Part shown: positions 1-64,000 of the stretch, piece after piece | Layout: each line of letters starts with the position of its first letter | How positions within the stretch are numbered: position 1 is the stretch's first letter | Source of the DNA: Flammeovirgaceae bacterium | GTDB taxonomy: Bacteria; Bacteroidota; Bacteroidia; Cytophagales; Cyclobacteriaceae | Direction of reading: 5' to 3' | Assembly (NCBI GenBank): GCA_015180985.1 | Contig: CP054185.1 | Coordinates: 1,295,001 to 1,359,000, forward strand | Length of the DNA stretch: 64,000 nt | Translations under genes and position numbers: made by a program | Notes under the pieces: generated by a model | The model's database searches: none | The model's input: the letters and a program-made list of their open reading frames with translations, nothing else | Told to the model about the DNA's origin: nothing

Positions 1-1781
<1,781 letters not shown>

Positions 1782-1940
1782 TGACCACGCCCTATGTTCG
1801 CGGATTAATTTTTTACTGCATGTATCTACCTTTTCTGGTAGTCAAATTATTGGAGTGTTACACTCATTAATCTTAAGGTGATCCTGACGAGCCGTTGACT
1901 GTCAGGCCGAGCTAAGAAAAGTGCTCAATCACCAAAGATC
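1782..1940 (+). other. 23S-5S spacer with hairpin repeat
   Basis: About 160 bases between the two rRNA genes. I see no tRNA. It contains an imperfect hairpin (1883-1906) that is nearly identical to one just after the 5S terminator. It also contains an 11-base copy (1871-1881, TCTTAAGGTGA) of the sequence at the 5' end of the 5S gene (1939-1949). These may be processing signals or traces of duplication. Confidence 0.7.
1883..1906. repeat. Hairpin repeat, copy 1 (upstream of 5S)
   Basis: An inverted repeat: CCTGAC pairs with GTCAGG, with an inner AGCC/GACT arm (one mismatch) around a GTT loop. It differs by one base from the copy at 2105-2128. The two copies bracket the 5S rRNA gene. Confidence 0.7.
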
Positions 1941-2052
1941 TTAAGGTGACTATAGCGGTGGGGAACACCTCTTCCCATTCCGAACAGAGCAGTTAAGCCC
2001 ACATGCGCTGATGGTACTGGGATAATACCCGGGAGAGTAAGTCGTTGCCTGA
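1941..2052 (+). rRNA. rrf: 5S ribosomal RNA
   Basis: It is about 112 bases and lies about 160 bases after the 23S gene. It has the conserved 5S core: CACCTCTTCCCATTCCGAAC (loop B-C region), AGCAGTTAAGCCC, and GATGGTACTGGG. The two ends (AGGTGAC and GTCGTTGCCT) can pair as helix I. The 5' boundary could be a few bases earlier, because the preceding TC belongs to a short direct repeat. A rho-independent terminator follows directly and closes the rRNA operon. Confidence 0.95.
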
Positions 2053-2059
2053 TTTTTTT

Positions 2060-2095
2060 AACCCTACCTGAGTAAATCGGGTAGGGTTTTTTTTT
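2060..2095 (+). terminator. Rho-independent terminator of the rRNA operon
   Basis: A perfect 9-bp stem (AACCCTACC at 2060-2068 with GGTAGGGTT at 2080-2088) has an 11-base loop and runs into a tract of about nine T. It lies a few bases after the 5S gene. Confidence 0.93.
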
Positions 2096-2103
2096 AGGGA
2101 GAG

Positions 2104-2129
2104 CCCTGACGAGCCGTTGGCTGTCAGGG
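2104..2129. repeat. Hairpin repeat, copy 2 (downstream of 5S terminator)
   Basis: A near-perfect hairpin: CCCTGAC pairs with GTCAGGG, then a single bulged G, then AGCC with GGCT around a GTT loop. It is the same unit as at 1883-1906 but with full pairing. It lies between the rRNA terminator and the convergent M16-like gene. Confidence 0.72.
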
Positions 2130-2197
2130 TGCTGACCTTGCGTCAGCATAAGTTGTTGCCTTTTTTATTTTTATTGTGGTGCCTTTTTTTAATTATG

Positions 2198-3457
2198 CTA
2201 ACCTGCTGTTATAATTAGTAAATTGCTTTCGTGAAGATGTTCCTCGGCTATTTTGGCCAACTTCTCAGCGGAAATTTTTTGTATTTGAATGACCAGATTT
2301 TGGTAATAATCACTTTCAAGTTGATGTAAATAAATATTTTTCAGTTTCTCAGTATGGGCAAAAGGCGTGTTAATTTCAGTAAACAGGCTGCCCAGAAAGT
2401 GATTTTTTACTACCTGCAACTCAGTACCCTCAAGCGGATACGTTCTGAAATCTTGAAGAGTTGATTTAATCTCTTCTGTTGCAAAATTTTTATGTTCTTT
2501 GCTAACATCAGCACTAATTATAAAATATGCATGGCGTATAAGCGGATGTATTGCTGAGTGAATGCCGTAGGTCAGGCCTTTATCCTCACGAAGTCGTTGC
2601 ATTAAGCGTGAACCGAAATATCCCCCAATGGCATGATTTGCTAGAACCAGAGCCGGATAATCTGGGTGGTTTCGGGAAATGACCAGCTTCCCTAAACGAA
2701 GTGATGCCTGAATACTATCAGTTTTTTTTATATGAACGGACCCTTTACCAGGTACCGAAATCTGTGCAGAAAATAACCGAACCTCCTGCACGGGAATCTG
2801 CGCTAACCTTTCAATTATACTGGCTTGGAGCGCTTCAGATAATCTGCCGGTGATAAACGCTGTGAAATGTTTGTAGTGCTTGGCGTGGAAAGATCCGAGT
2901 TTTTCACTTAAGATTTGATTTACATGGCTTTCATCCACTTCATTTCCATATGGGTGGTTTTGGCCGAAAAGATTTTTCCTAAAGGCAGTAGAGGCCAGAT
3001 AACTGGTCTTTTCGCGGTTAATTTTAAGGGTTTGCAGGAAGATGCTTTTGAATTGGTCCAACTCATCCGAAGGGAAACAGGGCCTGACACAAATTTCAAC
3101 GAGTGTTTCCAGGGCTTCGCTGAAATGTTTGGTTAATCCAAATAACGATACGGAGACGAAGTCAAATCCTGGAGTAATTTCTAAGTGCATTCCGAGCGAC
3201 TCTAATGTATCGGCAATCTGTTTGCTAGTTTTTGTTTTCGTTCCTTTTGCCAAGAGGTGAGCAGTGAAATATGAAATTCCCGGAATGTCCTCATACCACC
3301 GGCCGGCATGGAAAATAAGTTCAAGTTTTACAACTTGCTGCTCGCCACCGTTGATAAAAAAAAGTTTTGCCCCTGTTTGGAGGTTTACTTGATGCGGCTT
3401 TAACAGATTGAGCGAATGACTTAGTGAAAAAGGAGGAGGTAGGGTACGATCCAACAT
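2198..3457 (-). CDS. M16 peptidase-like protein without catalytic motif
   Basis: A 419-residue protein with the two-lobed M16B layout (N-lobe about 20-190, C-lobe about 200-400). It starts at ATG 3457, 5 bases after porV stops, and is the last gene of the porU-porV run. The zinc motif HxxEH of active M16 enzymes is replaced: where family members read AHFLEH, this protein reads SYFTAH. The first His and the Glu are therefore gone. No cytoplasmic partner carrying HxxEH lies next to it. In the family, such subunits are usually the non-catalytic half of a heterodimer that helps bind substrate. I infer a non-peptidase or partner-dependent role; the link to secretion rests only on gene order. There is no clear signal peptide. 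Confidence 0.87.
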   Translation of the reverse strand: MLDRTLPPPFSLSHSLNLLKPHQVNLQTGAKLFFINGGEQQVVKLELIFHAGRWYEDIPGISYFTAHLLAKGTKTKTSKQIADTLESLGMHLEITPGFDFVSVSLFGLTKHFSEALETLVEICVRPCFPSDELDQFKSIFLQTLKINREKTSYLASTAFRKNLFGQNHPYGNEVDESHVNQILSEKLGSFHAKHYKHFTAFITGRLSEALQASIIERLAQIPVQEVRLFSAQISVPGKGSVHIKKTDSIQASLRLGKLVISRNHPDYPALVLANHAIGGYFGSRLMQRLREDKGLTYGIHSAIHPLIRHAYFIISADVSKEHKNFATEEIKSTLQDFRTYPLEGTELQVVKNHFLGSLFTEINTPFAHTEKLKNIYLHQLESDYYQNLVIQIQKISAEKLAKIAEEHLHESNLLIITAG

Positions 3458-3462
3458 GTGGA

Positions 3463-4605
3463 TTAATCGGTAACGGACTCTTCCCTTTCTTTCTTAACCT
3501 GGAACAACAGCGAAAAGCGAATTGTTTCGGCCAGTGGATTCTCGCGGCCATTGGTTGGAACAAGGTAGGCCACATCAATGCCGAAGGACTTTTGATTTCT
3601 GAAGCCGACTCCGAGAGTGAGGTACTTGCGGTTTCCTTTTTCTTTTGATTCAAGAAAATATCCGATGCGGCCCGCAAACGTATTATTATACCAATACTCG
3701 ACACCCATATTCAGTATGATCTCCTTGATTTCCTCTGAGAAACCATCGGGTGCATCTGAAAAGGAGTTGAACATTCCGCTAAGTACAGACTGCCCTTTGT
3801 CAACAGTGGGTACAAGCAGTTTATTTAAATCCATTGCAAAGCTTATTGAGTTGAACGGATCAAGTTCGGTAGTGTAAACACCACCTATTTTCAGGTTAGT
3901 AGGTATAAAATTTTCGTTGGCATCATCGGTATAGGAAACCTTTGGGCCAATGTTTGAAATCAGTGCGCCAAGCGACAACGTAGAATTCTTAGCCCCCTTC
4001 ATCAATTTGTTATAATAAATACCGATGTCAGCCGCAGCTGAATTGATTGGACGCGTATCTGTACCTGATGGAAACGCACCAGTTAAGTTGGAATAAATGT
4101 ATCTTCCGGTTAAACCCACACTTAATTCTTCAGTGAGCATCCTGGAATAAGTGAAGTCCAGGGACATTTCTCTGGGATTGAAGTCGCCAAGGGGTTCGTT
4201 GCCGTTACCCCTAAAGCTGATATCGCCCATATCGAAATATTTCATCGAAAGAGCAACGGCCTGTTCGCGTGTAATTTTGTAAAAACCTGAAAGGTAGGAA
4301 ATCCACATATCGTTGATGATCTTGCCCAGCCAAGGCGTGTACGAGATCGAGCCTCCGTAGGCCTTGTCAATAAATACCAGTTTGGCTGGATTCCAGTAAG
4401 CTGAATTGGCATCCGGTGCTGTTGCAACTCCGACATCGCCTAATGCTGCACTGCGTGCATCCGGACTGATGGTTAGAAACGGAACAGCGGTGGTGATAAC
4501 ACGAAAGGTGGTATCGGCCCCGGTGACTACTCCGGTCTGTTGTGCATATCCGACAGAAAGCAGTAAAGATGCAGTAAGAAGTGTAAACGTGGAATGAACC
4601 TTCAT
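3463..4605 (-). CDS. porV: Type IX secretion outer-membrane protein PorV
   Basis: A 380-residue outer-membrane beta-barrel. A signal peptide (MKVHSTFTLLTASLLLSVGYAQ) is followed by the PorV-typical stretch around residues 45-75 (LTISPDARSAALGDVGVA, then NSAYWNPAKL). Alternating aromatic strands continue to the C-terminus. In the type IX system PorV carries cargo from the translocon to the PorU sortase and forms the attachment complex with PorU, PorQ and PorZ. The gene lies 28 bases after porU and 5 bases before the M16-like gene on the same strand, so the three are very probably co-transcribed. PorU-PorV adjacency is common in Bacteroidota. The family belongs to the FadL-like barrels, but the match to PorV is specific. 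Confidence 0.95.
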   Translation of the reverse strand: MKVHSTFTLLTASLLLSVGYAQQTGVVTGADTTFRVITTAVPFLTISPDARSAALGDVGVATAPDANSAYWNPAKLVFIDKAYGGSISYTPWLGKIINDMWISYLSGFYKITREQAVALSMKYFDMGDISFRGNGNEPLGDFNPREMSLDFTYSRMLTEELSVGLTGRYIYSNLTGAFPSGTDTRPINSAAADIGIYYNKLMKGAKNSTLSLGALISNIGPKVSYTDDANENFIPTNLKIGGVYTTELDPFNSISFAMDLNKLLVPTVDKGQSVLSGMFNSFSDAPDGFSEEIKEIILNMGVEYWYNNTFAGRIGYFLESKEKGNRKYLTLGVGFRNQKSFGIDVAYLVPTNGRENPLAETIRFSLLFQVKKEREESVTD

Positions 4606-4633
4606 TTGTCAGGCTTCAAGGTTTCAAAGATAG

Positions 4634-7600
4634 TTAATTCGCAATAATAAGTTTTGTAACCCGCTCATTTTTAGAACCATTGGTTATTGAACGCAGGCTT
4701 ATCCGGGCATAGTATAAACCTGCTTTAAGATATTTTAATGGCTCTTCTGTACGGAAAAATTCAGCCAGGGTAACCTGGTAAGTGCTTTCGGGTACAAAAA
4801 AATTGATTCGGTGAACTTCCCGGCCGGTATAATCATAAAGGCCAAGTACTCCTTCCAGATCATCCCCGCTTCGATTGTGTGTAAGGTATAGTTTTGTTGA
4901 TTCAGTAAATGGATTAGGGTAATTGCCAAAGGACTCAATGACAAGTCCCTCACCGCCTACCGAAAAATTAATTGAAGCCTGGGCAGGATTATTATAGGCA
5001 TCCCAGGCTTTTAGGGTAAGATTATGCGTACCCGGCAGTAAAGGTGGGAGCGTAAATTCGATTGTGCCTTTTCTGAAATTATTGATATCAGCTATATAGT
5101 AGTTGTTAAGAATAAAAGTTTGATTGTCATCAATCGTAGCAACCAGGCTGTTGCCGATTCCGTAGGCGGAGATGTTAATTCCGCTATCATCGGAGAGACG
5201 GGCGATTAACCGGGCGGGGGTGGGTACAATTCCTCCTTCAATAAAAGTAGTGTCTCCAATAAATAATCGGATTTCGGGAGGCGTATTATCGGTAGGAGGA
5301 GTGGGTTCGCTCAGTCCTATTTTAAACGCTTTTGAAAAACCGGACGCATCGGTTAATTGTTCTTCATGGTAGGCGTACAAACTCAGTTTTCCGGTGCCAA
5401 CAGAATAGACAATGTTTTTCGGCATAAGAAGCTCCATGCTGAATGTTCCGTTTTCAATCTGTGCCTGCCCCCGGTAAAGTGCATTGAACCATTGGGTGTA
5501 ACTGAATACCGGGTTTTCATCCCCTAATGTTTGAAAGGAGGTTTCCTTGTCAAGCAATGTAGCATGCAAGATGCCATTAAACGAAGTGTTTACCGTATGG
5601 GTATGGTCGGTTATTTTTCCTGTAATGGTAACAAGCGATAATGCGCTTAGGGTATCGCTTCCGGCCTGGGTTTTTATTTCATCTGCTTCAATTCCGAATT
5701 CGGGCATGGCCAGGTGTAATGAGGGATCACCAATCAGTGAAAAATTGCGGTTTGAAACTCCGCTATGGCTGCTGTTTTTTGTTCTTCGGAAAATATCACC
5801 CAATTCGGTGTAAGCATTATCGTTTTTTTGAAACAGGGCCTCATAAAAAGCCTGGTTCAATGCAAAATTGGTGCTTGAACTTACCGGCCGGGCTGTGGTT
5901 ACCAGGGCAATGGCTCCACCATTTTTTTGCAGTATGCACAATTCGCCACCTGAAAGAAATATTGGGTCATCCTGCCGGCCAAATTCGCAAGTTGCCGTAA
6001 GGAGTAAGGGCAGGCGTTTGTTTTGTAGGCTAACAATCACCAGATCGTCAAAAATTCTTTCCTGAGCCCACTGGCGTTCTCCGCCATGCCCGGTATAATT
6101 AATGATGAGTGCACCATCGTAAAAAGCCTTTTCAATGGCGGTTCTTGTTTCGGGTGAGGTTTGCCCCGAAGCACCTGCTGGTTGAGGAAAAGCATCGAGG
6201 TAGATTTTGTGCGGGTTAAAAAAGGCCTGATTGGCTTCGATTTCTTCAGCTAACTGGTCGGCCTGACTTTGGTGAATATTAAAATCGCCATCATCGGCAA
6301 TGAACACAATATTTTTTCTCCAGGGGCCGGCCAGTTTGGTGTCGGTGTCGTATGCGATTATTTTATCAACTACTGTTTTGGCTTCGCTGAGTGTTTTTAC
6401 CGGTAGCCTGCCTACCCCGATATCCATACTGTGGTTTACAGGCGGGTCTTCGGCCCATTCGCCTTCGTGGTTTTCAAGAAAAGCGAAGTAATCATCGGAG
6501 GAATAAGTTTGTAACGGATGCAGTGAATTTCGCGATTCGTAGGTGACTACAAAATTCCGGTTGTTTCCCAAAATGTTTTTATAATCGTATGAGCCTTTTC
6601 CAAACAACAGCAATGCCCGCAAGGCACCGGGTGCTTTATCGTATAGGTGCTTTACAAAATCGCGGATAGCGGTAACATCCTGGCGACCGCTGGAAAATTC
6701 GTTATAGATTTCAGTTGTTGTGGCTACCTGGGCAGTCCAGCCGGTTACAGCCATCCGGTGGTTGGCCAGTCGTTGAGCTTCATTTTTAAAATCAGGATGA
6801 GTTACTATTATCAGGTTAGGGGTGGACTGGCCTCGCAGGTTTTGATTGGTAACCTTTCCAATCAGCTCAGGGGCGGGCGCATTTGGCTGGAAGACAATAT
6901 AGTTTTGAAGGTTTACTGAAGGCGCTGCGAAAGAAATTGTTCCTGACTGGAAGACGGCAACCTGGAGAACCGGACTTAGCGGGTCGGTGATATTCCAAAT
7001 ACGCGATGAGGCAGTTGCCTGGCCAATCGAGTACCTGGAAACGGGTTGCTGTAAACTGGCCAGTGAACGAAATAGCGTTTGCTGACCCTGTAGCTTAAGT
7101 TGTTGTGTAGCCTGCAGCAGGCAAAAATTTAAATAGCCAATGGAACGGGTTGAAGTGCTTTTATTGTATTGATATCGCAGTTCCTGTTTTGTTGTGGATG
7201 GAGCAGATACAGCAGTTGAATTGATAATGAGTGTATCGCGCTTTTGCCGTCCTTTAATACCATACTGAATGTTTGGGATAGCGGCTATCGTTTGCTGACC
7301 GATTTGTGTTCCATTTAAGAATAAACTAAACGAAGTATTATCAAATGATTGGGCCATCACATCCGATACAATTTTTATAGGCGTGTCGGGTATGATATCG
7401 GGTAGGCTGAAGGAATGTATCAACTCAGTACTTAAGTCAAAGCGCTCACCGAACCATGCACGTCCCGACTTCAGTTCATTGTGCTGGTCAAGTTCATGGT
7501 AAACAAAATTTTCAAAGGTACTTACGACAGGAAACCCTGATCCGGCATCGGAGGCAGTTTGAATACGTTTTCCATTGGTTGTACCTACTGTAATAAAATA

Positions 7601-8035
7601 GAAGTTCTGACTGGCGTATAGATTCTTTTCATAAAAAAATATTTCCTCTTGCTGGCTGAATGAGACTTTATCGGGGCCTTCGGCATAAAACAAGATAAAA
7701 TCCTGCGAATTAAAATTTCCATCCTCTTCGCCCTGAATGTAGATGGCCAGTTCTGTTAAGTCGGTTGGTCGTGGAGTACTGTTTGCCTGGGGCAACATGC
7801 CACCGCCATTTCCGTAGATGCGGATTTTACGGGGATCAGTTTTCGGATCGAACCCCATTTTTTTAAACAGGTTCAGGTCAATGCGGTAAACCCCGTTTTG
7901 TTTCACAGCTACTTTGTACCAGTTGCCGGTATGAAGTACAGATGATTGACCTGAAGCGGATACACAAACAGCCACCAAGGCCACTACAGTAGCCATTAAT
8001 CTGTGAAAGGAAATAAAAAGTGGAGCCCCCGGCAC
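4634..8035 (-). CDS. porU: Type IX secretion system sortase PorU (C25 peptidase)
   Basis: A 1133-residue surface cysteine protease that removes the C-terminal sorting domain of type IX cargo and links the cargo to lipopolysaccharide. The gingipain-type catalytic pair is visible: His650 in NYTGHGGERQW and Cys683 in TATCEFGRQD. The C-terminus has its own sorting-type domain (from about 1035, YPNPFTESTKLYL, ending in a Lys-rich strand). The start is ambiguous: GTG at 8035, 6 bases after pssA, gives a signal peptide with a basic n-region. ATG at 7996 would give a signal sequence without one, so I prefer 8035. It is normal in length for PorU and is followed closely by porV. Confidence 0.95.
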   Translation of the reverse strand: MPGAPLFISFHRLMATVVALVAVCVSASGQSSVLHTGNWYKVAVKQNGVYRIDLNLFKKMGFDPKTDPRKIRIYGNGGGMLPQANSTPRPTDLTELAIYIQGEEDGNFNSQDFILFYAEGPDKVSFSQQEEIFFYEKNLYASQNFYFITVGTTNGKRIQTASDAGSGFPVVSTFENFVYHELDQHNELKSGRAWFGERFDLSTELIHSFSLPDIIPDTPIKIVSDVMAQSFDNTSFSLFLNGTQIGQQTIAAIPNIQYGIKGRQKRDTLIINSTAVSAPSTTKQELRYQYNKSTSTRSIGYLNFCLLQATQQLKLQGQQTLFRSLASLQQPVSRYSIGQATASSRIWNITDPLSPVLQVAVFQSGTISFAAPSVNLQNYIVFQPNAPAPELIGKVTNQNLRGQSTPNLIIVTHPDFKNEAQRLANHRMAVTGWTAQVATTTEIYNEFSSGRQDVTAIRDFVKHLYDKAPGALRALLLFGKGSYDYKNILGNNRNFVVTYESRNSLHPLQTYSSDDYFAFLENHEGEWAEDPPVNHSMDIGVGRLPVKTLSEAKTVVDKIIAYDTDTKLAGPWRKNIVFIADDGDFNIHQSQADQLAEEIEANQAFFNPHKIYLDAFPQPAGASGQTSPETRTAIEKAFYDGALIINYTGHGGERQWAQERIFDDLVIVSLQNKRLPLLLTATCEFGRQDDPIFLSGGELCILQKNGGAIALVTTARPVSSSTNFALNQAFYEALFQKNDNAYTELGDIFRRTKNSSHSGVSNRNFSLIGDPSLHLAMPEFGIEADEIKTQAGSDTLSALSLVTITGKITDHTHTVNTSFNGILHATLLDKETSFQTLGDENPVFSYTQWFNALYRGQAQIENGTFSMELLMPKNIVYSVGTGKLSLYAYHEEQLTDASGFSKAFKIGLSEPTPPTDNTPPEIRLFIGDTTFIEGGIVPTPARLIARLSDDSGINISAYGIGNSLVATIDDNQTFILNNYYIADINNFRKGTIEFTLPPLLPGTHNLTLKAWDAYNNPAQASINFSVGGEGLVIESFGNYPNPFTESTKLYLTHNRSGDDLEGVLGLYDYTGREVHRINFFVPESTYQVTLAEFFRTEEPLKYLKAGLYYARISLRSITNGSKNERVTKLIIAN

Positions 8036-8041
8036 AGCGAT

Positions 8042-8719
8042 TCAGTTCTGCTTAAGTATGAGTTTAGCTAGTAACGAAAAGGCGATATACAGTAGTATAA
8101 CAAGCGGTACGGCTACCAGCTTAAACAGGCTTAAAAGTAATACCGCTGCTAGTAAAAAGGTAAACCTGATTTCATTGCCCTTCCATGAAAACGACTTGAA
8201 TTTAATGGCAAATAGCCCGATGGGGGAAATCAACAACCACGATGAAAGTATGGTAATAACCATCAGTTGAATCGGTTGTTGAAGCAAGGCAAGGGTAGGT
8301 TCGGGTAACAGGGGTAGGGAGGTTAGCAGGATAGCATTGGCAGGAGTGGGTAAGCCCCTGAAGGAATCCGTCTGGGTTTCATCAATATTAAATATAGCCA
8401 GCCGAAGTGCAGAAAAAGCCACAATTGAAAGCGAAGAAAGGGCGATCCACCCGGGTACATCAGCGGGCCACAGCTTATAAATAACCAATGAGGGGAGCAC
8501 GCCAAAACTTACCACATCAGCTAATGAATCAAGCTCCTTGCCGATGGCAGAATGCGTTTTAAGCAGCCTTGCTGTAAATCCATCCAGAAAATCAAAAACA
8601 CAGGCAACCCAAACAAAATAGGCGGCCGGCATGGGTTTATTCTCAAGCAGGTACACAATACCGATGCATCCGCAAAGCAGATTGCCGATGGTAAGGATGT
8701 TTGGAATGAATCGCTTCAT
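8042..8719 (-). CDS. pssA: CDP-diacylglycerol-serine O-phosphatidyltransferase
   Basis: A 225-residue integral membrane enzyme with about six to seven hydrophobic helices. It condenses CDP-diacylglycerol with serine to phosphatidylserine, the precursor of phosphatidylethanolamine. The CDP-alcohol phosphotransferase signature DGx2ARx8Gx3Dx3D is complete at about residues 45-70 (DFLDGFTAR, then GKELDSLAD). Its length and opening (MKRFIPNILTIGNLLCG) fit the class II PssA of Bacteroidota. It sits 2 bases after the MBL hydrolase gene and 6 bases before porU, so membrane lipid synthesis and type IX secretion share a transcript here. No Psd decarboxylase lies nearby. Confidence 0.94.
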   Translation of the reverse strand: MKRFIPNILTIGNLLCGCIGIVYLLENKPMPAAYFVWVACVFDFLDGFTARLLKTHSAIGKELDSLADVVSFGVLPSLVIYKLWPADVPGWIALSSLSIVAFSALRLAIFNIDETQTDSFRGLPTPANAILLTSLPLLPEPTLALLQQPIQLMVITILSSWLLISPIGLFAIKFKSFSWKGNEIRFTFLLAAVLLLSLFKLVAVPLVILLYIAFSLLAKLILKQN

Positions 8720-8721
8720 GG

Positions 8722-9369
8722 TTATCGGGCTAAAGCGCAGAACGGATTCGTTCGTTTTTCATTTCCGATAGTTGTTGTGGGGCCATGCCCGCAATATACG
8801 GTTACCTCATCGGGTAATGAAAAAAGTTTAGTTTGAATGCTTTCAATCAATATATCGTAATCACCACCGGGCAAGTCGGTTCGGCCGATGCTGTTTTCGA
8901 ACAGTACATCACCGCTGATGAGTATTTTGTTTTGCTGATTATACAAAGCAATGTGCCCTGGGCTGTGCCCCGGAACGAACAACACGTTAAACTGATAATC
9001 GCCTGCCACAACAACATCGTTTTCGGAAAGAAAACCATCGTGCTGTACGTCATGGTAAGATGGGAATCCGTAGTTGGGTGCGTAGGTTTTCACGGCTCTG
9101 AGCAACGGCTCTTCAAGGGGGTGGATAAAAAGCGGAACCCGGTATTTCGATTTGACAAAATAGTTGCCCAACACATGGTCGATATGGCAATGGGTGTTGA
9201 TCAGTTGCTTTACCACCAGGCGATTTCCGGAAATATAATCAGCCAGGTAATTTTCTTCTTCCCTGCTGCAACACCCCGGGTCGATAATGATAGTTTCTTT
9301 TGTATCATCATATACCAGGTAGGTATTTTCGGCAAACGGATTGAATGTAAAGCTTTCGATATGAAGCAT
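8722..9369 (-). CDS. MBL-fold hydrolase, glyoxalase II-like (YcbL type)
   Basis: A 215-residue cytosolic metallo-beta-lactamase-fold hydrolase. The metal motif THCHIDH (about residues 59-65), the second-site His in GHSPGHIAL, the bridging Asp in SGDVLF and the late His in CGHGPTTT are all present. The compact length without the C-terminal glyoxalase II domain fits the YcbL group. Its substrate cannot be read from sequence; thioesters such as hydroxyacyl-glutathione or other thiol conjugates are typical. It is first in the run MBL-pssA-porU-porV-M16. A putative promoter box (9374-9381) lies only 4 bases upstream of the ATG, which suggests a leaderless or nearly leaderless transcript. Confidence 0.9.
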   Translation of the reverse strand: MLHIESFTFNPFAENTYLVYDDTKETIIIDPGCCSREEENYLADYISGNRLVVKQLINTHCHIDHVLGNYFVKSKYRVPLFIHPLEEPLLRAVKTYAPNYGFPSYHDVQHDGFLSENDVVVAGDYQFNVLFVPGHSPGHIALYNQQNKILISGDVLFENSIGRTDLPGGDYDILIESIQTKLFSLPDEVTVYCGHGPTTTIGNEKRTNPFCALAR

Positions 9370-9373
9370 AACT

Positions 9374-9381
9374 CAAAAATA
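9374..9381 (-). promoter_or_regulatory. Putative -7 box for the MBL-pssA-porU-porV-M16 run
   Basis: TATTTTTG on the minus strand matches the Bacteroidota -7 consensus TAnnTTTG. It ends 4 bases before the MBL hydrolase ATG, so transcription would start at or near the start codon. I see no convincing -33 TTG at the right distance. Confidence 0.5.
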
Positions 9382-9425
9382 ATCCGGATTTTTGGCATTT
9401 CGGATTTCTTCGTTGCAAATAGTCG

Positions 9426-10490
9426 ATGAACACCAAGGTAGTTGATTACCTGATTGTCGGCCAGGGGTTAGCCGGCTCCTGCCTGGCTGTTCAGCTATTG
9501 GAGCGTAAAAAAAAAATTGCTGTTATTGACTTGCCAGTTGATCAGGCAGCTTCACGTGTGGCTGCCGGGTTGTTCAACCCTATAACCGGAAAAATCTTTT
9601 CACTTACCTGGCAGGCTGATATATTGTTTTCCTATCTGCACATGTTTTATCAACGTGCTGAAAAACTAACAGGGCAGCATTTTTTTTATCCGATGCCGGT
9701 TTACCGGCCGTTTGCTTCGGCTGGTGAGCAAAACGACTGGATGATTAAGAGTGCCGATAATCGATATACGCCCTACCTTGAACAACTGACTACATCACCA
9801 ATTTTTGAATCGCAGGTAATAAACCCCTATGGCGGTTTGCTGTTAAAACAGTGTGGGTACCTGGACACCGTTAAATTTCTGGAAGCCGTCCGCAAGCTAA
9901 TTGTCCAACAAGGTACTTTCCTTGAAGATTTTTTTAATGAAGCTGAACTGGTTATTTGCCCCGATGGGGTTACTTATCGGAACCTGAAAGCCGCAAGGGT
10001 CATTTTTTGTCAGGGTATTGCTGTTAATCAGAACCGGTTCTTTTCATGGCTTCCTATTCAACCCCTGAAGGGCGAAGTACTTCAATTGGAAACCGATGAG
10101 GAGGTGACAAGAATTTACAACCGGGGCGTTTATGTGGTGCCTGGTGTGTGGAAGGCCGGAGCAACCTATAACCGGTTTGACGGCACACCGGGGATTACAC
10201 CGGATGCCCGGAAGGAGTTGACTGCTGCACTTGATTTGCTGGTCCGGTTTCCCTACCAAATACGTAATCAGCTGTTTGGATTCAGGCCAACCGTGCCTGA
10301 CCGCAGGCCCATACTGGGCTTGCATCCGGAGTTTAACAATCTGATTGTGTTTAACGGGCTGGGTACCAAGGGCGTAAGCCTGGCTCCGTATTTTTCGCAC
10401 CATTTGGTGCAGTGGCTTGAAAATGAGCTTGCGCTGAACAATGCGGTGGCTATTCAACGTTATAAATCATTATATTGGAAGTCTGCTTAG
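9426..10490 (+). CDS. FAD-dependent oxidoreductase, DAO family
   Basis: A 354-residue flavoprotein with an N-terminal FAD-binding Rossmann motif (DYLIVGQGLAGSCLA, residues 7-21) and the DAO-type C-terminal signature (FRPTVPDRRPILG, then FNGLGTKGVSLAP) that closes over FAD. Relatives oxidise amino or imino groups (glycine oxidase, the MnmC oxidase domain), but the substrate is not evident. It is divergent from the MBL-porU run and 9 bases upstream of the PD40/barrel gene on the same strand. It has no signal peptide. Function beyond flavin-dependent oxidation is unassigned. Confidence 0.87.
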   Translation: MNTKVVDYLIVGQGLAGSCLAVQLLERKKKIAVIDLPVDQAASRVAAGLFNPITGKIFSLTWQADILFSYLHMFYQRAEKLTGQHFFYPMPVYRPFASAGEQNDWMIKSADNRYTPYLEQLTTSPIFESQVINPYGGLLLKQCGYLDTVKFLEAVRKLIVQQGTFLEDFFNEAELVICPDGVTYRNLKAARVIFCQGIAVNQNRFFSWLPIQPLKGEVLQLETDEEVTRIYNRGVYVVPGVWKAGATYNRFDGTPGITPDARKELTAALDLLVRFPYQIRNQLFGFRPTVPDRRPILGLHPEFNNLIVFNGLGTKGVSLAPYFSHHLVQWLENELALNNAVAIQRYKSLYWKSA

Positions 10491-10499
10491 GAAGGTAAT

Positions 10500-13400
10500 A
10501 TGGCAAAGGTTTTGGCAATTTGTTGCTTATGGGTAGTGGCAGCAGGGCTTGATGTCCGGGCGCAACAGGCACGCGAGGTTTTTGGAAAAAACCGTATTCA
10601 ATACCGCAGTTTCGACTGGCAATACCTGACCGGTGAAAATTTTGATGTGTACTATTATGATGGCCGCAGAGATATTGCCACGCAGGCCCTGCAATACCTC
10701 GAACTGGAGTTTGACCGGATTACCGACCTGATTGGGTATGCTCCGTATTACAAGGCTAAAGTATTCATTTATAATTCAATGGCCGATTTGCGCCAGAGCA
10801 ATGTAGGCCTGAACCATACATACTATAATATTAACGGAGAGGTTGATTTTATTAAACCTTATGTGGAGGTAGCGCATCAGGGCACCGCCCAGGAGTTTAA
10901 GGATGAACTCCTTTTTAACATTACATCCATGCTGGTAAATGAAATGATGTATGGAGGCAGCCTGAAAGATATTTTTCAGAGTGCGTTGTTGCTTAACCTG
11001 CCCGATTGGTTTGTGAGCGGAGTGGCCATGTATGTAGCCAGGGGCTGGACCGCAGAAATGGATGACTATGTTCGCCAGATTGTATCTACCAGAAACGTTA
11101 AAAAGTTTAGCAAGTTTACCCACAAGGAAGCGGCCCTTATTGGGCAATCGGCCTGGAATTTTATAGTGGAGCGTTACGGTAAAAGCAACATTTCCAACAT
11201 CCTCAATTATACACGCATAACCCGAAATGAGGAGAAAAGCATTTTGATTACGCTCGGGGTAAGCTACACACGCCTTGTAGAGGAATGGCGCCAGTATTAT
11301 TTACAAATGGAAAGTTCGGTAAGTAAATCATACATAAAACAACCCGATTCGGCCAAATTTCAATCGCCACCTAACCGATACACCGAGTTTACCACATTAA
11401 AAGTAAGCCCGGATGGCCGCTACCTGGCTTATGCAGAGAATGACCGGGGTAGTTATGCGATAAAAGTGCGGTCGTTAGAAAGCAACAAAGAAACAACTAT
11501 TCTCCGCGGAGGGAGCCGGGTTATCGGCCAGCGGGTAGACAACCGCCTGCCGCTCATCAGTTGGGCTGATGCCGGTACGTTGGGTGTCATTGCGGTTAAG
11601 CGCGGTGAATATACATTCTGGCTATATGATTTAAACACTCGCACAAAACTTCCGCGTGAACTGGACCGGTTCGACAATGTTCGAAGCCTGAGTTTTTCTG
11701 GCAATGGCCGGCTGGCTATACTCAGTGCCGATTTCGAAGGGCAAAACGATCTTTTTCTTTTGAGCACACGCAGAGACCGCGTACGCAGATTAACAAACGA
11801 TTTGTACGATGACCTGGATCCCGGTTTTATACCGGGCACCAATCGCATTGTGTGGAGTTCGAACAGAACCACCGATACCCTGCGTACACAGGCTAAGCCA
11901 ACCCTTGGCGATTTAACGGACAATTACAACCTGTTTGTTTATGATTTAGACACCACCAACCAGGTGGTGGCCCGTATTACCAATACGCTCAGTAAAGATT
12001 ATGCGCCCGTTGCCCTTAACGACAACATATTTTATTACCTCAGCGATCAGCGTGGCATTATTAACCTGTTTAAGTTTGACAGGGCCAGCGGTATCTATAC
12101 TCAGGTTACCAATTATTCAACCAGCATCAAGGACTATGATTTCAATGCCGAACGCAGCATGCTTGCTATGGTAACCCAGCAACGTCTGCGTGATGACATT
12201 TTTATCGACAAAAATTTTAACCTGAATCGAAATGTATTTACCCCGGCCACCCGGAGAAAAGAACTGCAGCAGGCGCGAATTATTCGTGACCGTAAACGGC
12301 AGGAAGAAAACAAAAACATGACGATTAAAGACCTGCTTAATGCCCGCCTTAAAGAAGCCCAAACTAAAAACGATTCACTCCCGGCAAAGGATTCAATACC
12401 CGTTATCAGCGATACTGCTAAAGTTACGATCGACTCAACAATCCTTGTAAAGGCAGATACAGTAAAGCCAAAACAAGAACCCGTTATAAACACGGATAAT
12501 TATGTTTTTGAAGATGAGGTTATCAGGCAACCGCAGCCGTCTGAAACTTTTTTAAACCGGTACATGAAGGCCCGCGATAAAAACCGCATCATGGGCCCGT
12601 TTCCCTATGAGAGCAAATTTGGCCGTGAGTCCATGGTTACTTCGGCTGTAATTGACCCCTTGCGTGGTTTTGGATTTTTAATGGAAATTCAAATGAATGA
12701 TATGCTGGAAAATTACCGCTTTTACGGAGGGCTGATGACCAGCATCGATCTGCGCAACGGTGATGTGTATGGCGAATTTCAATACCTGCCTTCGTTTATC
12801 GACTTCAGTGCCCGCTTCGACAGAAAGGGCATCCGGTGGGAACCCTATTCGGGCGAAAACATCTATCACTACTCCCTGAACAAGTTTGAACTGGGAGCCG
12901 CCCTCCCGGTATCCGACCGGATTCGGTTAACGGCAAAACCTTTTGGAGCGTTAACCACCGCGGCTTTCCTGGGCGAAACCACCCTGCCTACCCGGCCGCC
13001 ATCGGCACGACCTTCTTCAGAGTTTTTTGCAGGTGTAAAATCAGAACTTGTGTATGACAACTCGGTTTCAGTAGCCCTCAATATAATTGAAGGAACACGC
13101 GGAAAAATTACCTATACCCATTGGGAGGGGCTTGATAACAGCAGCAATAGTTTTAGCCAGATTTCGGCTGATATACGGCATTACCAGAAAATTTACCGCG
13201 AAATTGTTCTGGCTGTTAGGGGTTTTGGAGGAACCTTTTATGGTAAGCGACCGAAACATTATTTGCTGGGTGGCATGGACAACTGGGCTTTTAATCAGGT
13301 GTACCTGGGAGGAACCTCCAGCACCGGTGAAGAAAATCCGCTCGGAACGCAAACACAGAATACCGATCTGCTTTTTGCTGAATTTGCCACTAACCTTCGC

Positions 13401-13787
13401 GGGTTTGATTACGCAATTCTTTTTGGCAACAACGTGTTGCTGATGAATGCCGAACTGCGCGTACCACTCATCCGCGTATTATCGTCAGCACCAATTACAT
13501 CTAACTTTTTCCGAAACATGCAATTTATCGGCTTCTACGATATCGGAAGCAGCTGGTCGGGTAAGCCCCCATTCTCCTCTGGCAACAGTGTTAGTTTCAG
13601 GCGCGTACGGGAAGGCAGTTTTGATATCGACATAAAAAATTACCTCAACCCCTGGTTGTACAGTTATGGTGTTGGCATGCGCACCGTTATGTTGGGCTAT
13701 TACATGAAGTTTGACCTTGCCTGGCCGGTTGAAAATTACCGGGTGGGCAACCCCCGCCTTATGGTTACCCTGGGCTTCGATTTCTAA
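10500..13787 (+). CDS. Exported PD40 beta-propeller protein with C-terminal outer-membrane barrel
   Basis: A 1095-residue exported protein. A signal peptide (about 1-22) leads to a gluzincin-like (peptidase MA) region (about 25-270). A TolB/DPP-type PD40 propeller follows (about 290-570, with repeats such as SPDGRYLAYAEN and SGNGRLAILSAD). A charged linker rich in Lys/Glu/Asp (about 590-680) leads to a surface-antigen-type beta-barrel (about 720-1095) ending in Phe. The place where metallopeptidases carry HExxH reads as hydrophobic residues (about 139-155, NITSMLVNEMM), so it is probably not a peptidase. Bacteroidota genomes often annotate this architecture as TolB-like. I infer a surface or outer-membrane scaffold; the partner is unknown. 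Confidence 0.83.
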   Translation: MAKVLAICCLWVVAAGLDVRAQQAREVFGKNRIQYRSFDWQYLTGENFDVYYYDGRRDIATQALQYLELEFDRITDLIGYAPYYKAKVFIYNSMADLRQSNVGLNHTYYNINGEVDFIKPYVEVAHQGTAQEFKDELLFNITSMLVNEMMYGGSLKDIFQSALLLNLPDWFVSGVAMYVARGWTAEMDDYVRQIVSTRNVKKFSKFTHKEAALIGQSAWNFIVERYGKSNISNILNYTRITRNEEKSILITLGVSYTRLVEEWRQYYLQMESSVSKSYIKQPDSAKFQSPPNRYTEFTTLKVSPDGRYLAYAENDRGSYAIKVRSLESNKETTILRGGSRVIGQRVDNRLPLISWADAGTLGVIAVKRGEYTFWLYDLNTRTKLPRELDRFDNVRSLSFSGNGRLAILSADFEGQNDLFLLSTRRDRVRRLTNDLYDDLDPGFIPGTNRIVWSSNRTTDTLRTQAKPTLGDLTDNYNLFVYDLDTTNQVVARITNTLSKDYAPVALNDNIFYYLSDQRGIINLFKFDRASGIYTQVTNYSTSIKDYDFNAERSMLAMVTQQRLRDDIFIDKNFNLNRNVFTPATRRKELQQARIIRDRKRQEENKNMTIKDLLNARLKEAQTKNDSLPAKDSIPVISDTAKVTIDSTILVKADTVKPKQEPVINTDNYVFEDEVIRQPQPSETFLNRYMKARDKNRIMGPFPYESKFGRESMVTSAVIDPLRGFGFLMEIQMNDMLENYRFYGGLMTSIDLRNGDVYGEFQYLPSFIDFSARFDRKGIRWEPYSGENIYHYSLNKFELGAALPVSDRIRLTAKPFGALTTAAFLGETTLPTRPPSARPSSEFFAGVKSELVYDNSVSVALNIIEGTRGKITYTHWEGLDNSSNSFSQISADIRHYQKIYREIVLAVRGFGGTFYGKRPKHYLLGGMDNWAFNQVYLGGTSSTGEENPLGTQTQNTDLLFAEFATNLRGFDYAILFGNNVLLMNAELRVPLIRVLSSAPITSNFFRNMQFIGFYDIGSSWSGKPPFSSGNSVSFRRVREGSFDIDIKNYLNPWLYSYGVGMRTVMLGYYMKFDLAWPVENYRVGNPRLMVTLGFDF

Positions 13788-13827
13788 CAGGGATTTGCTG
13801 TATCTTGTTCCGTAAATTAAATCAGTC

Positions 13828-14703
13828 ATGATTAAATCAATGACCGGCTATGGCAGCGTTAGCCTCGATAATGGTCACGCGCAGGTACAGGCTGAAGTAA
13901 AAAGCCTCAATTCAAAGTTTCTTGATTTGAACCTCCGGCTGCCCAAATCTTTTTCAGATAAGGAACTGGAAATCCGTAACCTGATCAATGAAAAACTGGA
14001 TCGGGGAAAGGTAAGCCTTACCGTAGACTTTCAGCGGGTGGCCGATGCAGAGATTAAACAATCCTACAACGAGGCTCTCTTTATTCAGTATTATACCCAA
14101 CTTAAAAAACTGGCCGACCGGGCCATGGCTTCGTACGAAAACCTGTTTCAAATAGCCCTTTCATCACCCGATGTTGTGCAAAACAAACTGGCTGAGGGTG
14201 CCAGCGAAGGAGACTGGCATCTGGTGCGAAAAGCCATTGAAGAAGCCATAGCCAAATGCGATGCCTTTCGGGCTTCCGAAGGAAAGGTGTTGGAGAAATT
14301 TTTTGTTCACTACTGTCAATCCATACGGGCCTCGCTTAACAACGTGGAGCAGCTTGATTCGAAGCGTGTTGAAAAGATCAAGGAAAAACTCAAAGGCAAC
14401 ATCGAAGCATTGTTTGGCGATGGGTATGATGTAAACCGGCTGGAACAGGAGATTATTTACTATGCCGAGAAATTTGATATCCACGAAGAACGCGTGCGGC
14501 TGGCAGCCCACCTCGATTATTTTTTGCAGGTGTTGGCCGAGAAACAATCAAATGGAAAAAAACTGGGCTTTATCGCACAGGAAATTGGCCGGGAGATCAA
14601 CACCATCGGCAGCAAAGCCAACGATGCAGAAATACAAAAGCATGTGGTGGCCATGAAAGAAGAACTGGAGAAGATAAAGGAGCAGTTAAACAATGTGTTA
14701 TAG
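13828..14703 (+). CDS. yicC: YicC family protein, putative endoribonuclease
   Basis: A 291-residue cytosolic protein that opens with the family hallmark MIKSMTGYGS. It has the N-terminal YicC domain (to about 155) and the C-terminal DUF1732 domain (about 205-291, ending near GSKANDAEIQKHVV and KEELEKIKEQ). E. coli YicC is linked to RNA turnover and stress and has been reported as an endoribonuclease acting on small RNA. Length and both domains are intact. It lies 40 bases after the PD40/barrel gene and 24 bases before the Nramp-like gene on the same strand. In many bacteria yicC neighbours gmk; here it does not. Confidence 0.95.
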   Translation: MIKSMTGYGSVSLDNGHAQVQAEVKSLNSKFLDLNLRLPKSFSDKELEIRNLINEKLDRGKVSLTVDFQRVADAEIKQSYNEALFIQYYTQLKKLADRAMASYENLFQIALSSPDVVQNKLAEGASEGDWHLVRKAIEEAIAKCDAFRASEGKVLEKFFVHYCQSIRASLNNVEQLDSKRVEKIKEKLKGNIEALFGDGYDVNRLEQEIIYYAEKFDIHEERVRLAAHLDYFLQVLAEKQSNGKKLGFIAQEIGREINTIGSKANDAEIQKHVVAMKEELEKIKEQLNNVL

Positions 14704-14727
14704 CCGAACACCAAAGTTTGCCCGCTC

Positions 14728-16002
14728 ATGCGCCCACCTTCTAAACTCTCCAGCGTAATCCTCTACTCCGTTATTTCGGCCGCATTTATCGGTCCGGGCA
14801 CCATTACCACGGCCATTACGGCAGGGGTTACGCACCAACTTCAGTTATTGTGGGCGGTTGCACTGGGCACACTGGGCTGCCTTGTGTTACAGGAAGCATC
14901 AGCCCGCATTGTTATCAGCAGCGGGTTAAATCTTGGAGAGGCTTCTAAGAAATGTTTCGGCAACAGATGGGGTCAAACACTGATGGTTATTGTTGGTTTA
15001 ACCGTTATGCTGGGCTGTGCGGCTTATGAAGCAGGTAATATTTTGGGGGCTGTTGCCGGGCTAAACCTGCTGAGTGAGGTGAATACAAAAGCCCTTACTG
15101 TATTTATTGCGGTAGCCGCTTTTGTTGTATTGTGGACTAACAAGCGCCAGGTTATTTCGTGGCTGATGACGGTACTGGTAGGCCTGATGGGCGTTGCCTT
15201 TTTTATACTTGCTTTTCAGCAGGCATTTTCCGTTACGGATGTACTTAAGCATGCTCTAATTCCTTCTTTTCCTGCCGGCAGTGCATTACTGATTTTGGGG
15301 CTTGTGGGTACCACCATTGTGCCGTACAATATCTTTTTAGGATCAGGTATTAGTAAAGGCAAAACCGTTCCGCTGATGCGCATAGGATTAACTGTTTCAG
15401 TTCTCGTTGGCGGATTGATTACGGCAGCGATATTGATTGCGGGTACGTCCGTTCAGGCGTTCTCTTCATTTCCCGAACTGGCATTGGCATTAAAAGAAAA
15501 GTTGGGCCCGGTGGGCTCGCTGGCATTGGGCGTTGGTTTATTTGCTGCCGGATTTTCTTCGGCTATAACAGCACCATACGCCTCCTCCATCATTGCCTCA
15601 ACTGTTTTTGGGTGGGATGATCCGCGCAGGCTGCGCCTGGTGTGGGGTGCGGTGTTGCTGACTGGTTTTTTGTTTGGCATCAGTGGCATTAAACCGATAC
15701 CGGTAATTTTAACCGTACAGGCATTAAACGGACTGATTTTGCCGCTGCTGGTGGCGCTGCTGGTATTTTTGGTTAACTCGAAAGCGTTAATACAGGAAAA
15801 TTACCGGCAAAGGTTTGTGGCAAACTTTATACTCCTTCTTGTTTTCGGAAGCATTGTGCTGGTTGGCCTGAACCAGGTAGAGAAAGTGTTAATTACCGTG
15901 GGATTATGGGAGTCATCGAAGCTGAACCTATTGGCAATTCTTAGCCTGGTGTTAACGGCTATGGTAGGGTTATGGGCGATGAAAAGGCAGGGCGCCACTT
16001 GA
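14728..16002 (+). CDS. Nramp-fold transporter with atypical metal site
   Basis: A 424-residue membrane protein with about eleven predicted helices and clear Nramp-family similarity along its length. The two unwound helices that bind Mn/Fe in true Nramps are altered. The helix-1 motif DPGN reads GPGT at residues 22-25 (Asp to Gly, Asn to Thr). The helix-6 motif MPHN reads VPYN at 198-201 (Met to Val, His to Tyr). All side chains that coordinate the transition metal or shuttle its proton at these sites are therefore missing. It belongs to the Nramp-related group rather than to MntH proper. A substrate other than Mn or Fe is likely but cannot be named. No signal or regulatory site stands out. 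Confidence 0.87.
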   Translation: MRPPSKLSSVILYSVISAAFIGPGTITTAITAGVTHQLQLLWAVALGTLGCLVLQEASARIVISSGLNLGEASKKCFGNRWGQTLMVIVGLTVMLGCAAYEAGNILGAVAGLNLLSEVNTKALTVFIAVAAFVVLWTNKRQVISWLMTVLVGLMGVAFFILAFQQAFSVTDVLKHALIPSFPAGSALLILGLVGTTIVPYNIFLGSGISKGKTVPLMRIGLTVSVLVGGLITAAILIAGTSVQAFSSFPELALALKEKLGPVGSLALGVGLFAAGFSSAITAPYASSIIASTVFGWDDPRRLRLVWGAVLLTGFLFGISGIKPIPVILTVQALNGLILPLLVALLVFLVNSKALIQENYRQRFVANFILLLVFGSIVLVGLNQVEKVLITVGLWESSKLNLLAILSLVLTAMVGLWAMKRQGAT

Positions 16003-16157
16003 TTCAGTTGGATGTTCAACGGCAGAAAATTGCCGGTGGCCGGGAAAGATTGAATTAATTGAAATTAAGTCATAGTATATTCCAGGTTGTTAGGCGCAGT
16101 TTATAGTATCTAATACAACAACAGAAATAAACTACCTGCTAAGAATGCTTTGAAAAT
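16003..16157. other. Intergenic region, no gene seen
   Basis: An AT-rich 155-base gap before the serine hydrolase. I see no RNA gene, strong hairpin or convincing -7 box in it. Confidence 0.6.
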
Positions 16158-17447
16158 ATGAATAGATTTATCAAGTACGCATTTGTGGCCACTATATTGA
16201 TTATTGGCTGGGCTATTGTTGTGTTTAATGGACTATTAAATGGATGGTGGCATAACCCGATTACAAAAAGCAAGGGTACTGTCTCATTTATTACTGCTGT
16301 TAAAGAAACTGCAGAAAAGGAATTCGTAGGGAATTTTGCAATGGCAATCATGAAGGATGGCACCGTTGAAAAGGAACTATTCTTTTCTCATAATAAGCCC
16401 GTAGATAGAAATACGATTTTTCAGGTTTCATCTCTTTCAAAATTCGTTTCTGCTGTAGGAATAATGAAATTGGTTGAACTTGGAAAGGTTGATTTAGACA
16501 ATCCTGTAAATCAATACCTGACGAGATGGCAATTGCCACCAGGCGAATTTGATACTGAACAGGTAACTGTTCGGAGATTACTGAGTCATACGGCTGGTTT
16601 GACGGATGGGCTTGGATACAGCGGCTTTGAAATCCGGGATTCTGTTCAATCCCTTGAAGAGTCACTCACTAAGGCAAAAGATGCGGATACGGGAATAAGC
16701 GGTGAAGTACGTGTTGGAATAGAGCCAAACTCCACCTGGAAATACTCAGGCGGTGGTTTTACGCTTTTACAATTGATAGTGGAAGAAACAAGTGGTCAAT
16801 CCTTTAACGAATTTATGACTTCCAGTTTATTCAAGCCATTGAATATGACCAGCAGTACTTACATTTTAAGCGATTCACTAAATAGCAGTTTATGTGAGTT
16901 CTACAATGCGGATAAAACAAAAGCACCCCATTACTATTACACGTCATTAGCAGCAACTTCACTTTATACTTCATTGGCCGATTTAGAGAAATTTTTTCAA
17001 ATTTTTCTGGAAGGAAAGAACGGTGAACCAATAGGCAGAGAACAAGTAAAGCCGGAAACGCTTAAGGCAATGAGAGAAGGTCATTGGGACGTAATGGGCG
17101 AGGAGATTTACGGCCTAGGCACTATGCTTTACATTGATGTAGAAGATAGCGAATACATTTTTGGACATGACGGAAAGAGCACACCTCCGATAAACACGGC
17201 AATAAGAATTAATCCGGTTACGGGTGACGGAATAATAGTTTTGGAAACAGGTAATCCGGATTTGGCTACACGAATTGCCAGTGATTGGGTGTATTTGCAA
17301 ACCGGAAAAGCAGATACTTTGCTTTTTAGCATGTTGTTGGGAAAAACAACAAAAATTGCGTTAGTCGGAATATTCTTAATCGTACTAGTTGTTAGTGTCG
17401 TAGCAAGGGTGCGAAAGAAAACGGCCGCTACCAGGGGCTTGGCATAA
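16158..17447 (+). CDS. Membrane-anchored serine hydrolase, class C beta-lactamase family
   Basis: A 429-residue protein of the beta-lactamase/DD-peptidase clan. It has an N-terminal membrane helix (about 6-24), SxxK at Ser92-Lys95 (SSLSK), a tyrosine motif KYSGGGF where YxN is usual, and HDGKSTPP near 335 in place of KTG. It ends with a second hydrophobic helix (about 397-415) and a basic tail. The catalytic domain therefore most likely faces the periplasm with both ends tied to the membrane. Such proteins are esterases or peptidases of unknown substrate more often than antibiotic-resistance enzymes. Its codons look more AT-rich than those of its neighbours, and it stands alone between two intergenic gaps, so a recent acquisition is possible. 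Confidence 0.86.
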   Translation: MNRFIKYAFVATILIIGWAIVVFNGLLNGWWHNPITKSKGTVSFITAVKETAEKEFVGNFAMAIMKDGTVEKELFFSHNKPVDRNTIFQVSSLSKFVSAVGIMKLVELGKVDLDNPVNQYLTRWQLPPGEFDTEQVTVRRLLSHTAGLTDGLGYSGFEIRDSVQSLEESLTKAKDADTGISGEVRVGIEPNSTWKYSGGGFTLLQLIVEETSGQSFNEFMTSSLFKPLNMTSSTYILSDSLNSSLCEFYNADKTKAPHYYYTSLAATSLYTSLADLEKFFQIFLEGKNGEPIGREQVKPETLKAMREGHWDVMGEEIYGLGTMLYIDVEDSEYIFGHDGKSTPPINTAIRINPVTGDGIIVLETGNPDLATRIASDWVYLQTGKADTLLFSMLLGKTTKIALVGIFLIVLVVSVVARVRKKTAATRGLA

Positions 17448-17517
17448 AACCATTTGCGCTTGGTTGTCAGTGAAGTGCTTGTAGATCTGCCACCACACTA
17501 TGCCGCAAGCTGTAACC

Positions 17518-18678
17518 CTAACTTAACTTCGCCACCATGCTGATGTACCGTTCGGGCACTTCGCCTTTGGTGGCGGTTTGGTAGTCGGTATAACTGCAGG
17601 GCACAATGCTGTTGCGGGCATAGCGTTCAAAGCCGCCCGGGTAGGGCACCTCCATCCACCACCGGTCGCTGAACTTGCTCTTGTAAAAGGTAATGGTCTC
17701 AGCCTCCACCGGCATGGCCACCACGTATTTCAAAAAGTCGTTGCTCTTAAAGTTCTGTTCCTTTTTGCGGTGGTAGTAGCCTTCAATAAAATACCACACC
17801 ATGGTGGCAATTACGCTGGCAGTTTTTTTATGGGCATCGTCCAGTTCAGGGTTGTATTCATAAAAACCAACGGAACTCAGTTTTTCATTTTGCCCTGCAT
17901 ACCAGCAAATCTGGCAGGCTTCTTCACCGGTGAGGCCGAAAGGTTGCGCGTTGGCATTGCCGGGGGCATCGGCTGAGCGGATGGCGGTAACATCAAACGA
18001 CAGCATATCGGCATTGCGGATGACGGGTTCCATCTCCTGCAGGTTGGTGCGCATCTGCCCGATTCGAAATGCTTCGAAGTACAGTTTCTCCAATACCGAT
18101 ACAGAGGCCGGGTCAATCAGGTAAGTCTGGTAAGCCAGGTGTGTATAACCAAACAGGAAGTTGGGTTCGTGCAGCATGATTTTATGAATATGCTGGCGGT
18201 TCATCGGTGCCTCCCGGTTTTCATCCAGGTCCAGGAAGGCGTCAATGTTCAGCAGGCTTACCAGTTTATCCATGGTTTCGTACGCGGCATACTGGCCGTA
18301 GTCAAGGTCGTGTGAGCCCCCGAGGATCACCGGCAGTACATTGTTTTCGAGCAGCATGCGGCACACCTCGCTCAGGCGGATATAGGTTTCTTCCAGGTCG
18401 TGGCCGGGGTTAAGGTTGCCCAGGTCAACCACGCGGTACAGGGCATTTCCTTTCTTCAGGGCATATAGTTTTTTACGTATTTCATCGGCTGCGTTTTTCG
18501 TTCCGGTGTTTTCACCGGCTCCGCGGTTCTCGCCAACACCCAGCAGGGCAATGTGGGCATCTTTGTATTCGGGCATTTTGTTGCCGAAGATGCGAATGCT
18601 TTTATAAAAAGATGACGTGGAAGTAATGGAGGCGTAAACCGATTCGGGGATGGGAGAGAAGAGAATGGTTAAATCCAT
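17518..18678 (-). CDS. Ureohydrolase (arginase/formimidoylglutamase) family protein, altered metal site
   Basis: A 386-residue member of the arginase/agmatinase fold. The three metal-binding blocks can be located but are changed: GGSHD (His123 kept), DAFLD at 146-150 (Asp146 and Asp150 kept, the middle His replaced by Phe148), and SFDVTA at 227-232 (Asp229 kept, the second Asp replaced by Thr231). Four of the six classical Mn ligands remain, which would not support a normal binuclear Mn centre. Bacteroidota genomes often call this group formimidoylglutamase, but no other histidine-degradation gene is nearby. I would keep the activity open. It is transcribed after nqrF but separated from it by a strong terminator. 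Confidence 0.82.
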   Translation of the reverse strand: MDLTILFSPIPESVYASITSTSSFYKSIRIFGNKMPEYKDAHIALLGVGENRGAGENTGTKNAADEIRKKLYALKKGNALYRVVDLGNLNPGHDLEETYIRLSEVCRMLLENNVLPVILGGSHDLDYGQYAAYETMDKLVSLLNIDAFLDLDENREAPMNRQHIHKIMLHEPNFLFGYTHLAYQTYLIDPASVSVLEKLYFEAFRIGQMRTNLQEMEPVIRNADMLSFDVTAIRSADAPGNANAQPFGLTGEEACQICWYAGQNEKLSSVGFYEYNPELDDAHKKTASVIATMVWYFIEGYYHRKKEQNFKSNDFLKYVVAMPVEAETITFYKSKFSDRWWMEVPYPGGFERYARNSIVPCSYTDYQTATKGEVPERYISMVAKLS

Positions 18679-18716
18679 GCAGACTATTTTTGAGAAAGAT
18701 ACGAAAGGAAAGAAAC

Positions 18717-18745
18717 AAAAAGGGAGCCGGTCAGGCTCCCTTTTT
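18717..18745. terminator. Bidirectional rho-independent terminator after nqrF
   Basis: A perfect 12-bp stem (AAAAAGGGAGCC at 18717-18728 with GGCTCCCTTTTT at 18734-18745) encloses a 5-base loop. It carries T tracts on both strands. It lies 20 bases after the nqrF stop codon and before the ureohydrolase-like gene. Confidence 0.92.
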
Positions 18746-18764
18746 GATCAGAATCTGTTGAAGA

Positions 18765-20063
18765 TTACCCGCCAAAGTCGTCAAAGCGGATGTTCTCCTT
18801 TGGAATACCCATCTCGTCCAGCATCTTCAGTACCGCTGCGTTCATTAACGGGGGTCCGCAGAGATAGTATTCGATATCTTCGGGTGCCGGGTGATTCTTC
18901 AGGTAGTTATCGTATAGGCATTGGTGAATAAAGCCCAGGTAGCCATCTCCTTCCCGATCGTCAAGGCTCTTAAGTACTTTCCAATTGTCTTCCGGAAGCG
19001 GCTCCGACAAACCGATGTAGAAGCGGAAGTTGGGAAAGTCTTTTTCAATTTTGCGGAAGTGATCAACATAAAATAATTCCTTTTTTGATCGGCCACCGTA
19101 CCAATAGGAAACCTTGCGGTTGGTTTTTTCGGTGTGGAACAGGTGGAAAATCTGTGCGCGCAGCGGAGCCATGCCGGCACCGCCACCAATGTAGATCATT
19201 TCGCGCTGGGTAGGGTTAATATGAAATTCACCGTAAGGTCCTGAAATGGTTACCTTGTCGCCCGGTTTGCGCGAGAACACATAGGATGAACAGATGCCCG
19301 GGTTCACGTCCATCCATTTGTTGTTGGCGCGATCCCACGGGGGTGTGGCAATCCGGATGTTGAGCATGATGATGTTGCCTTCGGCCGGATGATTCGCCAT
19401 GGAATACGCCCGGAAAATGGGCTCATCGTTTTTCATTTTCAAATCCCACAACTTGAATTTGTCCCAATCGCTTTTAAACACATCGGGTTTGTGGCCCAGT
19501 TCGGGGTGCGGGGTAATGTCAATGGTTTTGTAGTCAACGGTAATGGCGGGCACATCAATCTGGATATAGCCCCCCGCCTCAAACTTTAAGGTTTCGCCCG
19601 GAGGGAGTTTAACAACAAACTCTTTAATAAATGTGGAAACGTTGTAATTCGATACCACTTCGCATTGCCACTTTTTAATGCCAAAAATTTCTTCGGGTAT
19701 GCGGATGGACATATCCTGTTTTACTTTTACCTGGCACCCCAGCCTTACGTGGTTGGCGCGTTCCTGCCGGCTCAGGTGGCCCAGTTCGGTGGGCAGCACA
19801 TCGCCACCACCTGATTCAACCACGCATTTGCACATGGCGCAAGTGCCACCGCCCCCGCAGGCAGATGGCAGAAAAATCTTTTGGTTGGAAAGCGTAGTAA
19901 GCAGGGAAGAACCGGCTGCCACGGTAATGGCATTCTGGGCATCGCCATTGATAATAATTTTTACCGGCCCCGATTGCACCAGTTGTTTTTGGGCAACCAG
20001 CAACAGGGCAACCAGCAACAGGATAATAACGGTAAAGGCAATAATGGACGAGGCAATAATCAT
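18765..20063 (-). CDS. nqrF: Na+-translocating NADH:quinone reductase subunit F
   Basis: A 432-residue subunit that takes electrons from NADH into the Na+-pumping NQR complex. An N-terminal membrane helix (about 3-24) is followed by a ferredoxin domain with the [2Fe-2S] ligands Cys69, Cys75, Cys78 and Cys110 ([10 protein letters not shown]). Next comes the FAD site (FRAYSMANH) and the NADH domain ([11 protein letters not shown] and YLCGPPLMN). All key residues are present and the length matches the family. Oddly, the gene stands alone: homoserine dehydrogenase lies upstream and an own terminator downstream, so nqrA-E must be elsewhere or absent. A TAnnTTTG box lies 22 bases upstream of the ATG. 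Confidence 0.95.
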
Positions 20064-20085
20064 AATGAAACCGGTTTACGGGCTA

Positions 20086-20093
20086 CAAATATA
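20086..20093 (-). promoter_or_regulatory. Putative -7 box of nqrF
   Basis: TATATTTG on the minus strand fits TAnnTTTG and sits 22 bases before the nqrF ATG. Together with the downstream terminator it supports nqrF as a single-gene transcript. Confidence 0.5.
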
Positions 20094-20154
20094 TTGCGCG
20101 TGCCTGTAAAATGACATCCAAAATGCAGTTTTTTCCGGCTTGTTAAACCTTATT

Positions 20155-21384
20155 TCAGGCCACCAACAATGTATTCGCGTTAACTGTGGCAAGAGCCGGA
20201 ACAAAATCGGGTTCAGGGGCCAGAATGAATCCAACCCGACTGTCGCTGCTCCAGGTTTTTAATTTGTTGAAAGGGAGCCTCCCGCATAAATACTGGCTGT
20301 GGGCCCCGGCATAACCCGATTCAACTTCCTGAAAGTTATTAAGCGGAATCCCTTGTTCGGCAGGCAAGCGCACAAATGTTCTTACAGCGATGTCGTTCGA
20401 AAACCGAACGTCACTGTGTTGTTGAAGCTTGCGGTATTCATACCGGTAGCCATACCGCAGTGCTGAAATATCCGAAAGCACGGCTGAGCCCGTAGGGTAA
20501 CCGCCTGCTCCTTTGCCAATGAATAACTGCTTCTCTGAAAAAGCTCCGCGTACTTGTACGGCATTGTATTCGTTTTGAATGTGCCTTAGTGAATTATCAT
20601 TTTCAACAAACTGAGGCGCTACAAGCGCATGGATAGCGTTGTCGGTTTTGAATGCGCAAGCCACCAGTTTAACAGCAAGTTTGTTTTCCCGGGCATAATC
20701 CAGATCATCTGCGCTTATACGGTCAATACCGATGTTGGTAATATCATCCGGCTTAACAAATACACCGAATGCATGTGCAAGCACAATGGCGAGTTTGTAT
20801 TTCGGATCGAAGCCGGCCACATCCAGAGTCGGGTCTGACTCAGCAAAGCCAAGCTGTTGCGCTTCGGCCAAGGCTTCGGCATAGCTTTTCTCTTCATTAA
20901 AAATTTTGGAAAGGATGTAATTGGTGGAGCCGTTGAAAATTCCGCATACTTCGGTAATCAGGTCGTTATCGTAATATTCTTCCAGGTTACGGATTATCGG
21001 GATGCTGCCGCAAACAGCTCCTTCATACAAAACCGACCGGCCATACTGTTGTTGGAGGTGATAGACTTCTTCGAGGTTTTCGGCCAGCATTTTTTTGTTG
21101 GCCGTTACCACGTGCTTGCCGTTTTGCAGAGCTTCCTTCAAAATAGCAAAAGCGGCATCTGCATCATCAATCAATTCAACAACCACATCTATTTCCGGGT
21201 CATGCAGGATAACGGCTTTATCCAATGTAAAGAATGAATCCGGCAGCGATCGTTTTTTTTCAGGATGCTTTATGCATATCTTTTTTATTTCGGCCTTAAT
21301 TCCCCGCGTTTCATGAAGTACATGGTATAACCCCTGGCCTACGCAGCCAAACCCAAATAATCCGAGTTTCAATATTTTTCCCAT
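20155..21384 (-). CDS. hom: Homoserine dehydrogenase
   Basis: A 409-residue enzyme that reduces aspartate semialdehyde to homoserine in the branch leading to methionine and threonine. It has the NAD(P) Rossmann motif GFGCVGQG (residues 12-19), the catalytic-domain block TANKKML, and the substrate/Lys region YEGAVCGSIPIIR and FNGSTNYIL typical of the family. The C-terminal third does not look like a standard ACT domain, so classical threonine feedback may be absent. It is 12 bases downstream of the trans-sulfuration gene and thus in the SAM-riboswitch operon. Regulation is therefore probably at RNA level by S-adenosylmethionine. Confidence 0.92.
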   Translation of the reverse strand: MGKILKLGLFGFGCVGQGLYHVLHETRGIKAEIKKICIKHPEKKRSLPDSFFTLDKAVILHDPEIDVVVELIDDADAAFAILKEALQNGKHVVTANKKMLAENLEEVYHLQQQYGRSVLYEGAVCGSIPIIRNLEEYYDNDLITEVCGIFNGSTNYILSKIFNEEKSYAEALAEAQQLGFAESDPTLDVAGFDPKYKLAIVLAHAFGVFVKPDDITNIGIDRISADDLDYARENKLAVKLVACAFKTDNAIHALVAPQFVENDNSLRHIQNEYNAVQVRGAFSEKQLFIGKGAGGYPTGSAVLSDISALRYGYRYEYRKLQQHSDVRFSNDIAVRTFVRLPAEQGIPLNNFQEVESGYAGAHSQYLCGRLPFNKLKTWSSDSRVGFILAPEPDFVPALATVNANTLLVA

Positions 21385-21396
21385 TGCGATGTTGTG

Positions 21397-22566
21397 TTAT
21401 GCGTTTACTAATTTTTTTGCTTTTACTCTTTCTATGGCCTGCTTCAGGTCGGCAATCAAATCATGGGCATCCTCAATGCCGCAGGAGAGGCGGATGAGTG
21501 AATCAGCCACACCCGACTGCAACCGCTTTTCGCGCGGGATGGATTTGTGTGTCATCTGGGCCGGGTGGCAGATGAGGCTCTTAACACCACCCAGGCTTTC
21601 GGCCAGCTTAAAGTATTTTGTTGTGGTAACCAGGTTCACGGCTGCTCCTTCTGTATCGTCTTTAAGGGTGAAAGAAAGAACACCTCCGAACAAGCCGTTC
21701 TGTTGCTGTGCAGCAATGGCGTGATTTTTATGAGGAGGCAAACCCGGGTAATACACGTTTTCAATTTCATCGCATTGCGAAAGGAAACGGGCAACCTGCA
21801 AGGCCGTATTACATTGCCGTGGAACGCGCAGCGTAACCGTTTCAATGCCGCGGATGGTGAGCCAGCAATCCTGCGGGCCAAGGATGCCGCCTGTGGCGTT
21901 TTGAATGAACTTGATTTTTTCGGCCAGTTCTTCGGTTTTCACTACTACCAGCCCGGCTACCAGGTCGGAGTGACCCGCCAGGTATTTCGTTCCGCTGTGG
22001 ATAACGATGTCGGCACCCAGCGCAAGCGGCTTTTGAGCTACCGGTGAGGCAAAGGTGTTATCAACAACTACCAGAATTTGATTGGCGTGTGCAATGGCAG
22101 CAATTTTTTCGATATCCGAAATTTTTAAAGTCGGATTGGTAGGCGACTCCAGCCAGATGAGTTTGGTTTTATCGTTGATGTAATCAATGATGTTTTCGGC
22201 ATCGGTTGTGTCAACGTAATGGATTTTGATGCCGAATTTTTCATAGATGTGCGTAAACAGCCGGTACGCCCCGCCATAGATGTCATCTACCGCGATGATT
22301 TCATCACCGGTTGAAAGCAGTTTGGCTACCGCATCGATGGCGGCAAGGCCGGTGGCGAAAGCAAAGCCTGCCCGGCCGCCTTCCAGCTTGGCGATGATAT
22401 TTTCCAGTGCCAGCCGGGTGGGATTGTTCGAACGGCCGTAGTCAAACCCTTTGTTTACACCGGGCGCCTGTTGCACGTAGGTGGCGGTTTGGTAAATGGG
22501 TACGGAAATGGAGCCGGTTAGTTCGTCAACCGGTACACTGTGAATGATGGAAGTGGTGTTGCTCAT
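21397..22566 (-). CDS. Trans-sulfuration PLP enzyme (cystathionine gamma-synthase/lyase type)
   Basis: A PLP-dependent enzyme of about 389 residues in the Cys/Met metabolism family. The PLP lysine lies in VIHSGTKYLAGHSD, and the family blocks YGRSNNPTR and VDNTFASP are present. Members act as cystathionine gamma-synthase, O-acetylhomoserine sulfhydrylase or cystathionine gamma-lyase, and sequence alone does not separate these safely. The SAM-I riboswitch upstream and homoserine dehydrogenase downstream favour a biosynthetic role in methionine formation. I choose the ATG at 22566 (MSNTTSIIHS), where family similarity begins. A TTG start further upstream would add 17 basic residues and lie closer to the terminator. 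Confidence 0.92.
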   Translation of the reverse strand: MSNTTSIIHSVPVDELTGSISVPIYQTATYVQQAPGVNKGFDYGRSNNPTRLALENIIAKLEGGRAGFAFATGLAAIDAVAKLLSTGDEIIAVDDIYGGAYRLFTHIYEKFGIKIHYVDTTDAENIIDYINDKTKLIWLESPTNPTLKISDIEKIAAIAHANQILVVVDNTFASPVAQKPLALGADIVIHSGTKYLAGHSDLVAGLVVVKTEELAEKIKFIQNATGGILGPQDCWLTIRGIETVTLRVPRQCNTALQVARFLSQCDEIENVYYPGLPPHKNHAIAAQQQNGLFGGVLSFTLKDDTEGAAVNLVTTTKYFKLAESLGGVKSLICHPAQMTHKSIPREKRLQSGVADSLIRLSCGIEDAHDLIADLKQAIERVKAKKLVNA

Positions 22567-22637
22567 GGTAACTGATTTTTTTGGTTTTACATTTTTTTTA
22601 AACCACTTACCGAGCAAGGCGTACCGGAACGAGCAAG

Positions 22638-22670
22638 AAAAAAGCTCTTCCGATAAATCAGAAGAGCTTT
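22638..22670 (-). terminator. Expression-platform terminator of the SAM riboswitch
   Basis: On the minus strand, a 10-bp stem (22661-22670 with 22641-22650, AAAGCTCTTC/GAAGAGCTTT) is followed by a U tract. It lies between the SAM-I aptamer and the trans-sulfuration gene, so SAM binding would favour termination. Confidence 0.9.
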
Positions 22671-22705
22671 GTAATTCAGGTAAAATTATTCAAGCTATAA
22701 TCTGA

Positions 22706-22818
22706 CTTATCTCTCCCTGATTTCTCAGGGCTGGAGTTGGCACCTTACCGCTGACACGTTGGTCAGGGCAGGTTGTCAAGGCTTCATCGGGCCATTTCCC
22801 TCAGCCTTTCTTGATAAG
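22706..22818 (-). ncRNA. SAM-I (S-box) riboswitch
   Basis: A 113-base leader element on the minus strand that closes with P1 (CTTATC/GATAAG). The S-box core is easy to read: AAGAAAGGCTGAGGGAAATGG, then CCCGATGAAGCC, GACAACC, the GGTGCCAACTCC segment that forms the SAM pocket, and a P4 hairpin CCCTGA/TCAGGG before the 3' GAGATAAG. Pairing and order match the class. It precedes a terminator and the trans-sulfuration/homoserine dehydrogenase operon, so high S-adenosylmethionine should turn the operon off. Among Bacteroidota, S-box elements in front of methionine genes are known. Confidence 0.96.
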
Positions 22819-22839
22819 TGAATTGTTAAAGAACGTGTA

Positions 22840-22874
22840 CAAAGATAAACAGAATGTTTTTTAAAAATCCAAAA
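22840..22874 (-). promoter_or_regulatory. Promoter of the SAM-riboswitch operon
   Basis: On the minus strand, TATCTTTG (22840-22847) matches the -7 consensus TAnnTTTG. TTTTG at 22870-22874 can serve as the -33 element, at a spacing of 22 bases. Transcription would start near 22832, about 14 bases before the riboswitch P1 stem. Confidence 0.72.
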
Positions 22875-22935
22875 GCTATTCCGGAAAATGCTTTAAAGCT
22901 TGTTAATTTAATAGGGTAAATCCCTCTCACGGCTT

Positions 22936-23646
22936 ATGCAGGCAAACGGGTGTTCGGTGTTGAGTTTAATTTTTATGCTGGGTGTGTACAAGGCTGCCAT
23001 CTGTCAGGATTACAGCGCATTACGTAATGCTATGGTGGATAATCAACTGAAAGCACGAGGTATCAGATCAGCGGCTGTGCTTGCTGCCATGCGCAAGGTG
23101 GAACGCCACCGGTTTGTTCCTGAAAATATTTCTGTCCAGGCATATAACGACAGCGCCTTGCCCATAGGCAAGGGGCAAACCATATCGCAGCCGTACATTG
23201 TTGCGTTCATGACGGAAGTACTAAATGTAAAGCCAACCGATAAAGTACTTGAAATCGGCACAGGCTCCGGATACCAGGCGGCCATCCTTGCCGAATTATG
23301 CAAGGAAGTATACACCATTGAACTGGAGCCGGTGCTGGGCAACCGTGCCGACAGCCTGTTGAGGCAGTTGAATTACACTAATATTTTTGTACGCATCGGT
23401 GATGGCTACCAGGGCTGGCCGGAGGCGGCTCCGTTTGATGCCATTATTGTTACCTGTTCGCCCAGCCACATTCCTAAGCCATTGGAAGAACAACTCAGAG
23501 AAGGCGGGCGGATGATTATTCCGGTAGGAGAAGTTTCAGTACAGGAACTTGTTTTGGTAACAAAAGAAAACGGCAAACTGAAGCGCCAAAACCGCCTGCC
23601 TGTGTTGTTTGTGCCCATGCGTGATAAACGGGGTAAGCGGTACTGA
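22936..23646 (+). CDS. pcm: Protein-L-isoaspartate O-methyltransferase, apparently exported
   Basis: A 236-residue SAM-dependent enzyme that methylates isoaspartate in damaged proteins to start their repair. It shows the family segments MVDNQLKARGI, RHRFVPE, GQTISQPYIVAFMT, the SAM loop EIGTGSGYQAAI and IVTCSPSHIPKPLEEQL. The first 23 residues (MQANGCSVLSLIFMLGVYKA, then AICQ) look like a signal peptide, so the mature enzyme may be periplasmic. That is odd for an enzyme needing SAM, but it recurs in annotated bacterial Pcm proteins. A later Met at the start of the catalytic domain (MVDNQL) would be too short at its N-terminus. The gene is divergent from the SAM-riboswitch operon. Confidence 0.92.
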   Translation: MQANGCSVLSLIFMLGVYKAAICQDYSALRNAMVDNQLKARGIRSAAVLAAMRKVERHRFVPENISVQAYNDSALPIGKGQTISQPYIVAFMTEVLNVKPTDKVLEIGTGSGYQAAILAELCKEVYTIELEPVLGNRADSLLRQLNYTNIFVRIGDGYQGWPEAAPFDAIIVTCSPSHIPKPLEEQLREGGRMIIPVGEVSVQELVLVTKENGKLKRQNRLPVLFVPMRDKRGKRY

Positions 23647-23732
23647 CTGCAGTGTAAAAACTTAACGTTGGTAAAGCTATCAAATGCGGTTTTTAATGGT
23701 TACCTTTCTTTTAAACCAAAACCCCACGTGCT

Positions 23733-24314
23733 ATGAAAAATGTGTTAACCGGCTTTGCGGCAGGTGTGCTCCTGTTGCTGGCCATTGCTTACTTTGTTAA
23801 ACCCACCTGGCTGTGTGGCTCATCAGCCGCTGATGACAGCCGGAAACCGCTTATTTCGCTGGCCGATTTGGCTATGGAGGTAAGCACACGGGAAGGCAAT
23901 AATCTGGAAACCCTCGTAAAACTTGATAAACAGTTTTACAAAGCTTTGCTGCAGGGGAATAAGGTTGGCGGTATGTACTTTTATTCGCGCCATGGTTCTT
24001 GTTGTCCGTGCAGCACAGGGGGTACGAAATGTTGCTCCTGCTCTCAAGGTTCAGGCTTTGGCGTAATGAATAACTCAACCAATCAGGCTTATTTAGTCAA
24101 TCAGGCTCTTTATAAATTTGCATCAAATTCAAATCAAAAACCTTTTGATAAGATTCCCCTTGAGGTAAAAGTGATAGATGATGTAAAAATTTTCCTGATT
24201 CCTGAATCGGTTGCAGACGGTAATTATACGGCCAGGTTTGAAGGAAATATTAATATTGAACTGGATATTGCAGTCCATTCGGATAAGACATTCGAAGTGA
24301 TCGCCATCCGGTAG
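23733..24314 (+). CDS. Membrane-anchored protein with a double CCxC motif, unknown function
   Basis: I do not recognise this 193-residue protein. It starts with a membrane helix or uncleaved signal (about 5-22) followed by Cys28. A polar region leads to a striking symmetrical cluster at residues 90-103: CCPC, six residues, CCSC, which gives six cysteines in fourteen positions with HG just before. The C-terminal half (about 135-193) looks like a small beta domain. The cluster could bind Fe-S, Zn or Cu, or form disulfides in the periplasm. The gene ends 24 bases before the TPR-CHAT gene on the same strand, so the two are probably co-expressed and may act together. Confidence 0.75.
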   Translation: MKNVLTGFAAGVLLLLAIAYFVKPTWLCGSSAADDSRKPLISLADLAMEVSTREGNNLETLVKLDKQFYKALLQGNKVGGMYFYSRHGSCCPCSTGGTKCCSCSQGSGFGVMNNSTNQAYLVNQALYKFASNSNQKPFDKIPLEVKVIDDVKIFLIPESVADGNYTARFEGNINIELDIAVHSDKTFEVIAIR

Positions 24315-24338
24315 TACGAATTAAAATACGGTCAACCT

Positions 24339-27191
24339 ATGAAGTTTCGGCCCGTTTGGCTTGTGTTTGTTATTCCCTCATTTTTTGCACAGGCCCAGCA
24401 TTCCGAAATCAGCAAGTTGCTGGATTCTGCCATGTTGGTGTGGTACAGCGATTTTGACAGAACCCAGCAACTTGTTTTAAAAGCCGAGAAATTTTTTACT
24501 GACAGTACTGCAACTGTCAATGCTGATCTGATTGAACTTTACAAGCTTCGTATTCAATCCTGCCTGGCCTTTTCCCGGCTACAACAGATGAATCAATACA
24601 TTGTTGAGCTTGAAAAGCTCCTGATAAAGAATAAACAACACTTTAGCAGGGAGGAGTTAAGCAAAATGAAATTGGATATGGAATTTCCAAGGGCTCAGTA
24701 TCATCTTGCTATTGGAGAAAATAAGAGGGCCCTGGAGTCTTTTTTGAATATAAAAGCTGAATTGATGAAAGTGGCGCAGACACCTGAGGTATGTTATGAA
24801 ATTTATTTACAATCAAACTACATTTCAGCCATACACCGTGATCTTGGTGAATTTGAAGCCTCGGTGAATGAGCAGCTTTCCAGTATACCCTACCTGATTT
24901 GTTCAAACCGACCGGGCTTTCCGGTTGTTTACAGAAATCTAGCGCTTACCTATTTAGAGAAACGTGACTTTAATCAGACCGGTAAATACCTGAAACTTTC
25001 GGAAGACTCGTTAAAAAGAGCGCTTCAATTGTGGCCTGAAGAACATGCCCGGGTGGCCATCAGTTTATATGAAACACAGGCCGGCTATTACGAACGAATC
25101 GGGCATCCGGACAGCGCCATGATGGCCATGATAAAGGCGCTGTCGCTCATACACCTTCGCTCCGTAAATAATCTGTTTAAGGGCAGAATATACTACCGGC
25201 TTGGTGTTCTGAATCTGCGTCTTGGAAATCTGAACGAGGCAAACAAATACATTGAGCAGGCTGAGGCAAATTTCAAACCACTGGAAGGGGACCCGTTGCA
25301 TGTGGCCCGTACATTTTTGCTTAAAGCCGAATGGTCATCCCAATCGGGCAACTATGCAAAAGCCCTTGCCTATTGTGAGAAAGCAGAAATGGAGTTGGCG
25401 GCCCGTGTGGAGAAAGGCGCTGCCGGCAACTCCATCATCGTTGGAACAATTTCAAAAAAGGAACTCTTCAATATCCTGCATAAAAAAACGCAAGTGCTTT
25501 TGCGCCTTTTTGAACAGTCGGCTAACCGGGCTCATCTTATCCATGCACTGAACACAAACCAAATGGCTGTAGCCCTGTTCGACAGCACCGCCAATGAATT
25601 CAGTCTTGACAAAGACAAGATTATTCTATCAGAGTTAAGTTACAGCGCTTTTGAATATGGTATCCGCATCGCCCACCGGCTGTATCGCCTAACCGGTGAC
25701 AGGCAGTACCTTGAAAAATGCTTTTGGTTTATGGATAAAAGCAAAGGTATTTTGCTGCTTGAAAACCTCCGCCTGGTAAACCGCTTTTCCGGTATTGAGC
25801 CGGAATGGCTCCAGCGCGAAAAGGAATTGAAAGCGGAAATGCTATGGGCTGAACAGGAAATATTTAGAACAGAATCAGCCCGGAACCAATCTGATAAATT
25901 GCAATCAGTGCGCGAGCGCTATGCTGCGATAAAGAGCGATTATAGCGTGCTTCTCAGCCAGATAAGAAGCAAGGCGGCCGACTTCTACCGGCTTCGCTTC
26001 GATCACTCGGTTGTACCCATGCAAACTATTCAGCAGCAACTACTAAAGCCCGGTGAAGTATTGATTGAATTTTTTACGGGCGATTCGATACTGGCGGTTG
26101 CCGGGTTCACCAGGTCAAAAATGTATATGCAGGTAAAACCCTTGCCGACAGAATTCACCAATCTGATAAATAAGCTGCAGTCAGCTTTAACAAGAAGTTC
26201 AGCCGCCAGTTTTACTAATCCTGCCCGCGAACTGTATGACCTTTTGTTGAATGATTGTTTGGCCGAATTGGGCAGCGATATGAAATCATTAATCATCATC
26301 CCGGATGGATTGTTGGGGTATATTCCTTTTGAAGTGCTGATGTCATCTGACCAACAAAATAGTTTTTTGAACAACAACTATGCGGTTTATTATGCGCACT
26401 CGGCAACGTACCTTCATGAGCAACTGCAGCGTAAGCTTCCTGATCCAAAATATTTCTTTGCCGGTTTTGTGGCCTCAGGTAACCCGAAGCTGGGCGTTCA
26501 ACTTGCTACACGCAATGAAGCGTTATCGGTGTTGAAAGGAGCCGAGCATGAAGTAGCTTCTATTGCAAAATTGATTCGTTCAAAATTCAAAATTTTCAAC
26601 CCGGCCGGTAAAACCGATTTCATCAAACATGCACCTGATTATAGAATATTGCACCTGGCTATGCATGCGGTAGTAAACGATGCAAACCCCATGATGTCGG
26701 AGATGATTTTTACTGTAGCAGATTCTGCTGAGCAATCGTTGACGGCCGGTGAATTATATGGGATGCAGTTAAATTCAACCTTGGCGGTACTCAGCGCGTG
26801 TAATACCGGCATGGGGCAATTACACCGGGGCGAGGGTATTATGAGTTTTTCAAGAGGTTTTGCGTACGCGGGTGTTCCTTCAGCCGTAATCAGTTTATGG
26901 AAAGTGCCTGATGAAGCAACTTCGAAGATCATGGTAAACTTTTACCGGTATTTAAAAAAAGGCGAGACGAAGGACAGGGCGCTTCAATTGGCGCGCCAGG
27001 AGTTTGTACGCGATAACCCGGAATATGCGCATCCTTACTTTTGGTCAGGCTTTATTTTAACCGGCACAACCAATCCGATTGAATTCCCTTCAGCCTTTCG
27101 ATGGTACTGGTACGTTTTGGCTTTGCTGGTGGTGATTGCCGGTGGCTATGTATTCCGAAACCGCCTTATGCCAGGCCGTAACCTTTCATAA
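24339..27191 (+). CDS. TPR-CHAT putative cysteine protease, exported and membrane-anchored
   Basis: A 950-residue protein. A signal peptide (about 1-19) is followed by TPR-like helical repeats (to about 470), a coiled linker, and a C-terminal CHAT (caspase HetF associated with TPRs) domain (about 590-905). The catalytic dyad is visible: His776 in HLAMHAVV and Cys821 in LSACNTGMG, followed by the conserved GEGIMSFSRGFAYAGVPSAV region. A hydrophobic helix (about 925-943) with a basic tail ends the protein. The signal peptide plus C-terminal anchor would put the protease in the periplasm, unlike the cytosolic CHAT proteases of defence systems. It follows the double-CCxC protein by 24 bases and overlaps convergent dinB by 26 bases. 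Confidence 0.9.
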   Translation: MKFRPVWLVFVIPSFFAQAQHSEISKLLDSAMLVWYSDFDRTQQLVLKAEKFFTDSTATVNADLIELYKLRIQSCLAFSRLQQMNQYIVELEKLLIKNKQHFSREELSKMKLDMEFPRAQYHLAIGENKRALESFLNIKAELMKVAQTPEVCYEIYLQSNYISAIHRDLGEFEASVNEQLSSIPYLICSNRPGFPVVYRNLALTYLEKRDFNQTGKYLKLSEDSLKRALQLWPEEHARVAISLYETQAGYYERIGHPDSAMMAMIKALSLIHLRSVNNLFKGRIYYRLGVLNLRLGNLNEANKYIEQAEANFKPLEGDPLHVARTFLLKAEWSSQSGNYAKALAYCEKAEMELAARVEKGAAGNSIIVGTISKKELFNILHKKTQVLLRLFEQSANRAHLIHALNTNQMAVALFDSTANEFSLDKDKIILSELSYSAFEYGIRIAHRLYRLTGDRQYLEKCFWFMDKSKGILLLENLRLVNRFSGIEPEWLQREKELKAEMLWAEQEIFRTESARNQSDKLQSVRERYAAIKSDYSVLLSQIRSKAADFYRLRFDHSVVPMQTIQQQLLKPGEVLIEFFTGDSILAVAGFTRSKMYMQVKPLPTEFTNLINKLQSALTRSSAASFTNPARELYDLLLNDCLAELGSDMKSLIIIPDGLLGYIPFEVLMSSDQQNSFLNNNYAVYYAHSATYLHEQLQRKLPDPKYFFAGFVASGNPKLGVQLATRNEALSVLKGAEHEVASIAKLIRSKFKIFNPAGKTDFIKHAPDYRILHLAMHAVVNDANPMMSEMIFTVADSAEQSLTAGELYGMQLNSTLAVLSACNTGMGQLHRGEGIMSFSRGFAYAGVPSAVISLWKVPDEATSKIMVNFYRYLKKGETKDRALQLARQEFVRDNPEYAHPYFWSGFILTGTTNPIEFPSAFRWYWYVLALLVVIAGGYVFRNRLMPGRNLS

Positions 27192-27621
27192 TCAGCATAA
27201 TCTGTCCGATGTGATACACATCGTGATGGATTATGCCGTGAAGCATGGTAAAGTACTTGAACGGCCTGCCCGGCACCTTTTGCCACAATAAATCATCCGG
27301 AGTTTGCTGTAGTGTCTCTATCAGAATTAGTTGACTTTCTTCCAGCAACCGAATAGCCTCATTCCAGTTTTTTTGTGTTGGAAAGTTGTCTTCATCAGAA
27401 AGTTCAAAGTGTTCATCTCCCTGCAATTTTTTAATCACGTAATTTCGCCAGGCAGCCATGTGGCGAATAAGCTCTTCAACAGAATGGCTGTTGCCTACGC
27501 GTAAAGTTGCATGTTCAGGTTTAAGTTTTGCGAGCATTTCTTTTACGGCCGGGCCATGCCAGGCATTTTTCTCGTAAGTGTGCGAAACAATGTCGATGAT
27601 TTTCTGAACGTCTGTTTTCAT
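27166..27621 (-). CDS. DinB/YfiT-like metal-dependent protein
   Basis: A 151-residue four-helix protein of the DinB superfamily. Its three-His metal site is plausible: the first His in ELIRHMAAWR (about residue 53) and two more in HGIIHHDVYHIGQ (about 130-140). Members act as thiol-dependent transferases or hydrolases (bacillithiol or mycothiol type), but most have no known substrate. It starts 1 base after the fabG stop, so it is co-transcribed with fabG. Its 3' end overlaps the end of the convergent TPR-CHAT gene by 26 bases. The length is normal for the family. Confidence 0.87.
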   Translation of the reverse strand: MKTDVQKIIDIVSHTYEKNAWHGPAVKEMLAKLKPEHATLRVGNSHSVEELIRHMAAWRNYVIKKLQGDEHFELSDEDNFPTQKNWNEAIRLLEESQLILIETLQQTPDDLLWQKVPGRPFKYFTMLHGIIHHDVYHIGQIMLIMKGYGLA

Positions 27622-27622
27622 A

Positions 27623-28369
27623 TCAGGTCAGCATGCCGCCATCAACCTGAAGCACCTGCCCCGTAATGTACGAGGACATATCAGACGCCAGGAACACGCA
27701 GGCATCGGCTACGTCTTCGGGTTTTCCTCCACGTTTTAACGGGATGGCATCGCGCCAGCTTTGCACGGTTTTTTCATCCAGCTTGCCGGTCATTTCTGTT
27801 TCGATAAACCCGGGAGCAATGGCGTTAGAGCGGATGCCGCGCGAACCGAGTTCCAATGCCACTGATTTAGTGAAGCCGATAATGCCGGCCTTTGAGGCTG
27901 CATAATTAGCCTGGCCCGCATTTCCTTTTAACCCCACAACCGATGTCATGTTAATGATGGAACCACTTTTTTGTTTCATCATGGGTTTGGTAGCGGCCTT
28001 TACCGTGTTGAAGCAGGATTTGAGGTTAACATTAATCACTTTATCCCAGGCTTCTTCATTCAGGCGCAGCAACAGGTTGTCCATGGTAATGCCGGCATTG
28101 TTTACCAGTACATCCAATGATCCGAAATCAGCAACCACATCGTTTATAAGTTTTTCGGCCTGGGCATAATCCGAAGCATCGGATCGGTAACCCTTGGCTT
28201 TGATTCCTTTTGAAGCCAGTTCAGCCTCAAGGGCCTGGCCTTGTTCAACACTGGAGAGGTAGGTAAAGGCAACATTTGCACCTTGCTCGGCAAACCGAAG
28301 AGCAATGGCCCGGCCTATTCCTTTTGATGCACCGGTTACAAGTGCGGTTTTTCCCTGTAGGAGTTTCAT
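27623..28369 (-). CDS. fabG: 3-oxoacyl-ACP reductase
   Basis: A 248-residue NADPH-dependent short-chain dehydrogenase that reduces 3-oxoacyl-ACP in fatty-acid elongation. It has the cofactor loop TGASKGIGRAIA, the NNAG motif, the catalytic Ser-Tyr-Lys (MTSVVG, then ANYAASKAG), the family region SNAIAPGFIETEMT, and the C-terminal ITGQVLQVDGGM. I place the start at ATG 28369 (MKLLQGKTALVTG), which gives the standard FabG length; frames open further upstream but run through the promoter. A TATTTTTG box lies 21 bases upstream. It is divergent from dihydrolipoyl dehydrogenase and followed by dinB. Confidence 0.95.
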   Translation of the reverse strand: MKLLQGKTALVTGASKGIGRAIALRFAEQGANVAFTYLSSVEQGQALEAELASKGIKAKGYRSDASDYAQAEKLINDVVADFGSLDVLVNNAGITMDNLLLRLNEEAWDKVINVNLKSCFNTVKAATKPMMKQKSGSIINMTSVVGLKGNAGQANYAASKAGIIGFTKSVALELGSRGIRSNAIAPGFIETEMTGKLDEKTVQSWRDAIPLKRGGKPEDVADACVFLASDMSSYITGQVLQVDGGMLT

Positions 28370-28390
28370 GCGTGATGATTTGGATTGCGT

Positions 28391-28398
28391 CAAAAATA
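28391..28398 (-). promoter_or_regulatory. Putative -7 box of fabG
   Basis: TATTTTTG on the minus strand, 21 bases before the fabG ATG, in the divergent fabG/lpd intergenic region. No clear -33 partner was found. Confidence 0.5.
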
Positions 28399-28442
28399 GC
28401 CATTTCTGCCAAAAACCGCGTTCATAAGCGCTTAAGAAGTTA

Positions 28443-28450
28443 TATCTTTG
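28443..28450 (+). promoter_or_regulatory. Putative -7 box of dihydrolipoyl dehydrogenase
   Basis: TATCTTTG matches TAnnTTTG and lies 23 bases before the ATG of lpd. The fabG box on the other strand is about 45 bases away, so the two genes share a short divergent promoter region. Confidence 0.55.
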
Positions 28451-28473
28451 GCGCACCAAAAATTTTCCTTGCT

Positions 28474-29865
28474 ATGTCAAAATACGATGTCCTTGTAATT
28501 GGTTCCGGTCCGGGTGGCTATGTTGCCGCTATTCGTGCTTCGCAATTGGGGTTGAAGGTTGGTGTTGTTGAAAAAGCGGAGTTGGGCGGCATTTGCCTGA
28601 ACTGGGGTTGTATTCCTACCAAAGCGTTATTAAAAAGCGCCAATGTGTTTGAGTACATCAAACATGCAAAAGACTACGGCATTGAAGTTAAGGATGCTAA
28701 ACCCGATTTGGCGGGCATGGTAAAGCGCAGCCGCGAGGTGGCAGCAGGCATGAGCAAAGGCATTCAGTTTCTCTTCAAGAAAAACAAAATCGATCACATC
28801 GCTGGCTTCGGTAAATTAAAGAAAGGCGGTAAAGTTGAAGTTACCGGCACAGACGGAAAGAAAACTGATTACGAGGCAAAGCATATTATTCTGGCAACGG
28901 GCGGCCGTTCGCGCGAATTGCCCGCATTGAAAATTGATGGCAAGAAAATCATCGGCTACCGCGAGGCGATGGTGCTTGAACAACAGCCTAAAAAGATGCT
29001 GGTGGTGGGCTCGGGTGCTATTGGGGTTGAGTTTGCGTATTTCTTCAATGCCATTGGTACGGAGGTTACGATCGTTGAGTTTTTACCCAACATTGTACCC
29101 GTGGAGGATGTAGAGGTCTCGAAAGCGTTGGAAAAGTCTTTTAAGAAAGCAGGCATTACCATTTACACCAGTTCAGAAGTAATGGCCGTGGATACCAAAG
29201 GCAAGGGTTGTGTTTCAACGGTGAAGACACCATCCGGTGAGATAAAAATTGAATCCGATGTGGTGTTGTCGGCCGTGGGTGTTACGGCAAATCTTGAAGG
29301 AATAGGACTTGAGGAAATTGGTGTAAAAACCGATAAAGGCAAAGTAGTGGTGGATGAATTTTATAAAACCAATGTACCCGGTGTTTATGCTATTGGCGAT
29401 ATTGTGAAAGGCCAGGCATTGGCCCACGTGGCTTCGGCCGAAGGAATTATTTGCGTTGAGAAAATTGCCGGTCACAACCCCGAACCGCTGGACTACAATA
29501 ACATTCCCGGATGTACGTACTGCTCGCCCGAAATTGCTTCGGTGGGTTATACCGAAGAGGCCGCGAAGAAGGCGGGGTACCAGGTTAAAGTCGGAAAATT
29601 TCCGTTCACCGCATCCGGCAAAGCAAAAGCAGCCGGGGCCCCTGATGGCTTTGTGAAGGTAATATTCGATGCCAAGTATGGCGAGTGGCTGGGCGCTCAT
29701 TTTATTGGCGCTAACGTTACCGAAATGATTGCCGAAGTGGTTGCGGCCCGGAAACTGGAAACTACCGGTCATGAAATTATTAAAGCGGTTCACCCGCACC
29801 CTACCATGAGCGAAGCCGTAATGGAAGCGGCTGCTGCGGCTTATGGCGAAGTAATCCACTTATAG
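28474..29865 (+). CDS. lpdA: Dihydrolipoyl dehydrogenase (E3)
   Basis: A 463-residue flavoprotein disulfide reductase that reoxidises dihydrolipoamide in 2-oxoacid dehydrogenase and glycine-cleavage complexes. It has the FAD motif IGSGPGGYVAA, the redox disulfide GGICLNWGCIPTKA, the NAD-binding GSGAIGVEFAYFF, the second FAD motif TNVPGVYAIGDI and the C-terminal catalytic HPHPTMSE. All key residues are intact. The start is ATG 28474; the reading frame is open further upstream but overlaps the divergent promoter. No E1 or E2 gene is near, so this E3 may serve several complexes. It ends some 200 bases before the tiny membrane-protein pair. Confidence 0.96.
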   Translation: MSKYDVLVIGSGPGGYVAAIRASQLGLKVGVVEKAELGGICLNWGCIPTKALLKSANVFEYIKHAKDYGIEVKDAKPDLAGMVKRSREVAAGMSKGIQFLFKKNKIDHIAGFGKLKKGGKVEVTGTDGKKTDYEAKHIILATGGRSRELPALKIDGKKIIGYREAMVLEQQPKKMLVVGSGAIGVEFAYFFNAIGTEVTIVEFLPNIVPVEDVEVSKALEKSFKKAGITIYTSSEVMAVDTKGKGCVSTVKTPSGEIKIESDVVLSAVGVTANLEGIGLEEIGVKTDKGKVVVDEFYKTNVPGVYAIGDIVKGQALAHVASAEGIICVEKIAGHNPEPLDYNNIPGCTYCSPEIASVGYTEEAAKKAGYQVKVGKFPFTASGKAKAAGAPDGFVKVIFDAKYGEWLGAHFIGANVTEMIAEVVAARKLETTGHEIIKAVHPHPTMSEAVMEAAAAAYGEVIHL

Positions 29866-30067
29866 CGGCACATTTTTCCTTGCCTCATTGTTATGGATGT
29901 GGCTTCCTTTTTGAGGAGTTCAAGCAACCCCACCTGGCGTAGTTAGGCATAGCACCCGGTGTCAGTTAACCGCAGAAAATATGCGTTTTGACTGCCTTTT
30001 CTGATGTTATGAAGAATCGGTTAGGACTATTTAAAGTTTTACTTTAACTTAGCAATCCTTATACACT
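29866..30067. other. Intergenic region before the micro membrane proteins
   Basis: About 200 bases with no long reading frame and no terminator that I trust. Its last 70 bases are AT-rich, and TAACTTAGC about 20 bases before the ATG resembles a weak -7 box. Confidence 0.5.
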
Positions 30068-30187
30068 ATGAAAAAGGGAATTTCAGTTAGTGGAGTGTAT
30101 ACCCGCGCAAAGGATTTCGTGATCCTTTTGGCGCTCTCTGCCCTTGCTTTTGTATTGTTGTCAATACTCGATAACCTGGCGCAATGA
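30068..30187 (+). CDS. Micro membrane protein 1 (39 residues)
   Basis: A short gene, ATG to TGA, for a 39-residue protein. A basic N-terminus (MKKGISVSGVYTRAKDF) precedes one membrane helix (about 18-34) and a short acidic/polar tail. Its TGA overlaps the ATG of the next gene in the sequence ATGA, so the two are probably translationally coupled. The two proteins share residues at identical positions (M1, K2, K3, V7, R13, A14, F17, L20), which suggests a tandem duplication. I know of no named family. An N-in, single-pass inner-membrane protein is the likely topology. Confidence 0.7.
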   Translation: MKKGISVSGVYTRAKDFVILLALSALAFVLLSILDNLAQ

Positions 30188-30300
30188 AGAAAACACTGCC
30201 TGTACGTCATTACTTTGGCAGGGCCAGATTGTTCGGCTACCTGATGGTTGCCATTTTTATAGCAATCCTGGGCTATTTCGCCTATTCCTTTTTACGATAA
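30184..30300 (+). CDS. Micro membrane protein 2 (38 residues)
   Basis: It encodes 38 residues, starting at the ATG that overlaps the previous stop codon by 4 bases. The N-terminus (MKKTLPVRHYFGRARLF) is strongly basic, the helix spans about 18-35, and the end is a single Arg. Position-by-position similarity with micro protein 1 covers the basic region and the start of the helix. It stops 90 bases before the TPR giant, which has its own promoter box. The pair may form a small membrane complex or assist a larger partner, but nothing in the sequence names that partner. Confidence 0.7.
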   Translation: MKKTLPVRHYFGRARLFGYLMVAIFIAILGYFAYSFLR

Positions 30301-30342
30301 GCTTAAATCTGGTCAGGTTAGTTTTTAAGGCATTTTCAACAA

Positions 30343-30370
30343 TTTGCCAATGCCGGGTTTAATACTTTTG
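30343..30370 (+). promoter_or_regulatory. Promoter of the large TPR gene
   Basis: TACTTTTG (30363-30370) matches the -7 consensus. TTTG at 30343-30346 is a candidate -33 element with a 16-base spacing, slightly shorter than usual. The start codon is 20 bases downstream. Confidence 0.58.
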
Positions 30371-30389
30371 TCCTGCATAGTCTGAAAAT

Positions 30390-33300
30390 ATGAAAGCAGG
30401 TATAGTTATTTCATTTGTTGTGCTGGCCTGTTCGGCCTTTTCTCAAAAAACAGATTCTGTTCAGCAGGCCCAATACCAGCAGGCATTGCAAAAGTTTTCT
30501 GCTAAAGATTACCCCGCGGCCGTAGGTCAGTTTACTCAGCTTATCAATTCCGGCTTTTCCGATAAGGAAGTGTACGTAAAAAGAGGTATTGCCAATTTCT
30601 TTCAGAAAGAATACGAAAAAGCCAAGGTTGATTTTGATGAGGCCGCCAAAGCCCGAATAAGTTCGCTTGAGCTGTTTGAATTTCGTGGAAATGCCAAAGC
30701 CTATCTTAACGACTACCAGGGGGCGTTAACCGATTTGGAACGGGCCGTCAGTATGGGCGCGGGCAGGGAGGAGACTTTTGTAAACCTGGCTAACATAAAA
30801 TTCAGAATGGAGAACTACCGGGAGGCTATTACCAACTATGATAAAGCGGTAGCCAAAGGAGTTTACGATGCTGTGGTTTACAACAACCGTGGCAAAGCAA
30901 AATTCAACCAGCAGGATTACAAAGGCGCTGTTGCTGATTTTGATAAAGCACTTGAACTTAAACCGGGTTATGACAGAGCTTTGGAAAACAGGGCAGAGGT
31001 GCGTTTCCTGCTGAAAGACTGGAAAGGGAGTATTGAAGATTTTGACAAGTTAATCGCATCGGGCCGAAGCGATACGGAGTTTTTTCAGAAGTCCGGTGTG
31101 GCAAAATACAACCTGAAAGAGTATGCAGGGGCTGCCGAGGCGCTGAACAAAGTTGTAACCAAAGGCGTAAAGGATAAAGAGGTGTTCGCCATGCTGGGCA
31201 TAAGCCTGGCCCGCCAGAACGATTGCACCAATGCCATGCGTGCGTTAACAGCCGCAGTATCCATGGGTGCATCCGATAAAGAGGTTTTTAGTTATTTAGG
31301 AAAATGCCAGTATCAAAATAAGGAATATGCGGCCGCTATTGAATCATTGAGTCGTGCAATTAACCTGGGCGGTACTGCACCTGACATATTCCTGATGAAG
31401 GGCAACGCACTTTTTAATCAGAAGGATTACGACAAAGCGGCAACCGATCTGGAACAGGCGATTGACGGAGGTATAAAAGATGCTGAGGCTTTCAGGAACC
31501 TGGGTGACATCCGACTTTTAAAAAATGATTTTACAGGTGCAATAAAGCAGTACGATAATGCCCTTGCGCTGGCTGACAAAGATGCGGTTACGTTTAACAA
31601 CCGGGGAAAAGCCAAACTGGGCACGAGCGATTTACCCGGTGCAATTGCCGATTTTTCGAAAGCGCTGCAAATCAACCCGGATTATTCCAAAGCGTTGCTT
31701 AACCGGGGCACGGCCCGTTTTCAAACGACTGATTTTGCGGGTTGCATTGACGACCTGGAAAAAGCGAAACAAGCTGAAGGGGAAACACCCGAAATCCTGC
31801 GGATGACGGCCCTTGCTTACTACCACACAAAACAATTAGACCAGGCAAAAGCAAAACTTGAAACTGCAATTAAAACCGGCCTGAAGGATAGTAAAATCAT
31901 GCTGTATGCCGGATACCTTCGTTATGAGGGCGGTGATTTTAAAGGAGCCGCAGAAGCATTAACCCAGGCCGAAGCTGGTGGTGAAAAGGAAGATGCCCTT
32001 TACATCCGGAGAGGAAAATCGTATGCGCAGTTAAAACAATACCAGCAGGCTGTAGCCGATCTTCAAAAGATTGCTCAGAAAAGCACCGATGACCGCGAAG
32101 TGTATGAACTGCTCGGATTAGCCTACGCGGCATTACAGCAGGATAAAGAAGCCTTGCCTGTGCTGGAGAAGGCAGTAACCATGGGCAGTGCCAACAAGGA
32201 GGTTTACTACCAACTCGGAAACTTGCGGTTCAAACAAAACAACTTTCAGGGGGCTATTCAGACCTATGATAAAGCCATCACATTAGGGGCTAATGATGAA
32301 GTAATTTTCAACAACCGGGGTAAGGCAAAACTTTCGCTTGGCCAGGCGGCAGAGTCAGTTGAAGACTTTAACCGTGCACTTACCCTTCGGAAGGATTATA
32401 CTACCGCGTTGAAAAACCGCGGAACAGCAAAATTTCAGTTGAATGATTATTCCGCAACAATTGCTGACCTGGTAATTGTTGCTGCAAAAGGCGAAGCCGG
32501 CCCGGATGAATTTGGTTTGCTTGGAGTATCCCGTTTTCAGCAAAAGGATTATAAAGCCGCAGTGGCTGATTTAACTAAAGCTATCGAAGCCGGAGGTACC
32601 GATTCCCGCTTCTTTGCGGCCCGCGGTCGGAGTTTTTATGAGATGAAGGAATTCGAAAAGGCTATTCCGGATTTAACTAAAGCTATTGAAGCAGGCGTGC
32701 GGACAACGGAAATTTACGAAAGCCTGGGGGCCTCACATTTTAATCTGAAGGACTTTAAAAACGCTAGGCCAAACCTGGAACGTGCAGTTGCACTGGGCAC
32801 GCAAAATGCGCTGACGTATGATATGCTGGGCGTTTGCAACTACGAAGTCCAACGCTATGACGAAGCCTTGAAAAATTTTAACAGCGCCATTGAGAAAGAT
32901 CCTAAACTGGCCGTTGCCTTTTTCCACCGGGGCGAAGCCCAATTTCAATTGCGCCTGTTGCCCGATGCCATTCAAAGTTATTCGCAAGCGGTTACGCTGG
33001 GATTAAAAGAGCCGGTGCTCTATAACAACCGGGGTAAAGCCTACCTGGTACAGGAAAATTACAAAGATGCCATTACCGATTTCTCGTATGCAATAACCCT
33101 TAATCCGCAGTTTGCACGGGCTTACGAGAATAGAGGCCAGGCCTGGTTTAACAGCGCCCGGTACGACCAGGCCGCCAAAGATTTTCGCACAGTTGAAAAA
33201 ATGATGGAAAAGCCGGAGCCAGCATTGTACCAACTGCTTGCCGACAGCTATTACAACATGAAGAACTATGTGGTGGCACTGGAGTATTTCAATAAAATTA

Positions 33301-33866
33301 TTGCCGCTAACAATTCCGATAAAGTGGCTTTGTACAAGCGGGGCCGGGTGCTGTTGGAAACAGAAGATTTTCAGGGAGCCATAAAGGATTTTGAGGCCGC
33401 ACAGAAAGCAGGCGAAAATTCCGTTCAGTTATACCTTGATAAAGCGCATGCATACCTGAGTCTTGACGACAGCAAGGCAGCCATAGCCGATTTAACCACT
33501 GCCATCGGCCTTGATAAGAATAACGCCAACGCTTACTTTAACCGGGGTATGATTCGGGAAGGCATCCAGGATTTTGAAGGAGCTGTTATTGATTATAATC
33601 ATGTAATCGCCCTGAACCCCGATGATGGACTGGCCTACTACAACCGGGCCACCTGCAAAGCCGAACTGGGTGATGTTGGTGCCGGCATCTCTGATTTGGA
33701 TGAGGCTATCCGCGTAGAGCCTAAAAATGCCTCGTACTATAAGTTGAGAGGAAATTTTTACTACCAATTACAGGATAAAACCAAGGCCTGTTTCGATTGG
33801 CGCAAGGCGGTTGAACTTGGCGATGCCAAAGCCCGCTATCAAATCGATCAGTATTGTAAAAAGTAG
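30390..33866 (+). CDS. Exported all-TPR repeat protein, 1158 residues
   Basis: After a signal peptide (about 1-18, ending AFSQ) nearly the whole protein is tetratricopeptide repeats of about 34 residues, roughly thirty in number. Typical units read YNNRGKAKFNQQDYKGAVAD and its variants. Many repeats share the NNRGKAKL and GAIADF signatures, which points to internal duplication. The last segment (about 1115-1158) holds two conserved cysteines in a Sel1/TPR-like cap. It has no enzymatic domain. Such solenoids act as scaffolds for protein complexes, here presumably in the periplasm. Neighbours give no partner except possibly the two micro membrane proteins just upstream. Confidence 0.9.
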   Translation: MKAGIVISFVVLACSAFSQKTDSVQQAQYQQALQKFSAKDYPAAVGQFTQLINSGFSDKEVYVKRGIANFFQKEYEKAKVDFDEAAKARISSLELFEFRGNAKAYLNDYQGALTDLERAVSMGAGREETFVNLANIKFRMENYREAITNYDKAVAKGVYDAVVYNNRGKAKFNQQDYKGAVADFDKALELKPGYDRALENRAEVRFLLKDWKGSIEDFDKLIASGRSDTEFFQKSGVAKYNLKEYAGAAEALNKVVTKGVKDKEVFAMLGISLARQNDCTNAMRALTAAVSMGASDKEVFSYLGKCQYQNKEYAAAIESLSRAINLGGTAPDIFLMKGNALFNQKDYDKAATDLEQAIDGGIKDAEAFRNLGDIRLLKNDFTGAIKQYDNALALADKDAVTFNNRGKAKLGTSDLPGAIADFSKALQINPDYSKALLNRGTARFQTTDFAGCIDDLEKAKQAEGETPEILRMTALAYYHTKQLDQAKAKLETAIKTGLKDSKIMLYAGYLRYEGGDFKGAAEALTQAEAGGEKEDALYIRRGKSYAQLKQYQQAVADLQKIAQKSTDDREVYELLGLAYAALQQDKEALPVLEKAVTMGSANKEVYYQLGNLRFKQNNFQGAIQTYDKAITLGANDEVIFNNRGKAKLSLGQAAESVEDFNRALTLRKDYTTALKNRGTAKFQLNDYSATIADLVIVAAKGEAGPDEFGLLGVSRFQQKDYKAAVADLTKAIEAGGTDSRFFAARGRSFYEMKEFEKAIPDLTKAIEAGVRTTEIYESLGASHFNLKDFKNARPNLERAVALGTQNALTYDMLGVCNYEVQRYDEALKNFNSAIEKDPKLAVAFFHRGEAQFQLRLLPDAIQSYSQAVTLGLKEPVLYNNRGKAYLVQENYKDAITDFSYAITLNPQFARAYENRGQAWFNSARYDQAAKDFRTVEKMMEKPEPALYQLLADSYYNMKNYVVALEYFNKIIAANNSDKVALYKRGRVLLETEDFQGAIKDFEAAQKAGENSVQLYLDKAHAYLSLDDSKAAIADLTTAIGLDKNNANAYFNRGMIREGIQDFEGAVIDYNHVIALNPDDGLAYYNRATCKAELGDVGAGISDLDEAIRVEPKNASYYKLRGNFYYQLQDKTKACFDWRKAVELGDAKARYQIDQYCKK

Positions 33867-34074
33867 TAACTAAAGAATACTCACTCCCTGTTTGGGAATA
33901 ACTATTCGTGCGGCATGCATAAATTTAGCGCATTCCGGATTTTTTCCCCCCGGCTCAATTTTTGAAATCATCAGTTTTGGTTAAAACCTTACGTGCAATG
34001 GGTGGCAGGCCACATCGCACGCCCTGCCCCGAAGCGTTGATTTACTTTTGACTAAACTTTTTAAACTCAGGATT
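33867..34074. other. Intergenic region with hairpin before the nuclease gene
   Basis: A 208-base gap. It holds an imperfect hairpin at 33993-34020 (GTGC...GTGGC, AG loop, GCCAC...GCAC) without a T tract, and the -7 box of the nuclease gene at 34043. I see no gene. Confidence 0.5.
34043..34050 (+). promoter_or_regulatory. Putative -7 box of the nuclease gene
   Basis: TACTTTTG, 24 bases before the ATG at 34075, fits TAnnTTTG. No clear -33 TTG at the expected distance. Confidence 0.5.
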
Positions 34075-34563
34075 ATGAAAACGATCATCACAATCACTGT
34101 ATTTACCTTCTGCAGCACCTGGTTGTTTGCCAATGAAATTCTGAGCGGCCGGGTGACTTCGGTTATTGACGGAAACACACTGGAAGTTGTAACCGAAACA
34201 AACGAATCATACCGTGTGGTGTTGCACGGTATTGATAGCCCTGAGCTGGGCCAGGAATTCGGTGAGGACGCTAAACTTCACCTGGAAAAAATGATTCTGT
34301 TAAAGGAGATTGTGGTCGAAATGAAGGGCAAAGATCGGTGGGGTAATTACGTAGCCATTGTTTTTGTGAATGATGTTGACTTGCGTGTTGATTTACTTTC
34401 GCGCGGTTTGGCCTGGGCCGCTGAAAAGGGTTCTGTGGCAGCCCTGAAGGATATTGAGAACCGGGCACGAAACAGAAATATCGGATTATGGGAGCAACAA
34501 GATCCCACTCCTCCGTGGGTATACCGCAGGCAGCAAAGCATGCTGGCGGCCAAAGGAAGTTAA
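34075..34563 (+). CDS. Secreted thermonuclease (SNase) family protein
   Basis: A 162-residue exported nuclease of the staphylococcal-nuclease fold. A signal peptide (about 1-18, MKTIITITVF to LFAN) leads to the OB-fold domain: the DGNTLEV turn, the first catalytic Arg and the general-base region in YRVVLHGIDSPELGQEFG, and DRWGNYVAIVFV, LLSRGLAWA and ARNRNIGLW in the usual order. The third block lacks the usual Arg seen as GRxLA in staphylococcal nuclease, so the catalytic set should be checked by alignment. The start at ATG 34075 fits the signal peptide; a TTG further up does not. A terminator follows at 34577. Confidence 0.9.
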   Translation: MKTIITITVFTFCSTWLFANEILSGRVTSVIDGNTLEVVTETNESYRVVLHGIDSPELGQEFGEDAKLHLEKMILLKEIVVEMKGKDRWGNYVAIVFVNDVDLRVDLLSRGLAWAAEKGSVAALKDIENRARNRNIGLWEQQDPTPPWVYRRQQSMLAAKGS

Positions 34564-34576
34564 GACTATTATGTAT

Positions 34577-34600
34577 AATGCCGGGTAACCGGCATTTTTT
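34577..34600 (+). terminator. Rho-independent terminator after the nuclease gene
   Basis: An 8-bp stem (AATGCCGG with CCGGCATT) with a GTAA tetraloop and a T6 tract, 13 bases after the stop codon. Confidence 0.88.
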
Positions 34601-34680
34601 ATCTGTTCAGGTGGCGACTAAACGGCTTTACATGTTCATTTGCCGTATTGCAGGCAATTTTTAGCACGCTTTGTAGTTGT

Positions 34681-34688
34681 TATCTTTG
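34681..34688 (+). promoter_or_regulatory. Putative -7 box abutting a start codon
   Basis: TATCTTTG lies one base before ATGATG at 34690. If it is used, transcription would begin within or at the start codons and the mRNA would be leaderless. Confidence 0.5.
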
Positions 34689-34689
34689 C

Positions 34690-35082
34690 ATGATGTGGAG
34701 GTACTTTTTTATAGTAATAATGCTGTGCGGAAGCCTGAACCTGTTGGCACAAAAGTCAGCGGAACCAGGTAAAAAGAAAAAAAAGGCTCAAAGCAACCAA
34801 AGCCAGCCGCAGCCCAGTTCACTGGAGCCTTACTACCCAACAAAAAACTACGAGCCCGAAAAAAAGAAAAGTGATAAAAAATCGGCCGGAAAAATTACGT
34901 ACGATGCCCGCGACAGATTCTATGATCGAATGGAGCAACTTGCCAGGCAGGAACGCAAGCACGAAAAAGAAATGGCAAAGCCCGAAAATTCCGATCCCAT
35001 GTATTTCGGGCACAAACGTCCGCCAAAAAAGCGGCCGCCTGAAAAAATGAAATTCTGCAAAGTCTGCGGTATCCGCCATTAA
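34690..35082 (+). CDS. Exported Lys-rich protein with C-terminal CxxC, unknown function
   Basis: I do not recognise this 130-residue protein. A signal peptide (about 1-22, ending LNLLAQ) is followed by a low-complexity basic stretch (several Lys runs, Gln/Pro/Ser) and a helical charged segment (about 75-100, DRFYDRMEQLARQERKHEKE). It ends with a compact basic tail, KFCKVCGIRH, that has CxxC and a nearby His. The tail looks like half of a zinc knuckle, so the protein might dimerise around a metal. The start could be either of two adjacent ATG codons (34690 or 34693). The promoter box directly upstream suggests a leaderless mRNA. deoC follows 37 bases downstream. Confidence 0.75.
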   Translation: MMWRYFFIVIMLCGSLNLLAQKSAEPGKKKKKAQSNQSQPQPSSLEPYYPTKNYEPEKKKSDKKSAGKITYDARDRFYDRMEQLARQERKHEKEMAKPENSDPMYFGHKRPPKKRPPEKMKFCKVCGIRH

Positions 35083-35119
35083 CTTTTAATTCGTGTCTTT
35101 CTGTTTGTAACTTGGGAGG

Positions 35120-35767
35120 ATGAATATTGCCTCCCGCATTGAACATACCAACCTTTCGCCTACCCTTACCATTCGGGAAATAGATAAACTGGTAACCGAT
35201 GCCCGTGAATTTGGTTTTTTTGGCATTTGTGTTCCGCCATTCTGGGTAAAACGTGCCAGGCGCGAAATCGGCAGCGATACGATTGCACTGGTAACCGTAG
35301 CCGGTTTTCCCTTGGGGTACAACATGACGGAAACCAAACTTGACGAAATCAAGCGTGCAATCGATAACGGAGCCGATGAAGTGGATGTGGTGTGGAATAT
35401 TTCAGCATTCAAAACGGGCATCCCCTGGACAAAGATTGAACTGGCTAAGTGCGCAAAAGTGCTGCACGATCAACACAAAATTTTAAAGGTTATCATTGAA
35501 ACCGCGTATCTTTCTGCTGAGGAAATTGTTCAGGCCTGTAAACTATGTGCCGATGCCGGAGCCGATTTCGTTAAAACATCTACCGGTTTTGCTTCGGCCG
35601 GTGCAATTGTGGAGCACGTAAGGCTTATGCGCAAATCGCTGCCTGCCGAAGTGGGCATTAAAGCATCCGGTGGGATTAAGACAAGAGCGCAAGCCGTACA
35701 ACTGATTGAAGCCGGAACTGACAGACTGGGCACTTCATCGGGTATCAGCATTATTCAATCACCATAA
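35120..35767 (+). CDS. deoC: Deoxyribose-phosphate aldolase
   Basis: A 215-residue class I aldolase that splits 2-deoxyribose 5-phosphate into glyceraldehyde 3-phosphate and acetaldehyde. The Schiff-base Lys is in DFVKTSTGF and the second catalytic Lys in GIKASGGIKT. The opening RIEHTNLSPT and the phosphate-binding end GTSSG also fit. The next gene, 14 bases on, encodes a GapN-like glyceraldehyde-3-phosphate dehydrogenase, so the two could work in sequence on the aldolase product. A weak TAACTTGG box lies just upstream of a GGGAGG stretch near the ATG. Confidence 0.95.
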   Translation: MNIASRIEHTNLSPTLTIREIDKLVTDAREFGFFGICVPPFWVKRARREIGSDTIALVTVAGFPLGYNMTETKLDEIKRAIDNGADEVDVVWNISAFKTGIPWTKIELAKCAKVLHDQHKILKVIIETAYLSAEEIVQACKLCADAGADFVKTSTGFASAGAIVEHVRLMRKSLPAEVGIKASGGIKTRAQAVQLIEAGTDRLGTSSGISIIQSP

Positions 35768-35781
35768 AATTGCCACAACAC

Positions 35782-37398
35782 ATGCGTGAATTTTTATCCG
35801 AAATTTTTCCGGAGGAATCAGCAATCCCCCAATCTCATGCCACTACCTTTCTGGAGCAGCGCGAATACCTGATTAATGGCAAACTTAAAAAGTGGGATGG
35901 CCCGCTTAATCCTGTAGTAAGTCCGGTATTTATTAAGACTCCCGAAGGACTTCAGCAAAAAATAATTGGCAAGACACCGTTACTTACAGCTTCGGAAGCG
36001 CTCAAGGCGTTAGATGCTGCTGTAGGTGCCTACCAGCTTGGTCACGGAGTATGGCCGGCCATGTCGGTCGGAGACCGTATAGCGCATGTAGAAAAATTTC
36101 TGGCAAATATGCGTGAAGTACGAAGCGAAGTGGTGAAACTGCTGATGTGGGAAATCGGAAAATCGCTGAAAGATTCCGAAAAGGAATTTGATCGCACCTG
36201 CGATTACATTGTGGATACTATAAAAGCGGTAAAAGAGCTTGACCGCAGTTCGGCTAAGCTTGTTGAAGAGCAGGGATTTATGGCCCAAATCAGACGGGTG
36301 CCGCTGGGCGTTGCCCTGTGCATGGGCCCGTTTAACTACCCGCTAAACGAAACCTTCAGCACCTTAATTCCTGCACTGATTATGGGTAACACCGTAGTAT
36401 TTAAACCGGCCAAGTACGGTGTGCTGCTCATCCGGCCCATGCTCGAAGCCTTCCGCGATAGTTTTCCTCCCGGAGTCATCAATATTATTTATGGCAAGGG
36501 CCGTGAAACCGTAGGCGCACTGATGGAAACAGGAAAAATTGATGTGTTTGCGTTTATCGGAACACACAAAGGCGCCAATGAACTGAAGAAACTGCACCCA
36601 AAGCCCCATCGGCTTAAATCCATTCTGGGCCTGGATGCCAAAAATCCCGCCATCGTTTTACCCGATGCCGACCTTTCCAATGCAGTAAGCGAATGCATTA
36701 CCGGTTCGTTGTCATTCAACGGGCAACGATGCACAGCCTTAAAGATATTGTTTGTTCATAAGAAGATCGTTAATGAATTTCTTATTCGCTTTACTGAAGC
36801 TGTAAAGAAACTGAAACCCGGGATGCCCTGGGATGAAGGTGTTGGCCTGACGCCCTTGCCTGAGCCCGGCAAAACGGAGTACCTCAACGACCTTGTAAAT
36901 GATGCAAAGCAGCACGGTGCACGTGTGTTAAATGAAAATGGCGGCCAGGCACTTCATTCATTCTTCTATCCGGCCGTGCTGTTTCCTGTAAATGAAAAAA
37001 TGAGGGTCTATTCAGAAGAGCAATTTGGACCGGTGGTGCCGGTTGTACCTTTCGAGCGGGAAGAAGAAGCCATCGACTATGTGGTGAACTCAAATTACGG
37101 ACAACAGGTGAGTATTTTTGGCAATAACAGCAAAACCATTGCCCGCTTTATTGATGCGTTTAACAACCAGGTGGGTCGTATAAACCTCAACACCCAGTCG
37201 CAACGAGGTCCTGACACATTTCCGTTTAACGGTCGTAAAGATTCAGCCGAAGGTACCCTATCGGTAGCCGATGCATTACGGGTATTTTCTATTCGTACCG
37301 TAGTAGCCACCAAAGCGGTTGATGCCAACAAACAGATTCTTGCCACGATTATCAAGAACCGCGAGTCAGCATTTTTAAGCACCGACTATATCATGTAA
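35782..37398 (+). CDS. Aldehyde dehydrogenase, GapN-like, lacking the general-base Glu
   Basis: A 538-residue NAD(P)-dependent aldehyde dehydrogenase, most like the non-phosphorylating glyceraldehyde-3-phosphate dehydrogenase (GapN/ALDH11) branch. The catalytic Cys317 sits in NGQRCTALK, and the oxyanion block MGPFNYPLNE is present. The conserved ELGGK block reads GLDAK. Spacing to the Cys (34 residues, as in the canonical family) shows that the general-base Glu is Gly283. The paralog at 61499 in this window keeps that Glu. Relatives with this change occur in GapN-like groups, so it is probably a subfamily trait. The start at ATG 35782 is preferred over an upstream TTG. Downstream acyP begins 1 base after the stop. 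Confidence 0.9.
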   Translation: MREFLSEIFPEESAIPQSHATTFLEQREYLINGKLKKWDGPLNPVVSPVFIKTPEGLQQKIIGKTPLLTASEALKALDAAVGAYQLGHGVWPAMSVGDRIAHVEKFLANMREVRSEVVKLLMWEIGKSLKDSEKEFDRTCDYIVDTIKAVKELDRSSAKLVEEQGFMAQIRRVPLGVALCMGPFNYPLNETFSTLIPALIMGNTVVFKPAKYGVLLIRPMLEAFRDSFPPGVINIIYGKGRETVGALMETGKIDVFAFIGTHKGANELKKLHPKPHRLKSILGLDAKNPAIVLPDADLSNAVSECITGSLSFNGQRCTALKILFVHKKIVNEFLIRFTEAVKKLKPGMPWDEGVGLTPLPEPGKTEYLNDLVNDAKQHGARVLNENGGQALHSFFYPAVLFPVNEKMRVYSEEQFGPVVPVVPFEREEEAIDYVVNSNYGQQVSIFGNNSKTIARFIDAFNNQVGRINLNTQSQRGPDTFPFNGRKDSAEGTLSVADALRVFSIRTVVATKAVDANKQILATIIKNRESAFLSTDYIM

Positions 37399-37399
37399 C

Positions 37400-37669
37400 A
37401 TGAAGCATGTCAATTTGCTGGTGATGGGTAAGGTTCAGGGTGTTTTCTTCCGGGCATCCACGCAACGGGTTGCCGGGGAATTAGGGATAACCGGATTGGT
37501 AAGGAATGAGCCGGATGGCAATGTGTACATCGAGGCCGAAGGCGAAGAAGGGCGCCTTGAAAAATTTATTGACTGGTGCCGCCAGGGTCCACCCCGTGCC
37601 CGTGTTGAACAGGTGCAAATAACTGAATCGGGTCTTAAAAATTACGCAACGTTTAGGGTTGTCCGGTGA
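37400..37669 (+). CDS. acyP: Acylphosphatase
   Basis: An 89-residue acylphosphatase that hydrolyses carboxyl-phosphate bonds such as 1,3-bisphosphoglycerate. It has the family loop GKVQGVFFR with the phosphate-binding Arg and the catalytic Asn in GLVRNEPDGNV. The length is standard. It begins 1 base after the GapN-like gene, and its stop codon overlaps the GTG start of the beta-CASP gene, so it is translationally linked to both. Placement beside a glyceraldehyde-3-phosphate dehydrogenase fits its acyl-phosphate substrates. Confidence 0.94.
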   Translation: MKHVNLLVMGKVQGVFFRASTQRVAGELGITGLVRNEPDGNVYIEAEGEEGRLEKFIDWCRQGPPRARVEQVQITESGLKNYATFRVVR

Positions 37670-39063
37670 ATGTACGTGTTAAATTTCTGGGCGGTGCCCA
37701 AAGCGTTACCGGCTCACGTTATCTGGTTGAAGCAGGTGATTTCAGGTTTCTGTTCGACTGCGGATTGTTTCAGGGGTTAAAGGATTTACGACTTCGCAAC
37801 TGGGAGGAGTTTCCGATAAACCCGGTTACAATTAATTGTGTAATTATCAGCCACGCCCATATTGATCACACCGGCTATTTGCCGAAACTGGTTAAGGAAG
37901 GATTCAGTGGCCCTGTTTATTGCACCCACCCGACAGCCGACTTAATGGAGATTATGCTCATTGATTCAGCCAAACTGCAGGAAGAAGAAACCGAATACGC
38001 CCGTCAGAAGGGATATTCCCGGCACGACATACCCAAACCCCTTTACACCGAAGAAGATGCACAGGCTGTATTTCCCTTGATTAAATCATTCGGTTACAAT
38101 GAACATGTTAAAGTTAGTAACCATGTTGAATTTATTTTTCGCGATGCCGGGCATTTGCTGGGCTCAGCGATTACGGAAGTCTTTATTAAAGGCGATAACC
38201 AGGAAAAGAAAATTGTTTTTTCGGGCGACCTGGGGCGGTATCAAACCGAAATGCTTCATCCGCCTTCCACCATCGAGCAGGCCGATGTGTTGTTTGTTGA
38301 ATCAACCTATGGTAACAAAGACAACCCAGACGTTGATCCGAAAGTTGACCTGATGCGCATTGCCAATGAAACATTTCAGCGGGGTGGTGTGCTGTTGATA
38401 CCGGCTTTTGCGGTAGGCCGTACCCAGGGCCTGCTATATCACCTTCGTCAGTTGATGAAAGAAAAAAGAATACCAGATGTGCCGGTGTATATCGACAGCC
38501 CCATGGCGATTTCATCAACATACCTCTTTTTTAAGCACCCTAACTTCCTGAAAGAGACTTTTAACCTGAAGGAGTTTGTAAAGGAGGTAGAAACAAATAT
38601 GCTCGTATTTGTTCGATCAAACGAGCATAGCAAGTCACTGAATGCCATAAAAAAGAATGCCATTATTATTTCATCCAGCGGTATGATGACGGGCGGGCGC
38701 GTACTTCACCACTTGTATCATCGCCTTCGCAAAAAAGAAGACACCGTACTGATTGCCGGTTTCCAGGCCGAAGGAACACGCGGCCGCAGGTTGCTGGATG
38801 GAGAAAAGGCCGTTAAGATTTTCGGTGAACTGGTGCCGGTTGAATGCACCATTGAATACATCAGTTCCATGAGCGGCCATGCCGATATGCCAGAACTCTT
38901 TCGATGGCTGAACGGCTTTAAAGATAAACCGAAAATTACGTTTACAGTCCATGGTGAAGGTGCGGATCTGCACGCATACGCCCAAACCATCGGCACCCGG
39001 CTGGGATGGAATGTGGCCGTTCCGCAGTATATGGAAAGTGTTCAGTTGTTTGAAGGGATTTAG
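37666..39063 (+). CDS. MBL-fold beta-CASP ribonuclease
   Basis: A 465-residue RNA-processing nuclease of the CPSF73-like, bacterial one-domain type. The metal motif SHAHIDHTGYLPKL (about residues 58-71) and further motif His residues in RDAGHLLGSA are present, as are the SGDLGRY loop and the beta-CASP insert with its late motifs (MSGHADMPEL and TVHGEG). It uses a GTG start that overlaps the acyP stop codon (GTGA), so translation is coupled. Such proteins act as endo- or 5'-exoribonucleases. It has no KH or export domain. Confidence 0.92.
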   Translation: MNVRVKFLGGAQSVTGSRYLVEAGDFRFLFDCGLFQGLKDLRLRNWEEFPINPVTINCVIISHAHIDHTGYLPKLVKEGFSGPVYCTHPTADLMEIMLIDSAKLQEEETEYARQKGYSRHDIPKPLYTEEDAQAVFPLIKSFGYNEHVKVSNHVEFIFRDAGHLLGSAITEVFIKGDNQEKKIVFSGDLGRYQTEMLHPPSTIEQADVLFVESTYGNKDNPDVDPKVDLMRIANETFQRGGVLLIPAFAVGRTQGLLYHLRQLMKEKRIPDVPVYIDSPMAISSTYLFFKHPNFLKETFNLKEFVKEVETNMLVFVRSNEHSKSLNAIKKNAIIISSSGMMTGGRVLHHLYHRLRKKEDTVLIAGFQAEGTRGRRLLDGEKAVKIFGELVPVECTIEYISSMSGHADMPELFRWLNGFKDKPKITFTVHGEGADLHAYAQTIGTRLGWNVAVPQYMESVQLFEGI

Positions 39064-39070
39064 CGCAGCG

Positions 39071-39574
39071 TTAAGCTGATTTTTTCTGAATCCCTTTTTG
39101 CGGGTGAATTTTCACCTCAAAGAATCCGGCAGCGACAACCGCGAGCCTTTCGCCAATAAACCGGGCCTCTGCTTCCTGCGGAAAGAATACGGTGAGTTCG
39201 AGTACGCCCATCAGAAAATTTTTATGCAGGCACAGTGCTTTTGTCCATTTTTTAAACTCACTTTCCCACTCATACTGATAGCGAACAAAGGGCTCTTCAC
39301 CGCTGAAGATAAACGTAAGTTGATTGTCGCTGTAATACCGGTAACGGAAAATGCCGGCCAACACCATGTAAAACTCATGGAGTTTTGATGTGTCATCGGA
39401 TTGATGATGCTGAATGCGCTGAACGGTTTCATCAACAACCCCCAGCGGGTTATGTTGCAACAGGTACTGTACTTTTACAAAATCAACCAGGTAGGCGAGC
39501 AGCGGTTTTTCAAGCGAAAGTTGTGCTTCTTCGAGAACGTAGTTCTTATCCTGCGGAAAAAATTTGCGAAGCAC
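39071..39574 (-). CDS. Hypothetical protein, 167 residues
   Basis: I do not recognise this protein. It is soluble and mixed alpha/beta, with two histidines in HHQ and HEF and an aromatic-rich middle (FRYRYYSDNQ, RYQYEWESEF). It has no signal peptide or membrane helix. The start is GTG at 39574; no ATG fits, and the next Met would lose half the protein. A TATCTTTG box (39591-39598) lies 16 bases upstream and supports that start and a short transcript. It faces the beta-CASP gene tail to tail with 7 bases between them. Confidence 0.72.
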   Translation of the reverse strand: MLRKFFPQDKNYVLEEAQLSLEKPLLAYLVDFVKVQYLLQHNPLGVVDETVQRIQHHQSDDTSKLHEFYMVLAGIFRYRYYSDNQLTFIFSGEEPFVRYQYEWESEFKKWTKALCLHKNFLMGVLELTVFFPQEAEARFIGERLAVVAAGFFEVKIHPQKGIQKKSA

Positions 39575-39590
39575 CGGCTTGAAGGTTTTA

Positions 39591-39598
39591 CAAAGATA
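39591..39598 (-). promoter_or_regulatory. Putative -7 box of the 167-residue hypothetical
   Basis: TATCTTTG on the minus strand, 16 bases before the GTG start. It supports that this small gene is real and uses GTG. Confidence 0.5.
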
Positions 39599-39635
39599 GT
39601 AAACCTTTCTGAATCGCCTGCCATGAGGTTATTGC

Positions 39636-41225
39636 TTACGTGCCGAAGCTTTCGGCTTTCGCACGGTTCAGGTATGATTCAAATTCAATGGGGGCATCGG
39701 CACTGTCCAGCAGGCATCCTTCCGGTATGGGCGGATAGATTTCGGCATAGGTCTTTACCATATTCATAAATACCCTGCGGTACACATGGGTACGGTTTAT
39801 TTCTTCAGGCCGGCTCAGGCCTGCGCACGATAGCAACTCAACAAAACTGCCAACGGTGTTTTTGTGGTAATTCGCTACGCGTTGCTTTTTATCCTCAACA
39901 ACCAGGCCTTTTGCAAAGTAGGGATCTTGTGTAGCCACACCTGTGGGGCAGGTATTTTTGTTACACTCAAGCGCCTGAATGCAGCCCAGGGCCATCATCA
40001 TGGCGCGGGCGCAGTTGGTAAAGTCGGCACCGAGGGCCATCGCCCGTACAATGTGAAAGCCGGTGAGGATTTTGCCGGAGCAATCAATCTTAATATGTTC
40101 GCGGATGCCGAATCCGCGCAATGCATCATCTACAAATGCAATTGCATCGAGCAACGGCATGCCCACAAAGTTTGAAAATTCGGGAGGGGCGGCACCCGTG
40201 CCGCCTTCACCGCCATCTACGGTAATGAAATCGGGGTATGTGTCCAATTGTACCATCGCTTTACAGATGCCGAGGAATTCACTCTTCCGCCCGATACACA
40301 GTTTAAAGCCAACAGGCTTTCCACCGGAGAGTTCGCGCAGCTGTTTTACAAACTGAATAAGTCCGATGGGGGAGTTAAATGCACTGTGGTAAGGTGGCGA
40401 AAATACCGTGGTGCCGGGCTTAACACCACGGATGGCGGCAATTTCGGGTGTATTCTTTTTAGCAGGGAGTATGCCGCCATGCCCGGGTTTTGCGCCCTGC
40501 GATAATTTTATTTCGATCATTTTTACTTCGGGTCGCAGCGCATTTTTTTGAAACGCTTCAGGAGAAAAATTTCCGTGTTCATCGCGGGCTCCAAAATATC
40601 CGGTGCCAATTTGCCAGATTAAATCACCGCCATATTTCAGGTGGTGCGGGCTGATACCGCCTTCGCCTGTGTTGTGGGCAAATCCACCGATTTTTGCACC
40701 TGCATTAAGTGCCTCTACCGCATTGCCGCTCAGTGAACCAAAACTCATGGCCGAAATATTCATTACGCTGGCCTCGTAGGGCTGCTTGCAGTCTTTGTTG
40801 CCAACCCGTACGCGCGGGTTGTGATCAATTTTATTGTGATCAAGCGGACACACCGAGTGTGTCATCCATTCATAGCCTTCGGCATACACGTTTAACTGGG
40901 TGCCGAAAGGAATGGTATCGATTTGTTTTTTAGCTCGCTGGTAAATAACGGAGCGCTCAATGCGGTTGATGGGTGCGCCATCGGTATCCGATTCAACAAA
41001 ATATTGCTGGATCTTCGGGCGCATGTCTTCAAACACATAGCGCAGTCGCCCCAGGATGGGGAAGTTGCGCCTGATGGCCTGGCGCTTCTGAAGCATATCG
41101 GCAATACCCATGTAAATCAGAGGCCCGACAATAACAAATAACAGGAGCACATCAATCCAGAAGTAACTCCACACCAGTAATAAAGCAGTAACCAGTATGC
41201 TTGAAACAATAAATAACTTTCTCAT
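39636..41225 (-). CDS. FMN-binding glutamate-synthase-like protein
   Basis: A 529-residue protein with one or two N-terminal membrane helices (about 5-40) and the FMN/glutamate-synthase beta-barrel domain (about 120-500). The iron-sulfur ligands of glutamate synthase (CxxxxxCxxxxC, read as CIQALECNKNTC) are present, as are glycine-rich FMN-site segments such as TVDGGEGGTGAAP. There is no glutaminase domain, so it is not a full GltB. Stand-alone proteins of this type are widespread and membrane-tied, but their electron donor and product are uncertain. A small POTRA/barrel gene lies upstream on the same strand, 57 bases away. Confidence 0.9.
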   Translation of the reverse strand: MRKLFIVSSILVTALLLVWSYFWIDVLLLFVIVGPLIYMGIADMLQKRQAIRRNFPILGRLRYVFEDMRPKIQQYFVESDTDGAPINRIERSVIYQRAKKQIDTIPFGTQLNVYAEGYEWMTHSVCPLDHNKIDHNPRVRVGNKDCKQPYEASVMNISAMSFGSLSGNAVEALNAGAKIGGFAHNTGEGGISPHHLKYGGDLIWQIGTGYFGARDEHGNFSPEAFQKNALRPEVKMIEIKLSQGAKPGHGGILPAKKNTPEIAAIRGVKPGTTVFSPPYHSAFNSPIGLIQFVKQLRELSGGKPVGFKLCIGRKSEFLGICKAMVQLDTYPDFITVDGGEGGTGAAPPEFSNFVGMPLLDAIAFVDDALRGFGIREHIKIDCSGKILTGFHIVRAMALGADFTNCARAMMMALGCIQALECNKNTCPTGVATQDPYFAKGLVVEDKKQRVANYHKNTVGSFVELLSCAGLSRPEEINRTHVYRRVFMNMVKTYAEIYPPIPEGCLLDSADAPIEFESYLNRAKAESFGT

Positions 41226-41282
41226 AGCGGGTTCGGTAAGGCTAACAAGTTATGCGCTGGAGCGGAAAACCACAAGCGGATT

Positions 41283-43073
41283 TTAATTGTACCGGATAAA
41301 TGCAGGCTTTTTAACAAACCCGGCACTATACTTTACCTGCAGGTTGGAGGATAATGTTATCCGGAAATGCGAGAGATCCTCAACAACTACCGGGAAGTAA
41401 TAACACCTTAGTTCAATGGTTCCGAATACCAGGTTTTCGTTTCGGGTACGAATGCCACCGCCTAAAGCAAAATAGGCTTGCTGCCTAAACAGGTTTTGAT
41501 TTTGTGGGGCAATCAAGGCCGCATCAGCAAAAAGTATGGGCGCAATACGAAAACCCAATATGGAAAGCGGTGTAAACAATACACTTTCTGCATGGATGCC
41601 GAGGCGTTTATTGCCCAACAGGCTGTCGGCACGGAATTGTTTAAGTCCGAATTCGCTGGTTATCTGTAACGGAAATATAATTGCCGGTTTAAGGATGGTG
41701 GTGTACGTAGCCGCGAGGCTGTGGCGTAGTTTAAATCGCTTCATGTCGATGATGCGGCTAAACATCGAGGCATTGGCCAGCAGCAAAACATCTTCAACTC
41801 TGTCGTTAAAATAAAAGCCACCGGCACTTAATGTAAATGAATAGAAGTCGCCATTTTTTTGAACAAATGATTTTATCAGCTCGGCACCCAGGTACGGGCG
41901 GTTGCGCCCCAGTTGGCTTACCTTTCCGGCTAACAGCGTAAGCTGCCTGCCGTAAGGGATGTCTTCGGTGCGCCCGAAACCATAGATATAGCGTGTTTTA
42001 TAAAAATTTTGATTAAAAAAGGAAACCTCACCCAATACAAATGATTTGTTATTATAGAGCGGATTATCCTGCTCCACGGCTTGCCAGGGCTTATCGCTAA
42101 AATGTTGTTTAAAAGAACGCAAGGCAACAAAATGCCGGTTGCGGTTCTTCATTCTGTTTTTAACTCCGATGTTATAACCAATCCACAGATCACGAATGCC
42201 GTATTGGTATTCGCGGAAATCGGTTGCCGGTTTATTAAAGGCATTGACAGACCAATTCTGACTGAACTCGATACCTCCCGCCATGCGGGTATAGGGCGAC
42301 ACTAATGGACGGTCGAGCCGTAAAAAAACAGCGTTTTCGTTTTCCAGCCCAAGGCTTGAGCCGTTGTTCAGTTGAGTGTACGAAACGGTAGCGTTAATGA
42401 ATGTTCCGCCCACACTATTCTTTGAATACAGAAATTGTGTTCCGAGGGTCGGGTCGCGGTCGGCATCATACAGGGCGTTTAGTTCGATCCGTTGCCCTAA
42501 ACCACCCAGGTTGGCATCGTAAATGCCAAACCGGTACCTATCGGTTGACGAAGGCGTGAAACTTCCACCCAGGCTGAATACATCCCGGGTAACAACAAGT
42601 ACATCCACAGAATCGCGGGTTCTCCGTACCGGCCGTACCAGGATGGTTGCATCGAGAATGAAATCCAGATCACGCAGATGCCGCTCATTGTCAGCCAGTT
42701 TGTAGGGGTCTAAGGGCTTTTTTTCTTTAAAGAACAAATTATCTTTTATGACCTGAACACGCGTATTGGTGTGCAGGCTGTTGGCTATGCGTGTAATGTC
42801 GTTAGCGATTTTTCGTTTGGTCGTGTCGTAAATGCTTCGTTCAAAACCGATTTTCTGTATTATGATTTTACGAATGATTCGGCCCTGGTAGGGCATAAAA
42901 GCCTGCTCGCTTTTCTGATTGATGGTGGTATCTTTTTCGTTGGTGGTTATGCTGCGAATTATCTTTCGCGATATTTTATTTTCAGCCAGACCGTTCCTTC
43001 CATTGGGGTTTTGAGCCCAGCCGTTAAGAGCAGTAAAAATCAGCGTGATAAGGATTACGTCCAGCCTGCGCAT
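41283..43073 (-). CDS. POTRA-containing outer-membrane beta-barrel protein (BamA/TamA-like)
   Basis: A 596-residue exported protein. A signal peptide (about 1-20) is followed by a periplasmic stretch with a POTRA-like fold (about 75-170, ending DVLVVTRDVFSLGG). A C-terminal beta-barrel (about 180-596) has many alternating aromatic strands. It is shorter than BamA and probably has one or two POTRA units. Such Omp85-type proteins insert or secrete outer-membrane proteins; the client is not evident. It lies 49 bases downstream of the M14 carboxypeptidase on the same strand. A weak TAATTTGC box lies upstream of its ATG. Confidence 0.82.
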   Translation of the reverse strand: MRRLDVILITLIFTALNGWAQNPNGRNGLAENKISRKIIRSITTNEKDTTINQKSEQAFMPYQGRIIRKIIIQKIGFERSIYDTTKRKIANDITRIANSLHTNTRVQVIKDNLFFKEKKPLDPYKLADNERHLRDLDFILDATILVRPVRRTRDSVDVLVVTRDVFSLGGSFTPSSTDRYRFGIYDANLGGLGQRIELNALYDADRDPTLGTQFLYSKNSVGGTFINATVSYTQLNNGSSLGLENENAVFLRLDRPLVSPYTRMAGGIEFSQNWSVNAFNKPATDFREYQYGIRDLWIGYNIGVKNRMKNRNRHFVALRSFKQHFSDKPWQAVEQDNPLYNNKSFVLGEVSFFNQNFYKTRYIYGFGRTEDIPYGRQLTLLAGKVSQLGRNRPYLGAELIKSFVQKNGDFYSFTLSAGGFYFNDRVEDVLLLANASMFSRIIDMKRFKLRHSLAATYTTILKPAIIFPLQITSEFGLKQFRADSLLGNKRLGIHAESVLFTPLSILGFRIAPILFADAALIAPQNQNLFRQQAYFALGGGIRTRNENLVFGTIELRCYYFPVVVEDLSHFRITLSSNLQVKYSAGFVKKPAFIRYN

Positions 43074-43122
43074 ACACTATGTGCAAACTGCAAATTAAAC
43101 CCTGAATTTTCAGAACGTACTA

Positions 43123-45681
43123 CTATCGGGCAGCTGCCTCGTTCAGCAGGTTTCCATAAAATACGGCATTGGTAAATAGTTTAGTGGTTCCGAACCAAAA
43201 CGCCCTGAACGCCAGATTATCAGTAAAGCCAATTACGCGGCCACGGCCCAGGGCCGTAAAGCCGGCCATTGAACTGTTTTTGAGCTTGCTGTAATTCGGG
43301 TTGGAGATGTAGCCGCTCAGTAATGGAGAGGATCCGTAAACCACCGGATTACCGTACGGATTTTTTGATTTCTCCATAAACAGGTTGTTGTCTTTAAACA
43401 CCGGGATCTTGGTGCCGGTGTACCCGTACAGCAACGGATTGGATAAATCAACTGTAGCTTCAAAAATTGCCCCCGGGCTCTGTTGGGCGCCCCGGTACTC
43501 TTCAATATCGGCATAGGCCCGGGTTTGCTCTGTTTTTTTATCGGAAGCTTCATCTTTTTTCAAGTCGAACTTTCCAAGCCCGGCTGTGGTAAGCCAGGTA
43601 AGGGCATTGTCAAAACCAATGATTACTCCGCCATTCTGCACCCAGGTTTTCAGCCGTTCTTTGGTGGCATCGGTTATGCCGGAGTAGTTGCCGGCCGAAA
43701 AAATGATGGTGTTGTAGCGATTTAAGTTGGTGCGGTTCAGTACGTCAACAGGCAGCGCGGTTACCGGCATGTGCATGCGTACATCCATCAGGTGCCAGAG
43801 TTCTCCGGCATCATTGGCACTAACGCCATCGCCAACCAGCAGGGCAATTTCCGGCTTGCGTAAAACCTGGAAGGTACCGCTTCCGAGACTCACCCCTTTA
43901 TAATCCAGACCGGTGTTAAACGAGTACACGTCAATCCCATCTTTTTCAATTATTTCCCTGATGTGGTATTGCAGTTGATCGGCTACCTTGCCCTGGTCGG
44001 CAACTGTAACCAACAAAGAGCCGCGCTCAAACTTTTTGCCGGATGGATGGTAGAACGGGTCGGTGGCTACTTTTACCCGGATGCCGTTTTGCAGCAGGCG
44101 ATTTACCGCACGGGGTGTATAGTAACCGTAGGCCTCGAACACATAAGCATATTGTGCCACTTCGCCAACGAGTTTGCCGGCCGGCATTTTTAGTTCCGTG
44201 AGCTTCTGCCCCAACGCGGGCGCCACTTTTAATTCTTCATAGTCCATACCGAAGGCCAGGGGCAGCGTCCAGGTAGAGATGTCGTAAAAAATACTGTCTT
44301 TGAATTGGGTTCGCTTTTCTGTCATGCCTTTAATGAGCTTGTATTGAGGCTGATTGAGCGGCACAACAAAACCGGATTCAGCATCGAAATTTTTTCCGTT
44401 GATGGTTTGCGATGAGGGCAGTGTATATACATCAATTTGCTGGTGCATCATTATCTCGGCCAGGTGGTAGGCCCTTGCCTTATCCTTCGATCCGAACACA
44501 ATTGCCTTCACCGGATCTTTGGCGGCTTCGGTTACTGCATTTTTGAAAAACTCGCGCTGGTGGGTTAACAGGTCTTCGCGCAAGGCATTCACTGCTTTCA
44601 GGGTGCTGAGGGCCGTAGTGAACTGGTTACGCACGGTAAAAGCAAAATGAAGAACACCGTTTACACTTTCCTGGGCATGCCCGCGCGAGCTGGCCTGTTC
44701 AAATAAGATGCCGATGGCACCCTGAACATCCGGAAAGGTTGAGCCTTTGCCATAATAAAAATCGTCATAGCCTTCCTGGGTGTAATAAAATGAACCAATA
44801 TTATCAAGCGCTTTGGCATGGAACTCACCGATTTTTCGAGTCAGTTCCTGATTCTTTTCAGGCGTGAGCGGATGTACCCGCGAAGGCACACCGGGTTGAA
44901 AGAAAAAGGTGGCATTGGTACCCATTTCATGATGATCGGTAAGCACGTTGGGCTTCCATTGGTGGAATTTTTTAATACGGGCCTGCGACTCGGGCTGCTG
45001 GGCTACGAGCCAGTCGCGGTTCAAATCAAACCAGTAGTGGTTGGTTCTTCCGCCTGGCCAGGGCTCATTGTGCTCCATATCGGCCGGGTCGGCTGAAATG
45101 ACTTTGCTTTTGCGCGAATTAACCCAACTGCTAAAGCGGTGAAGCCCATCGGGATTGAAACTCGGATCGAACAAAATGATCGTGTTGGTCAGGTACTCTT
45201 CAATTTCTTTTCCCTCGGCTGCAGCCAGATGATAAGCAGCCAGCAATGCCGCGTTGCTTCCACTGGCTTCGTTGCCGTGAATGCTGAAGCCCATGTAGAA
45301 TACGGCCGGCATGGATTTTATATCCAGATTTCCGGAACGGGATGGGTCGGTGAGTTGCAGATGCTGGTTGCGAATGGCTTCAATGTTCTGGTGGTTTTTC
45401 GGACTGGTAACAGTAAGCAGCAGCAGCGGCCGTGCTTCATGGGTGTAGCCCGTAACTTCAAGGGTAATCCTATCCGAAGCCCCGTCCAGTGCATACATGT
45501 AGTTTACCAGGCGGTCGTGGCTGATGTGCCATTCGCCCACCTCATGCCCGATAACCGATTGAGGGGTGGGTATGGCCGGGTTATAGGTAACGCCTTCGGG
45601 CAGGTAGTACGATAAACTCGGTTGGGCCTGAGCGGTATTGATTACCAGGCCAAGCAGCAGCAGGAAGGGCAGGGTTTTCAT
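43123..45681 (-). CDS. M14 family zinc carboxypeptidase, exported
   Basis: An 852-residue exported metallocarboxypeptidase. The signal peptide ends in NTAQAQ. The M14 domain is near the N-terminus with zinc ligands His135 and Glu138 (IHGNEASGS) and a later HHEMG block near 255. The region GILFEQASSRG may hold the catalytic Glu. The C-terminal half (about 400-852) contains a class I glutamine-amidotransferase-like fold (GVIIGFDNALTWL), as seen in other large Bacteroidota M14 enzymes. I choose ATG 45681 (MKTLPFLLLLG); the frame open further upstream lacks signal-peptide character. It probably trims peptides in the periplasm or at the surface. Confidence 0.9.
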   Translation of the reverse strand: MKTLPFLLLLGLVINTAQAQPSLSYYLPEGVTYNPAIPTPQSVIGHEVGEWHISHDRLVNYMYALDGASDRITLEVTGYTHEARPLLLLTVTSPKNHQNIEAIRNQHLQLTDPSRSGNLDIKSMPAVFYMGFSIHGNEASGSNAALLAAYHLAAAEGKEIEEYLTNTIILFDPSFNPDGLHRFSSWVNSRKSKVISADPADMEHNEPWPGGRTNHYWFDLNRDWLVAQQPESQARIKKFHQWKPNVLTDHHEMGTNATFFFQPGVPSRVHPLTPEKNQELTRKIGEFHAKALDNIGSFYYTQEGYDDFYYGKGSTFPDVQGAIGILFEQASSRGHAQESVNGVLHFAFTVRNQFTTALSTLKAVNALREDLLTHQREFFKNAVTEAAKDPVKAIVFGSKDKARAYHLAEIMMHQQIDVYTLPSSQTINGKNFDAESGFVVPLNQPQYKLIKGMTEKRTQFKDSIFYDISTWTLPLAFGMDYEELKVAPALGQKLTELKMPAGKLVGEVAQYAYVFEAYGYYTPRAVNRLLQNGIRVKVATDPFYHPSGKKFERGSLLVTVADQGKVADQLQYHIREIIEKDGIDVYSFNTGLDYKGVSLGSGTFQVLRKPEIALLVGDGVSANDAGELWHLMDVRMHMPVTALPVDVLNRTNLNRYNTIIFSAGNYSGITDATKERLKTWVQNGGVIIGFDNALTWLTTAGLGKFDLKKDEASDKKTEQTRAYADIEEYRGAQQSPGAIFEATVDLSNPLLYGYTGTKIPVFKDNNLFMEKSKNPYGNPVVYGSSPLLSGYISNPNYSKLKNSSMAGFTALGRGRVIGFTDNLAFRAFWFGTTKLFTNAVFYGNLLNEAAAR

Positions 45682-45838
45682 ACGATTAGAGTTAAAATCA
45701 AAGAGAATTATTAACTCAGTATTAAACAAGCAGATAGGTAATTTTTATGCGAGTGGCTATTTAAGCGGTGTTACTTTTTTGTAAACAAAATGTGGAAAGA
45801 ATTAAAGGTGCAGTAAACGCACATGCCACCCAAACGGA

Positions 45839-45846
45839 TATTTTTG
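45839..45846 (+). promoter_or_regulatory. Putative -7 box of the TonB-receptor operon
   Basis: TATTTTTG, about 35 bases before the receptor ATG, fits the Bacteroidota -7 consensus and leaves a leader of about 30 bases. Confidence 0.5.
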
Positions 45847-45881
45847 AAGGCTTTTTATACAACTAACTAAACCAAGTATTT

Positions 45882-48800
45882 ATGAGGAGAATTTTACTAC
45901 TCGCAGCCTTTGGCCTTCTGGCTCTGACGGGAGCCATGGGGCAAGGGGTAACTACGGCATCGATGACCGGTGTTGTTAAAGACACAAAGGGCGAAGCTAT
46001 TCCGGGTGCCAACGTGGTAGCCATTCACACGCCTTCGGGTACGCAATATGGTGCAGCTACACGTGCCGATGGCTATTACAACTTTCCGGCTATGCGTGTT
46101 GGAGGCCCCTATACTGTTACAGTAACCTTTGTAGGTTACAAAGAGCAGAAAGAGGAAAACGTGTACCTGCAGCTTGGCCAAACACTTGTACTCAGTTTTG
46201 TGCTGTTGGATGAAGCTACCGAGCTATCGGAAGTTGTGGTTACGGCTACCAAAGACCCGGTGTTAAACTCCGATAAAATTGGTGCCTCCTCAAACTTCAA
46301 CACCAATGACATTCAACGACTTCCATCCATTGGTCGTGATTTTCGTGATATTACCCGGTTAACACCTCAGGCGGGCGGTAGTTCCTTCTCCTTTGGTGGA
46401 AGAAGTAACCTTTACAATAACCTGACAATTGATGGTGCAACCGTAAATAACGTTTTTGGTCTTAATCCACTACCTGCCGGCCAGTCGAACACAACCCCGT
46501 TTAGTTTAGATGCCATCCAGGAGATGACGGTTTCACTTTCTCCTTACGATGTTCGCCAGGGTAATTTTACCGGTGCCGGAATAAGTGCGGTTACCCGTAG
46601 TGGAACAAATGATTATAGTGGCTCGGTATATTATTTTTTCCGCAATGAAGGAATGGCCGGAAAGAAAGTGGACGGCCAGGAAATACCTGTTCCGGACTTT
46701 AAAAATCAAAACTATGGAGTGCGGGTTGGGGGTCCTATCATTAAAGATAAGGCCTTTTTCTTTGCTAATATCGAGTGGGAAAAACGTACCGAACCATTTT
46801 ATACCAACCCCGTACGGGCCAACAGCAGTGAATCAACGGTTGGGAAGACACAGGCAACCGATGACAATGATCCGGAAACGGGGTTAGCCGGTTTGCGTGA
46901 TTTTCTAATCAACAACTACGGCTACGATCCAGGCGTGTACAAAAATTTTAACCGTGAAACAAATAGTTTACGTTATGTTGTACGGCTGGATTACAACCTA
47001 AGTCAGAATCATAAATTAACTGTTCGCGGCAATGCTACTAACGCATTTCAAGATCAACCACCAAGCACATCGGGGGGCTTTGTTGGAGGTCCTCCTGGTG
47101 GTCGTGGTAACAACAATAACGTGTTGTCGTTCTCATCTTCTTACTACCGCATCAACAATAATCAATACTCTATTACGGCCGAATTGAACTCGGTGCTCGG
47201 TGAAGGCAAGTATTCTAACAATCTTGTGGTTGGTTATAGTGCATTCCGCGATTTCCGCGAAAATGCTGGGGGTAAACCAGTGCCCGATTTCCCGCTGGTG
47301 GATATTATCGGACCGAACGGACAGAACATGACTTCCTTTGGGCCCGACCCGTTTACCAAAAATAACCTGCTCAACCAGGATGTTATCCAGATAAACGACA
47401 ACTTCTCGATTTATAAGAAGAACCATGTTATTACACTGGGTACGGCCAATGAACTTTATAAATTCAAAAACCGGTTTACGGCTATTGTAAATGGTGTTTA
47501 CCGCTATAACAGCCTTGCTGATTTTTATGCCGATGCTAACCCGGCAACAACAGCCACGGCCCGGCCTTCGCAATACACCATACAATACATTGCCGTACCT
47601 GGCGGTGCCGATGCTTCGGCAGTTGAGTGGTCAGCGCTTCAACTTGGCTTCTTTGTTCAGGATGAATACACCGGGATTAACAAAGTGAAAATAACAGGAG
47701 GATTGCGGGTTGATATACCCACCTACCTTACAGACCTGCCCGTTAACAATTATGTAAACAGGCTAGATTTTAATGGTGAGCAATTGCGTGTAGGTGGTTG
47801 GCCCGAAGTACGGCCGCTCTGGTCGCCACGCGTGGGTATCAATTGGGATGTTAAAGGCGACCGCTCTACCCAGGTGCGTGGCGGTACCGGTGTGCTTACA
47901 GGCCGTGTTCCGTTTGTGTGGCTTTCAAACGCTGTTAGCAATAACGGATTATATTTTGGCCAGTTTAACTCAACAGCCGTTCCGTTTGATGTAACCGGTG
48001 ATGGATTTCCCTATAATTTCTCTACAACTCCCTATGTTGCTTCACCCGAGCAGTTTGCTGATCTGAATGCCGGTATGCCGGCCTTGATTACCAATCCGCT
48101 TGACAGGAATTTTGGCCGACCTTCGGTTGTTGCCGGCATCAATACGCTTGCGAAAAATTTCCGGTTCCCGCAGGTGTGGCGAAGCAACTTGGCAGTTGAT
48201 CAGAAACTGCCTTTCGGTATTGTTGGAACGCTTGAGTTCATTTTAACCAAAGACATCAATGCCGTATTCATCCGCGATGCCAACATTGCACCGGCCGTGG
48301 CTAAGCTGAATGGTGACGGCCGTCCGCTTTTCGGTGCGGTGCCGGCTAACACCACTTTCGACAGAGCCATTATTGCCAACGACAGGCGCGTGCAGGGTGA
48401 TGTGAGCCAGGCCTTGGTGCTTGATAATACCAATAAAGGACATCAATGGAGCGTAACCACTCAGTTCAGGAAGCGATTCTCCAGAGATTTTGAACTTTCA
48501 GTTGCCTATACCTACACCGATGCTCGTGAGGTTAACCCGCAAAGTGCATCTACTGCCGGAAGCATTTTCAGTTCGCAGGCGCATGTTAATGGTCCTAACA
48601 ACCCTGAGCTTTCGTATGCCGGAACACTCACCCCTCACCGTGTAATTGCTTACGGGTCGTATCGTAAAGAATACGCGCAACACTTTGCTTCAACAATAGG
48701 ATTCAGCCTGGAGGCTCGCTCCGGAAATAATTTCTCGTACACCTATCAGGGCGATCCGAACAGCGATGGTATTGCCGGTAATGATTTAATTTATATACCG

Positions 48801-49325
48801 CGCAACCAATCGGAAATTGTGTTAAGCACCGGCAGCGCCAACGATACCCGTTCGCTGGACGAAATATGGACCCAACTGGATAATTACATTAAACAGGATA
48901 AATACCTGAATAGCCGCAGAGGTCAGTTTGCTGAACGTAATGGAACGCTGTCGCCATGGGTGAATTATCTGAGCCTTAATTTCTTGCAAGACTTTTACAT
49001 TGATGCCGGTGGCAGAAGACACACCTTGCAGCTTTCAGCAAACATTGAGAACTTCCTGAACCTGCTTAACTCAGAATGGGGTCTGATTAAGAATCCGGCC
49101 CGCACCCAGTTAATCCGCTTCCTCGGTTACGAGTCTCCTCACACAGCCGGAACAGTAACTGCACCGGTTGATGGTAACGGTAACCCGTGGACAGCTACAA
49201 CCGGAAAACCTGTGTACACTTTTGACACAAATGCAGATGGTACAGCCCTTAGTGAATCGTACATCCCGTTGCAAACCGTAGGCGGCAGGTGGCAGTTACA
49301 GTTCGGTATCCGTTACATCTTTTAA
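45882..49325 (+). CDS. TonB-dependent receptor, Oar-like, with carboxypeptidase-regulatory domain
   Basis: A 1147-residue outer-membrane receptor. After the signal peptide (about 1-20) comes a carboxypeptidase-regulatory-like beta-sandwich (about 25-110, SMTGVVKDTKGEAIPGANV). A TonB plug (about 115-230, SEVVVTATKDP to NLTIDGATVNNVFG) and a 22-strand-type barrel ending in RYIF follow. This layout is that of the Oar group, which in Bacteroidota and Myxococcota handles large peptides or proteins at the surface. It has no SusD partner, so it is not a typical glycan SusC. Two lipoprotein genes follow at 12 and 11 bases, forming one operon. Substrate unknown. Confidence 0.93.
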   Translation: MRRILLLAAFGLLALTGAMGQGVTTASMTGVVKDTKGEAIPGANVVAIHTPSGTQYGAATRADGYYNFPAMRVGGPYTVTVTFVGYKEQKEENVYLQLGQTLVLSFVLLDEATELSEVVVTATKDPVLNSDKIGASSNFNTNDIQRLPSIGRDFRDITRLTPQAGGSSFSFGGRSNLYNNLTIDGATVNNVFGLNPLPAGQSNTTPFSLDAIQEMTVSLSPYDVRQGNFTGAGISAVTRSGTNDYSGSVYYFFRNEGMAGKKVDGQEIPVPDFKNQNYGVRVGGPIIKDKAFFFANIEWEKRTEPFYTNPVRANSSESTVGKTQATDDNDPETGLAGLRDFLINNYGYDPGVYKNFNRETNSLRYVVRLDYNLSQNHKLTVRGNATNAFQDQPPSTSGGFVGGPPGGRGNNNNVLSFSSSYYRINNNQYSITAELNSVLGEGKYSNNLVVGYSAFRDFRENAGGKPVPDFPLVDIIGPNGQNMTSFGPDPFTKNNLLNQDVIQINDNFSIYKKNHVITLGTANELYKFKNRFTAIVNGVYRYNSLADFYADANPATTATARPSQYTIQYIAVPGGADASAVEWSALQLGFFVQDEYTGINKVKITGGLRVDIPTYLTDLPVNNYVNRLDFNGEQLRVGGWPEVRPLWSPRVGINWDVKGDRSTQVRGGTGVLTGRVPFVWLSNAVSNNGLYFGQFNSTAVPFDVTGDGFPYNFSTTPYVASPEQFADLNAGMPALITNPLDRNFGRPSVVAGINTLAKNFRFPQVWRSNLAVDQKLPFGIVGTLEFILTKDINAVFIRDANIAPAVAKLNGDGRPLFGAVPANTTFDRAIIANDRRVQGDVSQALVLDNTNKGHQWSVTTQFRKRFSRDFELSVAYTYTDAREVNPQSASTAGSIFSSQAHVNGPNNPELSYAGTLTPHRVIAYGSYRKEYAQHFASTIGFSLEARSGNNFSYTYQGDPNSDGIAGNDLIYIPRNQSEIVLSTGSANDTRSLDEIWTQLDNYIKQDKYLNSRRGQFAERNGTLSPWVNYLSLNFLQDFYIDAGGRRHTLQLSANIENFLNLLNSEWGLIKNPARTQLIRFLGYESPHTAGTVTAPVDGNGNPWTATTGKPVYTFDTNADGTALSESYIPLQTVGGRWQLQFGIRYIF

Positions 49326-49337
49326 GCGTTACAGTTT

Positions 49338-50420
49338 ATGAAAACAGTTATGAGAAAATATATGAATATGAGGAATGTGGCCCGAGCAGGAGCCATTTTG
49401 CTGGTAGCCTTTTGGGCCTGCGAAGATCCGGAATACATTACCGCGGTTCCCAATCCGCAGCCTTCGGGTTTTTCGGCCAACTTTTTATTTGTGAATGCGG
49501 CCCCCGATGCCCCTTCGCTTGATATGTATATTAACAATGTTAAAACCGGTACAAGCGCTGCTTTTGGCGCAGGACAAACCGGCTATACCAATGTGCAAAT
49601 TACCTCGGGAGGTGCCGGTGGCTTTACGGCCAATACAAACATCCGGGCCAAGGCGTCTTCAGGAACAATTGGAGGTGTGTTGGGTTCGAGCGATGTGATT
49701 TACCGTGCCGGCAATAACAACACCAACAATTTTGCAGCCATTAACGGAGCCCGTTATACGCTCTTTGCGCTGGATACCATTTCGAGGCCTAAGCCGGTAC
49801 GTAAGCTTAACGCCTCCAATTTTGGCGACACCACATTTTTTAACCCGTTAACCGGAACGTACATTTCTGTGGTTGAAAAGGCAGCACTTCCTCCGGCACA
49901 AAGAGCCAAGGTGGTGCCTATTGGAGTTGTTCCGTTGGGAGCAAGCGACCCGGGTGGTGTGCGGTTTTACCTGTTGCGCGACAACTACCCTGCATTTACA
50001 TCTCCCAACACCACACAATCGGCAATCCGCCTGGTACAGGCATCGCCACGAAATTATACCGAGCCGCTTTGGGTGCGGTTAAATCCTGTCTCAACGGGTT
50101 CAATCATTTCACTTGGCACAAGCGTTCCTTACATTCTGAGTTTTGCTAATCCTAACGGTACCGCAAACTTCACTCCTTCGGTTGGTTCAAGAACTGTTAC
50201 AGGAACCGGTATTAATTTTACCTTGCAGAATACCAACATTGCCAGTGTTCCAAATGATTACCGGATAGAGGTTTCGAAAGACGCAGGATTTACCCAAATT
50301 ATTTACACCAGCGATCCGGTGCAGTTTCTGCTCGATAAGGTGTACACCGTTGTAATCCGTGGCGTTGAGGGTGGCACAGGAAACCGTGCGCTCGGTGCTA
50401 CTGTTGTTCAACACAATTAA
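49338..50420 (+). CDS. DUF4397 lipoprotein
   Basis: A 360-residue lipoprotein. The N-terminus has a lipobox (LVAFWAC, with Cys near 27). The body matches the DUF4397 beta-domain seen in surface proteins of this phylum (LFVNAAPDAPSLDMYINN and later repeats), apparently twice, with a short C-terminal beta domain. Its function is unknown; such domains often sit beside fasciclin or receptor genes and are thought to be adhesive. It is placed 12 bases after the TonB receptor and 11 before the fasciclin protein. The first of three in-frame Met codons is used here; the later ones (49350 and 49365) are also possible. Confidence 0.86.
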   Translation: MKTVMRKYMNMRNVARAGAILLVAFWACEDPEYITAVPNPQPSGFSANFLFVNAAPDAPSLDMYINNVKTGTSAAFGAGQTGYTNVQITSGGAGGFTANTNIRAKASSGTIGGVLGSSDVIYRAGNNNTNNFAAINGARYTLFALDTISRPKPVRKLNASNFGDTTFFNPLTGTYISVVEKAALPPAQRAKVVPIGVVPLGASDPGGVRFYLLRDNYPAFTSPNTTQSAIRLVQASPRNYTEPLWVRLNPVSTGSIISLGTSVPYILSFANPNGTANFTPSVGSRTVTGTGINFTLQNTNIASVPNDYRIEVSKDAGFTQIIYTSDPVQFLLDKVYTVVIRGVEGGTGNRALGATVVQHN

Positions 50421-50431
50421 TCTGAAAAATT

Positions 50432-51553
50432 ATGAAGAGATATATTAGAATCTATTCCATCGTAACGGCTCTGGTTGTTGCTGGTGTGGCTTTTATTGCC
50501 GGATGTTCGGAGTTTGATCAGCCTGAACCGGCCAGCGGACCAACCATCGTGCAGGTGGCTTCAACACACCCCGATTTGAATGTCCTGTTTGCCGCCCTTA
50601 AAAAGACCGGGCTTGCCGCCTCATATAATAATGTGAACTCCGGGAGTTACACGGTTTTTGCACCGCATGACAGTGCTTTTACGGTTTTCTTCAGAAGTGC
50701 TTTAAACCAGCCTGCCTGGGATGAAATTGATGTAATTAATTACATCAACAACTCTATGACCACCACGTCAACAGTCAGCATTGGCGCACTTACCACACGC
50801 CTCAACTACCACATATTCAGTAGTGAGGTAGCGGCTTCACAAATTACGGGTGGCCAGGTGTTTAATACCCAGCAGGGGTCAAGGCTCTCCATATCAAAAG
50901 TCGGTTCGCAGGTGTTGCTCAATGCCAACAACGCGGGCACCGGGGCCGGCAATGGCGCCAAAGTGATAACCACCAATATTGACGCATCGAACGGTATAAT
51001 TCATACTATCAATAAGGTATTGAATCCGGTAACAACGTCCAGTGCCATGGCCAGCCTTGGTATCAGTATTAATTATGGAACCAATCCTCCAACCACCACA
51101 CCCACGCTTGCAGTAGCTGAAACTGCCGCTGATGGTAATGGTGCCGACTTTGATATTTTGGTTTATGCGATACTGAAGGGTGAGATGGCCACCACCTTGC
51201 TTCCGAACACTTCACCGCTTCCCGATTACACCCTCTTCACCGCTAACGACAGTCGTTGGCTGGTTGCGCTTTCGGCCGCAACGGAAATAGATGCCATCGC
51301 AGCTTTAAAAGCCATGACAGCCACCGAAGTGGGAAACATGGTAAGGAACCAGGTAGTTGCCGGAAGGGTGTTGTCAACTGATCTAAGCAACGGGCAAACC
51401 GTAAATACCTTGTTGTCTGGCAAAACGTTTACGATAAGTATTTCAGGCTCCACCATTACGTTAACAGATGGAGTTAACAACCCTGATGTTACCACGGCCA
51501 ACATTTTAACCAATGCCGGTGTTATTCATCGGATTGATGATGTATTGAAATAA
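50432..51553 (+). CDS. Fasciclin (FAS1) domain lipoprotein
   Basis: A 373-residue lipoprotein (lipobox AFIAGC, Cys near 25) with two FAS1 domains (about 40-200 and 220-373). The first carries the family hallmarks YTVFAPHDSAF and GIIHTINKVL, the second YTLFTANDSRW and VIHRIDDVL. FAS1 domains act in cell adhesion. It is the last gene of the TonB receptor-DUF4397-FAS1 operon, which suggests a surface adhesion or capture unit. A strong terminator follows 21 bases after the stop. Confidence 0.92.
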   Translation: MKRYIRIYSIVTALVVAGVAFIAGCSEFDQPEPASGPTIVQVASTHPDLNVLFAALKKTGLAASYNNVNSGSYTVFAPHDSAFTVFFRSALNQPAWDEIDVINYINNSMTTTSTVSIGALTTRLNYHIFSSEVAASQITGGQVFNTQQGSRLSISKVGSQVLLNANNAGTGAGNGAKVITTNIDASNGIIHTINKVLNPVTTSSAMASLGISINYGTNPPTTTPTLAVAETAADGNGADFDILVYAILKGEMATTLLPNTSPLPDYTLFTANDSRWLVALSAATEIDAIAALKAMTATEVGNMVRNQVVAGRVLSTDLSNGQTVNTLLSGKTFTISISGSTITLTDGVNNPDVTTANILTNAGVIHRIDDVLK

Positions 51554-51573
51554 GGTATAGCATAATTCTTCAT

Positions 51574-51602
51574 AAAAAGAGGCCTACCGGGCCTCTTTTT
51601 AT
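51574..51602 (+). terminator. Rho-independent terminator after the surface operon
   Basis: An 11-bp stem (AAAAAGAGGCC with GGCCTCTTTTT) with a short loop and a T tract on both strands, 21 bases after the FAS1 stop codon. Confidence 0.9.
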
Positions 51603-51630
51603 TTTACGCCCCTTTCAGTACCTTCCGAAT

Positions 51631-53061
51631 ATGCTGCCGCGATTGATTACGTGTACGCTTCCGGTTTTTCTGTTACTGGTGGCCTGCGGCAGGCTTTCGG
51701 AGGAAGTTGATTCGGTTACCGAAGCCAACATCGATCTGGATGTTATCCGCAAACGTGGGTTTATCAATGCCCTGGTTGACAATAATTCATATAGCTACTT
51801 CATTTACAAGGGGCGCTCCATGGGTTTTGAATACGAGCTGCTGCGCCTGTTTGCCAACCACCTGCAGGTGGATTTGCGGATTAAAATTGAATCGGGTATT
51901 GAGCAGGCGATTAACCGGCTTAAAGGCGGGGATGGCGATATCCTGGCTTTTCCATTGGCCATTACCAGCGAACGAACCGGCCGGATAACATTTACCAAAC
52001 CACTATTTGAAACACACCAGGTATTGGTACAGCGCAAACCCCAAAACTGGCGTACACTCACAGCCGATGAAATCAACCGACAGGTTGTGCGTAAGCCGGC
52101 TGAGCTTATTAACCGCGAAGTTTTCGTAAGGCCGAACTCCAGTTTTGAACAACGCCTTCGGAATTTATCTGCAGAAATCGGTGGAGCTATTCTGATTCGA
52201 ACCGACAGCGCCAACATGAGTACCGAAGATTTAATAAAAGCGGTTGCCCTTGGTGAAATTGATTTTACCGTTGCCGATCAGTTTATGGCCCAGGTAAATG
52301 CCGGATACTACCCAAACCTGGACATTGAAACCGTTTTAAGTTTGCCCCAGCAAATTGCCTGGTCAGTGCGGAATACGTCACCTCAGTTATTGCTGGCCTT
52401 TAATGAGTGGCTCATACAAATCAAAAAGGAACCAACCTTTATGGTTATCTATAACCGGTACTTTAAAAATCCGCGCACCTCCCTTATTCGTATGCAAAGC
52501 GATTACTCCTCGCTTGCTGGCAATAAAATTTCGCCTTATGATGAACTGATTAAACAAGGTGCCGAAAAACTGGGGTGGGACTGGCGCCTGCTGGCAGCGG
52601 TCATCTACCAGGAATCCAGGTTTGATCCGGAAGGCGAATCATGGGCGGGCGCCAAGGGATTAATGCAACTGATGCCTGAGACTGCTAAACGTTTTGGCGT
52701 TAGCAATCCGAACGATCCAAACCAGAGCATACGGGCCGGTGTAAACTACCTGAAACATCTTGACCGCTACTGGTTAAAGGAAGTAAACGATGAGCAGGAG
52801 CGCATCCGGTTCGTACTGGCATCATACAATGCCGGCCTCTCGCATATAATTGATGCAAGAAAGCTTACCATTAAGTACGGAGGTAACCCAAATGTATGGA
52901 ACGAGGTGGAATCCTACCTGCTTAAAAAATCCGACCCGGCTTATTATAAAGATCCACTGGTGATGGCCGGCTATTGCAAATGCGAGGAGCCGGTTAATTA
53001 TGTGAAAGAAATCTTCGATCGGTTTGAAGAGTACCGCCAGCATATAAAAACTGACGGCTAG
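51631..53061 (+). CDS. mltF: MltF-like lytic transglycosylase lipoprotein
   Basis: A 476-residue lipoprotein (lipobox LLVACG, Cys near 19) that fuses a periplasmic solute-binding-protein fold (about 40-270) to an SLT lytic transglycosylase domain (about 310-440). This is the MltF layout, in which the first domain controls muramidase activity. The catalytic Glu328 lies in YQESRFDPE, followed by GAKGLMQLMPETA and ASYNAGLSH typical of family 1 transglycosylases. The enzyme cleaves peptidoglycan glycan strands to 1,6-anhydro ends. It overlaps the end of the convergent exported hypothetical by 4 bases. Confidence 0.93.
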   Translation: MLPRLITCTLPVFLLLVACGRLSEEVDSVTEANIDLDVIRKRGFINALVDNNSYSYFIYKGRSMGFEYELLRLFANHLQVDLRIKIESGIEQAINRLKGGDGDILAFPLAITSERTGRITFTKPLFETHQVLVQRKPQNWRTLTADEINRQVVRKPAELINREVFVRPNSSFEQRLRNLSAEIGGAILIRTDSANMSTEDLIKAVALGEIDFTVADQFMAQVNAGYYPNLDIETVLSLPQQIAWSVRNTSPQLLLAFNEWLIQIKKEPTFMVIYNRYFKNPRTSLIRMQSDYSSLAGNKISPYDELIKQGAEKLGWDWRLLAAVIYQESRFDPEGESWAGAKGLMQLMPETAKRFGVSNPNDPNQSIRAGVNYLKHLDRYWLKEVNDEQERIRFVLASYNAGLSHIIDARKLTIKYGGNPNVWNEVESYLLKKSDPAYYKDPLVMAGYCKCEEPVNYVKEIFDRFEEYRQHIKTDG

Positions 53062-53612
53062 CGGCTTTTCGGATTATCAATAGCCGTGCGCGGAAATTTG
53101 GATAAGTCAAATAAACTAATAATGCTTCGCAGGGTTTCCAACTCAATGCGTTCACCGGCAAGCGTCAGGTAAAACCGGTCGCATACACCAAGCAGAATTT
53201 GTGAAGTGTTGTTGATTTTGTTAAATGACTCCCTTCCTATACAATCGGGTAATTCTATATACCGGCTTATCACCGAATCACTTTCTATAGTTGGCATGTC
53301 TTTCCATTTACCGGTAGCCTGGCTGTACATGATGAGAGCATTGTTGTAATCAAACAGCAGAATCTTGATTTTACGCTTGCTTTTGCTGAAGGATTGCTCC
53401 GCCAGCGAGTAGGAAAGTGTTCCGATTTTTACCACTCTTGTTACGGGCTTGCTTTGTGCAGCAAAACCTTCAATATTTTCAGGCAATAGTTTCCTTATCT
53501 CTTCATGCAATAGCACCGGTCGCTCCTGAGCCTGAATGAGGTAAGCATGGAGGCAAAACAAAAAAGGAATTATTGAGTAAAGAACGGAGGAACGTAGGAT
53601 GGGGGATGTCAC
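53058..53612 (-). CDS. Exported hypothetical protein, 184 residues
   Basis: I do not recognise it. A signal peptide (about 1-29, ending LIQAQ) leads to a small mixed domain with a repeated basic KSKRKIKILLF strand and a Cys pair (IGR-bounded CIG and GVCDRF). The start is GTG 53612, directly after a GGAGGA ribosome-binding motif that is unusually strong for this phylum but very close to the start codon. It is the last gene of the minus-strand kynurenine run, 27 bases after kmo. No link to the pathway is visible apart from position. Confidence 0.72.
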   Translation of the reverse strand: MTSPILRSSVLYSIIPFLFCLHAYLIQAQERPVLLHEEIRKLLPENIEGFAAQSKPVTRVVKIGTLSYSLAEQSFSKSKRKIKILLFDYNNALIMYSQATGKWKDMPTIESDSVISRYIELPDCIGRESFNKINNTSQILLGVCDRFYLTLAGERIELETLRSIISLFDLSKFPRTAIDNPKSR

Positions 53613-53639
53613 TCCTCCGAAGGTAGCAACTATTCAGTA

Positions 53640-54974
53640 TTATCCCAATTGGTTTACAATGCTTTCGAAATTGAGCGTTTCCCATTTTGTTGCTACGTCA
53701 GGTGTCTTCATCACCTCATCCATAATGGTTTTTTGCTTTTGCCCGGTGGCATAAGCATGTGAGTAACGCAAATCATCACGAAAGGTGACCATGGTATATA
53801 AAGGAATCCACTTGTCAGGGAAGAGCTCGTGCAGCCTCGCTTCAATCTTTTTCCGGAGTAAAAAATCTTCATCAGCTACCAGGTCGCGCATCTCAACAAA
53901 GTTATCCAGTGCCAATTGCGCAATGGCATCGGCATCGGGCTTACGCAATTGTTGAAATTCGGGCAACACGGACTTCCAATTGTCGTTATGCTTATCCAAT
54001 AACTCGTTCAGCACCCGGCAGTCTTCAAAACCTGCGTTCATACCCTGGCCGAAAAAGGGAACAATACCGTGAGCTGCATCGCCAATGAGCAGCGTTTTGT
54101 TTCGGTGCCACGGATAGCAATAGATGGTTACCAGCGAAGAAGTAGGATTATCCCGAAAGTCTTCCTGCAGGGTGGGCATCATGGGCACGGCATCGGCAAA
54201 ATGTTTTTCAAAAAATTGTTGAATAGCCTCTTCTGATTTCAGGTTGGCAAATGAATTGGTTCCTTCAAATGGAAGAAACAACGTGCAGGTAAATGTTTTA
54301 TTCGGATTGGGCAATGCAATCAGCATAAAACTTTCGCGCGGCCAGATGTGGAGCGCATTGGGCTCCATCAGAAACTCTCCGGCATCTCCGGCCGGTATGC
54401 GCAATTCCTTGTAGGCGTGTTCAATGTACGTCTGTTTAAATTCAAACCGGTCGGTAAGCTGCATGGCCCAGCGCACAGCCGAAAAGGCACCATCGGCACC
54501 GATAATCAAATCGAATGGTTTGTGCTTGATGGCCTCGTGGTGCTGTAGAATGAGTTCGGTTTTATCAAAATTCACACTCAGGCACCGGTGTTCGAAGGTG
54601 AAGTCAACCCCTGCTTTTTCGGCTTCGGTCATCAGCACCATATTCAGGCCCCCGCGCGAAACCGAGTTGATGAACTGCCCCTTCTTTCCGTACGGTTGAA
54701 AGTTGGTTTTGCCCTGTTCATCGTGTACCATCCGGCCGTGCATGGGTATGGCGTTTTGCCTAAGCACTTCGGCCAGGCCCACCTGTTCGAGGGCACGGAT
54801 GCCGCGGTTGCTTAACGCCAGGTTAATGGAGCGCCCGCCTTCAATAAGGTGTTTGCGCATATCGAGCCTGCGTTCAAATACCGAAACGTTATAACCTCTT
54901 CGCGCCAGATAAATGGATAACAGCGAGCCCACAAGGCCTGCACCGATAATGGCTATGTTTTTGATTTCTTTCAT
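53640..54974 (-). CDS. kmo: Kynurenine 3-monooxygenase
   Basis: A 444-residue FAD monooxygenase that hydroxylates kynurenine to 3-hydroxykynurenine with NADPH and O2. It has the FAD-binding start IIGAGLVGSLLSIYLA, the NADPH-region GADGAFSAVR, and GDAAHGIVPFFGQGMNAGFEDC. The C-terminal region is also the expected length, so the gene is complete. It follows kynU by 56 bases on the same strand, with a short hairpin in between. It acts upstream of KynU and HaaO in the same pathway, so all three work in series to 3-hydroxyanthranilate and its ring-cleavage product. Confidence 0.96.
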   Translation of the reverse strand: MKEIKNIAIIGAGLVGSLLSIYLARRGYNVSVFERRLDMRKHLIEGGRSINLALSNRGIRALEQVGLAEVLRQNAIPMHGRMVHDEQGKTNFQPYGKKGQFINSVSRGGLNMVLMTEAEKAGVDFTFEHRCLSVNFDKTELILQHHEAIKHKPFDLIIGADGAFSAVRWAMQLTDRFEFKQTYIEHAYKELRIPAGDAGEFLMEPNALHIWPRESFMLIALPNPNKTFTCTLFLPFEGTNSFANLKSEEAIQQFFEKHFADAVPMMPTLQEDFRDNPTSSLVTIYCYPWHRNKTLLIGDAAHGIVPFFGQGMNAGFEDCRVLNELLDKHNDNWKSVLPEFQQLRKPDADAIAQLALDNFVEMRDLVADEDFLLRKKIEARLHELFPDKWIPLYTMVTFRDDLRYSHAYATGQKQKTIMDEVMKTPDVATKWETLNFESIVNQLG

Positions 54975-55003
54975 AACGGGAGGAAGATAGGTTAACCGCA
55001 GTT

Positions 55004-55026
55004 TAAAAAGACTGACAAAGGTCAGT
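55004..55026 (-). terminator. Weak terminator-like hairpin between kynU and kmo
   Basis: On the minus strand, a 6-bp stem (ACTGAC/GTCAGT) with a CTTT loop is followed by CTTTTT, starting 5 bases after the kynU stop. The stem is short, so it may only lower kmo expression relative to kynU. Confidence 0.45.
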
Positions 55027-55030
55027 TAAT

Positions 55031-56302
55031 TCATTTACTTGTTGCCTGGCGAAAGCGCTGGGCAAACATAAAAACTTCTTCGAATGTGTTGTAAAGCGGC
55101 ACCGGGGCAACGCGTATCACGTCCGGTTCGCGCCAATCGGCTGTAATGCCGGAGGCCACCAGGCTGTTAAAAACTTTTTTTCCGTTTTTCTTCATCAGGA
55201 TGGAAAGCTGGCAACCGCGTTCATCCGCGTTTGACGGGGTAATAATGATGAAGTGTTGCTGCTGCGGATCGGATTGCTTAAGTAAAAATTCCAGGTAGCC
55301 GGTTAGGCGCAAACTTTTTTTGCGCAGCCGGTTTATGCCCGCCTGCTGAAAAATTTGCAGCGAGGCCAGTTGGGCTGCTCCCGAAAGAACCGGGAAGTTG
55401 GAGAGTTGCCAACCATCAACGCCCGGCATGGGTTTAAATCCCTTTCGCATTTTAAAACGTTCGGATTCGTTATGACCCCACCATCCGGCAAAGCGGGGTA
55501 AAGAAAAATTGGTTGCGTGGCGCTCATGCACAAAGGCTCCGGCCACACTGCCCGGCCCGGAGTTAAGGTATTTGTAACTGCACCATACGGCAAAGTCAAC
55601 ATTGTCTTCATGTAATGACAGTGGCACATTGCCGATAGCATGGGCCAGATCAAAGCCGGCATGCGCTCCTGCCCGGTGTGCCGCTTCCGTAATTTTACGG
55701 ATGTTGAAAAACTGACCGGTGTAATACTGAACACCGCCAAGCAGTACAAGTGCAAGCTGGTTGGTGTTGTCATCAATGGTTTGCAGAATATCTTCTGTGC
55801 GTAAGGTGTATTCACCCGCCCGTGGTGTTAGTTCTATAATAGCATCCTGCGGATCCAAACCATGGTAACGCACCTGCGATTCAAACGCATACTGATCGGA
55901 TGAGAAGGCGCCTCGCTCCACTATCAGTTTAAAGCGCTGGGCTGTTGGTTGATAGAAGGACACCATCATTAAATGAAGGTTTACCGTAAGCTGGTTCATA
56001 GCCGTAACCTCAACGGGCTTTGCGCCCACCAGTGTGGCCAGCGCCTTCTTGAAAAATTTATGATAGTACAACCAGGGCCTTCTTGAGTGAAGATGTCCCT
56101 CTACGCCCTGTGTGGCCCAATCCTGTAATTCTTCGTTGATGAACTTTTTTGTTGTAATGGGCTGGAGCCCCAGCGAGTTGCCGGTAAAATAAATAACCGG
56201 CTTGCCGTTGTGTTTGGGGATTATAAATTTTTTGCGAAATGTTTTCAGCGGGTCTTGCCGATCCAATTTTTTGGCAAAGGCGGGCGAGTTTTCAAATTTC
56301 AT
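55031..56302 (-). CDS. kynU: Kynureninase
   Basis: A 423-residue PLP enzyme that cleaves kynurenine or 3-hydroxykynurenine to anthranilate or 3-hydroxyanthranilate and alanine. The family start is seen in YFTGNSLGLQP. The PLP Lys lies in WCSYKYLNSGPG, with GFDLAHAIGNVP just before it. Other aminotransferase-fold blocks are in order and the length is normal. It is separated from the GH172 gene by 15 bases and from kmo by 56. Together with Kmo and HaaO it defines a 3-hydroxyanthranilate route. Confidence 0.96.
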   Translation of the reverse strand: MKFENSPAFAKKLDRQDPLKTFRKKFIIPKHNGKPVIYFTGNSLGLQPITTKKFINEELQDWATQGVEGHLHSRRPWLYYHKFFKKALATLVGAKPVEVTAMNQLTVNLHLMMVSFYQPTAQRFKLIVERGAFSSDQYAFESQVRYHGLDPQDAIIELTPRAGEYTLRTEDILQTIDDNTNQLALVLLGGVQYYTGQFFNIRKITEAAHRAGAHAGFDLAHAIGNVPLSLHEDNVDFAVWCSYKYLNSGPGSVAGAFVHERHATNFSLPRFAGWWGHNESERFKMRKGFKPMPGVDGWQLSNFPVLSGAAQLASLQIFQQAGINRLRKKSLRLTGYLEFLLKQSDPQQQHFIIITPSNADERGCQLSILMKKNGKKVFNSLVASGITADWREPDVIRVAPVPLYNTFEEVFMFAQRFRQATSK

Positions 56303-56317
56303 GCAGTAAACATCAGG

Positions 56318-57472
56318 TCAGTAAACATCCAGTTCATCCCGTGAAGGCAATTTTGGAAACGGTGTGTGCGGTTCGGTTTGGTACCAGTACACCACCGAAG
56401 CGATGTCATCCTGCAGGGGCAGGTATCTTCCGTCCGATCGCCAGCCGAGAGCCTGGATGGTGACTTTCAAATCTTTTTCAAACCGGATGGGGTCGGTAAT
56501 GTGCCACCGGTACATGCCGAATCGTTGCATTACTTTATAGTGGCCATCGCCACGGATGATTTGATGCAATCCTGTGTAAGGCCCGGTGTAGGTGGTATAA
56601 TCGGTTACTTCAACGCCATCAACCACTTTGCGTTTGGTATCCCAGTCGTACGAACCGCAGAAGTAATCCTCGGTACCCGTGCCGCAAATGGTGGGGAACT
56701 CTTTATCGCCATCCATGAAAAATTTTATTTCACCCTCGCCCCACCATCCGTTGGTATGAACTTCCCAGGCCATGTACGTTCCTACAAAATGCCCTTTGCC
56801 TTTAATGTTATCAACCAAAACATAGTCGGATTTATAAGGCAGACGGTTTACTCTTCGGAATTGTGCGTGGAAGTAAGCCGCATCAGCTGGCACTTCGGTA
56901 AGGATGTAATCAATCTGATAAAAGAGAGTCATCTCAGTTTCACTCAGATTTTCCATGGTGATTTTACATTTCTTGCGGAAGGGCATGGGCCAATAACAGT
57001 TGAAGGCGCTGCCCGGATTTACCGCCACCGCCAGTGAATTAAGGTGGGCATAGGTGCCCCAGCCCATTCCGAAAAAATCGCCTACCGGAACTTCAACGGA
57101 AGGATCGTTTTCGTCATCCCAGTAAAACCGGATGATGGCATGGCGCCAGTTGCCGGTAGGTGTTAACCAGATGTGCTGGATGGAACCGGGCCCGGTAATT
57201 TCGGCCATGGTAAACGTGGTTTTGGATTTTATTTTAACGCTGGGGCTTACTTTCCAGCCCTGACCCAGGTCGCGCGAAGCACGCGAGCCGGTGCCTTCGG
57301 TGGCCATGCCGCCCTTGCCTTTTTCTCCGGTGAAATTTTCGGGTGAGATGGATCGGCTTTTCGCATCGGATAACCGGTAGAGTGTGGAGAGGTCAGACTC
57401 AATGCCGCTGAATTTTTGTGCATGCACATTCACCGTGATGCATACCAACAGAGAGGCGTATAATTTTTTCAT
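56318..57472 (-). CDS. DUF2961 / GH172 family protein, exported
   Basis: A 384-residue exported protein. The signal peptide (MKKLYASLLVCITVNVHAQ) precedes the DUF2961 domain, with the family blocks GPGSIQHIWLTP, RFYWDDENDPSVEVPVGDFFG and CGTGTEDYFCGSYDW. In CAZy the family is GH172, which includes alpha-D-fructofuranosidases and D-arabinofuranosidases acting through jelly-roll trimers. The acidic residues in the TEDYF block are in the region of the known catalytic site. Its location between haaO (5 bases) and kynU (15 bases) is unexpected, as the other genes of the run degrade tryptophan. The start at ATG 57472 fits the signal peptide. Confidence 0.9.
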   Translation of the reverse strand: MKKLYASLLVCITVNVHAQKFSGIESDLSTLYRLSDAKSRSISPENFTGEKGKGGMATEGTGSRASRDLGQGWKVSPSVKIKSKTTFTMAEITGPGSIQHIWLTPTGNWRHAIIRFYWDDENDPSVEVPVGDFFGMGWGTYAHLNSLAVAVNPGSAFNCYWPMPFRKKCKITMENLSETEMTLFYQIDYILTEVPADAAYFHAQFRRVNRLPYKSDYVLVDNIKGKGHFVGTYMAWEVHTNGWWGEGEIKFFMDGDKEFPTICGTGTEDYFCGSYDWDTKRKVVDGVEVTDYTTYTGPYTGLHQIIRGDGHYKVMQRFGMYRWHITDPIRFEKDLKVTIQALGWRSDGRYLPLQDDIASVVYWYQTEPHTPFPKLPSRDELDVY

Positions 57473-57477
57473 AGGAT

Positions 57478-58008
57478 TTATACAAATCGGGCATCGGCCT
57501 CCATTACGGTGCCGCACTTTTTGCAGGTGCGCAACTCCTGCGAACCGTAAAACTCGCGGAAGCGGGGCAGAAAATCCTTTTCGATGTTATCGAGGTGAAA
57601 CCGGTACTCGTGCAACTTGTTGTTGCAGTTGTCGCAATACCATTGCAGGCCATCCAAAATATTTTCTTCAGGGCGTTTGCATTCTATAACAAGCCCTACC
57701 GAGCCAGCCGGCCGTTCCGGGCGGTGAGGTACCCGTGCCGGGAGCAAAAACATTTCACCTTCTTTTATCGGAATATCCACCGGCTTGCCGTCTTCCTGGA
57801 TGCGCACGTTAATGTTGCCTTCAAGTTGGTAGAACAGTTCTTCGGTTTCGTTGAAGTGATAATCTTTACGCGCGTTGGGCCCGCCTACGATCATCACAAT
57901 GTAATCGCCTGCATCGGCATAGAGGTTTTTGTTACCCACGGGTGGCTTCAGCAGGTTGCGGTTTTCCTGAATCCACTGCTTTAAGTTGAATGGTCTGCGA
58001 ATAGCCAT
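57478..58008 (-). CDS. haaO: 3-hydroxyanthranilate 3,4-dioxygenase
   Basis: A 176-residue cupin that opens the ring of 3-hydroxyanthranilate to 2-amino-3-carboxymuconate semialdehyde. The Fe(II) ligands (His in KDYHFNETEELFYQ, Glu in the same block, His in RVPHRPERP) are visible. The C-terminal rubredoxin-like Zn/Fe site with two CxxC pairs (CDNC and CKKC) matches the bacterial enzyme. The length is standard. It is first in its run and divergent from the SDR gene, with about 125 bases of shared regulatory region between them. Confidence 0.96.
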   Translation of the reverse strand: MAIRRPFNLKQWIQENRNLLKPPVGNKNLYADAGDYIVMIVGGPNARKDYHFNETEELFYQLEGNINVRIQEDGKPVDIPIKEGEMFLLPARVPHRPERPAGSVGLVIECKRPEENILDGLQWYCDNCNNKLHEYRFHLDNIEKDFLPRFREFYGSQELRTCKKCGTVMEADARFV

Positions 58009-58133
58009 GGTTTTACGGTTTGAATGAAGTTTGCTAATTTAACCCTGATGATAACCGCCTGCAAATGGTTTGGTAAGAAAGGTGGTTGCATCCTTTTAAC
58101 CCGTCAAAACCAGCATATTACCTTAAACCTTTC
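58009..58133. promoter_or_regulatory. Divergent regulatory region between haaO and the SDR gene
   Basis: 125 bases that must hold the promoters of both kynurenine units. On the minus strand, TAAATTAGC about 30 bases before the haaO ATG is a loose -7 candidate, with a TTG further upstream. I see no clear palindromic operator. Confidence 0.45.
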
Positions 58134-58919
58134 ATGAATCTTGATTTAACCGGAAAGCATGCGATTGTGTGTGGAAGCACACAGGGAATCGGCAAAGCTG
58201 CAGCTATTGAGCTGGCCTTGCTTGGCGCCTCGGTTACCCTGGTGGCCCGCGATGAGCAAAAACTGAAACACGTGTGGGGCGAGTTGCACCACTCCGGTCA
58301 CCAGTTTCATCATCACCTGGCGGTTGACTTCAGCCACCTGGAGGAGGTAAAGAAGAAGATCAACGAGTACATGCAAAAGCACACGGTGCATATTTTGGTT
58401 AATAATACCGGAGGCCCGCCCGGTGGAACGGCCATTGATGCAAAGCCTGAAGAGTTTTTATCAGCGTTCAATAACCACCTCATCTGTAACCAGGTTATAA
58501 CCCAGGCCGTGGTGCCCTCCATGAAACAAGAAAAGTACGGGCGCATCATCAACATCATTTCCACTTCGGTAAAAATTCCGATTCGCGGGCTGGGCGTTTC
58601 CAACACCATCCGCGGGGCAGTGGCAAACTGGGCAAAAACGCTTTCGCTGGAATTGGCGCCTTATGGGATTACTGTCAACAACGTTTTGCCCGGGGCTACG
58701 CAAACAGCCAGGCTCGATTGGCTGATCAAATCAAAAGCGGAAAAATCAGGGAAATCAGAAGAGGACATTCGCCACGAGATGACGGCCGAAATTCCGGCCG
58801 GAAGAATCGGCCAGGCCAGCGAAGTAGCTGCAGCTATTGCGTTCCTTGCTTCGCCCGCAGCCGGCTACATCAATGGTATTAACCTGCCGGTGGATGGCGG
58901 AAGAACAGGAAGTTTATAA
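58134..58919 (+). CDS. Short-chain dehydrogenase/reductase, kynurenine-cluster associated
   Basis: A 261-residue SDR. The nucleotide loop reads VCGSTQGIGKAAA, and the NNTGG block stands where NNAG is usual. The catalytic Ser lies in IISTSVKIP, but the usual YxxxK is replaced: the segment after it reads LGVSNTIRGAVAN, with no Tyr or Lys in the right places. It still ends in the standard INGINLPVDGG. The substrate is not evident; its place beside the kynurenine genes suggests an aromatic or semialdehyde intermediate, or a non-reductase role. The start at ATG 58134 (MNLDLTGKHAIV) fits the fold; upstream residues do not. The OmpA protein follows 9 bases later. Confidence 0.86.
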   Translation: MNLDLTGKHAIVCGSTQGIGKAAAIELALLGASVTLVARDEQKLKHVWGELHHSGHQFHHHLAVDFSHLEEVKKKINEYMQKHTVHILVNNTGGPPGGTAIDAKPEEFLSAFNNHLICNQVITQAVVPSMKQEKYGRIINIISTSVKIPIRGLGVSNTIRGAVANWAKTLSLELAPYGITVNNVLPGATQTARLDWLIKSKAEKSGKSEEDIRHEMTAEIPAGRIGQASEVAAAIAFLASPAAGYINGINLPVDGGRTGSL

Positions 58920-58928
58920 TCCATATTC

Positions 58929-61013
58929 ATGAGTCCAGCCAAAACAATTGTTGCCTTCATTTTATTGCTGAGTGCAATCAGCGTGTATGGCCAGCCGAAA
59001 ATCATTATCAGCGAGAATTTTTCTGCCAATCACCGGGGGTGGTACACTTATACCGGTAACGGCAATTCTATTTTGGTTAAGGATGGTGTATATGAATTTG
59101 ATACACCCGAGGGGGGGTGGATTTCGTACATCTATCCGGCCATTTTTCAGGATAAGGATTTTTATGCCGAGGCAAAGTTTACCCAGTTGAACGGTAATGA
59201 TAACAATGGCTTTGGATTTATCTGGGGTTATGATGCCGACAGCAAACAACTCAACAACTTTGTTATCTCCCTTAACGGATATACCAAAGTGTGGGCATCG
59301 GACGAGACCCGTACCGATGCGAAAGACTGGAAGAAGATTGACGGTATTAGCGGCTTGGGCAAAACCAACCTGCTGCGCATGGAGCAACGAAACGGTCAGT
59401 TAACTTTTTATGTAAACGGTAAGGAGGTATTCCGCATGAAGTCGCTGCCCTGGTATGGCAAAGGCTTTGGCTTTGTTACCTATACCAAAATGAAAATGGC
59501 CGTTGACGACTTTGTGCTGGCCGGGTACACCCGGATTAGCCTGCCCGATAAACTTACTTCCGGATTGGTAAAAGAGAACCTGGGCCCCGAGGTGAACACA
59601 CGTTACAATGAAGTTACGCCTAATATTACAGTGGATGGTAAAATGATTTTGTTCACCCGTAAAAACAGTCCGGATAACCTGGGCGGAACAGAAGATGCTT
59701 CTGATGTGTGGTACAGCACATCACCGGACGGCATCACGTGGAGTAAAAGCAAAAACATGCAACCTCCCGTTAACTCCGAAAAGGTGAACAACATTACGGC
59801 CATCGGGCAGGATAACAACACCATTTTACTGGCTACCGGCAACGACTTTGAATTGTTTGAACGTACTGCAAGCGGGTGGCGCAACAAGGGAACTATCGGT
59901 GTGTATTACGAGAATGAACATAGATACTTTGAGGCAACCCAATCGGCTGACGGTAAAGCCATTTTATTTGCCGCTAAAAACAGAAAGAGCTTGTTTTATA
60001 AAGACGGCAAAGAAGAAAAAGACATTTTCGTAATGCTCAAAGATGCCCAGGGCAAGTGGAGTGAACCAATTAACCTGGGCGTTTCCATTAACACCAGCGG
60101 TAATGAGGCCTCACCGTTTCTCGCTGCCGATGGGAAGACATTATACTTCGCCTCGGATGGTCATCCGGGCTATGGCGACATGGATATTTTTATGAGCAAA
60201 CGGCTCGATGATACATGGACCCGCTGGAGCACCCCGGTAAACCTCGGGCCCGAAATCAATTCGTTTGGGTTTGATGCCTACTACACCCTGCCGGCTTCAG
60301 GCGATTATGCGTACATGTGCACCAATGCCGGTGGGTTTGGCGAATCGGATATCGTGCGCATCAAACTACCGGAAGTCATCCGCCCTGATCCGGTGGTACT
60401 GGTGGTCGGGAAGGTACTCAACGCAAAAACAAAAAAACCGGTGGAAGCCGGCATTGTGTTTGAAAACCTGGTAACCCGCAAAGAAACCGGAGAGGCCATC
60501 TCCGATCCGGCAACCGGTGATTACCGGGTGGCGCTTCCCTATGGCGTTAACTACGGATTGCACGCAAAGGCAAAAGGATACCTGTCGGTAAACGAAAACC
60601 TGGAGCTGGTGAATGTGCGCACCTATACCGAAATGCAGAAGGACTTGTACCTGGTACCCATTGAAATCGGTGAAGCCATTCAGTTAAACAACGTGTTCTT
60701 CGAACAGGGCCGCCCGCTGCTCAAACCCGAATCGTACCCCGAACTCGACAGGCTGGTGCAGATTTTAAAAGATAATCCTACCATGGAAATTGAACTGAGC
60801 GGGCATACCGACAATGTGGGCAACCCGAATGCATTACTTACTCTTTCACAGGAGCGGGTAACTACCGTAAAAAATTACCTGGTAAAAAACGGCATTCACG
60901 GTTCACGCATTACCGGCAAAGGCTATGGCGCTTCGCAGCCGCTGGTGAAGAACGATACCGAAGAGCACCGCAGAATGAACCGGAGGGTGGAGTTTAAGAT
61001 TACGAAAAAGTGA
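58929..61013 (+). CDS. OmpA family protein with LamG-like and PD40 domains
   Basis: A 694-residue exported protein. A signal peptide (about 1-22) is followed by a LamG/concanavalin-like domain (about 25-200) and PD40 propeller repeats (about 215-480, for example SPFLAADGKTLYFASDG). A carboxypeptidase-regulatory domain (about 490-580) and an OmpA peptidoglycan-binding domain (about 590-694, with GHTDNVGNPNALLTLSQERV and MNRRVEF) complete it. The layout resembles proteins such as PorE and other type IX accessory proteins, but lacks their TPR part. Likely it tethers the outer membrane to the wall and binds a surface ligand. It lies 9 bases after the SDR gene, although no metabolic link is evident. 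Confidence 0.9.
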   Translation: MSPAKTIVAFILLLSAISVYGQPKIIISENFSANHRGWYTYTGNGNSILVKDGVYEFDTPEGGWISYIYPAIFQDKDFYAEAKFTQLNGNDNNGFGFIWGYDADSKQLNNFVISLNGYTKVWASDETRTDAKDWKKIDGISGLGKTNLLRMEQRNGQLTFYVNGKEVFRMKSLPWYGKGFGFVTYTKMKMAVDDFVLAGYTRISLPDKLTSGLVKENLGPEVNTRYNEVTPNITVDGKMILFTRKNSPDNLGGTEDASDVWYSTSPDGITWSKSKNMQPPVNSEKVNNITAIGQDNNTILLATGNDFELFERTASGWRNKGTIGVYYENEHRYFEATQSADGKAILFAAKNRKSLFYKDGKEEKDIFVMLKDAQGKWSEPINLGVSINTSGNEASPFLAADGKTLYFASDGHPGYGDMDIFMSKRLDDTWTRWSTPVNLGPEINSFGFDAYYTLPASGDYAYMCTNAGGFGESDIVRIKLPEVIRPDPVVLVVGKVLNAKTKKPVEAGIVFENLVTRKETGEAISDPATGDYRVALPYGVNYGLHAKAKGYLSVNENLELVNVRTYTEMQKDLYLVPIEIGEAIQLNNVFFEQGRPLLKPESYPELDRLVQILKDNPTMEIELSGHTDNVGNPNALLTLSQERVTTVKNYLVKNGIHGSRITGKGYGASQPLVKNDTEEHRRMNRRVEFKITKK

Positions 61014-61026
61014 ATACTTTTGGAGA

Positions 61027-61227
61027 ATGGTAGCTGAACTTAAAAAGGTACTGAAGCAAGTTGAAAACCTGCCGCGTAAAAGGCAGCGTGAACTGGCGAC
61101 TTTGATTTTGGATGAGATTAAGTGGGATAAGACTTTTGGGGATACACAAGGTGAATTAGAACAACTGGCCGCAGAAGCGGTTGGTGAGTATAAAGCCCGA
61201 AAAACAAAGCCTTTAAAAATTGGTTAA
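61027..61227 (+). CDS. Putative antitoxin of a type II TA pair
   Basis: A 66-residue protein, mostly helical, acidic in the middle and basic at both ends (KKVLKQVENLPRKRQRE and YKARKTKPLKIG). It has no clear HTH, which is common among RelE-partner antitoxins that wrap the toxin with an extended helix. The stop codon is directly followed by the toxin's start codon (TAA then GTG), the standard TA order. It is called an antitoxin mainly because of its neighbour. Confidence 0.75.
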   Translation: MVAELKKVLKQVENLPRKRQRELATLILDEIKWDKTFGDTQGELEQLAAEAVGEYKARKTKPLKIG

Positions 61228-61497
61228 GTGCGCTCTGTCACTACTGAAAGATTTCGTAAAGCGTATGAAAACTTACCTTCCACTGTCAAGTTAAAAGCAA
61301 GGGAGGCTTATAAGCGATGGATTAGGAACCCATACCACCCTTCGCTGAATTTCAAACAGATTCATAAAACCAAATCGATATACGCTGTCAGGGTAGGGAA
61401 TTCTTATCGCGCTTTGGGTGTAAAAAACAAGCATACCATGATATGGTTTTGGATTGGTTCTCACGAAGAATACAACAACCTCACTAGTCAACTGTAA
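61228..61497 (+). CDS. RelE/ParE-family toxin
   Basis: An 89-residue RelE/ParE-fold toxin. It starts with GTG directly after the antitoxin stop. It has the family outline of two helices (FRKAYENLPSTVKLKAREAYKRW) followed by strands (LNFKQIHKTKSIYAVRVGNSYRALG) and the C-terminal block MIWFWIGSHEEYNNL. The conserved Arg (RVGNSYRAL) and the C-terminal His-Glu-Tyr fit mRNA interferases of this group. It ends one base before the start of the aldehyde dehydrogenase gene, so the pair sits inside the same transcription unit. Confidence 0.85.
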   Translation: MRSVTTERFRKAYENLPSTVKLKAREAYKRWIRNPYHPSLNFKQIHKTKSIYAVRVGNSYRALGVKNKHTMIWFWIGSHEEYNNLTSQL

Positions 61498-61498
61498 C

Positions 61499-62941
61499 AT
61501 GCAAAAAATTCTGAATTACATTAATGGCGAGTTGGTTGAACCGGTCTCCGGTAAATACCTTGACAACTATAACCCGGCCGAGGGCAAGGTGTACAGCCTG
61601 GTACCTGATTCAGCTACAGCAGATGTAAATAATGCCGTTGAAGCAGCACAGCAATCGTTCGAAGCCTGGGCCACCATGCCCGTTGAAAAGCGCTCGGCCA
61701 CTCTGCAGAAAATTGCCGATTTGATTGACCGCGACCTGGATAAACTGGCGCTGGCCGAAAGTATTGATCAGGGCAAGCCGGTTAAACTGGCCAAAGCCGT
61801 GGACATTCCGCGCGCGTCATCCAATATGCGCTTCTTTGCCACGGGCGCCATTCATTTTGCTTCCGAAGCGCATGTTACCGGAAACGAAGCCGTAAACTAC
61901 ACGTTGCGCACGCCCGTTGGTGTGGCCGGATGTATTTCGCCATGGAACCTGCCGTTGTACCTGTTTACCTGGAAAATTGCACCGGCCCTGGCGGCAGGCT
62001 GCACGGTAGTGGCCAAACCTTCGGAACTTACCCCGATGACAGCTTATTTATTCTCGCAACTTTGCATGGAGGCCGGTTTGCCGAAAGGCGTACTCAACAT
62101 TGTGCATGGCCTTGGTCCCAAAGCCGGGCAGGCTATTATTGAGCATCCGGGTGTTCCGGCTATTTCGTTTACGGGTGGAACAGTTACCGGTAAAAAGATT
62201 GCTGCAACGGCCGCGCCCATGTTTAAAAAGCTTTCGCTGGAACTGGGCGGAAAAAATCCCAATATTGTTTTTGCCGATTGCAGTTTCGAACAGGCTGTGC
62301 GCACGTCTGTTCAGTCGTCCTTCTTCAACCAGGGCGAGATTTGTTTGTGCGGCTCCCGCATTTTTGTTGAACGCAGTTTGTACGATAGGTTCGTTACGGA
62401 ATTTGTGAAGCTGACCCAAGAATTGGTGGTGGGCGATCCGCTGGAAGAAATGACACGAGTAGGCGCGCTTGTTTCAGAGGCACACATGAACAAGGTGCTT
62501 TCGTACATTGAACTGGCAAAAGAAGAAGGCGGAAAAATTGTAACCGGAGGAAAACAGGTAAAACTCAGTGGTCACTGTGCCAACGGATACTTTGTTGAAC
62601 CTACAGTGATTACCGGGTTGAATGAACAATGCCGCACCAACCAGGAAGAAATTTTCGGACCGATAGTTACCATTATGCCGTTCAATACCGAGGATGAAGT
62701 TATAGGATATGCCAACAGCACACCCTATGGGTTATCGGCCACCCTCTGGACGGAAAACCTGACACAGGCCCACCGCGTGGCAGCACGGGTAAAAAGCGGC
62801 ATCATCTGGATAAACTGCTGGCTCTTCCGCGACCTGCGTACGCCCTTTGGCGGCATGAAGCAAAGCGGGGTAGGGCGCGAGGGCGGCTGGGAAGCACTGC
62901 GCTTTTTTACCGAGGCGAAGAATGTGTGTATTAAGCTATAA
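61499..62941 (+). CDS. Aldehyde dehydrogenase, 2-aminomuconate semialdehyde dehydrogenase-like
   Basis: A 480-residue NAD-dependent aldehyde dehydrogenase of the ALDH8/hydroxymuconic-semialdehyde type. Catalytic Glu248 (LSLELGGKNPN) and Cys282 (GEICLCGS) are present at the standard 34-residue spacing, and the oxyanion Asn lies in SPWNLPLYL. In kynurenine degradation such an enzyme oxidises 2-aminomuconate 6-semialdehyde, so it would act after HaaO and a decarboxylase (ACMSD) that is not in this window. The start is ATG 61499 (MQKILNYINGELVEP), one base after the toxin stop. It overlaps the end of the convergent ATPase gene by 11 bases. Confidence 0.92.
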   Translation: MQKILNYINGELVEPVSGKYLDNYNPAEGKVYSLVPDSATADVNNAVEAAQQSFEAWATMPVEKRSATLQKIADLIDRDLDKLALAESIDQGKPVKLAKAVDIPRASSNMRFFATGAIHFASEAHVTGNEAVNYTLRTPVGVAGCISPWNLPLYLFTWKIAPALAAGCTVVAKPSELTPMTAYLFSQLCMEAGLPKGVLNIVHGLGPKAGQAIIEHPGVPAISFTGGTVTGKKIAATAAPMFKKLSLELGGKNPNIVFADCSFEQAVRTSVQSSFFNQGEICLCGSRIFVERSLYDRFVTEFVKLTQELVVGDPLEEMTRVGALVSEAHMNKVLSYIELAKEEGGKIVTGGKQVKLSGHCANGYFVEPTVITGLNEQCRTNQEEIFGPIVTIMPFNTEDEVIGYANSTPYGLSATLWTENLTQAHRVAARVKSGIIWINCWLFRDLRTPFGGMKQSGVGREGGWEALRFFTEAKNVCIKL

Positions 62942-64000
62942 CGGACAGATCCCTCCAGTTTGTTACCACGAACGATTGCCAGTTGTACGATTCGTCACCG
63001 CCATAGACAAGGATTTTCTTCGACTTCGGGTTTAGTTTGTTCCAAAAGCGTAAACCTTTAAAATGCTCATCGTTTGCTGTTAAGCCCGATTTAATTTCTA
63101 CAGCAACAGGTTCGGGATTCGATTCAATAATTACATCAAGTTCATGGCCGCTTACATCACGCCAGTAAAATAAGTTGCTCCGCAAGCCTTGGTTAAACCG
63201 GCTCTTTAATAATTCATTAATAATGAAATTTTCGAAAAGCGCCCCACGCATGGCGTGGTACAACAGGGCATCGGCTGACTCTATTCCAAGCAGGTAGCTG
63301 GCCAGTCCGGTATCGTAAAAGTAAAGTTTGGGTGATTTAACGATTCTTTTAGAGTAGTTTTTATAATAGGGTTGCAGGAGGTGCACAATGTAACTGGCTT
63401 GCATAACCGATAACCACGATTGGGCTGTTTTGTGATCAATGCCGCACTCCATGGCCAGGTTGCTCAGGTTTACCTGTTGCCCGATGCGTGCAGCACATAA
63501 GAACATAAACCGTTGAAATGTTGCAAGATCGGTAATGTTTTTAATCTGCCTGACATCCCGTTCAATGTACGTGCGCACATAGGCAGGAAACCAGAATTTT
63601 TCATCAACACCTTCATAGGTAACAGGCGGATAACCGCCCCGGTAAATCAGATTATTTAGTTCTATCGGATACTGATGGATTGCTTTAAGTTCGGTATAAC
63701 TGAAAGGGAGTAAATCAAGGTAACCAATTCGTCCGGCAAGACTTTGTGTTATTTTTTCCAGCATAAGAAAATTATTCGAGCCCGACAGGATAAATTTACC
63801 CCGCTCGCTACTTTCGTCCAGTACCTGCTGCAGGTAGTTAAATAATTCAGGTACCCGTTGTGCCTCGTCAATAATTGCACCGGCATTGTAGTGGTGCAAA
63901 AACCCCCTTGGATCATCCGCGGCCCGTTGTTGAATTTCCGGATTCTCCAACGAGACGTAACGTTTAGTGGAAAACACCGCTTTTGCCAACGTGGATTTGC
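62931..64000 (-). CDS. AAA ATPase with DUF4143, 5' end outside window
   Basis: Only the C-terminal part is present; the gene runs off the right edge. The last bases still encode the end of the Walker A motif (KST, then LAKAV). Walker B is AIIDEAQRVPEL, sensor-like residues sit in FILSGSNNFLMLE, and a C-terminal DUF4143 domain (about the last 200 residues) ends in VAVEIKSG and FWNKLNP. These proteins are common, often multi-copy ATPases of unknown role, sometimes linked with mobile regions. The overlap with the convergent aldehyde dehydrogenase gene is 11 bases. The start codon is not in the window. Confidence 0.88.
   Translation of the reverse strand, partial: KSTLAKAVFSTKRYVSLENPEIQQRAADDPRGFLHHYNAGAIIDEAQRVPELFNYLQQVLDESSERGKFILSGSNNFLMLEKITQSLAGRIGYLDLLPFSYTELKAIHQYPIELNNLIYRGGYPPVTYEGVDEKFWFPAYVRTYIERDVRQIKNITDLATFQRFMFLCAARIGQQVNLSNLAMECGIDHKTAQSWLSVMQASYIVHLLQPYYKNYSKRIVKSPKLYFYDTGLASYLLGIESADALLYHAMRGALFENFIINELLKSRFNQGLRSNLFYWRDVSGHELDVIIESNPEPVAVEIKSGLTANDEHFKGLRFWNKLNPKSKKILVYGGDESYNWQSFVVTNWRDLSVIA

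Follow-up and report, generated by a model that had tools for sequence, protein, structure and literature searches.

A gene pair for an anchored cysteine-cluster protein and a predicted membrane-tethered TPR-CHAT protease in Cyclobacteriaceae, with a possible role in envelope sigma signalling

The window, by which we mean the whole 64,000-nucleotide stretch of Flammeovirgaceae bacterium contig CP054185.1 analysed here, contains two adjacent genes, one for a small anchored protein with a dense cysteine cluster and one for a large TPR-CHAT protein. The coordinates and parts of both are collected in Table 1. The two open reading frames are as the initial annotation had given them, 193 and 950 residues long, with a gap of 24 bases between them. 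Both genes are open in three genomes and thus look coding, and dN/dS is 0.10-0.28 for the small gene (three pairs) and 0.14 for the CHAT gene (one pair, dS being saturated in the other two). Of the flanking genes, which lie outside the system, the PCMT gene was considered as a member and dropped, because it occurs without the pair in other members of the genus.

Table 1. Features of the gene pair and its flanks in the window, and of the sigma/anti-sigma genes elsewhere in the same genome (G000)
Feature	Position	Strand	Basis
Anchored Cys-cluster partner protein, 193 aa	23733..24314	+	ORF call, alignment, low-confidence model
CCPC-x6-CCSC cluster, residues 90-103 of the 193-aa partner	24000..24041	+	sequence, alignment
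TPR-CHAT protease, 950 aa, predicted type I membrane protein	24339..27191	+	ORF call, Pfam, alignment
Predicted signal peptide of TPR-CHAT, ~residues 1-20	24339..24398	+	sequence reading; crude hydropathy test
CHAT domain, residues 627-909	26217..27065	+	Pfam; H776 = 26664-26666, C821 = 26799-26801
C-terminal hydrophobic helix of TPR-CHAT, ~residues 922-938, then basic tail	27102..27152	+	alignment, hydropathy
Left flank, outside the system: PCMT with predicted signal peptide	22936..23646	+	
Right flank, outside the system: DinB-family protein, overlaps CHAT gene 3' end	27166..27621	-	
ECF sigma factor, window's genome	G000:C1:2930047-2930634		
Transmembrane anti-sigma with predicted periplasmic TPR domain	G000:C1:2930655-2931410		

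In the larger protein, Pfam recognises the CHAT domain (PF12770) with an E of 1.2e-60 and 205.9 bits against a cut-off of 24, and a TPR_12 match at residues 283-349. The proposed dyad is present: H776 and C821, which we take to be the catalytic pair of the CHAT domain, are invariant in all four CHAT proteins of the pair clade, as are many residues near them. Additionally, the signal peptide and C-terminal helix ascribed to this protein were borne out by alignment, both hydrophobic segments being found in all three genus copies, and the topology predicted from hydropathy and charge only fits a periplasmic protease. A search of PDB sequences gave no significant match (best E 0.98), and the AlphaFold model, made from a three-row alignment, was poor, with a mean pLDDT of 53.6 and values mostly below 50 over residues 643-862.

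The smaller protein, referred to below as the partner, carries the cluster CCPC-STGGTK-CCSC as described, and its N-terminal helix spans residues 2-21, with practically nothing ahead of the helix in a low-confidence model. CxC pairs fit thiol or metal chemistry. As judged by comparison, chance is excluded as the source of the cysteine pattern, because the copy in G006 keeps six of six cysteines at 64% identity over 177 aligned residues, and because CxC-x3..12-CxC occurs in just 4 of 1091 scanned ORFs, all four being the partner proteins. The copy in G003 gives the cluster no independent support, since its DNA is identical to that of the window from 15.0 kb (or slightly earlier) to position 24079. 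Beyond the genus, C91, C93, C101 and C103 align with cysteines of a protein in G137, and between the G000 and G137 proteins the cluster is the main conserved part, with no loop that holds an evident cut site. The case for homology of these two proteins is built on their shared motif, size, anchor and position; neither blastp (E 0.07) nor hhalign (probability of 4%) gave significant similarity. The sole Pfam match of the partner stands at E 0.16, NCBIfam and PADLOC gave none at E <= 1, and nine matches to PDB sequences, led by an alcohol dehydrogenase (E 0.016), were taken as cysteine-driven chance. Its AlphaFold model (three-row alignment) is poor, with a mean pLDDT of 58.6, and found no Foldseek match at E <= 0.001. 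As to an adjacent gasdermin, as in bacterial gasdermin systems with a CHAT protease, the observations on the partner are that Pfam match, no NCBIfam match and a poor model.

The co-occurrence expected of a two-gene system was found, as the pair stands together in 3 of the 17 genomes of the genus (Cyclobacteriaceae), adjacent every time, while the remaining 14 gave no orthologue of either the partner or this CHAT protein. Outside the genus, the nearest CHAT relative that was found, in G137, is encoded directly after an anchored CPC-x6-CPC protein, whose gene ends 1 nt ahead of the CHAT start, TTG being the only plausible start (the row of this CHAT in alignment A5 begins three residues late). 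Since this CHAT, too, directly follows such a protein, a divergent version of the pair is present in a second genus, and the gene pair is a conserved and real unit. The four pair CHATs group in a single clade with an SH-aLRT of 99 (tree without L143). The next-best CHATs after that of G137, three in G212, one in G028 and one in G177, lack a cysteine-cluster ORF directly upstream, so the partner belongs to a small branch. Scanning the three raw frames upstream of CHAT for CxC-CxC picked up three unrelated loci as well (L165, L166 and L214), and ORF-based matches only were therefore used. With the CHAT profile, and counting the window's own genome each time, there were matches in 4 of 390 order genomes at E <= 1e-115 and in 2 of 301 phylum genomes at E <= 1e-110. 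The partner profile matched 35 of the 390 order genomes at E <= 0.1, namely the window's own and 34 others (best 0.0017) that were taken as chance, several having internal stops. Among 395 class genomes it matched five at E <= 0.01. Besides the window's own, these comprise four more (best 4e-4); the locus read among the four was that of G753, and no CHAT was recognised there. As a side observation, G846 encodes a lipoprotein with PCP-x5-C; a PCP-x-C motif also links G533 and G846, though it was picked after viewing those sequences and is a lead, not a test.

CHAT genes occur in 86 of 98 genomes of the family. A crude test was applied to one gene per genome in 40 of these 86 (the first CHAT locus listed, cut-off loci skipped), and it gave an N-terminal hydrophobic segment in 34 of the 40 and a C-terminal helix in 9 or 10. 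Locus L215 was counted by hand as having the helix, at a hydropathy of 1.58 against a threshold of 1.6. TPR-CHAT proteins of the exported type are thus common in the family, and novelty on that ground is not supported. In the literature searched, we found neither experimental work on an exported CHAT protein nor a function for one.

What sets the CHAT clade with a C-terminal helix apart is its gene neighbours. An anti-sigma-like transmembrane gene with predicted periplasmic TPRs, often accompanied by an ECF sigma gene, lies within 3 kb of 20 of the 34 CHAT genes with a C-terminal helix, near none of 38 other CHAT genes, and near one of the four pair CHATs. The other 14 of the 34 have no anti-sigma gene within 3 kb, and many loci reach just ~1 kb past the CHAT gene. 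Without the seven genes whose loci seeded the model, the share is 13 of 27, versus 0 of 38 (p 1e-6). Within the genus, a full-length TPR anti-sigma occurs in only 5 of 17 genomes (G000, G003, G006, G011 and G004), and a CHAT with a C-terminal helix was found in the identical five; the three pair genomes all have the TPR anti-sigma, unlinked to the pair. In G011, sigma, anti-sigma and a CHAT that is no close relative of the window's share one site, which G000, G003 and G006 have without the CHAT. Sigma and anti-sigma are linked to the CHAT in G137, and in G000 they lie in the same genome, unlinked, 1.6 Mb from the pair.

The G000 sigma reaches 47.1 bits with NCBIfam model TIGR02937 (cut-off 42.9), its Pfam match being under the cut-off. 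In the G000 anti-sigma, a single hydrophobic helix begins at residue 91 and TPRs lie towards the C-terminus, with sigma binding and topology putative. This protein shares 42% identity with its counterpart in G137 and 23-32% with 13 others compared. An Arg followed by a small residue (G, S, D, A, N or T) is present in the linker of 26 of 28 linked or co-occurring anti-sigmas, whose median pairwise identity is 23%, and the two anti-sigmas of G004 lack the linker Arg. Among the 45 matches behind this set, four fell outside 180-320 aa and three were double fetches. No promoter word shared by the pair and sigma genes of G000, G006 and G137 exceeded shuffled expectation; the longest had eight letters in G000 and G137, words also seen in 55 and 113 of 300 shuffles, and none of seven or more letters was shared in G006.

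We give roughly even odds (about 50%) to the reading that the window's pair represents two genes of a four-gene envelope signalling module, in which CHAT cuts an anti-sigma and sigma is freed. To the gene pairing, clades, co-occurrence, shared sigma/anti-sigma site and conserved Arg found by comparison, this reading would add a topology, binding, cleavage, a cut site, a signal and a metal or redox role. The members would be an ECF sigma, a transmembrane TPR anti-sigma, a membrane-tethered periplasmic TPR-CHAT cysteine protease and the anchored cysteine-cluster partner. By way of its CxC...CxC cluster, in a state set by metal or disulfides, the partner would hold the signal or relay it to the TPR arm of CHAT. 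The activated CHAT would cleave the periplasmic linker of the anti-sigma close to the membrane, probably on the C-terminal side of the conserved Arg (Arg-Gly/Ser). What is left of the anti-sigma would then be destroyed, with sigma freed. Cleavage of Csx30 by Csx29 serves as precedent for this reading. Weighing against it are the 1.6 Mb between the pair and the sigma/anti-sigma genes in G000, the lack of a shared promoter word, the 14 CHAT genes with a C-terminal helix but no nearby anti-sigma, the small branch to which the partner belongs, the sub-cut-off Pfam score of the G000 sigma, the relationship of the G011 CHAT, the missing Arg in G004, the insignificant similarity between the partner and the G137 protein, and the poor structure models.

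The initial annotation had regarded the cysteine protein as the obvious candidate for a substrate or a redox/metal sensor. Its conserved cluster would suit a sensor or adaptor better than a main substrate, for which no evident cut site is kept. We consider it unlikely that the partner is the CHAT substrate, for example one held at the membrane and released or activated by the cut, with the sigma/anti-sigma link secondary. Tight pairing in all four pair genomes is in keeping with a substrate, and in bacterial gasdermin systems, too, a CHAT-type protease goes together with a substrate encoded next to it; however, conservation between G000 and G137 lies mainly in the cluster, and many CHAT genes of the same clade are without such a partner, yet have an anti-sigma.

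It is also doubtful that the partner serves to keep C821 reduced, or to supply or buffer metal in an oxidising periplasm, the pair being an envelope quality-control protease with no sigma role. The chemistry of CxC pairs would suit such a task, and PCMT, a protein repair gene with a predicted signal peptide, adjoins the pair, but PCMT is present without the pair in other genomes, and this reading would not explain why the pair and the TPR anti-sigma co-occur in the genus. A lineage-specific accessory pair without regulated proteolysis, whose CHAT is a binding module or pseudo-enzyme, would agree with the patchy distribution and with the silence of the searched literature on experiments with exported CHAT proteins. 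The invariance of H776, C821 and many surrounding residues in all four pair CHATs, together with a dN/dS well below 1 in both genes, makes it quite improbable.

The proposed four-gene signalling module resembles several known systems in part. In Craspase, the type III-E CRISPR system of Csx29, Csx30 and CASP-sigma, the TPR-CHAT protein Csx29 is RNA-activated via Cas7-11 and cuts Csx30, an inhibitor of an ECF-like sigma (PMC10028731). The module would share with it the combination of a TPR-CHAT protease, an ECF-like sigma and an inhibitor of sigma that is a protein of its own. In contrast, the CHAT protein here carries a signal peptide as well as a C-terminal helix, and the candidate for the inhibitor is a TPR protein that spans the membrane. 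DegS belongs to the serine proteases and contains a PDZ domain, whereas the candidate here is a caspase-like cysteine protease with a TPR arm and a cysteine-cluster partner. In the RseA/DegS system of sigma E, a membrane anti-sigma is cut on envelope stress and an ECF sigma is freed (PMC10028731). The claim that known CHAT proteases all act in the cytosol overlooks HetF of Anabaena, a membrane-associated putative protease that likewise has CHAT and TPR domains (PMC8406250). HetF differs in its N-terminal CHAT (aa 1-555), one predicted transmembrane segment and a role in heterocyst development and division, and no sigma or cysteine-cluster partner is described for it in the text consulted (PMC8406250). 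A membrane anti-sigma with a cognate sigma is common to the Bacteroidota membrane anti-sigma family and the module, whereas the anti-sigmas here, ~250 aa long, have a single predicted helix and a TPR region at the C-terminus, so there would be little room for a second, outer-membrane domain.

More tentatively, at somewhat less than even odds, we propose a CRISPR-free envelope version of the Craspase logic, in which a Bacteroidota clade of membrane-tethered periplasmic TPR-CHAT proteins would act as site-1 proteases, cleaving transmembrane TPR anti-sigmas on the C-terminal side of a conserved linker Arg and thereby freeing ECF sigmas, the anchored CxC-CxC protein making one branch metal- or redox-responsive. 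If true, a large group of orphan caspase-like proteases would acquire a probable substrate along with a predicted site of cleavage and a testable role in signalling at the envelope, and the cleavage of a sigma inhibitor by Craspase would look like one case of a broader CHAT/anti-sigma theme.

With regard to a Cas7-11 neighbour, the pair had no PADLOC match, and no CRISPR-protein match was found among the nine neighbours at 17.5-33.9 kb. These nine gave one PADLOC match, of PCMT to a mad2 model. In L100, L101 and L102, a single locus carries PCMT and DinB but not the pair.

The two reading frames agree with the initial annotation in length and spacing (24 nt). In the larger protein, the Pfam CHAT model spans residues 627-909 (E 1.2e-60), TPR models match as well, and the proposed H776/C821 dyad is invariant across four aligned relatives. 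A signal-peptide-like segment at its N-terminus and a hydrophobic helix with a basic tail at its C-terminus represent a type I membrane pattern, which predicts a CHAT domain outside the cytosol. The small protein presents an N-terminal hydrophobic segment, the CCPC-x6-CCSC cluster and then a stretch in which the model places beta strands at moderate confidence (pLDDT about 70-80 across residues 141-190); its best Pfam match reaches only E 0.16, and NCBIfam and PADLOC gave no match.

Coordinates of the features discussed (window positions unless a genome, G, or a locus read, L, is named)
Feature	Position	Strand	Length	Associated feature
Small-protein ORF	23733-24314	same as CHAT ORF	193 aa	
CHAT ORF	24339-27191	same as small-protein ORF	950 aa	
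PCMT protein	22936-23646			
Secreted QGCSDAGFCTMGAMKPDQ-type protein and homologues	L096:5436-6389			genus core CHAT at G000:C1:2826389-2829091
CHAT with signal-peptide-like start	L111:5202-8532 (G000:C1:1687202-1690532)			169-aa secreted protein upstream
Lipoprotein-like proteins with PCP-x4/5-C	L219:3999-4892; L268:6073-6732			CHAT with C-terminal helix

Of 99 related genomes, three carry the small protein; all three belong to the window's genus (17 genomes), and CHAT at an identity of at least 52% is confined to the same three. Some CHAT match occurs in all 17, the next after the pair CHATs having 25-30% identity over long stretches. The named copies are MAGs, from Cyclobacteriaceae (L034) and Cytophagales (L035). 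The small protein of G006 (64% identity) keeps all six cysteines. Between the window's genome, G000, and contig C22 of G003, the DNA is identical at about 15000-24079 and from about 60500 to the window's end at 64000, amid surrounding DNA with roughly 75-91% identity per 500 bases; these tracts are the product of recent recombination or of chimeric assembly (MAG). The first one stops inside the small gene, 38 nt past the Cys cluster, so the G003 copy lends the cluster no independent support. Elsewhere in the genus, PCMT and DinB share one locus without the pair, adjacent in L102 and with one gene between them in L100 and L101. For the window's PCMT protein, PADLOC gives a match to part of its mad2 model (E 8.9e-25), presumably through a common methyltransferase domain.

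Outside the genus, the top CHAT relative in 245 family genomes (535 bits versus 370 for the next) belongs to G137, and has 34% identity to the window CHAT over 815 alignment columns. ATG and GTG are absent near the N-terminus of its frame, and we infer a start at the TTG at L205:7792, which yields a typical signal peptide. The stop of its partner, a 207-aa anchored protein with LCPCPGNTGMCPCP, lies 1 nt before this TTG. Taken as a whole, the two partners show no significant similarity (blastp E 0.07; hhalign 4%), while C91, P92, C93, C101 and C103 of the small protein align with the G137 protein. The pattern CxC-x3..12-CxC was found in 4 of 1091 scanned ORFs, all four being pair partners, and the CHATs of the four pairs group in a single clade (SH-aLRT 99; trees of 76 and 44 sequences). 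Searching the three genomes of G137's own genus with its partner returned itself and one chance match only. The next-scoring CHATs (G212, G028, G177) have no such Cys-cluster partner. Lipoprotein-like proteins with PCP-x4/5-C precede the C-terminal-helix CHATs of G533 and G846, and in L219 this unit is duplicated. Of 1350 ORFs, 550 have a hydrophobic segment at the N-terminus; in these 550, a motif chosen after viewing the sequences, PCP?x3-7C, occurs 9 times, 6 directly before a CHAT with a C-terminal helix and 3 elsewhere, the G000 and G003 copies not being independent.

Exported CHAT proteins are common in the family. CHAT was found in 86 of 98 genomes, and 40 genes were read, being the first listed in 40 of those 86. 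By a crude test, 34 of them have an N-terminal hydrophobic segment; 9 have a C-terminal helix, with a tenth (L164) doubtful, and 11 are coupled to an upstream gene for a secreted protein with GCSDAGFCTMGA. In the tree, a C-terminal-helix clade (38 rows, SH-aLRT 97), which includes the pair, is apart from the clade holding CHATs with a GCSDAG partner; the window's genome has CHATs from both and one from a further clade (L111). A secreted protein of roughly 310-320 aa, starting QGCSDAGFCTMGAMKPDQ, occurs coupled to another clade of exported CHATs (11/40 loci); for its L096 copy, Pfam gives a single match, under the cut-off (E 0.013), and NCBIfam none. A single 58-kb contig, G038:C190, carries at least nine CHAT matches.

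ECF sigma and anti-sigma-like genes are recurrent neighbours among 20 loci of high-scoring CHATs, and were modelled from 7 and 9 sequences, respectively. Of the 34 CHATs with a C-terminal helix (30 loci; a set including loci chosen for resemblance to the window's CHAT), 20 have an anti-sigma within 3 kb. So does 1 of the 4 pair CHATs (G137), and none of the 16 with a GCSDAG partner or of the 22 others does; the misses are not firm, since many loci were truncated roughly 1 kb beyond CHAT. The corresponding counts for sigma are 12/34, 1/4, 1/16 and 1/22. If the seven of these 20 whose loci seeded the anti-sigma model are left out, the anti-sigma link is 13/27 versus 0/38 (p 1e-6), and in the one-per-genome set 4/11 versus 0/31 (p 0.003), both values ignoring kinship. 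In the eight aligned TPR anti-sigma-like proteins, an N-terminal part of some 80-110 residues is followed by one hydrophobic helix and by TPRs at the C-terminus (Pfam: four).

Within the genus, a profile of these eight gave full-length matches in G011 (189 bits), G003 (176), G000 (170), G006 (169) and G004 (75 and 66), the next match being partial (48 bits). The CHATs of G000, G003, G006 and G011 have a C-terminal helix, as do both G004 genes beside an anti-sigma, judged by eye; none was seen in the remaining genus frames read, drawn from a similarity listing limited to the closer CHATs. Anti-sigma thus occurs in 5/5 genomes with such a CHAT versus 0/12 others (p 1.6e-4, ignoring kinship, with about three lineages). 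A single site in G011 holds sigma, anti-sigma, a 156-aa gene and CHAT; at the same site in G000, G003 and G006, sigma and anti-sigma are followed by the same next genes, which we take to be HNH-like and SmpB-like, and CHAT is absent. The G000 anti-sigma has 64% identity to that of G011, 42% to G137 and 23-32% to 13 others (two from G004), and in the anti-sigma tree the three pair genomes group with G011 and G137 (support 97). All four genes share one locus in G137 (L205). The simplest reading of these sequences would be a four-gene module, split in the window's lineage. The G011 CHAT falls outside the pair-CHAT group on a long branch, so replacement, and not a simple move, may have occurred.

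The pairing, clades, co-occurrence, common sigma/anti-sigma site and conserved residues are shown by comparison, whereas we infer how the proteins are oriented in the membrane, what is sensed, the cleavage and the freeing of sigma. In the most likely reading, an envelope CHAT protease would act on a sigma inhibitor, with the Cys-cluster protein as its accessory. A precedent is described in PMC10028731, where the TPR-CHAT protease Csx29 cleaves Csx30, an inhibitor of sigma. The logic is alike, but here it would be moved to the envelope and joined by the Cys-cluster accessory. Membrane CHAT proteins are already known from HetF (PMC8406250), and the consulted text of PMC10907252 mentions CHAT domains in other architectures only. 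Judged by title and abstract opening, none of the open-licence papers listed (for one search, 10 of 172) describes a CHAT protease that is exported and accompanied by an anti-sigma or a Cys-cluster protein, and the searched text of an ECF review (PMC8103513) does not mention CHAT domains.

A candidate cut site is predicted in the anti-sigma linker outside the membrane. Of the 28 anti-sigmas that are linked to a CHAT gene or co-occur with one, 26 have Arg at a single alignment column of this linker; the next residue is G in 11, S in 8, D, A or N in 2 each and T in 1. Other linker columns before the TPR start reach at most 23/28, at a median pairwise identity of 23%; variable-length linkers let the aligner collect Arg residues, so the site is a prediction only. 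The two exceptions are both from G004. Ten related anti-sigmas without TPR have no linker Arg, a weak control since the region itself is absent. By eye, a block resembling GGTTACTT lies some 30-50 nt upstream of the sigma start in five genomes (L262, L263, L264, L265 and L205), and is possibly an autoregulated promoter of the sigma genes.
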